IMG/VR virus record: IMGVR_UViG_3300025122_003995
Span: 1 to 33,205 of that record
DNA from: a virus
Length of the DNA: 33,205 nucleotides
Direction: 5' to 3' (one strand)
Shown here: one piece after another, positions 1 to 33,205 of the stretch
How the letters are laid out: the number at the start of each line of letters is the position of its first letter
How positions within the stretch are numbered: position 1 is the stretch's first letter
Notes under the pieces: model-generated
The model's database searches: none
Told to the model about the DNA's origin: nothing
The model's input: the letters and a program-made list of their open reading frames with translations, nothing else
Program-made: the position numbers and the translations under genes

Positions 1-1028
1 TCGATGACTTCGATGGTGCCATCCTCATTCTCCTTCATTTTGATGTCTGAAGCTTTTTCGTCCAGGTATTCTTTCTGCGCGGACAGTGTCCAGTCCCTAA
101 GCGATTCAAGGAATCCGGGCGGGAGGTCACCATACACACGAGTCTCGGGCACTGCTAGTTCATAATCCTCCTCATCATTCACATACTTCCTGAGACGTAC
201 TCTACCGACAGGTTCGATACCGTCTACATCTCTTCCCTTATCGACGAATATTTCATCGTCCTCAAGATCGATTCCCTCAAGGTCAGCAGTATTAACAACG
301 TAAGCAACTGGTCCATGACCTCTTGCCTCCGCCATCGCGCATTGGAAGTGGGACGCACCTTCGGAGTGGCATGAATGGATCAGCGTGTGATCCGACATTC
401 GGAGAATATCAATTGGATGGCGAGATACAACAATGGAGAGAGGGGCGGGCTCCAATAGTTCTTCTGGATTCTTTGTGTAGTATTCAAGTTTTGTATTGAG
501 TAACTCTAGGTACTTTTCCAACTGTCCCTGAGTTATATCACCTTCACGCTCTTCCTTCTTGAGAGCCTGAGATAGTTTAACTTTCTCTTTCTTCACCGAT
601 TTCTCGCCGGCTCGTGGGCCCTTAGGGATGGTATACTCCTTCTCTCTTACCATGTTCAAGTCGTATCGAGTTTCGTCGCGCTCTTTAACTTCGCCTGTAC
701 CAGCTTCACGATATTTCTGTTTAACTGTGCGCTGCTCAAAATCAGGCTCCCACCCTGTCTTCTCTAAAGACATCATCATAGTTGCTACTGTGCGTTGTTC
801 CTTGGTAGTCAGCGGGAACGCGTCGCGCCAACCTTGTGTACGCCAGTCATCATAATCGCCGAACATATGACCAAACGAGAAATCCTCCTCGTCAGCAGTC
901 GACATCCAATCTTTAATTTTTTCGTAGTTTCCGTAAGATATCTCGTTTAAGAACTCTCTTCTTATCTTTTGAGATTCCCGAATGGGATTATCTTTGCCGA
1001 AGGACAGCCATTTTTTTTCATCATACAT
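1..1028 (-). CDS. Unknown large phage-type protein, C-terminus cut by window edge
   Basis: An open frame of 342 codons runs from ATG at 1028 off the left edge without a stop. The product is strongly charged. Residues 140-180 are Lys/Glu-rich and probably helical. A distinctive central segment (residues 201-222) contains SRHPIDILRMSD followed by two Cys/His pairs (SCHS), and the region after it (about 225-290) looks like a compact alpha/beta domain. I do not recognise the family with certainty; similar segments occur in large uncharacterised phage proteins. The start has no Shine-Dalgarno; the sequence CTAAGTTCTTATG overlaps the ATG. A promoter-like pair sits at 1054-1083, just past the Hsp20 terminator, so this gene probably has its own transcript. 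Confidence 0.75.
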   Translation of the reverse strand, partial: MYDEKKWLSFGKDNPIRESQKIRREFLNEISYGNYEKIKDWMSTADEEDFSFGHMFGDYDDWRTQGWRDAFPLTTKEQRTVATMMMSLEKTGWEPDFEQRTVKQKYREAGTGEVKERDETRYDLNMVREKEYTIPKGPRAGEKSVKKEKVKLSQALKKEEREGDITQGQLEKYLELLNTKLEYYTKNPEELLEPAPLSIVVSRHPIDILRMSDHTLIHSCHSEGASHFQCAMAEARGHGPVAYVVNTADLEGIDLEDDEIFVDKGRDVDGIEPVGRVRLRKYVNDEEDYELAVPETRVYGDLPPGFLESLRDWTLSAQKEYLDEKASDIKMKENEDGTIEVI

Positions 1029-1053
1029 AAGAACTTAGACCACGCTTGTTTCT

Positions 1054-1083
1054 ATTATATAATTAGTCACTTAAAATGTTAAA
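1054..1083 (-). promoter_or_regulatory. Sigma-70-like promoter for the partial gene at 1-1028
   Basis: On the minus strand TTAACA (1078-1083) and TATAAT (1054-1059) are 18 bp apart, and the ATG at 1028 lies about 25 bases further on. The -35 box overlaps the base of the Hsp20 terminator stem. The call rests on box match and placement only. Confidence 0.5.
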
Positions 1084-1112
1084 GGGCACTTGGCGTAAAC
1101 CAAGTGCCCTTT
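1081..1112 (-). terminator. Rho-independent terminator after the Hsp20 gene
   Basis: A perfect 13-bp stem (1081-1093 with 1100-1112; core GGGCACTTGG / CCAAGTGCCC) encloses a 6-base loop. On the minus strand it is followed by TAACATTTT. It starts 23 bases after the Hsp20 stop codon. The T tract is interrupted, so efficiency is uncertain, but the stem is the strongest in this part of the window. Confidence 0.8.
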
Positions 1113-1135
1113 TGGAAAATCATATGATTATCCAG

Positions 1136-1558
1136 CTACTTAACTGGAATAGTCTCTGTCAGGTTAACCGGGTCGATCTTAGACACCCGCACAGACAGCA
1201 CGCCACTTCTGTATTGGGCGTTGATGTCCTCTGCAATAGTGCCCTGCGGAACGGTCCAGGAACGTGTCCAGGAAGAATTCACGAACGCAGTCGCTGTATC
1301 GTCGGCTGACTTAGTAGTGATTGTCAGTTCACCGTTAAAAAGACCGATATCAAAGTCTGCCTTTTTTAGGCCCGGGGCCGCGACGGAGATAATATGCTCG
1401 GTATCGGTCTCGCTAGTCGAAACCGCCGGATATTGTATCCTAGTCCGAATCGGGGCGCGGAGATCCGTAAAAAGATCGTTAAAAATTGAAGAACCCCACA
1501 CATCGTTTGCGCCCCAAGTGGTTGATGGGATCCTGTTTCGTACTGTAAGCATAGTCAT
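1136..1558 (-). CDS. Small heat-shock protein, Hsp20/alpha-crystallin family
   Basis: 140 residues, a normal size for an Hsp20. The alpha-crystallin domain spans roughly residues 42-130 and includes the typical APGLKKADFDIGLFNGELTI strand pair and the GVLSVRV strand. The C-terminal tail carries an IPV motif (residues 137-139), which in the family docks on neighbouring subunits during oligomer assembly. Members hold unfolding proteins for refolding by other chaperones. ATG at 1558 is preceded by a strong AGGAGGG seven bases upstream; a second ATG two codons later is less well placed. The gene stands alone between its own promoter and terminator. Phage Hsp20 proteins are known, and GroEL and GroES genes lie in the same window, which suggests a phage chaperone set. 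Confidence 0.95.
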   Translation of the reverse strand: MTMLTVRNRIPSTTWGANDVWGSSIFNDLFTDLRAPIRTRIQYPAVSTSETDTEHIISVAAPGLKKADFDIGLFNGELTITTKSADDTATAFVNSSWTRSWTVPQGTIAEDINAQYRSGVLSVRVSKIDPVNLTETIPVK

Positions 1559-1596
1559 ATTTAAACCCTCCTATGTGCAATATGTCCTGCCATTAT

Positions 1597-1625
1597 AATA
1601 TAAGAACTTAACATGGGTTTGTCAA
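1597..1625 (-). promoter_or_regulatory. Sigma-70 consensus promoter of Hsp20
   Basis: TTGACA (1620-1625) and TATATT (1597-1602) on the minus strand are 17 bp apart; an overlapping TATAAT lies at 1592-1597. The Hsp20 start is about 40 bases downstream. It matches the TTGACA-17/18 promoters found in four other intergenic gaps of this window. Confidence 0.75.
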
Positions 1626-1640
1626 GTGTTTTTGTGAGAA

Positions 1641-1982
1641 TTAATGACTTGCTAAAGAAATATTGTGTTCCGATAGAAGCTTTTTCCGATCATATGCGAA
1701 AACGGACATTAGGGTTGTATACGCTTGAACATCTTTTTCGCTAATATTAACTTCCCCAGTCTTGGCGCTTTCTATTTCATCGATCAATCTGCTAACCAAA
1801 AATAAAAATTGTTCTGAAGAAGAGTACATGTGAACTAAACATGTCAGCGGGCCCGAATCCCAACTCGACTTCACCGAATACGCCTGAATTAAGTATTGTA
1901 ATTTGATCTTTACTTCTGTTAAGTCCTTTCGCACGGGAGTCATTGATTTGAGCAATTTCTTGGCGATCGGCGAGTAGGTCAC
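1641..1982 (-). CDS. Unknown small protein
   Basis: I do not recognise this protein. It is about 113 residues, mostly helical in appearance, with a basic N-terminus and no membrane segment. The frame can be extended to a TTG at 2003, but GTG at 1982 overlaps the upstream stop codon as GTGA, the arrangement used by many gene pairs here, so I prefer it. It ends about 15 bases before the Hsp20 promoter and is the last gene of the small-gene run that begins at 3103. Confidence 0.6.
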   Translation of the reverse strand: MTYSPIAKKLLKSMTPVRKDLTEVKIKLQYLIQAYSVKSSWDSGPLTCLVHMYSSSEQFLFLVSRLIDEIESAKTGEVNISEKDVQAYTTLMSVFAYDRKKLLSEHNISLASH

Positions 1983-2446
1983 CTTTTTATTCCACTTCCC
2001 CAAAAAAGTTTGTTCTTTATCTGATCAGTCACGAGTACCGCTGCCAGATATTTTCCGCCATCGTTTTCAACCAGCCTCACTCGCGGTTCTTCCTTCCTAT
2101 TACCTTCGGCAGGATCTCTCATCCATGAAGGCACTTTTTTATAGTAGACCTCAAGATTCCCATAGGTGGGGTTTTTGCGCCGGCGGCCGCGCTTGGGCTG
2201 CTTTATCACATTAAGCTGCTCGACACATTGGGCCAGAACCTCCCCCTCTGTTAGACCGTCGTGCAACAGTTTGTCCAAGCCGGCTACCTCTATTCGTACC
2301 GCAACAGGCCACTTTTTTCTTCCAATTCCCTCTATGTTTGATAGCCAACTACGCAAGTAAGCACCACACTTAGTTTTAGCATCGGCTACCTGAAAAAGTC
2401 CATCATATTCAGTAAATTCCAACAATTTGCAATCGATAGTGTCCAT
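1979..2446 (-). CDS. Unknown protein with a very basic linker
   Basis: 155 residues, family not recognised. The middle (about residues 100-113) is a dense basic patch, KQPKRGRRRKNP, which would suit nucleic-acid contact; the flanks look like small alpha/beta domains. ATG at 2446 follows the upstream stop by only two bases, and an AAAGG sits about six bases before the start, so translation is probably coupled to the preceding gene. The end overlaps the start of the next gene. Function is not inferable beyond possible nucleic-acid binding. Confidence 0.65.
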   Translation of the reverse strand: MDTIDCKLLEFTEYDGLFQVADAKTKCGAYLRSWLSNIEGIGRKKWPVAVRIEVAGLDKLLHDGLTEGEVLAQCVEQLNVIKQPKRGRRRKNPTYGNLEVYYKKVPSWMRDPAEGNRKEEPRVRLVENDGGKYLAAVLVTDQIKNKLFWGSGIKR

Positions 2447-2448
2447 AA

Positions 2449-2763
2449 TTAGCCTTTCAGCAGCTGCCTCTCTGAAGAAAAGATCTTCTCTTCTATATTA
2501 TCCGGATGGCCCACAACAACAATGTCTAAGCCGGTATTTCCTCGATTCATGTGGATCCTAGTGAATCCCTGTCGAGAATCTAAGCCCGCCGGCAACGTGC
2601 CCTCTAACAGCAACCGTGCCATTCTTTCATCCTCCCTTAAACACACAACTTGATCCGGGTTGACATAGACCTCTCTTAAAGTAAACTCTCTCTTACTATC
2701 TGTATTAATCCCCTTTCTCGCTAGTTCATGTGTCGTCACGACCTCTGTCAATCTAACAATCAT
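2449..2763 (-). CDS. Unknown small protein
   Basis: About 104 residues, not recognised. The open frame reaches 2805, but the internal ATG at 2763 has a GAGGAG Shine-Dalgarno six bases upstream and overlaps the end of the preceding gene by only 11 bp, so it is the better start. The protein starts MIVRLTEVV and reads as a mixed alpha/beta fold; the stretch CLREDERMARLLLEG resembles a typical helix. It sits in a coupled run of four small genes (3103 down to 1641). Confidence 0.65.
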   Translation of the reverse strand: MIVRLTEVVTTHELARKGINTDSKREFTLREVYVNPDQVVCLREDERMARLLLEGTLPAGLDSRQGFTRIHMNRGNTGLDIVVVGHPDNIEEKIFSSERQLLKG

Positions 2764-3103
2764 TGTTCTCCTCGTTGTTAGCTTTGCTCGGAGTAAAATC
2801 GCCATCGTTGTCGGCGGGCTTAGAATCCTCCACAGAGGACAGAATGCTCTGGTAACTGTTCAGAATTTCATGGGCGTCGGCCAACTTTAAGTCGGCCTTC
2901 GCTAGAGCCTGTCTCACTTCGGAAATCTGCTCTTCTACATGATCTAAATCCTGTCGCATCAGTGCGAGGCCGACGACTCCATTCCCGATCAGATCACAAG
3001 CAACCAATTGGTCAAGCAAATTTTGTTTAGCGTCTAACACCATTTCCGATACCTTCTCCGGTACCTCGGAAATATCCATTGTCTGCATTATGCGTACATT
3101 CAT
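2753..3103 (-). CDS. Unknown coiled-coil protein
   Basis: 116 residues. Residues about 50-95 form a heptad-like helix (DLDHVEEQISEVRQALAKAD), followed by an acidic, low-complexity tail rich in Asn and Asp. No known domain is recognised. ATG at 3103 is preceded by AAGGAG at a good distance. A consensus promoter lies immediately upstream, making this the first gene of the run 3103-1641. Coiled-coil small proteins next to a coiled-coil membrane protein (3168-3461) might hint at joint function, but that is only position. Confidence 0.7.
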   Translation of the reverse strand: MNVRIMQTMDISEVPEKVSEMVLDAKQNLLDQLVACDLIGNGVVGLALMRQDLDHVEEQISEVRQALAKADLKLADAHEILNSYQSILSSVEDSKPADNDGDFTPSKANNEENNDC

Positions 3104-3118
3104 GTATCACTCCTTTAT

Positions 3119-3148
3119 ATAATATAACAATTATAGCAGAATTGTCAA
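3119..3148 (-). promoter_or_regulatory. Sigma-70 consensus promoter of the 3103-1641 run
   Basis: TTGACA (3143-3148) and TATTAT (3119-3124) on the minus strand are 18 bp apart. The gap lies between the stop at 3168 and the start at 3103, so its position is right for a new transcript after the GroEL unit. Confidence 0.7.
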
Positions 3149-3167
3149 CCTTTTTCAACAAAATAAT

Positions 3168-3461
3168 TCAAGGTCCCATAAATTGTTGCTTCAGTAGCAC
3201 AGCAAAAATGGTCGCCAAGCCAGTGCCCAGGGTCCAGAATAACTTTGAAGCAAAAGATTTGAATCTCTCAGCATCCTTAAGGCGGGCGTCGAGCTCTCTG
3301 AGCCTCGCGTACAACCCAATGTCTGGGTGGTATACCGCTTCTTTGATCTTCGAGATGTCTTCGCCGAGGAGGTCCTGCTTTTCTTTGACGGTCTCTATAC
3401 CGTCCATTATGTTTCTAATCTCGCCCGTGATCTCGACTAGAGCCTTGGTAGTTTCGTCCAT
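3168..3461 (-). CDS. Coiled-coil protein with C-terminal membrane helix
   Basis: 97 residues. The first 70 residues are charged and heptad-like (IRNIMDGIETVKEKQDLL). A single hydrophobic helix (about 75-90, FWTLGTGLATIFAVLL) ends five residues from a short KQQFMGP tail. This architecture resembles XhlA-type phage membrane proteins, which are associated with host lysis, but the sequence match is not strong enough to name it. It follows GroEL by 17 bases. The ATG has no Shine-Dalgarno; TTAAGTTGTTATG overlaps it, nearly the same element seen at the start of the gene ending the window at 1028. Confidence 0.7.
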   Translation of the reverse strand: MDETTKALVEITGEIRNIMDGIETVKEKQDLLGEDISKIKEAVYHPDIGLYARLRELDARLKDAERFKSFASKLFWTLGTGLATIFAVLLKQQFMGP

Positions 3462-3478
3462 AACAACTTAACTAGTAG

Positions 3479-5047
3479 CTAATTTTCTATTATGGCGTGG
3501 TTTGTCGTGATAAGTGTACCGGCGGCAGATGTGGCATTTTGTAGCGCGCACCGAGTAACTTTGGCAGGGTCAAGGATGCCGTCGTCTAACAGGTCTACGA
3601 TCTCTCCTGTACTAAAGTTAAAGCCTCGCCGATATTCGAGGCCCCGAACTTTCTCAAGCACAACGTCTGAGGATAATCCGGCATTGGCGGCCATTTGCCG
3701 TAAAGGCTCTTCTATTGCTTGGAATATTATCTTTACTCCAAACTGTTGGTCGCTGTTGTCAGTTTCTACAGCAAGCTTGTCTATGCAATTGAGGAGAGCC
3801 ATCCCTCCGCCGGCGACGATCCCTTCCATCTGAGCAGAGCGTACAGCCTCTAGAGCGTCTTCGATTCTGTGCCTTTTTTCGATCATCTCTACCTCAGTGC
3901 CGGCACCCACTCGAATAATTGCGACACCACTAATCAATCTAGTGATTCGTTCCTGTATTTTTTCGCACTCTTTCAGGCTCTCAGTTTGCTTCAGTTCGGC
4001 CTTCAAGGCCTCCACCCTCTCCCTGATCCTGTCAAAGTCGCCGGCGCCGTCGACTACTGTTGTCAAGCCCTTCTGGACCTCTATACTTTTTGCGGAGCCA
4101 AGGTGCTCTAATTTAGTTTCCTTAAGTGTTAACTTGGTTTCTCGCGATACCAGGCATGCGCCGACCGCCAAAGAAAGATCCTTCAGTATATTTCTACGTT
4201 CTTCTCCGTATCTCGGAGCCTTCACCGCAGCAATCCTCATAGTTCCTCGGACAGTGTTCATTATCAACGCTGCTAGCGCCTGGCCGGCGACTTCCTCTGC
4301 TACAATAATAAGTGGCCTGTTTTCCCTAGCTGCCACTTCCAACACTGGGAGTATCTCCTCGACGGCTTCTATTTTACAGTCACACACTAGGAACAGGGGA
4401 TTTTCGTAACTAACACAATGGCGGCGATCATTATTTACAAACGCCGAAGCGACGTACCCAGAATCGAATCTAAACCCCTCAACCACGTCTAGGCTGGTGT
4501 CAATTGAGCGGGCCTCCTCGATAGTTATGGAGCCGTCCTTCCCCGCTTGATCAACCGCCATGGCAATTAGATTTCCAATACCCTTGTCTCCGTTAGCCGA
4601 TATTGTGGCGATATGCTCTATATCAGTTTGGCTAGTAATGGGGCAGGATACTGTCTTGAGGTTCTCCACAATCGCCAGCACCGCCTTATCCATGCCCCTC
4701 TTCAGTTCGGTCGCCGAGGCGCCGGCCAGGAGGTATTTCTGAGCGTGGGTGTATATTGCCCGGGCAAGGACTGTTGCCGTGGTTGTACCATCGCCGGCGT
4801 CGCTATTAGTTTGTTCCGCTGCCTGCTTGATGATTTGGGCAGCGGCATTCTCAAACGGGTCGTCCAAAGAAATAAACTTTGCAACTGTAACTCCATCCTT
4901 TGTAATGATAGGGTTCTTACCCTTTTGATGTAAAATCACGTTCTGGCCGCGGGGGCCGAGTGTTGCTGCCACATTGTCGGCTAGTTTGTTGACTCCATTC
5001 AGTATCTTTTGTTGGAGTTCCTGGTGGGAATCAAATTTTTTAGACAC
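3479..5047 (-). CDS. groEL: GroEL-type chaperonin (Cpn60)
   Basis: 522 residues, slightly shorter than the usual 540-548. Family landmarks are intact: TLGPRGQNV (29-37) and GDGTTT (85-90) for nucleotide binding, KDGVTVAK (50-57) with the conserved Asp, and VAGGGMALL near residue 405-415 in the returning equatorial domain. The RIEDAL segment carries the Asp needed for ATP hydrolysis in the family. The hydrophobic Gly-Gly-Met tail of bacterial GroEL is absent. It forms a double-ring folding chamber that needs a GroES-type lid; a GroES-like gene lies 17 kb away at 22023-22298. GTG start at 5047 with AGGAG five bases upstream. Phage GroELs are known in several large phages and differ clearly from host copies. 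Confidence 0.97.
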   Translation of the reverse strand: MSKKFDSHQELQQKILNGVNKLADNVAATLGPRGQNVILHQKGKNPIITKDGVTVAKFISLDDPFENAAAQIIKQAAEQTNSDAGDGTTTATVLARAIYTHAQKYLLAGASATELKRGMDKAVLAIVENLKTVSCPITSQTDIEHIATISANGDKGIGNLIAMAVDQAGKDGSITIEEARSIDTSLDVVEGFRFDSGYVASAFVNNDRRHCVSYENPLFLVCDCKIEAVEEILPVLEVAARENRPLIIVAEEVAGQALAALIMNTVRGTMRIAAVKAPRYGEERRNILKDLSLAVGACLVSRETKLTLKETKLEHLGSAKSIEVQKGLTTVVDGAGDFDRIRERVEALKAELKQTESLKECEKIQERITRLISGVAIIRVGAGTEVEMIEKRHRIEDALEAVRSAQMEGIVAGGGMALLNCIDKLAVETDNSDQQFGVKIIFQAIEEPLRQMAANAGLSSDVVLEKVRGLEYRRGFNFSTGEIVDLLDDGILDPAKVTRCALQNATSAAGTLITTNHAIIEN

Positions 5048-5073
5048 TTATACTCCTGTTGTTGTACTTCTAA

Positions 5074-5101
5074 ATTTTAACATATGTGGGATGTTTGTTA
5101 A
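5074..5101 (-). promoter_or_regulatory. Probable promoter of groEL
   Basis: TTAACA (5096-5101) and TAAAAT (5074-5079) on the minus strand are 16 bp apart. The -35 box overlaps a perfect 12-bp palindrome TTAAACGTTTAA (5098-5109), which could be a regulator site. No CIRCE-type repeat is present. Confidence 0.45.
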
Positions 5102-5113
5102 ACGTTTAAATAC

Positions 5114-6634
5114 TTATTGATCTATCAAGTTGTCTGACTCTTGCTTTACAACAACAGCGTTTCTCAGTGCTTCCATTCCAGCGCCCTTGTCGCTAGCTAA
5201 AAAGTACTTATTCACATTAATGGAGAGCAAAGCCATTGCGTTATAAAGGCCAATCAAACTTTCTCCCAGATTAGAGGCGTATGATTCTGCAGTACGCCGA
5301 AGCGTCTTCGCTGAGAGGTCTAGCGTGCCAATTGTCTTCCCCATGTTTCTATAAAAGCTTGGAGAAACATGCCACTGTTTGTTATTTTTGTAACCTTCAG
5401 ACTCGTCTTTCAGCCTCTGAAACAAGTCCGTTGATGGGTCTTCGTGGTCAAACTTCATGTCACCAAATATTTTCTTGTAGTCCTCTTTCCGCTTACCCGT
5501 TTTAACAAACTCTGTTTCGCCAGTGTATAAATTAATTGTATACTCTGTTTCCGAATCTAAGACGCCGGCGCCGCCGGTGGAAAGATTGTGTGGCTCCCGA
5601 GTTACCGCCACCGGGGGGACCCAATATATTTTTTCTTGGGCTGGAATTTCTTCGTATTCCAACCTTCCCGACTTACTTGTCTTGGAACTTGGAGCTCTTA
5701 TAAATCCATTGTCGGTCATCTTCCCTTCGACTCTTGTTTTGGCGACAACAAAGTCTCCAATTTTCAGAGCGCCTGTGTCGCTGTCAACGATCTCAGCAGG
5801 AACAAAACTAACGGTCTCCATAGTTCTTTCTGAAGTTATGTTTTCATGCCCAATCCAATCAAAGAAATTTTTCCTAGTAATCGAAAACTCAACAAATCTT
5901 AATTTTGCAGTCGGATCTTTAGTCCCACCCTCTTTTATTACGGCCAAATAGGTAACGAATTCAGGCAAGTTGCCCGTGTCCTTATGTGGTGTGAGGAAAA
6001 AATCTACTAAATTTTTAAAACTACCCTTCAATTCAGTCTTGGGGCTTAGTACCTTAAGACTGTAAGGCACGACCTCGTCTGTTTCGCCAAAACCACGTTG
6101 TACAAACACAGGGATCTCCATATCCTGAATTGGAAGGCTGCCGCCCTCGGGATCGGCAATCTGCACACCTTTGAGCAATCCAGACAAAAACGCTTCAAAT
6201 AGGAAACCGGCCACAGAGGGGTTGAATTCCTCTAAAATATTAGAAAATATTTCTAGAAACATCAAGTGCGACAAAATCTCAGGGACACTCAAACCTTCTT
6301 TGAATTTTGTAAATTCAGAGACTGATTGAATCTTCTCTTCTACCGTGTTCCCTCCAATGTTTTCCATCAAAGTTAAGAAAATGCCTCTGTCTTCATTGTT
6401 CTTTTGTCCCCAATTTTCTGTAATCTTAATTTTAGGAAATCTGATTATTTTTTCTTCTAGGGGGTTAGCCTCATTTCCCAACTCGTTTGAAATGGGAGAC
6501 TCTTCCCCTTCCCGGAGGAGGGGTGCATTCATTCGGCGCTCGACCATTTCCAAGATGGTATCAAAAGTTATCTTTGGCAATGGAACCGGCGTGGATCCAA
6601 AATGTTTTTCTATCAATTTATCTAATTCATGCAT
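5114..6634 (-). CDS. Unknown 506-residue phage protein
   Basis: A large soluble protein with no signal peptide or membrane helix. An acidic N-terminal part (about 1-110) precedes a core around residues 125-240 containing SVAGFLFEAFLSGLLKG, then IQDMEIPVF, then YSLKVLSPKTELKGS. The spacing of Glu, Asp and a later SLK is reminiscent of PD-(D/E)xK-like folds, but I cannot confirm catalytic residues and a virion or scaffold role is equally possible. The C-terminal third is basic and helical. It lies between the amidase gene (8-base gap) and groEL. The ATG at 6634 has only a distant AAAGGG, so translation may depend on coupling. Function unknown. Confidence 0.75.
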   Translation of the reverse strand: MHELDKLIEKHFGSTPVPLPKITFDTILEMVERRMNAPLLREGEESPISNELGNEANPLEEKIIRFPKIKITENWGQKNNEDRGIFLTLMENIGGNTVEEKIQSVSEFTKFKEGLSVPEILSHLMFLEIFSNILEEFNPSVAGFLFEAFLSGLLKGVQIADPEGGSLPIQDMEIPVFVQRGFGETDEVVPYSLKVLSPKTELKGSFKNLVDFFLTPHKDTGNLPEFVTYLAVIKEGGTKDPTAKLRFVEFSITRKNFFDWIGHENITSERTMETVSFVPAEIVDSDTGALKIGDFVVAKTRVEGKMTDNGFIRAPSSKTSKSGRLEYEEIPAQEKIYWVPPVAVTREPHNLSTGGAGVLDSETEYTINLYTGETEFVKTGKRKEDYKKIFGDMKFDHEDPSTDLFQRLKDESEGYKNNKQWHVSPSFYRNMGKTIGTLDLSAKTLRRTAESYASNLGESLIGLYNAMALLSINVNKYFLASDKGAGMEALRNAVVVKQESDNLIDQ

Positions 6635-6642
6635 ATAACTAA

Positions 6643-7575
6643 TTAGTCCCTTTCGTCGACAATATCATCAATAATTTTATCCAGTTGCAGGCCAGCACAA
6701 TCTATCTTTCTCTTGGTGAGATTGAAGTGGCAAACCACCCCGTGATACTTTCTGTCAACGGCCGGTTGGTGCACCTCCGTCAAGTATCTATCTTCCGAAT
6801 CCCTTGGACACTCAACTGGTATCTCGTAGTATTCGCAGAGGGTGCGGATTAACTCTTTGTACGCGTCTATTTGAACTTGGTAATACCCAAGATGTGGCTG
6901 GTGCTTGTTCCCATGCGTATAAGAATTCTCCAGTATAGGTCTCCTGCCAAAACCCTTCCTCGTGTACCATTTCTGGTATTTTGAATAATAAGCATTACTG
7001 AAGTCAATACCTACACTAATATCATTAACGCCCTTTGCGTGCCAGGCAACATTGTTCGTGTCCACCATTTGGTATATTGTACCATCATTGTCAATGACGA
7101 AGTGGCTCGATATGTTCCTCTTCTTAAGAATCCGGTGGCACGATTCGGCCGATAACGCGGCGTCCCAGTGCGTCACAATCATTTGTGGCTTTCTCTTTTT
7201 ACTCGAAGACTTATAACATTCTTTCGATAGCGCCAAGTTCTTATCGCCGTCCAGGCTGACGACCTTTACCCAGTCAATGGGTACTTCTTCCCCATTACAG
7301 ATAATGTGGGAAGCGCTGGCGTTCGGATCCCCCGCCTCAGATTCTCTACGAGTATCTAATCTTCGGAATGTCATTGGGCCCACCATCCCGTCCGGTTCCA
7401 GATCGTTTTCTCTCTGGAATCTTCTTATGATAAGTAGAGCTTCTTCGTGATTTGTGGCGCCTAGCCACGATAGATCCCACCCGTGTTTTGTCATGGATCT
7501 TTTGTTATATTCTATAACTTTCGTGTTTTCCACTAGAAAAGACAATATTTTATATAACTTCGTCAACAATGCCAT
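6643..7575 (-). CDS. N-acetylmuramoyl-L-alanine amidase endolysin with peptidoglycan-binding domain
   Basis: Residues about 28-75 form a PG_binding_1-type domain (RRFQRENDLEPDGMVGPMTF). Residues about 130-300 form an Amidase_2/PGRP-type catalytic domain: VTHWD with His136, then SSHFVIDNDGTIYQMV, then WHAKG with His179, and CHFNLTKRKIDCAG with His283 and Cys293. The likely zinc ligands are His136, His283 and Cys293, as in T7-lysozyme-type amidases. The enzyme cuts the amide bond between muramic acid and the stem peptide, most likely at lysis. No signal peptide, so it needs a holin or similar route. The frame to 7575 overlaps clpP by 26 bp; Met28 (7494) starts exactly at the binding domain and is a reasonable alternative start. 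Confidence 0.9.
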   Translation of the reverse strand: MALLTKLYKILSFLVENTKVIEYNKRSMTKHGWDLSWLGATNHEEALLIIRRFQRENDLEPDGMVGPMTFRRLDTRRESEAGDPNASASHIICNGEEVPIDWVKVVSLDGDKNLALSKECYKSSSKKRKPQMIVTHWDAALSAESCHRILKKRNISSHFVIDNDGTIYQMVDTNNVAWHAKGVNDISVGIDFSNAYYSKYQKWYTRKGFGRRPILENSYTHGNKHQPHLGYYQVQIDAYKELIRTLCEYYEIPVECPRDSEDRYLTEVHQPAVDRKYHGVVCHFNLTKRKIDCAGLQLDKIIDDIVDERD

Positions 7576-8188
7576 ATTTTACAGCCTGCTCCGCATCGAA
7601 GTAAACATCAACATTAGAATTAAATATTTTTTTAATCTGGTTCTTTGTCATCTTTGTTTCTTCCTTAAGGGTGGCTGCATACCGGGATTGAATCCACCGA
7701 AATTCTTCCATTTCATTTTCCATGTTGTTCATGGAACCATGAGACCCGGCAGTTATGCTATGAAGCATAACCCTGCAATTCCTGCCAATTTTTCTGTGGC
7801 CCCGTGTTCCGGCAGCAAGAAGCAGGACCCCAGCCGACATTACCTCGCCAATAGCCAAAGTCTCTATATCACAAGTCTCCCTGACGATCCTCATCGCATC
7901 GTATATCGCAAACATATCACTAGAGGTTCCGCCCGGAGTACAAATTACAAACCTCAGGGGCTCACATCGTAATTCGTCTGTTTCCTCGTCGAAATACTTC
8001 CCAGACTCGGCCATCCTGAAGAGGTTGTACACTAACTCTGAGCCCCTCTCCTCATTGACGTGGCCGTAGAGCCCGACAGATCTCATCTCAAAAGGCGCCG
8101 GCGAGGGCATGATGACATTTATAGGTGATTCTTCAATAGAGGCGGTGTCAGCCTCATCGCTGCCGGCAAAAAGATATTTTAATGCCAT
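7550..8188 (-). CDS. ClpP-family serine protease
   Basis: 212 residues, a normal ClpP size. The catalytic triad is visible: Ser118 in GEVMSAGVLLL, His143 in RVMLHSITAG, and Asp194 in VDVYFDAEQAVKYGIVDEV at the spacing used in ClpP. CTPGGTSSDMFAIYDAMR (83-100) matches the family strand and helix with the oxyanion-hole glycines. ClpP forms a barrel that degrades proteins delivered by AAA+ unfoldases; no unfoldase gene is seen here, so it may use host ClpX/ClpA or act alone, as in phage head-maturation proteases of this fold. AAAGGAAAG precedes the ATG. The immediate neighbours are the amidase and a small basic protein. Confidence 0.92.
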   Translation of the reverse strand: MALKYLFAGSDEADTASIEESPINVIMPSPAPFEMRSVGLYGHVNEERGSELVYNLFRMAESGKYFDEETDELRCEPLRFVICTPGGTSSDMFAIYDAMRIVRETCDIETLAIGEVMSAGVLLLAAGTRGHRKIGRNCRVMLHSITAGSHGSMNNMENEMEEFRWIQSRYAATLKEETKMTKNQIKKIFNSNVDVYFDAEQAVKYGIVDEVI

Positions 8189-8506
8189 TTACTTTCCTTT
8201 GTTAACTATGTGGTAGGAACCGTCCCTCTTTCTTTTGTATACTGTGTACGGGGACTCCTTGATCCACTTTTTCCAAAAATATGCAGATTCGAACTCCTTT
8301 CGGAAAACATAGATCGTCTTCTTTTCCTTTGGAGTGCTTCCTTGACCAGCCAAACGCCAATCTTTAAAAAAGTTCATAATCTTTTTCTGCGCTCTTTTTC
8401 CGGAATCTTTAATTTCAACCTGAATGTTGTAGTCTTCGCCGCCTTCCCACTTATTCTTCCAAGTGTAGATTTCCACTTCTTCTTCCTTTGTGTTTTTGGT
8501 TGCCAT
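8189..8506 (-). CDS. Unknown small basic protein
   Basis: 105 residues, rich in Lys, Trp and Tyr (KKIMNFFKDWRLAGQG; YFWKKWIKESPYTVYKRKRDG), with no recognised domain. The composition suggests a compact basic beta-rich protein that might contact nucleic acid. GTG at 8509 directly precedes ATG at 8506; I use the ATG, and there is no clear Shine-Dalgarno for either. The stop is immediately followed by the clpP start codon, so the two are probably translated together. Confidence 0.65.
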   Translation of the reverse strand: MATKNTKEEEVEIYTWKNKWEGGEDYNIQVEIKDSGKRAQKKIMNFFKDWRLAGQGSTPKEKKTIYVFRKEFESAYFWKKWIKESPYTVYKRKRDGSYHIVNKGK

Positions 8507-8543
8507 CACCAGTATCTAGTTGAGCTCCCCGTTAATTGCTTCG

Positions 8544-8930
8544 CTATATAGATTTTTTGTGTGTTTTAGATAATTCTTCCATCGCCTCTTGCCAAGTTGT
8601 GAACGGGATTAATTTATGAAGGCCTTTCGGATAAACTGTGAAAAACCTAGTTATAACCCCCACCTTCCAGGCGTTGAGAGTCTCTCTGTCTATTCCCTTG
8701 ATAAAGGAAATTTCACTTTTGGAGGCGCCGGCCTCTTTCATTAGTTCATATTTCTTTTTTCGAATCATTTCGATGTCCTCAGACAGAAACCCGATTAAAA
8801 GTAAGATATTTTTGTTTGTTTCTTGTACGAAGTATACGGCGTGAGAAAAATTTACTATATTCGCTACGAACCTATAGCAAACCGCGCCAGAGAAGAACCA
8901 CAAGGCGGGAATAAAAAACTCCGTATCCAT
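8544..8930 (-). CDS. Small membrane-anchored phage protein
   Basis: 128 residues. The N-terminus (FFIPALWFFSGAVCYRFVANIV, split here as a helix of about 20 residues starting at residue 5) is a membrane anchor; residues 36-50 (NILLLIGFLSEDI) are amphipathic, and the rest is cytoplasmic-looking and basic. Short proteins with this plan are common in marine phages, without known function. The ATG at 8930 has no Shine-Dalgarno and lies inside a strong hairpin (8915-8959), so its expression is probably controlled at the RNA level. Confidence 0.7.
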   Translation of the reverse strand: MDTEFFIPALWFFSGAVCYRFVANIVNFSHAVYFVQETNKNILLLIGFLSEDIEMIRKKKYELMKEAGASKSEISFIKGIDRETLNAWKVGVITRFFTVYPKGLHKLIPFTTWQEAMEELSKTHKKSI

Positions 8931-8959
8931 GGTTAGATCATACCATAATACGGAGTTTT
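8915..8959 (-). promoter_or_regulatory. Hairpin overlapping a start codon; possible terminator/attenuator
   Basis: Twelve perfectly paired bases (8915-8926 with 8948-8959; ACTCCGTAT / ATACGGAGT core) enclose a 21-base loop that itself contains a 5-bp ATGGT/ACCAT pairing. On the minus strand the structure is followed by a T run (TTTTTTATT), the form of an intrinsic terminator for the gene at 8992-9549. The ATG of the next gene (8928-8930) is in the loop, and its second to sixth codons form the descending stem and T run. It could therefore end transcription, block translation, or both. Confidence 0.6.
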
Positions 8960-8991
8960 GTTAAATATTGTTTTGCGCTTTGGAAGAAAGT

Positions 8992-9549
8992 TTATTTCTT
9001 CGTAGAAGAGGCCTTTCCAAGAAGTCTCTGTGCCACTCTCTTTGAGAGCTCATTAACAAAGGCTGCCACTTTGTTGTCGTCGTCGTCGTCCTCTTCTTCC
9101 GTAACAACCTCTTCCGAAGAGTCCTCAGCGGGGGTCTCGTAGAGATCACTGCGGTTAGCAGGTGCTGGATCGTCATCTAGCGGAGCATCGAGCTCTAGGG
9201 GCGCAGGGTCGTCGTCAAGGCCTTCCGGAGGGAATTCCTCGCCGCCAACGTCAGAGCCAACTCGCTCGACGGAGACGCCAGTCTCTTGCGTAATGGTTTT
9301 CGCGATGGCGTCCACCAAGCTTTCGACGGCCGGTTCAGGGACAGTCTCCGCCTCAAGAGGGGGCTCTTCGGCGACGGGCTCGGGGAGGGCAGGACCTTCG
9401 GCCTCGTCCTCCAGACCATGAGTGAGATCATCTTCTTCAGTGATTTCATCATCAGACTGGAAAAAATTCTCCGAAAGAGGCTTAACCTGAGCCAGCTTCA
9501 TAAAGCGCCTTACGGTCGCCTCGTTTAAAAGATCTTTATTCTTACTCAT
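8992..9549 (-). CDS. Highly acidic protein, possible scaffold or structural accessory
   Basis: 185 residues with an extreme acidic, Pro-rich middle (about 33-160; runs such as EEEDDDDDN) flanked by an ordered N-terminus and a basic amphipathic C-terminus (AAFVNELSKRVAQRLLGKA). The N-terminal motif LLNEATVRRFMKLAQVKPL recurs at the front of several phage virion-associated proteins in my recollection; this is not a proof of function. An acidic, disordered middle with helical ends would suit a scaffold or core protein. AAGGAG precedes the ATG, a promoter lies at 9583-9609, and a strong hairpin follows the gene, so it may be a separate transcription unit. Confidence 0.75.
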   Translation of the reverse strand: MSKNKDLLNEATVRRFMKLAQVKPLSENFFQSDDEITEEDDLTHGLEDEAEGPALPEPVAEEPPLEAETVPEPAVESLVDAIAKTITQETGVSVERVGSDVGGEEFPPEGLDDDPAPLELDAPLDDDPAPANRSDLYETPAEDSSEEVVTEEEDDDDDNKVAAFVNELSKRVAQRLLGKASSTKK

Positions 9550-9582
9550 TTAACTCGTCTCCTTGATGAAGAATTCCTCTTC

Positions 9583-9609
9583 ATTATAAGTAGTGAGTAA
9601 AAATGTAAA
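9583..9609 (-). promoter_or_regulatory. Possible promoter with 5' hairpin for the acidic protein
   Basis: TATAAT (9583-9588) has TTTACA (9604-9609) 15 bp upstream on the minus strand, a short spacing. A 7-bp hairpin (9566-9572 with 9578-9584, ATGAAGA/TCTTCAT) lies between the -10 box and the Shine-Dalgarno and could stabilise the 5' end. Confidence 0.4.
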
Positions 9610-9628
9610 AAGCGTTAATTTTGTAAGG

Positions 9629-9865
9629 TCAAACTAAATCAGAAAATCTATATCTTAGCTTCTTTTGCACCCTATCTTGGATTTGCTTTACTCTAACAAA
9701 ACTAATGTTAGTCCTATCAGCGATCTCGCGCAAAGTCATCGCGCCATGTTTATCTACCGCAATAAGAGTGCAATTTAGATCCCCCTCATAATCAATCCAA
9801 AGTCTGCAATCCTTTACCGGGCAAGAAACATTGTGCTTCTCGCATGCACTACTACATTCTCTCAT
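9629..9865 (-). CDS. Cys-rich small protein with sigma-70 region 4-like helix-turn-helix
   Basis: 78 residues. The C-terminal half (43-72, MTLREIADRTNISFVRVKQI) matches the region 4 helix-turn-helix of sigma-70 factors, where the last helix ends RVxQI. The N-terminal half has five cysteines (4, 8, 15, 20, 32), suggesting a metal-binding knuckle. There is no region 2, so it cannot act as a complete sigma factor; it is more likely a small DNA-binding regulator or a partner of host RNA polymerase that redirects -35 recognition. ATG at 9865 overlaps the upstream stop as ATGA and has AAGGAG about nine bases upstream. It ends 80 bases before the acidic-protein gene. Confidence 0.8.
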   Translation of the reverse strand: MRECSSACEKHNVSCPVKDCRLWIDYEGDLNCTLIAVDKHGAMTLREIADRTNISFVRVKQIQDRVQKKLRYRFSDLV

Positions 9866-10203
9866 TCCTGATCTCCTTCGATTGTATCAAATATGTCTTG
9901 TACTTCCTGAGCGCTGAAACCAAAATCGGACAGTTTCGCTTCCCCACCCTTGTTCAGCTTCCGGGCTCTCCTCCTCTTCTCTCTACTATGTATTTCATTT
10001 TTTTCTTTGTATTGATCGATGTACTCTAATATCAATTGATTCCCTTCTAAATATCCCTGCAAAAATGCTTGAAAAAATTTAACTTGAGACAGACCATCGT
10101 AATGAATTCGAATCCTGAGATCTGCATGTTGTTTATCCGTGATCGCAAATGTGATCTTCTTTTGATCCTCACCGTACTTGTGATATTCTGGTTTATCACC
10201 CAT
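9862..10203 (-). CDS. Conserved small phage-type protein
   Basis: 113 residues. The front (KKITFAITDKQHADLRIRIHYDGLSQVKFFQAFLQGYLEGN) reads like a ribbon-helix-helix-type module with a beta strand followed by two helices; then a basic stretch (REKRRRARKLNKG) and a C-terminal acidic helix. This plan is seen in conserved phage proteins of unknown role; DNA binding is plausible. The start overlaps the end of the GMP reductase-like gene by 8 bp, and the end overlaps the sigma-like gene by 4 bp. Confidence 0.65.
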   Translation of the reverse strand: MGDKPEYHKYGEDQKKITFAITDKQHADLRIRIHYDGLSQVKFFQAFLQGYLEGNQLILEYIDQYKEKNEIHSREKRRRARKLNKGGEAKLSDFGFSAQEVQDIFDTIEGDQE

Positions 10204-11236
10204 TTCTATTCAAAATGTGAGTAGAGCTCTCAATTTGGCCCGACGATGTCTGGCGTACAAATTGAGCGTTGGCGCAGAGCTCTGCGATGGTCCGAGCGCC
10301 GGCGTAAGAAAATCCAGATGCAACACCCTCGCGTATTTCCTTAAGAACATATCCCGCGTCACCTTTATATGGCACCGTGGTAGAGATCCCTTCTGAAAAC
10401 GTCTCCTTACCACGCCAATCAGTCTGGGCCTCCTTCGACGCCATACCTCTGTATGTCTTGTACTTGCCAGAAGGGCCAGTGGTGACAGCGCCAGGAGTTT
10501 GGTTTGTGCCGGCTAGCATCGACCCAACCATGACAAAATCTGCGCCATATGCAAGTGCCTTCACAATATCACCAGGAGCCTTAATCCCACCATCCGCTAC
10601 GATCGGAATCCCCAGATCCATGGTCCTGCACTGCTCTATAGTCTCCAGGCTAGGCACCCCAAATCCAGTTTGAATTCTAGTGGAACATATGCTTCCACCC
10701 CCAATACCAGCGCGCACGCTGTCTGCACCCCAGTCCACCAACTGCCTGTAACCGTCTGCTGTTGCTATATTGCCGGCCATAACATGGATGGTCTCGCCAT
10801 ACTCATCCTTAATTCTTTTCAAGGCTTTGTGAACCATGACGTGATGGCCATGAGCGACGTCGATGCAGATAACCTCTACCCCAGCATCAATAACGGTGTT
10901 TATCCGGCTAATGTAATCTCCAGTCACTCCCACGGCGGCACCAATGCATGCTCTGTTGGTGTCGTCTCCACTCACCAGCGAAGAAAGTGCCTGACGAACC
11001 AACGAGGCTTGGGCAGTGGGGGTGTTATACCTATGGATGATTCCCAGCCCACCAGCCTTTGCCATGGCCGAAGCCATTTCCCATTCTGTCACTGTATCCA
11101 TTGGGCTAGAGATGATCGGCATATCTAATCTAATACACTCATCCAAATCATTGCCAATGTCCACCTCACTGCGACTCACTATATCGCTGTACCTTGGTAC
11201 CAAAAGAACATCATCATACGTTAGAGCCTCGTTCAT
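10196..11236 (-). CDS. IMP dehydrogenase/GMP reductase family enzyme, GMP reductase-like
   Basis: 346 residues, a single TIM barrel with no CBS domains. SSPMDTVTE (43-51), the catalytic loop GGGSICSTR with Cys184, and ADGGIKAPGDIVKAL (214-228) are intact. Against IMP dehydrogenase: the flap between YRGMAS and EGISTTVPYKG is short, about 14 residues rather than about 24, and lacks the Arg-Tyr pair used to hydrolyse the XMP intermediate. The end SGFSYAGA also resembles GMP reductases. GMP reductase turns GMP into IMP and ammonia using NADPH. Substrate direction remains an inference. The usual GIGPGS is GIGGGS here. It forms coupled overlaps with the genes on both sides. Confidence 0.88.
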   Translation of the reverse strand: MNEALTYDDVLLVPRYSDIVSRSEVDIGNDLDECIRLDMPIISSPMDTVTEWEMASAMAKAGGLGIIHRYNTPTAQASLVRQALSSLVSGDDTNRACIGAAVGVTGDYISRINTVIDAGVEVICIDVAHGHHVMVHKALKRIKDEYGETIHVMAGNIATADGYRQLVDWGADSVRAGIGGGSICSTRIQTGFGVPSLETIEQCRTMDLGIPIVADGGIKAPGDIVKALAYGADFVMVGSMLAGTNQTPGAVTTGPSGKYKTYRGMASKEAQTDWRGKETFSEGISTTVPYKGDAGYVLKEIREGVASGFSYAGARTIAELCANAQFVRQTSSGQIESSTHILNRNG

Positions 11237-11484
11237 GAAGTCGGCCCCTCTTCCTCTAAAGTCTCAAAACACTCGGGGCATATGAGGTTGATAGTGGCGC
11301 TCTCGTAGTGCACTTCCACTCTCCATGTCTGTGCGGATTCCAAGCTCTTCTCATAAGGCCGTTCACAAGCAGTACAGTTTTTCGGCATTTTATCAAAACT
11401 CTCTAACTGTTCTTTAATCATATCAGAGTACTCTTTCTCTTTGCGTTTTTGCTTGTTTCTTTTAATTTTGCGCGCTACTGTCAT
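11233..11484 (-). CDS. Small zinc-ribbon protein
   Basis: 83 residues. A very basic N-terminus (KIKRNKQKRKEKEY) is followed by two CxxC pairs, CTAC (37-40) and CPEC (69-72), the layout of a zinc ribbon. Such small proteins may bind DNA, RNA or a protein partner; no specific role can be read here. ATG overlaps at both ends (ATGA with the Dam-type methyltransferase upstream and the GMP reductase-like gene downstream) place it inside one translational unit. Confidence 0.75.
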   Translation of the reverse strand: MTVARKIKRNKQKRKEKEYSDMIKEQLESFDKMPKNCTACERPYEKSLESAQTWRVEVHYESATINLICPECFETLEEEGPTS

Positions 11485-11960
11485 TTTGGCGTCATAACTC
11501 CTATGAATGGGCTGTACTTGCCGCCCGTGAATACAATTACTGCCGACGGGAATGGGGCGCTATTTTTGGACTCTCCGAACTTAAGCCGCCCCTTCACAAA
11601 GTAAATCATGTTGGCCTTCATACAATAATCATGCCAATACTTTGTATCCGTTCTGGAGGGGATCAAGGCAACAACCATAGTATTCTCTTTTTGAGATTCT
11701 TCAAACGCTTTCTTGATCCACTTCCCTATGTCTCTTCCGTATGGTGGGTTCATGAATACGTGGTGCCCCTCCCAACTCTCTTCCAATCCATTTGTTTCTT
11801 CTGTGAAGTAAAGTCTACACTTCGCATTCATCGCAGTAGAACATGGATCCAAAGTAAATTTATACGTGGTGTCCAATTTGTTGAAAAACTCTTTCGGCGT
11901 CGACCAGTCGTCGGTCTTTGAACTAAACATCGCCTCTTTTGTTCCTTTGCTCATCGCCAT
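11481..11960 (-). CDS. Phage DNA N6-adenine methyltransferase (Dam family)
   Basis: 159 residues, the length of the phage Dam family typified by T1-like phages (PF05869). It shows DDWSTPKEFF near the N-terminus, LDPCSTAMNAKC (37-48), and the catalytic NPPYGRDIGKW at 71-81. The enzyme transfers a methyl group from SAM to adenine in DNA; the family often targets GATC but the site cannot be read from sequence. AGGAG sits ten bases before the ATG at 11960. It lies next to a D12-class methyltransferase, so two adenine methyltransferases are encoded side by side. Confidence 0.92.
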   Translation of the reverse strand: MAMSKGTKEAMFSSKTDDWSTPKEFFNKLDTTYKFTLDPCSTAMNAKCRLYFTEETNGLEESWEGHHVFMNPPYGRDIGKWIKKAFEESQKENTMVVALIPSRTDTKYWHDYCMKANMIYFVKGRLKFGESKNSAPFPSAVIVFTGGKYSPFIGVMTPK

Positions 11961-11975
11961 CGTTATCTCTCCTAA

Positions 11976-13040
11976 TCAATTGTCGATTATTATGAAGTAT
12001 TCCTTTAAAGAATCGCTACGTTTCTCTTGAGTGTTGTATTGTGTACAAATTTTGTGATTCGTATACTCTACTCTTACATCACCATGTGATTTACAAATTT
12101 CCACCAACTGCTTTATAGTTATACAGTTTCTTGGCGCATCGGAGTACGACAATAAAATTCTTTTGCATTTAATTCTGCCCAACAAGTTGTCAAAATCCCC
12201 CTTGATCGTCTTTTTGCTGTAGAAGGGACCCGGTGCAGCGGTTCTAAAGACCGCTCTTCCTGGGCGAGGGACGGCGTAATCTTTGTTTAGATCTGGCCGA
12301 TCCCACAACGCCAAAGAATTACTCAAGTGGTAACACGAAGCGTACAACACTCCGTGAGTATATGGTGGATCCAAATATGCCATATCACATTCTGGTACCT
12401 CTATGTTGAATATATCCCCCATAAGCTGCGTGCCCGCCGGGCCAGAGACCAAGGTCGGAGCCTTAAACTGGACTTTCTTTAAAGACTTCTTGCTCCACTT
12501 CTTGAGTGCGCTTTTTTGATCGTTGGAGTTGTTAAATACAGAGTCGCATGCTTTAATCGTACTGAATATAAGTGCGTTTTTATTCCTTTGAGACAGGGTG
12601 CTTAAAGATTCCACATAGTCTCTCGCCGCGTCGATCTTCGATGCATTGGCGACAGTTAGCCCAAGCGGCCTAGTGTGTATTCCCGAAGTACCTCGGACTT
12701 TCCTCAAGACGGTGCCAGAATAGTTTTCCGTGAGCCAGCCAGAAGTTGGGGAGATTTGATTCATTTTGCCAACGTGGTGTTCAACTATCTTGGCATCGTA
12801 ACCTTCCAGGAAGACTTTCCCAAATATATAAGAAGAATCGCTCATATCACTAGCGATCACCTTATAACCCCCATTCCTCAAGGCGGCAGAAACAATCCCA
12901 GTGCCAGAAAAACCGTCGAATATACTTTCGGCATTAATTTCATCAGCGTACCTGATTATGTTCGGTACTAGTTTTCTCTTGCTGCCCTTGTAGGCAACTG
13001 TACTAATCTTAAAATCGTTCAAGGTATTCAGTCTGTGCAT
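11976..13040 (-). CDS. D12-class N6-adenine DNA methyltransferase
   Basis: 354 residues. Motifs: YKGSKRKLV (17-25), FDGFSGTG for SAM binding (41-48), and catalytic DPPY (224-227), followed by YHLSNSLALWD and the KRILLSYSD strand. The order is the alpha-class arrangement used by D12 enzymes that modify GATC-type or other short sites. The segment between residues 100 and 220 holds the variable target-recognition part. The start overlaps the candidate nuclease gene by 32 bp, and the end is 15 bases from the Dam gene. Together with the nuclease it could form a restriction-modification pair, or it could protect phage DNA from host restriction. Confidence 0.92.
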   Translation of the reverse strand: MHRLNTLNDFKISTVAYKGSKRKLVPNIIRYADEINAESIFDGFSGTGIVSAALRNGGYKVIASDMSDSSYIFGKVFLEGYDAKIVEHHVGKMNQISPTSGWLTENYSGTVLRKVRGTSGIHTRPLGLTVANASKIDAARDYVESLSTLSQRNKNALIFSTIKACDSVFNNSNDQKSALKKWSKKSLKKVQFKAPTLVSGPAGTQLMGDIFNIEVPECDMAYLDPPYTHGVLYASCYHLSNSLALWDRPDLNKDYAVPRPGRAVFRTAAPGPFYSKKTIKGDFDNLLGRIKCKRILLSYSDAPRNCITIKQLVEICKSHGDVRVEYTNHKICTQYNTQEKRSDSLKEYFIIIDN

Positions 13041-13608
13041 TCTTCTTTAGTTCTTTATATGTCAGGCCTTCTGGTGCCTCCTCGGCCGTGGAGATATCGG
13101 TTGGACATACTATGAACTCAAGCTCTTCTAAAGGGAACTGCCCGGTCACGCCATCATCTTTAAACGTCAGCCATTCGTCGGCATATTGCGTCATTCTGTT
13201 CTTTGAAATGATCGCTGCGGAAAAAGTATTTGTATTTCCCGTATCAACGAGGAGGAGATCATCAAATCTCAACACTTCGCGCGGGTCTCGCCCGATGGCG
13301 GTACCCTGACTGTTCATTATCTTGATTGATGTTGTTTTCCCGGATTTTCTCAACTTACCAGACTTGGTGTAAAGACACGCCGCTTGCGACTTCATCTCCA
13401 TCTTAATCTTTGACGGTCCGACAATATGATCCCAACCGACTTTGTCAACCCACTTTATCTGATTATCAGTAGAACATATTTCTAGGCAATTTTCAAGTAT
13501 ATCCGATTTATCAAACCGGAGCTTCAGGTCGTTGAGCGTATCGCCGACGTCTTCAACAACCGAAAAGAACTTATTCCAGTCAACTTCGTCCAAGAATTCG
13601 TTTATCAC
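13009..13608 (-). CDS. Candidate restriction-type endonuclease (PD-(D/E)xK-like)
   Basis: 199 residues, family not known to me. The segment KWVDKVGWDHIVGPSKIKM then EMKS gives Asp60, Glu71 and Lys73 in the D-x10-E-x-K arrangement of restriction-enzyme-type nucleases, with basic segments after it (KSGKLRKSGKTTS). The coupling to a D12 methyltransferase gene (32-bp overlap) is the usual context of a type II restriction enzyme. It starts at GTG (13608), overlapping the dUTPase stop as GTGA. The nuclease call rests on one motif and on context; a non-enzymatic DNA-binding partner is possible. Confidence 0.5.
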   Translation of the reverse strand: MINEFLDEVDWNKFFSVVEDVGDTLNDLKLRFDKSDILENCLEICSTDNQIKWVDKVGWDHIVGPSKIKMEMKSQAACLYTKSGKLRKSGKTTSIKIMNSQGTAIGRDPREVLRFDDLLLVDTGNTNTFSAAIISKNRMTQYADEWLTFKDDGVTGQFPLEELEFIVCPTDISTAEEAPEGLTYKELKKNAQTEYLERF

Positions 13609-14087
13609 ATCAACCCCGTTGACCCAAACCCACCACTCTGGCGATCTGATTTCTGATTTAACACGTCCTTCTCCACCTCCTCAACCCCACACGTAACAAT
13701 CGGAATCAGTACTGCTTGAGCGACTTTTTGGCCGGGAGCGATGGAGCGGGTTTCTGCGGATGTGTTGTGTAGGTTTACGTACACCTCACCATCATAACCC
13801 GGGTCGACAACGCATGCTCCGACTAGAAGCTGTTGTTTTAGTGCGATCCCGGATTTGTTCTTAATTTCCAGCATATGGCCGGCGGGGATTTCTACCTTAA
13901 TTCCTGTCGGAACCAGACAAGTACCGCCCGGGCTCAAAGTATAGGTCCCATCTTGTAAAACAGCACAAGGAATTCCTTGATTTTTCATATCGTCAGGGCA
14001 GTAGAACAAATCCATGCCGGCATCAGTACTGTGGGCGCGTAATGGAAGTTTTGCAGAGGGTCGGATTTTATATACTCTAATGTTCAC
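13605..14087 (-). CDS. dut: dUTPase (deoxyuridine 5'-triphosphate nucleotidohydrolase)
   Basis: 160 residues, a trimeric-type dUTPase. All five motifs are visible: STDAGMDLF (20-28), KNKSGIA (76-82, with Lys where most have Arg), ACVVDPGYDGE with Asp95, GQKVAQAVLI (119-128), and the C-terminal RQSGGFGSTG (149-158) that closes over the substrate. It splits dUTP to dUMP and pyrophosphate, keeping uracil out of DNA and supplying the thymidylate precursor. GTG start at 14087 with GGAG five bases upstream. A strong promoter precedes it, so it heads the transcript running toward 9629. Confidence 0.95.
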   Translation of the reverse strand: MNIRVYKIRPSAKLPLRAHSTDAGMDLFYCPDDMKNQGIPCAVLQDGTYTLSPGGTCLVPTGIKVEIPAGHMLEIKNKSGIALKQQLLVGACVVDPGYDGEVYVNLHNTSAETRSIAPGQKVAQAVLIPIVTCGVEEVEKDVLNQKSDRQSGGFGSTGLM

Positions 14088-14114
14088 TCTTTCTCCAAAT
14101 GAATTATACTATGT

Positions 14115-14143
14115 ATATTACCAGAATATCGCGACCTTGTCAA
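14115..14143 (-). promoter_or_regulatory. Sigma-70 consensus promoter of dut
   Basis: TTGACA (14138-14143) and TAATAT (14115-14120) on the minus strand are exactly 17 bp apart, about 28 bases before the GTG start. It follows directly after the HNH gene stop, inside a 64-base gap. Confidence 0.8.
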
Positions 14144-14151
14144 GATATATT

Positions 14152-14682
14152 TCACAATGTTCTCTCCTTTGGTGGAATCCATTGTTCTCCTAAGATTTTG
14201 TCTCTCTTCGAGGTGTTACATGGGTAACAACAAGAGACAATATTTCCTGCTTCATAACCCTTCTTGTTATTAACTCTGTCCAAATGAAGCCCCTCTATTT
14301 CTTCTCCACAATATTCACAGGGTTTATTCCATAAAGCCTTTACATCCTCTATAACTAATTTGAACTCTTTTCCTCGACGTTTGGCGGTCGCCCGGATCGC
14401 CGAGAATCTCCCCTCAACGGTGCACTGATACGCTTGTTGCTGCTTTAGGTACTTTTTTCTATTTGCCTTGTAATAGGTTTTCATTTTTTTCGCACGTCGG
14501 GGACGGTTGGCCTGATACCAACGTTTCTGCTGATTCACTCTTTTTTCTCGTCGTGCTCCGTCTTCGCCGAAATAGGCCTTCACGCACTCCTTGCACCTCC
14601 CGGAGTGGCCATCCTTGTTGCTCCGATTCTTGTGAAACTCGCTAAAAGGCTTTTCGACCCTGCATTTGCCGCACCTCTTCAC
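14152..14682 (-). CDS. HNH endonuclease, probable free-standing homing endonuclease
   Basis: 176 residues. The N-terminus has a zinc knuckle (CGKC at 4-7, CKEC at 30-33), then a very basic helical linker (45-85), then an HNH domain: CEYC (122-125), LHLDRVNN (132-139), GNIVSCC (146-152) and YPCNTSKRD. This is the classic architecture of phage HNH homing enzymes that cut intronless target genes and spread by repair. It is inserted between the deoxynucleoside kinase and dUTPase genes. The GTG start (14680-14682) overlaps the kinase stop and lies within a perfect 9-bp hairpin that also takes in its AGGAG Shine-Dalgarno. Confidence 0.93.
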   Translation of the reverse strand: MKRCGKCRVEKPFSEFHKNRSNKDGHSGRCKECVKAYFGEDGARREKRVNQQKRWYQANRPRRAKKMKTYYKANRKKYLKQQQAYQCTVEGRFSAIRATAKRRGKEFKLVIEDVKALWNKPCEYCGEEIEGLHLDRVNNKKGYEAGNIVSCCYPCNTSKRDKILGEQWIPPKERTL

Positions 14683-14700
14683 AGTGTTCTCCTGTGAAGA
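14676..14700 (-). promoter_or_regulatory. Hairpin sequestering the HNH gene's ribosome-binding site and start
   Basis: TCTTCACAG (minus strand 14700-14692) pairs perfectly with CTGTGAAGA (14684-14676) around a 7-base loop. The Shine-Dalgarno AGGAG occupies 14693-14689 and the GTG start 14682-14680, so both are wholly or partly in the stem. In phage T4, homing endonuclease genes use hairpins of this type to prevent translation from long read-through transcripts. Confidence 0.65.
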
Positions 14701-15380
14701 TCTAGAAACAAATCTTTCGGTTGTGATTCCAGAATCTGTGCGGCGATCTCGTTTACTGAATTTACTCTTGCCTCGCGTGTTCCCCGGTCAGCGTCCCACG
14801 GTACATGAATGGTCTGCACCCCTTGGTCCGTCAGGACATTAACCATATGAGTAATCTCTCTATCAAGTTCTCGTAAGTAGTTGATATCAATAACGTTTTC
14901 GCATGTGCGGCCGGTCTGCAACTCCATCCGCTTACGGATTCTCTCTGCGGCAACCTCGGGGCTTACCACTAGTCGCACGCATACACTTGGAAGCAGTACA
15001 CTAGCGGTCATCGCATGGTAAATGCTGCGGTAAGTTTCGAACTCGTCCTCTGTCATTCCGCCAGTCTTCACTTGCAGGCGCGCGAATGAGGTATCACCAA
15101 AATAACTTCGGTCAAGTACGGCATGGCCCTGTCGATTCATAGCGTACCACTGAGCCTGTAAATGCATCATGTATCGCGCTTGAAGCAAGTGAACTTGCAT
15201 CGTAAAGGCCCAACGTTCCTGGTTCTCGTAGAAAGAAGCGAGATAAGGGTTGGCATTGTCCTTCTCATCCGGTTCCATCAGAGTGAGAGTGCCCTCTCCT
15301 AGGGCTTCGCCAAGTTCTTTTGAAAGAGAACTTTTGCCTGCCCCAATCAAACCTTCTACAATTACTACTTTATTGTTCAT
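14679..15380 (-). CDS. Deoxynucleoside kinase
   Basis: 233 residues, dCK/dGK/TK2-like family. The P-loop GLIGAGKSS is at 10-18, the catalytic DRS triad of the family at 90-92 (LDRSYFGDTSFA), and an Arg-rich lid RIRKRMELQTGR at about residues 168-179. It phosphorylates deoxynucleosides to monophosphates using ATP, salvaging bases from degraded host DNA; base specificity cannot be read. ATG at 15380 overlaps the polymerase stop as ATGA, and its own stop overlaps the HNH start. It sits in line with dUTPase and ribonucleotide reductase as a dNTP supply module. Confidence 0.9.
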   Translation of the reverse strand: MNNKVVIVEGLIGAGKSSLSKELGEALGEGTLTLMEPDEKDNANPYLASFYENQERWAFTMQVHLLQARYMMHLQAQWYAMNRQGHAVLDRSYFGDTSFARLQVKTGGMTEDEFETYRSIYHAMTASVLLPSVCVRLVVSPEVAAERIRKRMELQTGRTCENVIDINYLRELDREITHMVNVLTDQGVQTIHVPWDADRGTREARVNSVNEIAAQILESQPKDLFLDLHRRTL

Positions 15381-18300
15381 CCCAGCATCCTGAATGTTTT
15401 TGAAATACTATGGGTGGAAAACCCCCACGTCGAGTCATACTTGAGGCGAGCCATATACGGACGATTAAGAATCACCGCATCCCGCTTTGGATTAACACCC
15501 CAGCATTTTACCGCTTCGGCAGAGGATGTTGAATCAATTGTCTTTACAATCCAAAATGTTTTACCATTCTTCGTCTTCTTGGAAATAACCTCTCTCGGAA
15601 TAAACCATGCTACTCCCAAGTTGTTATCCCACTCCCCCAACGGCGGAACGCAGTAGTCTTCCAGTTTCTTCAGGACCGCATCGTCCATAACCAGTTCGAA
15701 TGGAAAAACCCCAGTTAAATCAACAAGATACTGAATCTTCTCTTCGTCGGAAAAGTCTCCTTCCGGAGAGTACTTAGTAATATTCTCGGCCAGATTCTTT
15801 TCCTTCCTGGGCCTGTCAACAGCGATCGCAGTCCAGAAATGCTTCGCTCCAGTGAACCGATCATCCATCAAGGGGGCGAGTGCTCCAGATCTGACCAGTG
15901 CGTCCAGCGCCTTCTTGTTAAGTTTGCTGTAAGTTATATTTTCGTTAAAGAGGAATTCCTCGATTGTATTAAAGGGTCTATTTTGCGTAATCTGCGTGAT
16001 TGCGGCTTCTCCGAGGCCTTTGATAGACGTCAGCGGCTGAATGAGGGTTAGCCCGTCCTTGGAGATCTCCCACACCTTTCCAGAGGAATTAATGTCTAAT
16101 GGTTGAATATTAAACCCACTCTTCTTCGCCAAATTAATCGCTCGCTCCTTCCTCTTCTCCGGTTCCTTGTCTAAGAAACTAGCAGTCCACTCCGACGGAT
16201 AGTAATTTAAGAGCCAAGCGCACTGATATGAGAGAATCGAGTAAGAAATCGCATGACTAAGGTTAAACCCATAGCCTGAGAAATATTCGAACAAGTCCCA
16301 AATCTTCTGGGAGGTTCCGCGATCAATCTTCTTCTGATTGCAGCCGTCAAGAAACTTTTTATAGATCTTGTTCTTTTTTGCTTCGGACTCTCCAGCACCC
16401 TTTTTTGTCAAAAGTTTGCGAAGAGAGTTTCCCTCATCCATACTGATGTTGTTCCCAAGCCTGTGGGCTAGTTCGGCAATCTGTTCTTGGAAAATCAAGA
16501 AGCCGGCGGTGTCTTTCGTGGCCTCTTTATAAATCTCGTGTGGATACTCCACTAGATCTGGATTTCTCCTGGCCTCGACATAACTCTTGTCGACTCCCGC
16601 CCCTAGGGGCCCGGGCCGGAAGATGCTAGTCACTGCCGCAATATCTACGAGATTTTCCGGCTGTACTTTTTGACACAAACGCTGAGCCCCAGTCTCAGTG
16701 AACTGAAAGATCCCGACAAACTTCCCCGCCTGGAACACATTTTCGTACACTTCTCGATCTTCTAGGTCGATCACATCAGGGTGCAAATTCTGGTCGTAAA
16801 AATCTTTAACATCCGCGAAAGTTGGTTCCGTCACGTTATGGTGTCTTTTGAGAATATGGCGAATCGCCTCCTCCATCATCCTCAGTGAGGCGAGACCCAG
16901 AATATCAAACTTAATGAACCCCATCGGTTCCAAGTGCCGAACATTCTGGCCCTCCGTCCAAGGAGTCTGGCGCACGCCCTTACTGTTAATTAAAGGCATC
17001 CTCTTATCGAGATCCTCGCCAATAACGACCCCGCCGGCATGCCTTGAGTTAGATCTAACCTGTCCGTGGAGTTCGTCGATATGAGTTTTGACCTGCGGGT
17101 ATTTTTTAAGAAAATCCTGCAACGATCTGCTGTATGCCATGACCTCCTCAAAGGTCGGCACGTACACCCCTGATTTAATACCATTCGCCTTCTTTGCCTC
17201 TGGCATCGCCTCGTGCATCATCCTACCAGTCACGTAATTAACTTCAGTGAAAGGAATGTTGTAGAATTTGCCAATGTCCTTGATGAGACTTCTCAACTGA
17301 AGAGTGTTCCAATTTGAAATTGGTACTACCGTAGTGTTCCCCCATTCCTCGATAAGGCGCTCCTTGAGCTCCATCGGGGCAGAAACATCATAATCGATGT
17401 CCGGGAAGCCAGAACCTTCTTCTGTGAGAAACCTTGAAAACTGTAAATTATACTTTAGCGGGTTCACTTGAGTGATTCCAAGCATGTAGGAAACCAAGGA
17501 GCCGGCTGCACTTCCTCGGCCTGCGCCGACCAATTGTCTCTCGACGGCCTTGTCGGCGACTGCCTTCATCGTCAGAAAGTACTTCGAGAAGCCCCTTTTT
17601 TTAATGACGCCGACTTCATGCTTCAAGCGTTCGACATATTCGGGCTCTTCTTCCAACCCGTGCTCCTTAAGGCCAGATACACATAACTGAATGAGTGCTT
17701 GGTCTGCCGTCAGACCCTCTGGTACGACGAAATCCGGCAGCCGAACCTCGTTGTCTGGAAAGAAGGACTCAATTCTGTCGTGAGCGATATGGTGAGTGCG
17801 TTCGATGCTGTCCCTAACCATACTGTCGTTGTAATCAAAACCGACCTGCTTAGAATACTCCTTATATGACTCCCACATCTGTTGGCCATTTTTTGGATAC
17901 AACTCGTAGTCCAAATCGTTAACTGATGCCGGTAGGTCTCCACTGAGCCAATCCGGGCGACTGCTCTTCCCGAGCCACCCAAGCCGACGATACAACTCTC
18001 TGTCTTTCCATTTATCTGGGCCAGGGTAATGGCTGTCCGCAGTCGAGATTAGCTCGACTCCATGCTTTTGCGCAGTAGCGATAATGCACTTATTTAACTC
18101 ATGCTGTTCTGGAATCCTGTTCCACTGTAGCTCTGCGTACCAGCGGTCTCCAAAAATGGAAATCATTTTTTCGGTAGTCTCCGACATGGCATCTAAGATT
18201 GCAGATTGCCCGTCTTCCCTATGTCTCCAGTAATCCTTTCCGTAAATCCCACCCAGACAGGCACTACTCGCCATTAAACCTTCGCTGTACTTTGAGAGCA

Positions 18301-18793
18301 TCTTATAATCGATACGAGGATACCGATAAAAGTTTTCCTCCTTAAAACTATCTGATACCATCTTGAAGAGATTCGTTAGACCGGTTTGATTTTGTGCAAG
18401 TACAATAATGTGGTTTTTGCGCTTCAGGACACCCTTTTTGGTTTCGCGATGATTCTCATCTTCAACGTAAATCCCCGCTTCCTCTTTGACCGCAATCTGC
18501 TTCGATTTTGCCCTGAGTTCTTCAACCTCCCGCTTCCAGCCAGAAATTGACGGGATAAAATATGCCTCGATTCCATAAATTGGCTTGAAATCCTTTCCAG
18601 CCTCGTGCATCTTCTTTGTATGCATCACTTGATAGGCTAAGTTGTTCATGTTTCCATGGTCGGTGAGGGCGAGGGCGTCGGACCCGTTTTCATAAGCATA
18701 ATCACAGTGCTCGCCCGGGTATCCCATACCGTCGAACGTGCTTGCGTTCGAATGTACGTGCAAGCCCACAAACGGTATATCACTCTTCTTCAT
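15377..18793 (-). CDS. dnaE: DNA polymerase III alpha subunit (family C replicative polymerase)
   Basis: 1138 residues from the ATG at 18793, close to bacterial DnaE. A PHP domain begins at LHVHSNASTFDG (11-22) with TDHGN (44-48) and ISTADSHY (about 250-257). Polymerase signatures: GAGRGSAAGS (about 423-432), PDIDYD with Asp465 and Asp467, and KFDILGL with the third catalytic Asp630. A short C-terminal OB-like part ends the protein. The PHP metal-binding residues look intact, unlike E. coli DnaE, so it may proofread by itself. The frame could extend to TTG at 18805, but GGAG six bases before the ATG supports 18793. Family C polymerases are unusual in phages, where families A and B dominate. 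Confidence 0.97.
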   Translation of the reverse strand: MKKSDIPFVGLHVHSNASTFDGMGYPGEHCDYAYENGSDALALTDHGNMNNLAYQVMHTKKMHEAGKDFKPIYGIEAYFIPSISGWKREVEELRAKSKQIAVKEEAGIYVEDENHRETKKGVLKRKNHIIVLAQNQTGLTNLFKMVSDSFKEENFYRYPRIDYKMLSKYSEGLMASSACLGGIYGKDYWRHREDGQSAILDAMSETTEKMISIFGDRWYAELQWNRIPEQHELNKCIIATAQKHGVELISTADSHYPGPDKWKDRELYRRLGWLGKSSRPDWLSGDLPASVNDLDYELYPKNGQQMWESYKEYSKQVGFDYNDSMVRDSIERTHHIAHDRIESFFPDNEVRLPDFVVPEGLTADQALIQLCVSGLKEHGLEEEPEYVERLKHEVGVIKKRGFSKYFLTMKAVADKAVERQLVGAGRGSAAGSLVSYMLGITQVNPLKYNLQFSRFLTEEGSGFPDIDYDVSAPMELKERLIEEWGNTTVVPISNWNTLQLRSLIKDIGKFYNIPFTEVNYVTGRMMHEAMPEAKKANGIKSGVYVPTFEEVMAYSRSLQDFLKKYPQVKTHIDELHGQVRSNSRHAGGVVIGEDLDKRMPLINSKGVRQTPWTEGQNVRHLEPMGFIKFDILGLASLRMMEEAIRHILKRHHNVTEPTFADVKDFYDQNLHPDVIDLEDREVYENVFQAGKFVGIFQFTETGAQRLCQKVQPENLVDIAAVTSIFRPGPLGAGVDKSYVEARRNPDLVEYPHEIYKEATKDTAGFLIFQEQIAELAHRLGNNISMDEGNSLRKLLTKKGAGESEAKKNKIYKKFLDGCNQKKIDRGTSQKIWDLFEYFSGYGFNLSHAISYSILSYQCAWLLNYYPSEWTASFLDKEPEKRKERAINLAKKSGFNIQPLDINSSGKVWEISKDGLTLIQPLTSIKGLGEAAITQITQNRPFNTIEEFLFNENITYSKLNKKALDALVRSGALAPLMDDRFTGAKHFWTAIAVDRPRKEKNLAENITKYSPEGDFSDEEKIQYLVDLTGVFPFELVMDDAVLKKLEDYCVPPLGEWDNNLGVAWFIPREVISKKTKNGKTFWIVKTIDSTSSAEAVKCWGVNPKRDAVILNRPYMARLKYDSTWGFSTHSISKTFRMLG

Positions 18794-19667
18794 TATCAAC
18801 TCCAATTGGGTTTAGTTCTTTATATTTTAAAAATGCTTTGTGAGGGCGCTCTATTATCTTCCTTTCCTCAGATCCCAGAAAGGTCACTAGGTTTTCCCAG
18901 TTATCGATTGGATAATACCATGGCAATTCAACTCCCACTGCAGTATCTATTTTAGCATCTTTGAACACTTTGTCAAGAGAAAAGTGTCTTGCAGAATATT
19001 TTTGTTTTGTCGGCAGGAATTTCTTTTCTCCCCCGTATGAAAACGTACCTGGGACGATCTTGCCAGTTCCCGTTCTAATCACATCCCTAAACATCTTATA
19101 ATCCTCTTCTCCGAAGGAAAATCCAAGATATTCGCCGTCTTTGAAAGTTCTACCATTATAGGACAAATAAAAGTTTTTATCACTGGATATAACAGTCCTG
19201 TGTTCCCTAATTGTCTCTGGGGGGTAAACACCGTATGGGAATGACACATAGTATTTTTTGGGTACAACCCACTTGCTGAGTGTCTTTGCTATACGCCAAG
19301 CCGTGGTTGCTCCGTGTAGAATACTCCACGCATAGCAGTCCCTTTGCATATAATCTTTGGGATGAATTGGTACATAAAATATCGGAATTCGTTTCCTGTG
19401 TTCTTTGGGATATTTCTTGTACCCTCTATGTATCCACACCGGATCCTGCACATAGTCCCCCAGCCTATGTCTTATCAAGGGCTGCATGTCGTCATTACAC
19501 ACGATCCATATCGTTTCACAGCCGGCGAAGGCCGCTTCGACAACGGCGGCTTCGGTGGCAACATAATCCGAGGCCAAGGGTTGCAAACAGTCATGCCACG
19601 GAAACCCGAAATCCGACTCAAATCCTGCAATAGGGATAATGCCGGCCAAATGGAACGCGGAGTTCAT
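18780..19667 (-). CDS. Nucleotidyltransferase-like protein (GT-A fold), conserved in phages
   Basis: 295 residues. The N-terminus (AGIIPIAG, then AAVVEAAFAGCETIWIVCNDD at 40-60, split here by hyphenless strands) is typical of nucleotide-sugar pyrophosphorylase and MobA-like folds. Conserved blocks follow: IRHRLGDYVQDPVW, FYVPIHPKDY and YYVSFPYGVY, then GEYLGFSF and VELPWYYPIDNW. I recall homologues in marine phages, where the reaction is unknown. The usual GxGxR signature for NTP binding is not obvious, so the protein may have lost or changed activity. It overlaps the next gene's start by 14 bp and follows its partner (19664-20530) with an ATGA overlap. Confidence 0.7.
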   Translation of the reverse strand: MNSAFHLAGIIPIAGFESDFGFPWHDCLQPLASDYVATEAAVVEAAFAGCETIWIVCNDDMQPLIRHRLGDYVQDPVWIHRGYKKYPKEHRKRIPIFYVPIHPKDYMQRDCYAWSILHGATTAWRIAKTLSKWVVPKKYYVSFPYGVYPPETIREHRTVISSDKNFYLSYNGRTFKDGEYLGFSFGEEDYKMFRDVIRTGTGKIVPGTFSYGGEKKFLPTKQKYSARHFSLDKVFKDAKIDTAVGVELPWYYPIDNWENLVTFLGSEERKIIERPHKAFLKYKELNPIGVDNEEE

Positions 19668-20530
19668 ACAATGTTTCTTTTGTGTTGTTCTATGATCTCT
19701 TTAGCGCTTCGATTATCCATGGTGATACAGCCTTCTTCAATATGTGGTAAAATTGTGAGATCTTCAAGATCCCTCTTTTGAAAGGATATCTTCAGCGATA
19801 ACCTATTCTGTTTGCCGCCAATTCCAAGTCCGTTTTTTCGGCCGCGGATGCCGGCGGCGGTTAACATGTCTATTATCTTATATCTCATATATATCTCCGA
19901 ATACTCGGGATCCTGCAGTTGTTCCTTTGTCAAGAAAGACACAGAAACCATGTGTTTGAGCAGGGGGTTGTATATTGACGGATAAAAGTGGATCTTGTTC
20001 ACAAAGTCGTCGTCTCCGCATATTTGTTCATGTGGATGCAAGGCTCCGGACTCGACCTTATACCAGTCTAGTACGCGATATTTGGCATCTTTCTTTCTAT
20101 AGTCGAACGGTATATCTTCAACATGTAGATCGTCAAAAATAAATAAGTTATTGAACTTACATTTAATCATTCTAGAGTCGTGAGTGAATACTTTAAGAGA
20201 ATTATCGCGTATCCTAATAGATTTGGTTTTGTCGGAAAACGGCTGAAGGCCTCGCATGCTCAGTAACACCGATATATAATTCCAAACTTTTTCCTTTGAA
20301 ATTTCCCCCGTCTTGGGATCCATCTTTTCATAGATATCATCGTATAGATCGCCGATGGCTGCCAGATCGGATAAGTCTAGAGTGTCAAAATACGGGGGCT
20401 CTGAATAGTGGTTGTTGATAAAGACGTAACCATTGATATAAGAAAAAATGATTGCGTTAAGGTCAGATCCGACGACTATAGTGTCGTAGGTGTGAACGTG
20501 CCTTGCAACTCCACCTCTTGCCTCATTCAC
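19664..20530 (-). CDS. Conserved unknown protein paired with the nucleotidyltransferase-like gene
   Basis: 288 residues. The N-terminus YDTIVVGSDLNAIIFSYIN (15-33) resembles a Rossmann strand-turn-helix, as in NAD- or FAD-binding proteins, but the Gly-rich turn is degenerate (VGSDLN rather than GxGxxG). The rest is alpha/beta with no recognised motif; near the C-terminus a basic glycine-rich loop (AGIRGRKNGLGIGGK) could bind phosphate. GTG start at 20530, 11 bases after the purA stop. It is coupled to the nucleotidyltransferase-like gene, which suggests a joint role. Confidence 0.65.
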   Translation of the reverse strand: MNEARGGVARHVHTYDTIVVGSDLNAIIFSYINGYVFINNHYSEPPYFDTLDLSDLAAIGDLYDDIYEKMDPKTGEISKEKVWNYISVLLSMRGLQPFSDKTKSIRIRDNSLKVFTHDSRMIKCKFNNLFIFDDLHVEDIPFDYRKKDAKYRVLDWYKVESGALHPHEQICGDDDFVNKIHFYPSIYNPLLKHMVSVSFLTKEQLQDPEYSEIYMRYKIIDMLTAAGIRGRKNGLGIGGKQNRLSLKISFQKRDLEDLTILPHIEEGCITMDNRSAKEIIEQHKRNIV

Positions 20531-20541
20531 TGGCGACGTTT

Positions 20542-21534
20542 TTATATACTCTCTTTGTTTGAGCTGAACGACGTTATTACGCCCTTCTTCATGTTTGTTT
20601 TAATAAATTCTTTCATTAGAGACATGGAGTCAAAATTCACCACCTTTTCATCAACAAGGATCTTCTGCTGGCCAACTTCTTCCAACACATCCACCTTGTT
20701 AAGAACAAGGTTTGTTACTCCGTTGATATTGATTGCTTTCTTTAACAAATTCCAATCCATCCAGTTGCACTGTCGCGGTCGGCCAGTGGTTGCGCCGAAT
20801 TCTTCTCCAGCCTCTCTTATTTCGCCGAAGATGGGGTCGGACCCTTCAAACTTCTTGGCCCCTACGTAGGTTTCGTACATTTTTGCCACCCCCCACACCT
20901 CTCGAATCGACTGTGGGGGGACTCCATTCAAAATGGCGCTGCCGACGGTGCAGTGACTAGACGTAACGAACGGGTAATCACCCCAATCTATATCCAGACC
21001 GAAGCCTTGGGCACCTTCGAACAGTATCTTAACAGGCGTGTTTGCGCCGTGGATTTCTTCGTAAATGTCTACTATAAACTCTCTTAAGGATTCCACTTCC
21101 GAGGCACGGACTCCCGTCCTACCATACTTGTCTCTATACGCGGGGCCATTGCCTCGTTTCGTAGTTCCGATGCTAGAGTCTTTTCCATCTTCGCGGATAT
21201 GGTCTCTTGTGATAACATGCGCGTTGTTTGCAACACGTACAAATCGTCTAGCGGGTATTCCTGCATCTTCAAGTTCTTGAATTTCAGTGAAGAGCTGATC
21301 AGGGTATACAACACAACCGGGACCGATAATAGAGCGCACGCCGTGAAGCACACCACAAGGTATATGATGCGTAATAATCCTTTGGCCATTGTGATAAATA
21401 GTGTGGCCGGCATTGCACCCTCCGTTGTATCGGATAACGTGTGTGTAGTTACCCTTTTCACATAAGTAATTAGTCACTTTCCCCTTTCCGCAATCACCGT
21501 ACTGTAAGTCTACCACCACGTCTGCGACTATCAC
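20542..21534 (-). CDS. Adenylosuccinate synthetase (PurA family, short form)
   Basis: 330 residues, the short archaeal/phage size rather than the 430 of bacterial PurA. Key blocks: QYGDCGKGK (11-19, usually QWGDEGKGK; the catalytic Asp14 is kept, the next Glu is Cys), GGCNAGHT with His44, GTTKRGNGPAY (123-133), FEGAQGFGLDIDWGDYPFVTSS (172-193, as two blocks), GRPRQ with Arg252 and Arg254, and LNKVDVL for GTP (278-284). It joins IMP and aspartate with GTP to make adenylosuccinate. Phage PurZ enzymes that make the 2-aminoadenine precursor are relatives but, to my knowledge, replace this Asp. GTG start overlapping the transglycosylase stop as GTGA, after GGGGAGAGAA. Confidence 0.92.
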   Translation of the reverse strand: MIVADVVVDLQYGDCGKGKVTNYLCEKGNYTHVIRYNGGCNAGHTIYHNGQRIITHHIPCGVLHGVRSIIGPGCVVYPDQLFTEIQELEDAGIPARRFVRVANNAHVITRDHIREDGKDSSIGTTKRGNGPAYRDKYGRTGVRASEVESLREFIVDIYEEIHGANTPVKILFEGAQGFGLDIDWGDYPFVTSSHCTVGSAILNGVPPQSIREVWGVAKMYETYVGAKKFEGSDPIFGEIREAGEEFGATTGRPRQCNWMDWNLLKKAININGVTNLVLNKVDVLEEVGQQKILVDEKVVNFDSMSLMKEFIKTNMKKGVITSFSSNKESI

Positions 21535-21998
21535 TTCTCTCCCCTTTTGTTGATGAGCTCGATCTTTCTTCTTATTATTCTAGCATACTTGATAACTCTT
21601 TTTGCATACTTTTTTGGAGAATTCAATTCTTTACATCTGTATCCACCGTTATAACCACATAAGCCTTTACTATAGCGACCGCGGCCATAAGTATACACCC
21701 AAAAAGACAGCGTCTTCGCCCCCAACGAGATAGATGTGGTGGGGTTTTTCAATTTCTTACAATTTGTATAAGGCTTTGTATATTTTGGTAAAATTTGGGT
21801 TAGACCGCATGCGCCGCTGCGGCTTACTGCGTCTGGGACCCACCTACTCTCCTGGTGTATTAGGGAGACCAATATTTCAGGCTTAATTTTGTGTTCTTGA
21901 GCAGAATCTACCAAATGCTGCATATGTTGGCATGCAAAGCCTGCATTCGGCATATTCATCGCCGTTACTGCAGCACACAAAAGTTTGGCAGAGATCAT
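21531..21998 (-). CDS. Lytic transglycosylase (SLT family)
   Basis: 155 residues. IHQESRWVPDAVSRSGACGL (47-66) contains the catalytic Glu50 and the downstream GLTQIL block of soluble lytic transglycosylases; LCGYNGGY further on is the substrate-groove motif. The first 22 residues are mildly hydrophobic (LLCAAVTAM ... GFA) and could be a signal peptide, though a weak one. It cuts the glycan strand of peptidoglycan between MurNAc and GlcNAc, either for lysis or, if virion-borne, for entry. GAGAGG precedes the ATG. It lies far from the amidase gene, so the two are not one lysis cassette. Confidence 0.9.
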   Translation of the reverse strand: MISAKLLCAAVTAMNMPNAGFACQHMQHLVDSAQEHKIKPEILVSLIHQESRWVPDAVSRSGACGLTQILPKYTKPYTNCKKLKNPTTSISLGAKTLSFWVYTYGRGRYSKGLCGYNGGYRCKELNSPKKYAKRVIKYARIIRRKIELINKRGEK

Positions 21999-22022
21999 AC
22001 ATCCTCTCGCTTGTTATCTCCG

Positions 22023-22298
22023 TTAATCACCTACCACTCCCATAATATGGTTCTCTAGTACTAAAAAAAACCTGTTATCAAGTACTCGAATCTCCTCTAT
22101 CATAGAGGCGTTAACGATCGCTAGAATGTTTGGTGCTACCTGTTCAGTGCAATCAGCGGCAACCTTCACAACCTTACATAATTTATATCGTTCGTCCGAG
22201 GGCTTGTAATCTTCTGGCAGAAGTACTTGCGATTCTGCCGCGTCTGCTATCTCTATAGGTTCAATCAACATATGCCTATTCACTGGCTGAAAGTTCAT
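22023..22298 (-). CDS. GroES-like co-chaperonin
   Basis: 91 residues from the ATG at 22298, which has GGAG five bases upstream; a longer frame starts at 22322. FQPVNRHMLIEPIE matches the first Cpn10 strand, QVLLPEDYKP the position of the mobile loop end, YKLCKVVKVAAD the central strand, and FFLVLENHIMGVV the last strand. The mobile loop looks short. It would cap the GroEL ring coded at 3479-5047; T4 gp31 is the precedent for a divergent phage co-chaperonin. Divergence is high, so the call relies on the strand pattern plus the presence of groEL. Confidence 0.78.
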   Translation of the reverse strand: MNFQPVNRHMLIEPIEIADAAESQVLLPEDYKPSDERYKLCKVVKVAADCTEQVAPNILAIVNASMIEEIRVLDNRFFLVLENHIMGVVGD

Positions 22299-22352
22299 TT
22301 TTTCTCCGTCTAACTTCCCCATTTTATACGAAATCTCGCTGTTTGTTAACGA

Positions 22353-23183
22353 CTATTCGTCGTCCTCGTCCGGTTCGTCTTCATCTTCTATCTCGCCTCG
22401 AAGCTTGGCACAGTCTTCAAACGAAATGCTCGAATCATAAATGAAATCGTAATTGTTCTCTCGAAGAAGGTTATAAACTCTTTCAATAGGTATGAAATAC
22501 CCCATGTGAGTTATTGAGTCCGCACTGAAGCCAAGCGGCTGCACGGTGATCCGGGAGGGAATCCCTATATATTCGTATCTCTCTCTTTCGTCCGAATACC
22601 TGTAAAGGGCGCCGCCTGAATTACCAAATATGGTTTGAGCGGTGGACATCCAGTATTTATAGTGCCCAATTTCGTCGTCAGTGAAGCAAATGTGCCCATA
22701 CGTAGCAATGGGGGCGTGGCCCAGCGAAGCGCCGACAGCGTAGCAGCGATCAAAAATATGAATATTCTCGATTTCTTCTTGTGGGAATTTGTGCGCTACA
22801 TAGCCCGCCTTACTCTCTTTATCTCGTACTCTCAAGAGGGCCCAGTCTTGACCTCCCTCTATCTCAGAATATGCGACGATATCCGCTTCTACGGCAAAAC
22901 TTCCGATACAGTGTGAGAAGTTATTGTACTTAAAGAACTCCACATAAACTGTGTCGAGAATCTCTGTATCCACCTTCTTCTTTTTCACTGGATCCCACTT
23001 TTTCTCTATTTTTATGCACTTCGAGACAACGTGATGATTTGTTATGACATACGTGTGGTATTCGTCGCCGTGGCTCTCAGAGTAAACCACTGTGCCACTG
23101 CCGCCGGCGCCGCGAGCCCTAATGCGTACGGTTGGATAAAGCATTTCGTCATGTTTTTTAATAATAGATTCAGATACCGACAT
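22353..23183 (-). CDS. Trypsin-like serine protease (S1 family)
   Basis: 276 residues. The triad is visible: His51 in ITNHHVVS, Asp113 in GQDWALLRV, and Ser189 in IFGNSGGALY, with the GGSGTVV start typical of DegP-like proteases. No signal peptide and no PDZ domain; the tail (260-276) is almost entirely Asp and Glu. It probably acts in the cytoplasm or in the virion, perhaps on phage or host proteins during takeover or assembly. AGGGAG sits eight bases before the ATG. The preceding gene is ribonucleotide reductase, the next GroES. Confidence 0.9.
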   Translation of the reverse strand: MSVSESIIKKHDEMLYPTVRIRARGAGGSGTVVYSESHGDEYHTYVITNHHVVSKCIKIEKKWDPVKKKKVDTEILDTVYVEFFKYNNFSHCIGSFAVEADIVAYSEIEGGQDWALLRVRDKESKAGYVAHKFPQEEIENIHIFDRCYAVGASLGHAPIATYGHICFTDDEIGHYKYWMSTAQTIFGNSGGALYRYSDERERYEYIGIPSRITVQPLGFSADSITHMGYFIPIERVYNLLRENNYDFIYDSSISFEDCAKLRGEIEDEDEPDEDDE

Positions 23184-23216
23184 ATTCTTTTCTCCCTATG
23201 TTGGAAATGTATAAAA

Positions 23217-25628
23217 TTATGAACACTTTGAGTGCCCACATGATGAACAAGACTCGCAGCCATCAACATAAACCAGCTCAGACTCGCAGTCAGGGCAGGA
23301 TGAACCGTTAACCTTGTCTCCGTTGCTGATATATCTTTTGAGGACTCTGGCTATGCACTTTGCGAAGCTAAACATGTCACTGTCTCGGTCTTTCATCAAT
23401 TGTTCAACCAAAAAGTTTATTTTTGCGCCATGGCGCAGCGACAGGGAAATCATTCTCGTAAATGCGGAGTGATTGGCATTGTCAAATACCTTGACTATAT
23501 CTTTGATCACTACCTCGTCACCATCATCCCCAAACTTGAGATCGTACCTGGAGTTCGTGGTTTTTCTACTATTCTTGATCAAAGTTCCTTTACTGTATTT
23601 CTTTGGAATCTCGATAAGATCTGATTTTCCCCCCATCACCTCGTACGGCTTGCCTTCGTACATACCCACTAGTACCACCCATTTCTCTCCCTGAATTGTC
23701 GTGTGTTGAATATCACATTCTAACAGTTCCGGGCGCTTGGGCGCTCTGTTTTGCGGAAACTCTGTAGCGGGGTCGTCCTCTTCTCCGGAGAGTAACACTC
23801 CGTCGCGACTTCCCTCGACATACACAGTTATACCCTTGAGGCCCTTTTTCCACCCCTGTAAGTACAAGTCCCCAATAACACTTGGATCAACGTCCTTTGG
23901 TAAATTTATTGTACTGCTTATCGAATGGTCAATGTGTCTTTGAATCACTGCCTGGACGTCAACCCGGCGTTGCCAATCAATCTCGGCGGAAGTCACAAAA
24001 TAATTTGGAGTCTCCTTCGTTTCCGAAAAATTGAAGAAATCTTTCAAGTTATGATGAAGAACTTTGTATTCGGACCACTTGTCCCCCATATCGTCGATAA
24101 AATCGGCTTCTAGATCCTGTTCGTTGTGGGCTAATTTCCTTCTTCTAATGTAGGAATTCCTAAACACTGGTTCAATCCCAGTGCTAGTTTGTGACATAAT
24201 TGAAACAGATCCGGTCGGAGCGTTGGTGAGGATTGAGATATTCCTCCTTCCATGCTTCTCGATCTCCGCCCTGAGCGCCTCTGGCAAATCTTTGATAAAT
24301 TCGTTATCCTTTTCGCGGGCCCAATCGAATACGGGGAAGGCCCCGCGCTCTTTCGCCAATTCGACACTCTCCTGATATGCGGCAACCTTCAAAGAGTTAT
24401 AAATACTATCCATTATCTCCAGCGCGTGGACCGAATCGTATTTCAGGCCTAGACAGGCTAGTGTGTCGGCCAGCCCATGAGTCCCTAAGCCGGTGCGTCG
24501 TCCGGACTCGCATGCTTGTAGCATGTTGTCCCACATTTTGCATTCGTCTTCTGTATCACATGTTTCTTTAATCTTATTAAGCTTCTCTAACTCAAGCTCT
24601 ACCAAGTCATCTGACAATCTCATGGCCGTCTTGACGGTCGACACGAACCTTTCAAAATTAAAATAAGCATCTTCGGAGAATGCACTTTCAACAAAGTTCT
24701 TTAAATTGATAGATATCAGTCTACACGAATCGTAAGCCGAAAGCGCAATTTCTGCACACGGATTGACGCAAACCGTCTCGAAGCCCTCGTATTCGTTAGC
24801 GGGGAGCCTTTTGATGATGTTATCCCACATCAATAGCCCGGGCTCTGCTGTCTGGGTAGCGGAGTCAACAATCTTTTTCCACAAGCGTCTGGCGTTGACG
24901 TTCTTCCGAATCTTCGCAGCGCCGTTCGCTCCGACCGGGAATTCGAGAGAAAACAATTCGTTGCTTTCTACCGCCTTCATGAATTCGTCCGTAATCTTGA
25001 CCGACACGTTGGCGCCGGTTACTTTCGTCAGATCGTGTTTCATCGTAATGAATTTCTCGATATCAGGATGGCGAATATCCATCGAAATCATCAGGGCGCC
25101 TCGCCGACCGTTCTGGCCAATCATACGGCAAACATAGGAATAAAAGTCAGCGAAACTCCACGCTCCGGTGGTGGTTTTCGCCGCATTATTAACCGCGGTG
25201 TTCTCAGGTCTCAGGCTGGAGATATCGATTCCAACGCCACACCTGTTCTTAAACAAGTTTGCCAATTCCTTTCCAGATTCCATTATTGAGGAAATATTAT
25301 CTTCCGGAGACTCTACCACCACACAATTCGACAAAGACGCATTAACAAAATCATTGCCAATGCCGAACATGGGAGACCCCTGCGGAACAATGTGGCCGAA
25401 ATATCTCAGCGATTCATATATTTCTTGTTCCGAAAGCGAATTTGGATACTTCTGCTCGATTCTAGTGAATTCCGCCGCCAACCTGCGATGCATGTCATCG
25501 GGGGTCTTTTCCATGTAGTTGCCGTTTTTATCTTTAAGGCAATATTTTGTCATAAACACATTTGTTGCTAATTCATCGTCATCAAAATATTGCAAAGTCG
25601 CTTCTCGGACCTTTTCGGCATCGTACAT
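23217..25628 (-). CDS. nrdJ: Adenosylcobalamin-dependent (class II) ribonucleotide reductase
   Basis: 803 residues. Cys102 (LSNCVVVE) and Cys302 (DSCRLISIN) are the redox pair positions, and NPCAEI (289-294) carries the radical Cys291 and Glu293. The tail has CPDC and CSSCGHSKCS, the cysteine-rich end of class II enzymes. It converts ribonucleotides to deoxyribonucleotides with B12 as radical source, so no NrdB subunit is needed and none is present. Activity depends on B12 made or taken up by the host. AAGGA precedes the ATG at 25628, four bases after the helicase stop. It supplies dNTPs together with dUTPase and the kinase. Confidence 0.96.
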   Translation of the reverse strand: MYDAEKVREATLQYFDDDELATNVFMTKYCLKDKNGNYMEKTPDDMHRRLAAEFTRIEQKYPNSLSEQEIYESLRYFGHIVPQGSPMFGIGNDFVNASLSNCVVVESPEDNISSIMESGKELANLFKNRCGVGIDISSLRPENTAVNNAAKTTTGAWSFADFYSYVCRMIGQNGRRGALMISMDIRHPDIEKFITMKHDLTKVTGANVSVKITDEFMKAVESNELFSLEFPVGANGAAKIRKNVNARRLWKKIVDSATQTAEPGLLMWDNIIKRLPANEYEGFETVCVNPCAEIALSAYDSCRLISINLKNFVESAFSEDAYFNFERFVSTVKTAMRLSDDLVELELEKLNKIKETCDTEDECKMWDNMLQACESGRRTGLGTHGLADTLACLGLKYDSVHALEIMDSIYNSLKVAAYQESVELAKERGAFPVFDWAREKDNEFIKDLPEALRAEIEKHGRRNISILTNAPTGSVSIMSQTSTGIEPVFRNSYIRRRKLAHNEQDLEADFIDDMGDKWSEYKVLHHNLKDFFNFSETKETPNYFVTSAEIDWQRRVDVQAVIQRHIDHSISSTINLPKDVDPSVIGDLYLQGWKKGLKGITVYVEGSRDGVLLSGEEDDPATEFPQNRAPKRPELLECDIQHTTIQGEKWVVLVGMYEGKPYEVMGGKSDLIEIPKKYSKGTLIKNSRKTTNSRYDLKFGDDGDEVVIKDIVKVFDNANHSAFTRMISLSLRHGAKINFLVEQLMKDRDSDMFSFAKCIARVLKRYISNGDKVNGSSCPDCESELVYVDGCESCSSCGHSKCS

Positions 25629-25632
25629 TCTG

Positions 25633-26994
25633 TTATCCTTTTTTCCAATCTTGGTATTTTTTCTTAATTTTTCCCAACTGCTGTTCGGCGGCTTTTTCGG
25701 TAATTTCCTCTATAGTTTCGTTAGTAGGTTCAAACACTTTTATTTTCACGTTGCTGGTGTCCATAAAAATCGGATATATCATCCCGTCATACCCTTGTCT
25801 GTTTTTGGCGATAAATATTCTACCCGTATTGGCAGACTTGTCTTCAACGGTTCGAGATACGGAGAATATAAAGTCTGCCACGAAACACTTGTTGAATGCT
25901 TCACTAATTGACTCCATCGTAATCACTTCTGCATTCAGTCCGGATCTGTTCGTTTGGGAGGCAGTATAAACCGGGCATTTGAATTCTTGTGCTAATCCAC
26001 GCAACTCTTCATAAATAGTTTCCAACTCATGTCTTTTCTCTCTTTCGTTCCTTTTTGGCCTCAAGAGGTCCGCATAATCGACTATAACCATCCCTATATC
26101 GATATCTCTAGTTTTAAGCTTTTCAAGGTGAATCTTGAGAGTGTTGGTACTCGCCGTCTTGGATGGGTATTCCTTGACAATTAACTTGCCGTTAACATCT
26201 TTAATTTTTTCATAGACCTGTTCTTTGAACAAAGAAAGGTCGTTGATGGGCACGCTAGTCAAACAACTGTCATATCGCAAGCCAATCGATTTATCTTGTA
26301 ACTCCAAGGTATAGTGTACCACGGTTCGGCCGGCCTTCAACGCCTGGGCCCCCAAATGCACTAGGACCATCGATTTGCCGGCGCCGGTGGGGGCTATAAC
26401 GACCCCCATCTCACCTTCGCCCAGTCCACCATTCGTTATGTCATCTAACAACTTCCACCCGGTTGTTGTCGGGGCCCTCATCTGCGGTACGTATCTCTCT
26501 TCGAAATCTTTAATATAGTCGTGCCCGAAGTTGTTGTCCGATCCTAGCTTAATTGCTGTATTGATGATGCTACTGATTTCGTCGAATGACGAGTGCTGCA
26601 GTAAGTCCACAGATCTGATCATCGCAACTTTCAATTTTTGTTTCTTACAAAAATCTAATGCTTTATCCTTAACCCATTCAGATTCCTTGATTTCTTTCGA
26701 GGAGTATGTTCTTGCAAGAAAATCTCTAGTTTGTTTTTTGGTGGCTTCGTTTTCCGTCTCCAACTCCGACCTGAGGATTGTGCCCATGATCTCATAAGTC
26801 GGGTGTACTTCGTATTTCTTTCGGTATTCAAATATCTTATCAACGAAAACCTGCAGATATTTCAGCTCAAAGAAAGAAGTGCTCAACACCTCCTGCATTT
26901 GATCGCAAAAGGCTCTTTCTTGCAAAATCAGCTGTGCCAACTTTTCTTGAAACGCCTTCCCAAGTCTTGAAAAATCGGATTTTTCTTGATTCAT
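25633..26994 (-). CDS. DnaB-like replicative helicase
   Basis: 453 residues from the ATG at 26994, which has GGAG four bases upstream; the frame extends to a TTG at 27024. A helical N-terminal domain (about 1-165) precedes a RecA-like motor: Walker A APTGAGKS (201-208), VVHYTLEL, Walker B VIVDYADLL (303-311), and TASQTNRSGL with the sensor Gln-Thr. The sequence resembles the T4 gp41/phage DnaB-like group. It unwinds DNA at the fork ahead of the polymerase encoded at 15377-18793; no primase gene is seen in the window. It heads the replication block after a structured non-coding stretch. Confidence 0.93.
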   Translation of the reverse strand: MNQEKSDFSRLGKAFQEKLAQLILQERAFCDQMQEVLSTSFFELKYLQVFVDKIFEYRKKYEVHPTYEIMGTILRSELETENEATKKQTRDFLARTYSSKEIKESEWVKDKALDFCKKQKLKVAMIRSVDLLQHSSFDEISSIINTAIKLGSDNNFGHDYIKDFEERYVPQMRAPTTTGWKLLDDITNGGLGEGEMGVVIAPTGAGKSMVLVHLGAQALKAGRTVVHYTLELQDKSIGLRYDSCLTSVPINDLSLFKEQVYEKIKDVNGKLIVKEYPSKTASTNTLKIHLEKLKTRDIDIGMVIVDYADLLRPKRNEREKRHELETIYEELRGLAQEFKCPVYTASQTNRSGLNAEVITMESISEAFNKCFVADFIFSVSRTVEDKSANTGRIFIAKNRQGYDGMIYPIFMDTSNVKIKVFEPTNETIEEITEKAAEQQLGKIKKKYQDWKKG

Positions 26995-27075
26995 TAAGCT
27001 CCGTCGTTTGTTGCTACTAGTCAATACTATACACTGTTACTAGGCGTTAGTTTATGAATTTTGTTCACCCATAGA

Positions 27076-27159
27076 AGAGAAAGGGAGATCTGTACCCTCG
27101 GTGGGTACACCGCACTCACCTAGCGTGTGCGAGCGGAAGGTATCGTCGGTCACTTCTCT
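27076..27159 (-). other. Structured non-coding region between two genes
   Basis: Between the stop at 27150 and the helicase start at 26994 there are two hairpins: a perfect 7-bp TGTACCC/GGGTACA with 5-base loop (27091-27097 with 27103-27109) and a CGCAC/GTGCG stem (27111-27115 with 27127-27131). A 6-bp pairing AGAGAA/TTCTCT (27076-27081 with 27154-27159) can close both into one three-way element. No T run follows the hairpins, so a simple terminator is unlikely. It may be a leader, processing site or small RNA; no known riboswitch motif was recognised. Confidence 0.45.
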
Positions 27160-27458
27160 AAATTTTGGATTTTATGTAATAGTAGTTCGCTCATTGTTCG
27201 TACCTTTCGAACAAAAGTATCTTCAATCAGAACTGAGGCGGGATAGGTTGGCGATTCAACAGATACCACTGGTCGCGAGAAATCTGCTCGCCCGTCCTTC
27301 GCCCAAGTAAAAGACACTCGAACACCTCTATTCGGACCGAGACTGCCAAGCTCCTGAACTCTATAATATCCCAGGAGGTGGCCTCCTTCATCATTGACTT
27401 TCGCCGAGGAGTAATAATAGCCGCCGACAAACTGTCTGTAATCAAATTCGAATTTCAT
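27150..27458 (-). CDS. Unknown small beta-rich protein
   Basis: 102 residues, not recognised. It reads as beta strands with Tyr and Gly (FVGGYYYSSAKVNDEGGHL; VRVSFTWAKDG), followed by a helical C-terminus. No membrane segment. The ATG follows the upstream stop by one base with only a weak CAAGATAAG leader, so it is probably translated by coupling. It is the last gene before the structured region leading to the helicase. Confidence 0.6.
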   Translation of the reverse strand: MKFEFDYRQFVGGYYYSSAKVNDEGGHLLGYYRVQELGSLGPNRGVRVSFTWAKDGRADFSRPVVSVESPTYPASVLIEDTFVRKVRTMSELLLHKIQNLEK

Positions 27459-27459
27459 C

Positions 27460-27768
27460 TTATCTTGCCGCTCTTCCTTCCCAAATACTATTCTTAACCT
27501 TGATGGTTACGTGCCATCGGTGGTGCACTTCTGAGGCAATCCGTTCTTTCAGGTGGTTGATCATTGTATGTGTCAATCGAGTATCATAAGGTGATTGTTG
27601 TTGGACAATGACCAGTTTCACTTGGCCATCAAATTCTAGAAACTTATATCTAACCCCCTCTTTTAGAAAGAGTTTTTCACTCTCTTCTCTGCAGATCACT
27701 TCGGCCAATGCGACCTTTTCTGCGAAACTCTTCTGCTTTTCATATGCTCGTTCTGCCGCCGTCGCCAT
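27460..27768 (-). CDS. Unknown small protein
   Basis: 102 residues, not recognised. The N-terminal half is a charged helix (AAERAYEKQKSFAEKVALAE), the C-terminal half alternates strands and basic residues (HHRWHVTIKVKN). AAAGG lies ten bases before the ATG. The gene sits in a run of three small genes downstream of the tRNA-like gene. Confidence 0.6.
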   Translation of the reverse strand: MATAAERAYEKQKSFAEKVALAEVICREESEKLFLKEGVRYKFLEFDGQVKLVIVQQQSPYDTRLTHTMINHLKERIASEVHHRWHVTIKVKNSIWEGRAAR

Positions 27769-27792
27769 GGAATAGTCGCCTTTCTTTGTTAG

Positions 27793-28047
27793 TTAACTGC
27801 TTCTCACCAGATTCTTCCTACACCAATGAAGAGTTCTTTCCCGCTCGTTTTTAGATTTTAGAGTCCTCACGAGAGCACGTTCGGCCTCTTCATTGATGCT
27901 CATAATCATAACTTTAATTGTTGGGTTGGACTTCATAGCATACTCCCCTTCCTCAAGCTGAATATGCTTATATTTCTCGTACTCTTCCAAATATCTCTGT
28001 TGTCCGCTCATCCCGATCCTATTGACTGGTGTAACTGTTTTAATCAT
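27793..28047 (-). CDS. Unknown small basic protein
   Basis: 84 residues, helical and basic, not recognised; the C-terminal part (RALVRTLKSKNERERTLHWC) could bind nucleic acid. The ATG at 28047 comes nine bases after the encoded CCA end of the tRNA-like gene, with GACGAG between. The tRNA-like gene and this ORF are therefore likely on one transcript, cut apart by tRNA 3' processing. Confidence 0.55.
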   Translation of the reverse strand: MIKTVTPVNRIGMSGQQRYLEEYEKYKHIQLEEGEYAMKSNPTIKVMIMSINEEAERALVRTLKSKNERERTLHWCRKNLVRSS

Positions 28048-28056
28048 TTTCTCGTC

Positions 28057-28136
28057 TGGTGGGCAATCTGGGGCTCGAACCCAGGTGTGACCAGCTACTC
28101 TTTCTACGGTTTATAAGACCGAGGAGATAATCGCCC
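28057..28136 (-). tRNA. tRNA-like gene with UAU-type anticodon loop and no visible D-arm
   Basis: Acceptor strands GGGCGAT and ATTGCCC pair over 7 positions (one G-U), followed by A and an encoded CCA. The T-arm is perfect (CTGGG, TTCGAGC, CCCAG). A hairpin CGGT-CTTATAA-ACCG has the right 7-base loop for a UAU anticodon (Ile, AUA codons). However only seven bases separate the acceptor from this arm, so no D-arm fits, while 21 bases lie between the arm and the T-arm. It may be a decayed or highly divergent tRNA-Ile, or a tRNA-like RNA. A consensus promoter drives it. Confidence 0.6.
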
Positions 28137-28144
28137 ATGTACTT

Positions 28145-28173
28145 AATATATCAAATTAAGAATGCGTTGTCAA
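28145..28173 (-). promoter_or_regulatory. Sigma-70 consensus promoter of the tRNA-like gene
   Basis: TTGACA (28168-28173) and TATATT (28145-28150) on the minus strand are 17 bp apart; the tRNA-like gene begins nine bases after the -10 box, about where transcription should start. Confidence 0.8.
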
Positions 28174-28183
28174 GCTTAAAAAA

Positions 28184-28783
28184 TCATCTTTTTTTGAATA
28201 CCATCAATGTAGAGAAATTACTACGGGGGTGCACCTGATTTCGACCTTGCGGTTGTGGCCGGGGGCTTCGGAGAAAATGCATTTGAGTCACTTTCACTGC
28301 CCCCAACTCTCTAAGCGCTGACGAAACGGCGTCAGTTTGAAAGTGCATCTTTCCCGATGAAACTTGGTCTTGTACCTTTACCAAGATAAAGCCTTTGTCC
28401 TTTGTAACCCTATAACACTCTCTTGCCCCATCAATAATTAAATCCATTCGTTCCTGGATGGTGGCTTTCTTGTGTACGCCATAGGCCTTGTCGACTTGCC
28501 CCTGCGATGGTGTGCCATTTAACTTGTAAGGCGGGTCAAAAACTGTAGTATCCCACTTGTTTTCCCAGTTCAAAGGAAAATCAGTAAAGTTGTAAGAATA
28601 ATCGGCTGCGGTATAGAGGTCGTTAGAAGTTAGATCGCTTGGAACATAACTACTCCAAAATACTCCCGATCCATATGCGGCGTCAAGAACCTTACCCTTA
28701 ATAAAGCCCATGCTTGCCGCGGCTGCCATCAGTTCCCCGTTGTTTCGCCAATGATGTGCTGCATTGATTTGTTTATTCGTCAT
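28184..28783 (-). CDS. DNA methyltransferase with DPPY motif (N6-adenine or N4-cytosine)
   Basis: 199 residues. The SAM-binding start VLDAAYGSG is at 32-40, and FDPPYKLNGTPS carries the catalytic DPPY (83-86). RECYRVTKDKGFILVKVQDQ is the typical strand after the catalytic loop, and the C-terminal NFSTLMVFKK closes the domain. It has no obvious target-recognition insert, so its site is unknown. It is the third DNA methyltransferase in the window. It is preceded by a weak AAAGAAAA and lies between a GapR-like small gene and the tRNA-like gene. Confidence 0.85.
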   Translation of the reverse strand: MTNKQINAAHHWRNNGELMAAAASMGFIKGKVLDAAYGSGVFWSSYVPSDLTSNDLYTAADYSYNFTDFPLNWENKWDTTVFDPPYKLNGTPSQGQVDKAYGVHKKATIQERMDLIIDGARECYRVTKDKGFILVKVQDQVSSGKMHFQTDAVSSALRELGAVKVTQMHFLRSPRPQPQGRNQVHPRSNFSTLMVFKKR

Positions 28784-28810
28784 AAAATCATTTTCTTTAC
28801 TTGTTCAAGT

Positions 28811-29101
28811 CTAAAAGAACATTTTCTTTACTTGGTCATAAGCTTCAACAAGAGCCTCCATGTCCTTCTCGCCCTTGATCATCCGGTAAGCCCGGACGGC
28901 TGCCCAAATCTCTTCTTTAGTGAGGTAACCCTCGTCAATATAAGACTTTCGGATATCCCTCTTATGTTCCTTGAAGGGTTCCATAGCCTCCTCGGTAGCC
29001 ACAAGATCCTTGAGATAGTTTTTTACGTGCTCTTCCTTCGAAAGAATTACAGTTTCCTCCTCCTCGTTCTGATGTGCTTCGAACTGAATTACATTGTTCA
29101 T
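28811..29101 (-). CDS. Small helical protein, possibly GapR-like (DUF2312-type)
   Basis: 96 residues. The C-terminal 60 residues (MEPFKEHKRDIRKSYIDEG then IWAAVRAYRMIK, ending in EAYDQVKKMF) follow the pattern of GapR/DUF2312 proteins, which clamp around overtwisted DNA: charged helix, short turn, arginine-containing helix, terminal helix. The similarity is by pattern only; the N-terminus is acidic and different. AAAGGAG precedes the ATG, and the gene is adjacent to the stop of the small membrane protein. Confidence 0.55.
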   Translation of the reverse strand: MNNVIQFEAHQNEEEETVILSKEEHVKNYLKDLVATEEAMEPFKEHKRDIRKSYIDEGYLTKEEIWAAVRAYRMIKGEKDMEALVEAYDQVKKMFF

Positions 29102-29296
29102 TTATTCTTCTCCTTTGTTAATCCATTCATTTGCTCTCACAATAGCAAACAGCGCACTGCCCACAACAACTGACGATACAACATAAAATGTCGCTGCTGT
29201 TTCTAGTTCCCCTGTCACATACCACAAGCTTCCAACGCCCACGACAGCCGAGGCGCCGAAAAACGTCAGTGACCGTGATTTCTTTGTTCTAAACAT
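29102..29296 (-). CDS. Small two-helix membrane protein
   Basis: 64 residues with two hydrophobic helices (about 10-28, TFFGASAVVGVGSLWYV, and 34-52, ATFYVVSSVVVGSALFAIV) and charged ends. The basic N-terminus and acidic C-terminus suggest both ends are cytoplasmic or that it inserts as a hairpin. It could be a holin-type protein by size, but it lies away from the lysis enzymes. AAGGAGG precedes the ATG at an ideal distance. It starts 26 bases after tRNA-Leu. Confidence 0.65.
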   Translation of the reverse strand: MFRTKKSRSLTFFGASAVVGVGSLWYVTGELETAATFYVVSSVVVGSALFAIVRANEWINKGEE

Positions 29297-29322
29297 AATA
29301 ACCTCCTTCAGTTAAAAATATG

Positions 29323-29404
29323 GTAGGGAAGGCGGGATTTGAACCCGCAAGCCCAAAGGCGAGAGATTTTAAGTCTCCTGTGTATGCCATTCCACCACTT
29401 CCCC
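29323..29404 (-). tRNA. tRNA-Leu(UAA)
   Basis: 82 bases with encoded CCA. Acceptor GGGGAAG pairs with CTTCCCT (first pair G-U). The D-arm GTG/CAC has GG in its loop, as usual in tRNA-Leu. The anticodon stem GGAGA/TCTCT holds loop CTTAAAA, anticodon UAA. A long variable arm and the T-arm GCGGG-TTCAAAT-CCCGC complete a class II tRNA. It reads UUA codons. tRNA-Leu genes are also common prophage attachment sites, but no integrase is visible nearby. Confidence 0.93.
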
Positions 29405-29417
29405 AAATCATAGTAAT

Positions 29418-29446
29418 ATAATACACGGTTTGAGGAATGGTGTCAA
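29418..29446 (-). promoter_or_regulatory. Sigma-70 consensus promoter of tRNA-Leu
   Basis: TTGACA (29441-29446) and TATTAT (29418-29423) on the minus strand are 17 bp apart. The -35 box overlaps the last codons of the preceding small gene. The tRNA begins 14 bases after the -10 box. Confidence 0.8.
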
Positions 29447-29679
29447 GTGTTTTCCTCTAAAAATATTCTGTAGCCGTTCGAATCTTCGATTAGAAGCTTC
29501 GGAGGTCCGTGGCGTTCGACCAGTAAGTCCCAAAAATCCGGGCTTGCGATTGAACATTCTTTTCCGAAATATTTCTTAAGCCACTGGTGTCTGGCCCAGC
29601 CTCCTAGAAAACTTGTAGGTCGCGGGACTATTATGCGGTACTGCTCAGTCACGATAAACTTACAAGACTTCTGTTTCAT
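29443..29679 (-). CDS. Unknown small protein downstream of the barrel protein
   Basis: 78 residues, not recognised. The frame is open to 29859, but that part runs antiparallel to nothing new and overlaps the barrel gene in another frame; ATG at 29679 begins two bases after the barrel gene's stop and is the likely start. The sequence has many Trp, Tyr and Pro (FLGGWARHQWLKKYFGKEC) and looks like a compact cytoplasmic domain. It is the last gene of the operon before tRNA-Leu. Confidence 0.55.
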   Translation of the reverse strand: MKQKSCKFIVTEQYRIIVPRPTSFLGGWARHQWLKKYFGKECSIASPDFWDLLVERHGPPKLLIEDSNGYRIFLEENT

Positions 29680-29681
29680 TC

Positions 29682-30203
29682 TTACCAACGATACATTAGA
29701 GCAGTATTGGGGATTGGCGAAAGACCATAGCCAGATGGAGAGTATCTGAACGCTAGGGGCAACTCGAACCGGAACATCATATTCCCCCAGAAGATAACCT
29801 GCATCCCGACGCCGGGGCCGGCGATAACCCCCCAGTCCTCGTCCACGCTTTCTATACAATTATCAGTTTGAGTTTGGTTGTCCCAATCACAGTCTACTTC
29901 ATTTTCTCTCCAAAATCCGCCGGCGACGCCCAAGGATCCGTAAAGGCCAACTTTTCCATTTTCATGAAAGTTTCTTTTGAGGTTAATTCCCCCAAACACG
30001 CGGCCGCCGTCGTGCTCGTCCCAGATAGGAAGCGCAGTTACCTGGACCCCCCATATTGTGGTGTCGTGAGAATACGACAAACCCAAACCGTAGGTTCCTC
30101 CGGCAGCAAACCCCAGAGAGTTGGTGGAGGTGTCTTCGGCCGAAGCCCCCTGTGAATACAAGAACACTCCCACAATCACCGCTAATATAAATAATTTCTT
30201 CAT
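29682..30203 (-). CDS. Exported protein, probable small outer-membrane beta-barrel
   Basis: 173 residues. A clear signal peptide (MKKLFILAVIVGVFLYSQG) with cleavage likely after ASA at residue 22. The mature part alternates hydrophobic and polar residues in short strands separated by Gly-rich turns, and the last residue is Trp after Tyr-Arg, the terminal aromatic expected by the outer-membrane assembly machinery. Cys105 and Cys116 could form a loop disulfide. An eight-stranded OmpA/opacity-like barrel is the best guess; the role, perhaps changing the cell surface or blocking superinfection, is unknown. GAAGGGAAG precedes the ATG, 14 bases after the aceA stop. Confidence 0.72.
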   Translation of the reverse strand: MKKLFILAVIVGVFLYSQGASAEDTSTNSLGFAAGGTYGLGLSYSHDTTIWGVQVTALPIWDEHDGGRVFGGINLKRNFHENGKVGLYGSLGVAGGFWRENEVDCDWDNQTQTDNCIESVDEDWGVIAGPGVGMQVIFWGNMMFRFELPLAFRYSPSGYGLSPIPNTALMYRW

Positions 30204-30217
30204 CTTCCCTTCTCCGA

Positions 30218-31447
30218 TTAAAACTGTTCTTCTTCAGTTGAGCCACTTAACGCCAGAGTCGATGCGTCGCTAGATATGACTTGAGCCACTAGATCAAAAT
30301 AGCCGGTCCCAACCTCTCTTTGGTGTTTGGTGGCGGTATAACCGTGCTGTTCAGACTCAAACTCTCTTTCCTGCAGGGCTGAGTAAGCGGACATGTCTCT
30401 CGCCTCGTAGTCCCGGGCTAGCTCAAACATATGATAGTTAAGATTGTGAAAGCCGGCCAAAGTTATGAATTGGAATTTGTATCCCATCTTCCCTAGTTCG
30501 CTTTGAAACTTGCGAATCGTATCGTCATCCAGGTTTTTCTTCCAATTGAAAGAGGGAGAACAGTTGTACGCCAACGGCTTCCCAGGGAACTTCTCGTGGA
30601 TCGCCGTGGCGAACTCGCGAGCCTCCTCTAGGTCTGGTTTCCCGGTCTCACACCACAATAAATCTGCATATGGCGCATATTGCAAACCCCTGCTTATCGC
30701 CATCTTGATTCCGCCAGTTATGTGATGAAATCCCTCGCTAGTCGTGTTCTCCGAAGTTATGTATTCGAGGTCGTCGGAGTCAACATTCGAGGTTAGCAAC
30801 CTGGCGCTATTCGCGTCCGTTCTAGCAATCAAGACGGTGGGCACCCCCATTACATCCGTTGCCAGGCGCGCCGCTACTAACTTTTTAATAAACTCGGACG
30901 CCGGTACTAGCACTTTCCCGCCCAGGTGGCCACACTTCTTGGCAGAGCTTAGTTGATCCTCAAAATGCACTCCGGCAGCGCCGGCTCGTATCATAGATTT
31001 CATCAGCTCGAACGCATTGAGTGCTCCCCCAAATCCAGCCTCAGCATCGGCTACGATAGGAGCAAACCAATCCCTCTCGGCCTTGCGGTCGTTTTCTATC
31101 CACTCAATCTGGTCCGCTCTTCGGAAAGCGTTGTTAATCTTTTGTACCAGCATTGGTACACTATGCGCTGCATATAAACTCTGATCCGGGTACATTTCAT
31201 GGGAGTCGTTGGCGTCTGCCGCTACCTGCCAACCAGAGCAGTATATAGCCTGCATTCCTGCCTTGACCATTTGCATCGCTTGATTCCCCGTTAGGGCCCC
31301 CATTGCGTGCACGTAAGGTTCTTCCTCGATTAACTTCCACAACCTCTCCGCTGCCCTCGTGGCCAGCGTATGCTCCTCCCTCAAGGAACCTCTCAGCCTC
31401 AGAACATCTTCGTCTGCATACGGTCTCTCTATGCCTTCATTCCTCAT
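30218..31447 (-). CDS. aceA: Isocitrate lyase
   Basis: 409 residues, nearly the full 434 of E. coli AceA, which it follows closely, down to the last residues GSTEEEQF. Active-site blocks are intact: [10 protein letters not shown] (71-80), DAEAGFGG (134-141, metal-binding Asp134), HFEDQL (161-166), KKCGH (170-174, catalytic Cys172), ARTDA (208-212), NCSPSFNW (295-302) and ITLAGFH (328-334). It splits isocitrate into glyoxylate and succinate, the first step of the glyoxylate shunt. The ATG overlaps the aceB stop as ATGA, so both enzymes should be made together. No sign of frameshift or decay. The N-terminus is about 20 residues shorter than in E. coli. Confidence 0.98.
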
Positions 31448-32955
31448 AATAGTTCATATGCCTTTATAGTTAGAAAATTGTCTAGTTCCCCTTGTAAACA
31501 AAAATTATGCAACAGGTCTACAGCCTCACTCTTTACGTCTAGCTCGGAGTCCACTTCCTGAAGTTTGTCCTTGAAAAGTTCTTCCGTCACGGGAGTGCCG
31601 TCGGTCAGCTTAGTTTCATGTGATATCCACTGCCATAACTGTACTCTGGATATCTCCGCAGTTGCGGCGTCTTCCATCAAGTTGTTTATGGGTACGCAGC
31701 CGTTACCAGTGAGCCATGCGTCCAAATATCTCAGAGAAACATCAATATTTTTAACAAAGCCCGCCATAGTGAACTCTCCCTTCGGAGGTCTGAGCAAATC
31801 CTCCGAAGAAACGTTTACTTCTTTTTTCTTGTGTATTTGGTTTGGAGTTTTCATGTGTTTGTCGAAGGCGTCCCTCGCTAGAGATACTAGTCCAGGGTGG
31901 GCCACCCATGTCCCATCGTGGCCAGCTTTCACCTCCCTTATTTTATCTCTCTTCACCTTAGCCAAAGCGGTATTGTTCGCCTTTTCATCATTTCTGATTG
32001 GAATCTGCGCCGCCATGCCACCCATGGCGTGAGCGCCGCGTTTGTGGCATGTGTGGATCAGGAGATCTCCGTAAGACTTCATAAAATGTTGCTCCATACC
32101 GACCAAGTCGCGATCCGGAACTATATGATCGCTGCTTCCTTTAAGTGTTTTTATATAACTAAAAATGTAATCCCACCTGCCACAGTTCAGACCTGCGGAG
32201 TACTCTTTTAATTCATGTAGTATTTCTTCCATCTGGAAGGCTGCGGGAAATGTTTCCAACAGCACAGTGGCTCTGATCGTGCCCTTCGGGATCCCGATGT
32301 ACTCCTCGGCTGACCTAAATATCCCCTTCCATAGGGCTGCTTCGCGATAGTGTTGTATCTTAGGTAAGTAAAAGTACGGCCTCGAACCTGATTCTATTAG
32401 TGTTTTTGCATTATGGAAAAAATACAAAGCAAAGTCGAATATGCAAGCCGGGATCTCTATTCCGTCTACTAGGGCGTGTTTCTCCTTAAGGTGAAATCCC
32501 CTAGGTCGTACAAATAATGTGGCAGTATCACTATTTAATTTATAGTGTTTTTCCTTTACATCGTCATAATACTCAATTGTTTTATTAACGGCGTCTCTAA
32601 GATTGGTCTGGCCCTGGATGCAGTTCTCCCAAGTAGGTGAGTTCGAGTCTTCGAAATCGGCCATGAAGACATTGGCTCCCGAGTTAAGAGCGTTGATAAC
32701 CATCTTCCTCTCTACCGGGCCAGTGATCTCCACCCTACGGTCCGCTATTTCCTCAGGAATCTCAGCAACTTGCCAGTCTGCCGTCCTCATGTCTTTAGTC
32801 AGCTTGGCGAAATCGAGCTCTATGTCGATTTCCCGAAGATAAAGATATCGGTCTATTACGTTTGTATACCTCTTAGCCATAGTCTCTAAGAAGGCCAGAG
32901 CATCCTCGGTGAGAATGTCCTCATATCCGTCAGTATTCCCAATAATAGTAATCAT
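31444..32955 (-). CDS. aceB: Malate synthase A
   Basis: 503 residues, a normal malate synthase [14 protein letters not shown] (97-109), Arg150 in [15 protein letters not shown] with Mg-binding Glu234, the family signature [11 protein letters not shown] (255-265), [13 protein letters not shown] (309-320), TWVAHPGLV, and [17 protein letters not shown] (427-443) with the catalytic base Asp429 are all present. It condenses glyoxylate with acetyl-CoA to malate, completing the shunt begun by isocitrate lyase. ATG overlaps the preceding stop by one base (TAATG) and has GAGAAG three bases upstream. The gene pair is transcribed with the calcium-repeat gene upstream. Confidence 0.98.
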
Positions 32956-33205
32956 TATCTTCTCAGTATACCTCTAGCGTTAACCCGGAGGGGGATGAAA
33001 ACATTGCACCCCGTCAGTTCCTCTCCGGAACCCACCATATCTGTCTTTCCTACCTCCTCACACTCCGAGGTATTAACGAAACCTACTGCCCCATTCGCGC
33101 AATAATCGTCCGGACTCCACTCAGATACGTCTGAGATTCCATTGCCGTCCATATCAAAGTCGCACTCGTCCCCAATGCCATCTTGGTCTGAATCGATCTG
33201 ATGAA
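32955..33205 (-). CDS. Thrombospondin type 3 repeat protein, N-terminus beyond window edge
   Basis: Only the last 83 codons are inside the window. The visible part opens with calcium-binding Asp repeats (IDSDQDGIGDECDFD, then MDGNGISDVSEW) of the thrombospondin type 3/EF-like kind, then a Cys-containing tail ending RVNARGILRR. Such repeats occur in exported, calcium-stabilised proteins, frequently in deltaproteobacteria-like genomes. The gene continues to the right, so signal peptide and other domains are unseen. Its stop overlaps the aceB start by one base, implying co-expression with the glyoxylate shunt genes. Confidence 0.75.
   Translation of the reverse strand, partial: HQIDSDQDGIGDECDFDMDGNGISDVSEWSPDDYCANGAVGFVNTSECEEVGKTDMVGSGEELTGCNVFIPLRVNARGILRR

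What the first reader, a model, noticed from the sequence alone, without database searches (positions are those of the whole stretch)
28057..28136. tRNA-like gene with perfect ends but no room for a D-arm
Acceptor, T-arm and encoded CCA are excellent and a consensus promoter starts nine bases upstream, so the gene looks alive. Yet only seven bases precede a UAU-loop hairpin and 21 follow it. D-armless tRNAs are known in animal mitochondria, not in phages. It could be a tRNA-like regulator, a bait for tRNA-processing enzymes, or a recently damaged tRNA-Ile.
Basis: seen in the sequence. Interest (0 to 1): 0.6.

Follow-up and report, generated by a model that had tools for sequence, protein, structure and literature searches.

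The report
Rewired phage isoleucine tRNA class
The gene looks like a living isoleucine tRNA whose D-loop has been moved to the far side of the anticodon arm; the same rewired design, only with isoleucine or arginine anticodons, turns up in hundreds of phages including the classic Salmonella phage FelixO1, almost always unannotated.

Summary
Window 28057-28136 (-) encodes a 77-nt tRNA-Ile(UAU) plus CCA with no canonical D-arm. It is not damaged. A pattern allowing any anticodon found at least 119 stretches in viral contigs, but 2 in 257 Gb of prokaryote genomes, both on phage-like contigs; the reversed pattern found none. All 101 distinct sequences carry UAU, GAU or CAU, all isoleucine-type. 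Covariation supports acceptor, anticodon and T stems plus a 3-bp stem enclosing the anticodon arm. The nucleotides after that stem read A-R-Y-Y-G-G-N, the D-loop consensus; the R covaries with the base before the T-stem (Levitt pair 15-48), the strongest non-helix signal of 2,926 column pairs. So the D-loop is present but relocated. A sister group carries Ile or Arg anticodons; the base after GG is U for Ile and A for Arg, matching A20, the main ArgRS determinant. FelixO1 carries one, unannotated, supplying the Arg(UCU) its other tRNAs lack. At two sites canonical and rewired Ile tRNAs with the same anticodon replace each other. Best reading: a phage-specific structural class of tRNA with permuted core, charged by host IleRS or ArgRS. 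Charging and expression are untested; no earlier description was found in the held literature.

The parts
28057..28136 (-). rewired tRNA-Ile(UAU) gene: 77 nt (28136 to 28060) plus encoded CCA (28059-28057)
28130..28136 (-). acceptor stem, 5' strand GGGCGAT
   Evidence: pairs with 28061-28067; all 7 pairs of the family covary
28127..28129 (-). connector UAU (U8, A9 of tRNA; family columns 8-10)
   Evidence: U8 and A9 in 101/101 family members, not imposed by the search pattern
28124..28126 (-). 3-bp stem enclosing the anticodon arm, 5' strand CTC
   Evidence: 100% paired in 42 aligned and in 101 sequences, changes on both sides at all 3 pairs
28107..28121 (-). anticodon arm: 4-bp stem CGGT/ACCG, loop CUUAUAA (flanked by an invariant-type U-U mismatch)
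28113..28115 (-). anticodon UAU (reads AUA, isoleucine)
   Evidence: family anticodons only UAU 41, GAU 36, CAU 24
28101..28106 (-). UAGAAA, 3' side of the internal loop between the anticodon stem and the 3-bp stem
   Evidence: GAAA imposed by the pattern, but kept in the relatives found without it
28098..28100 (-). 3-bp stem, 3' strand GAG
28090..28096 (-). relocated D-loop AGCUGGU (A14 R15 Y16 Y17 G18 G19 N20)
   Evidence: GG base rule
28085..28085 (-). C48, Levitt partner of G15 (28095)
   Evidence: columns 42/52 covary: A-U 52, G-C 34 of 101
28068..28084 (-). T-arm CTGGG-TTCGAGC-CCCAG
28061..28067 (-). acceptor stem, 3' strand ATTGCCC
28060..28060 (-). discriminator A73
   Evidence: A in 101/101
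28145..28150 (-). -10 hexamer TATATT
   Evidence: kept in L003, L011, L012
28168..28173 (-). -35 hexamer TTGACA
   Evidence: kept in L003, L011, L012
27793..28047 (-). 84-aa ORF beginning about 10 nt after CCA; its relatives usually follow a rewired tRNA
   Evidence: no Pfam or PHROG match

Best explanation
It is a functional phage-encoded elongator tRNA for isoleucine (AUA) belonging to a distinct structural class. The order of parts is acceptor, U8 A9, stem strand, anticodon arm, stem strand, D-loop, T-arm, acceptor, instead of acceptor, D-arm, anticodon arm, variable loop, T-arm. The 3-bp stem stacked on the anticodon arm would stand in for the canonical D/anticodon coaxial stack, and the relocated A-R-Y-Y-G-G-N segment would dock on the T-loop (G18-psi55, G19-C56) and form the 15-48 Levitt pair, so that an L-shape is rebuilt with different strand connectivity. 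Host IleRS (or ArgRS for Arg members) charges it and it supplies an isoacceptor the phage lacks or needs. Shown here: sequence, secondary structure by covariation, Levitt covariation, anticodon restriction, identity-element match, gap filling, same-anticodon replacement, near-restriction to viruses. Inferred: the three-dimensional fold, transcription, charging and decoding.
For: Covariation: 98.2% of cells paired against 59.8% in shuffles, 17 of 19 pairs changed on both sides, the 3-bp stem 100% paired; RNAalifold found the same structure unaided; sister group 99.0% paired. Levitt pair: columns 42/52 give the highest mutual information of any non-helix pair. Anticodons: 101/101 NAU with the anticodon left free; members found by model and not by pattern are Ile 12, Arg 12, nothing else. 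Identity: A73 in all 101; sister group Ile 13/13 GGU with A73, Arg 23/23 GGA; outside the patterns 11/12 and 11/12 (Fisher p 1e-4); A20 is the main ArgRS determinant in E. coli (PMC9976931). CAU members have C4-G69 in 18/24 against 21/77 of the others, as for lysidine-modified tRNA-Ile2. Replacement: crAss001 has canonical Ile(GAU) where phage tikkala has rewired Ile(GAU), with near-identical flanks; L027 has canonical Ile(UAU) before the same neighbour gene. Gap filling: none of 34 lineages with rewired UAU also holds canonical UAU in the held stretch; partner anticodons are complementary, p 0.002; FelixO1 has 25 canonical tRNAs, Arg(ACG) but no Arg(UCU), plus a rewired Arg(UCU). Demand: AUA is 173 of 583 Ile codons in the window. 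Own conserved promoter.
Against: No expression, charging or structural data. Three exceptions to anticodon complementarity and one exception on each side to the GG-base rule. E. coli IleRS minor determinants in D-arm and acceptor (PMC9976931) are not generally met (C4-G69 13 of 41 in UAU members). Some members lack encoded CCA beyond the first C and need CCA addition. A single-sequence fold of the window copy is no better than shuffles (z -0.34), so the fold must rest on tertiary contacts.
Confidence: 0.83

Rival explanations
1. A tRNA mimic that is not used in decoding: a decoy or inhibitor that binds IleRS/ArgRS, a tRNA-modifying enzyme, or a host tRNA-targeting defence nuclease or toxin.
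For: The design is phage-restricted, limited to two synthetase systems, and would be charged or bound while differing in the region many enzymes read.
Against: Anticodons complement the canonical tRNAs of the same stretch and canonical tRNAs of the same anticodon replace it in place (20, 22); the anticodon loop is a regular 7-nt decoding loop; the genes sit inside ordinary phage tRNA arrays.
Confidence: 0.1
2. A working tRNA whose odd shape is itself the point: it decodes, and the rewired core lets it escape host nucleases, toxins or modification systems that attack ordinary tRNAs.
For: Consistent with all evidence for the best explanation; phage tRNAs that evade anticodon nucleases through loop changes are proposed in PMC10264068.
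Against: No link to any defence system was looked for or found here; it adds a step to the best explanation rather than opposing it.
Confidence: 0.3
3. A recently damaged tRNA-Ile or an assembly error.
For: Missing D-arm; ARAGORN does not call it.
Against: Same ungapped design in at least 84 lineages from independent assemblies and in cultured phages, with compensatory changes; 3 differences in 77 nt inside the gene against 15 in 45 just upstream, compared with L003.
Confidence: 0.01
4. A D-armless tRNA in the sense of animal mitochondrial tRNA-Ser, in which the D-arm is simply lost.
For: No D hairpin between acceptor and anticodon arm.
Against: Full length is kept (77 nt), a D-loop consensus and Levitt pair are present 3' of the anticodon arm, and a covarying stem encloses the anticodon arm.
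Confidence: 0.03

Closest known systems
Canonical type I tRNA (Rfam RF00005), in particular bacterial tRNA-Ile and tRNA-Arg
   Same: 7-bp acceptor, 5-bp T-arm with TTCRA loop, 7-nt anticodon loop with U33, U8, A9, D-loop A-R-Y-Y-G-G-N, R15-Y48 covariation, A73 for Ile, A20 for Arg.
   Different: No D hairpin; the anticodon arm lies between the strands of a 3-bp stem and the D-loop lies after it, in the place of the variable loop; anticodon stem 4 bp plus a U-U; internal loop CU / UNGAAA.
D-armless mitochondrial tRNA-Ser and armless nematode mitochondrial tRNAs
   Same: No canonical D-arm between acceptor and anticodon arm.
   Different: Those are shortened and lack D elements; this is full length and keeps a relocated D-loop. 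Mitochondria, not phages (review PMC7609411).
Allo-tRNA and tRNA-Sec-like tRNAs (8/4 or 9/3)
   Same: Noncanonical tRNAs in bacteria with unusual core; UAU is a frequent anticodon of 8/4 allo-tRNAs (PMC7609411).
   Different: Those have a cloverleaf with D-arm and 8/4 or 9/3 acceptor domains and many anticodons; these have 7/5, no D hairpin, and only Ile or Arg anticodons.
Permuted tRNA genes of archaea and algae
   Same: Order of tRNA parts differs from the usual.
   Different: There the gene is permuted and processing restores a canonical tRNA; here acceptor ends stay in normal order and the mature RNA itself has the new order (PMC3218864 seen only as a search abstract).
tmRNA tRNA-like domain
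   Same: Acceptor, T-arm and D-loop-like segment without a D stem (own knowledge).
   Different: No mRNA part, has an anticodon arm, about 80 nt.

Membership tests
canonical tRNA (cloverleaf) | acceptor 7 bp and T-arm 5 bp with TTCRA | tested here: met
canonical tRNA (cloverleaf) | 7-nt anticodon loop with U33 and purine 37 | tested here: met
canonical tRNA (cloverleaf) | D hairpin (10-13/22-25) between acceptor and anticodon arm | tested here: not met
   model positions skipped; different stem covaries
canonical tRNA (cloverleaf) | R15-Y48 Levitt pair and G18 G19 in a D-loop | tested here: met
   present, but 3' of the anticodon arm
tRNA in the functional sense (Ile) | synthetase identity elements (anticodon, A73) | tested here: met
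tRNA in the functional sense (Ile) | aminoacylated and used on the ribosome | not testable with these tools
   needs experiment
D-armless mitochondrial-type tRNA | D-arm elements lost | tested here: not met
   D-loop motif and Levitt pair relocated
allo-tRNA | 8/4 or 9/3 acceptor domain | tested here: not met
   7/5 by covariation; definition from PMC7609411
tRNA pseudogene | no selection on structure | tested here: not met

The most novel reading that the evidence does not exclude
A third way to build a tRNA: a phage-restricted structural class with permuted core order (anticodon arm inside the D stem, D-loop in the variable-loop position), specific for isoleucine and arginine, present in hundreds of sequenced phages and missed by standard tRNA finders.
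Probability: 0.8. Interest if true: 0.95.

Novelty: new variant of a known kind. Interest (0 to 1): 0.9.

Why it matters
The cloverleaf order of parts is taken as universal for tRNAs; departures known so far shorten or stretch arms. A class that keeps the tertiary contacts but rewires the chain shows that an L-shape can be reached by another topology, and gives a natural test of which tRNA features synthetases, RNase P, EF-Tu, modification enzymes and ribosomes really need. It means tRNA counts of many phages, FelixO1 among them, are wrong for Ile and Arg, which affects studies of phage codon usage and of tRNA-based defence and counter-defence. It is directly testable in laboratory E. coli phages. 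It also opens the question why only isoleucine and arginine.

Tried and rejected
Single-sequence folding: uninformative (z -0.34). Nucleotide search of known phages with the window gene: only T-arm matches; other family members as queries worked. A first group-2 pattern with a frame slip found nothing; corrected. Damaged tRNA, assembly error and simple D-arm loss were rejected by relatives. A canonical D-arm reading of 10-13/22-25 is not supported by covariation. RNAalifold on the sister group does not itself predict the 3-bp stem, though counting pairs supports it. Ten literature searches found no description; the original allo-tRNA paper is not held. An impression that a 'third class' of tRNA may have been described somewhere could not be traced and is not used. 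Plasmids: no match.

Full report
What is there. The minus strand of 28060-28136 reads GGGCGAT TAT CTC CT CGGT CTTATAA ACCG TAGAAA GAG TAGCTGGTCACAC CTGGG TTCGAGC CCCAG ATTGCCC A, followed by CCA at 28059-28057. ARAGORN reports only the neighbouring tRNA-Leu(UAA). Rfam's tRNA model scores it 30.0 bits (cut-off 29), skipping the D-arm. A promoter with 11 of 12 consensus bases ends 9 bases before the first base; its hexamers are kept in three relatives whose upstream DNA has otherwise diverged.

It is not damaged. The nearest relatives L003, L011 and L012 differ from it at 3 to 5 of 77 positions, while the 45 bases upstream differ at 7 to 15. In L003 one change turns an acceptor G-U into G-C and one exchanges the two purines allowed at T-loop position 57. 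Searching with the downstream 84-aa protein brought 22 loci; 17 carry the same design upstream, one (L027) carries a canonical tRNA-Ile(UAU) there.

How common it is. Those two are single copies: L182 matches viral contig L093 of nearly the same length, and L181 is a 7.5-kb contig with seven canonical tRNAs. The same pattern written backwards found nothing. Plasmids gave no match to one member. Among 101 distinct sequences, all without gaps, the anticodons are UAU 41, GAU 36 and CAU 24. No other anticodon occurs, although any was allowed.

Secondary structure. On 42 diverse sequences the proposed 19 pairs are formed in 98.2% of cells (shuffles 59.8%), 17 of 19 show changes on both sides, and the 3-bp stem enclosing the anticodon arm is formed in every sequence with types such as CTC/GAG, CGG/CCG, ACC/GGT, AGG/CCT and TCC/GGA. 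RNAalifold returns the same structure without being told.

The D-loop is there, in another place. The linker after the 3-bp stem reads U-A-R-Y-Y-G-G-U-N-A-C-A-Y; A-R-Y-Y-G-G-N is the canonical D-loop 14-20. U8 and A9 are invariant although the pattern did not ask for it. In a mutual-information ranking of all 2,926 column pairs, the helix pairs come first and the best pair outside helices is 42/52 (A-U 52, G-C 34 of 101), well above the next non-helix pair (0.61 against 0.29). In tRNA terms this is R15-Y48, the Levitt pair. GG and TTC, which would make the elbow contacts, are invariant but were partly imposed by the pattern. The chain therefore runs acceptor, U8 A9, stem strand, anticodon arm, stem strand, D-loop, T-arm. 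The three-dimensional consequence is inference.

The sister group. Family hits in cultured phages led to a second group with a longer internal loop. Its 27-sequence alignment forms 99.0% of pairs with 15 of 19 changed on both sides. Anticodons are UCU 22, UAU 13, UCG 1; all 13 Ile members have GGU and discriminator A, all 23 Arg members have GGA with G, A or rarely U. A20, directly after G18 G19, is the main determinant for E. coli ArgRS (PMC9976931). Members found only by model and not by pattern include further architectures; by my count their anticodons are Ile 12 and Arg 12 (UCU, CCU, UCG, ACG), with A after GG in 11 of 12 Arg and U or C in 11 of 12 Ile (p 1e-4). The exceptions are L175:4361 and L157:5182. 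This association is the strongest sign that the relocated segment acts as a D-loop towards a synthetase.

Use in decoding. Rewired and canonical tRNAs complement each other: over 84 lineages, none with rewired UAU also has canonical UAU in the held stretch, rewired GAU goes with canonical UAU and rewired UAU/CAU with canonical GAU (13:1 against 2:6, p 0.002). CAU members share C4-G69 in 18 of 24, an element of tRNA-Ile2 recognition (own knowledge of TilS), so they most likely read AUA after lysidine modification rather than AUG. Crassvirales phage crAss001 has canonical tRNA-Ile(GAU) exactly where phage tikkala has the rewired one, between the same tRNA-Trp and tRNA-Met with near-identical flanks. 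FelixO1 (NC_005282) has 25 canonical tRNAs by ARAGORN, among them Arg(ACG) but not Arg(UCU), and an unannotated rewired Arg(UCU) at about 25951-26029. About 250 phage records match this sister gene in a nucleotide search; nearly all leave it unannotated, two call it tRNA-OTHER in the rows seen. In the window AUA makes up 173 of 583 isoleucine codons.

Limits. Nothing here shows transcription, processing, charging or decoding. Lineages were de-duplicated only by gene sequence. Held stretches are parts of genomes, so absence of a canonical tRNA elsewhere is not excluded, except in FelixO1, whose tRNA region was read in full. Literature cover is open-access PMC only; no preprint server and few subscription journals, so prior description cannot be ruled out.

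Verdict. A new structural variant of tRNA, real and widespread; the mechanism as a decoding tRNA is well supported by comparison but untested.

Noticed in passing
window 30218-31447 (-) and 31444-32955 (-): Adjacent isocitrate lyase (PF00463, E 3e-97) and malate synthase (PF01274, E 3e-110), a glyoxylate shunt pair in a contig classed as viral; among phage records apart from misfiled bacterial ones only Phage C48C1 has a close isocitrate lyase (55%).
   Followed up: partly
window 27793-28047 (-): 84-aa protein without Pfam or PHROG match whose relatives follow a rewired tRNA in 17 of 22 loci.
   Followed up: partly
window 29321-29404 (-): Canonical tRNA-Leu(UAA) 1.2 kb upstream, kept in relatives L003, L004, L012, L014 with a varying variable arm.
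   Followed up: no
L012 309-640, L014 309-640, L016 2462-2810: tmRNA genes carried by related phages.
   Followed up: no
MK494112.1 (phage EGole) 75265-75341: Rewired tRNA-Ile(GAU) annotated as tRNA-Leu, codon UUA; the same gene is unannotated in phage Jay2Jay.
   Followed up: yes
L094:310, L063:11632, L169:537 and 936, L137:4368, 4872 and 5086, L142:5730: Further rewired tRNA architectures with shorter or longer internal loops and linkers, again only Ile or Arg anticodons.
   Followed up: partly
family columns 77-78: The base after the discriminator is C in 101/101 even where CCA is not encoded; reason unknown.
   Followed up: no
L181 4209-5831 (-): 540-aa protein that by eye resembles a Ro60/TROVE RNA-binding protein with a vWA domain, near a rewired tRNA (no family search done).
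   Followed up: no
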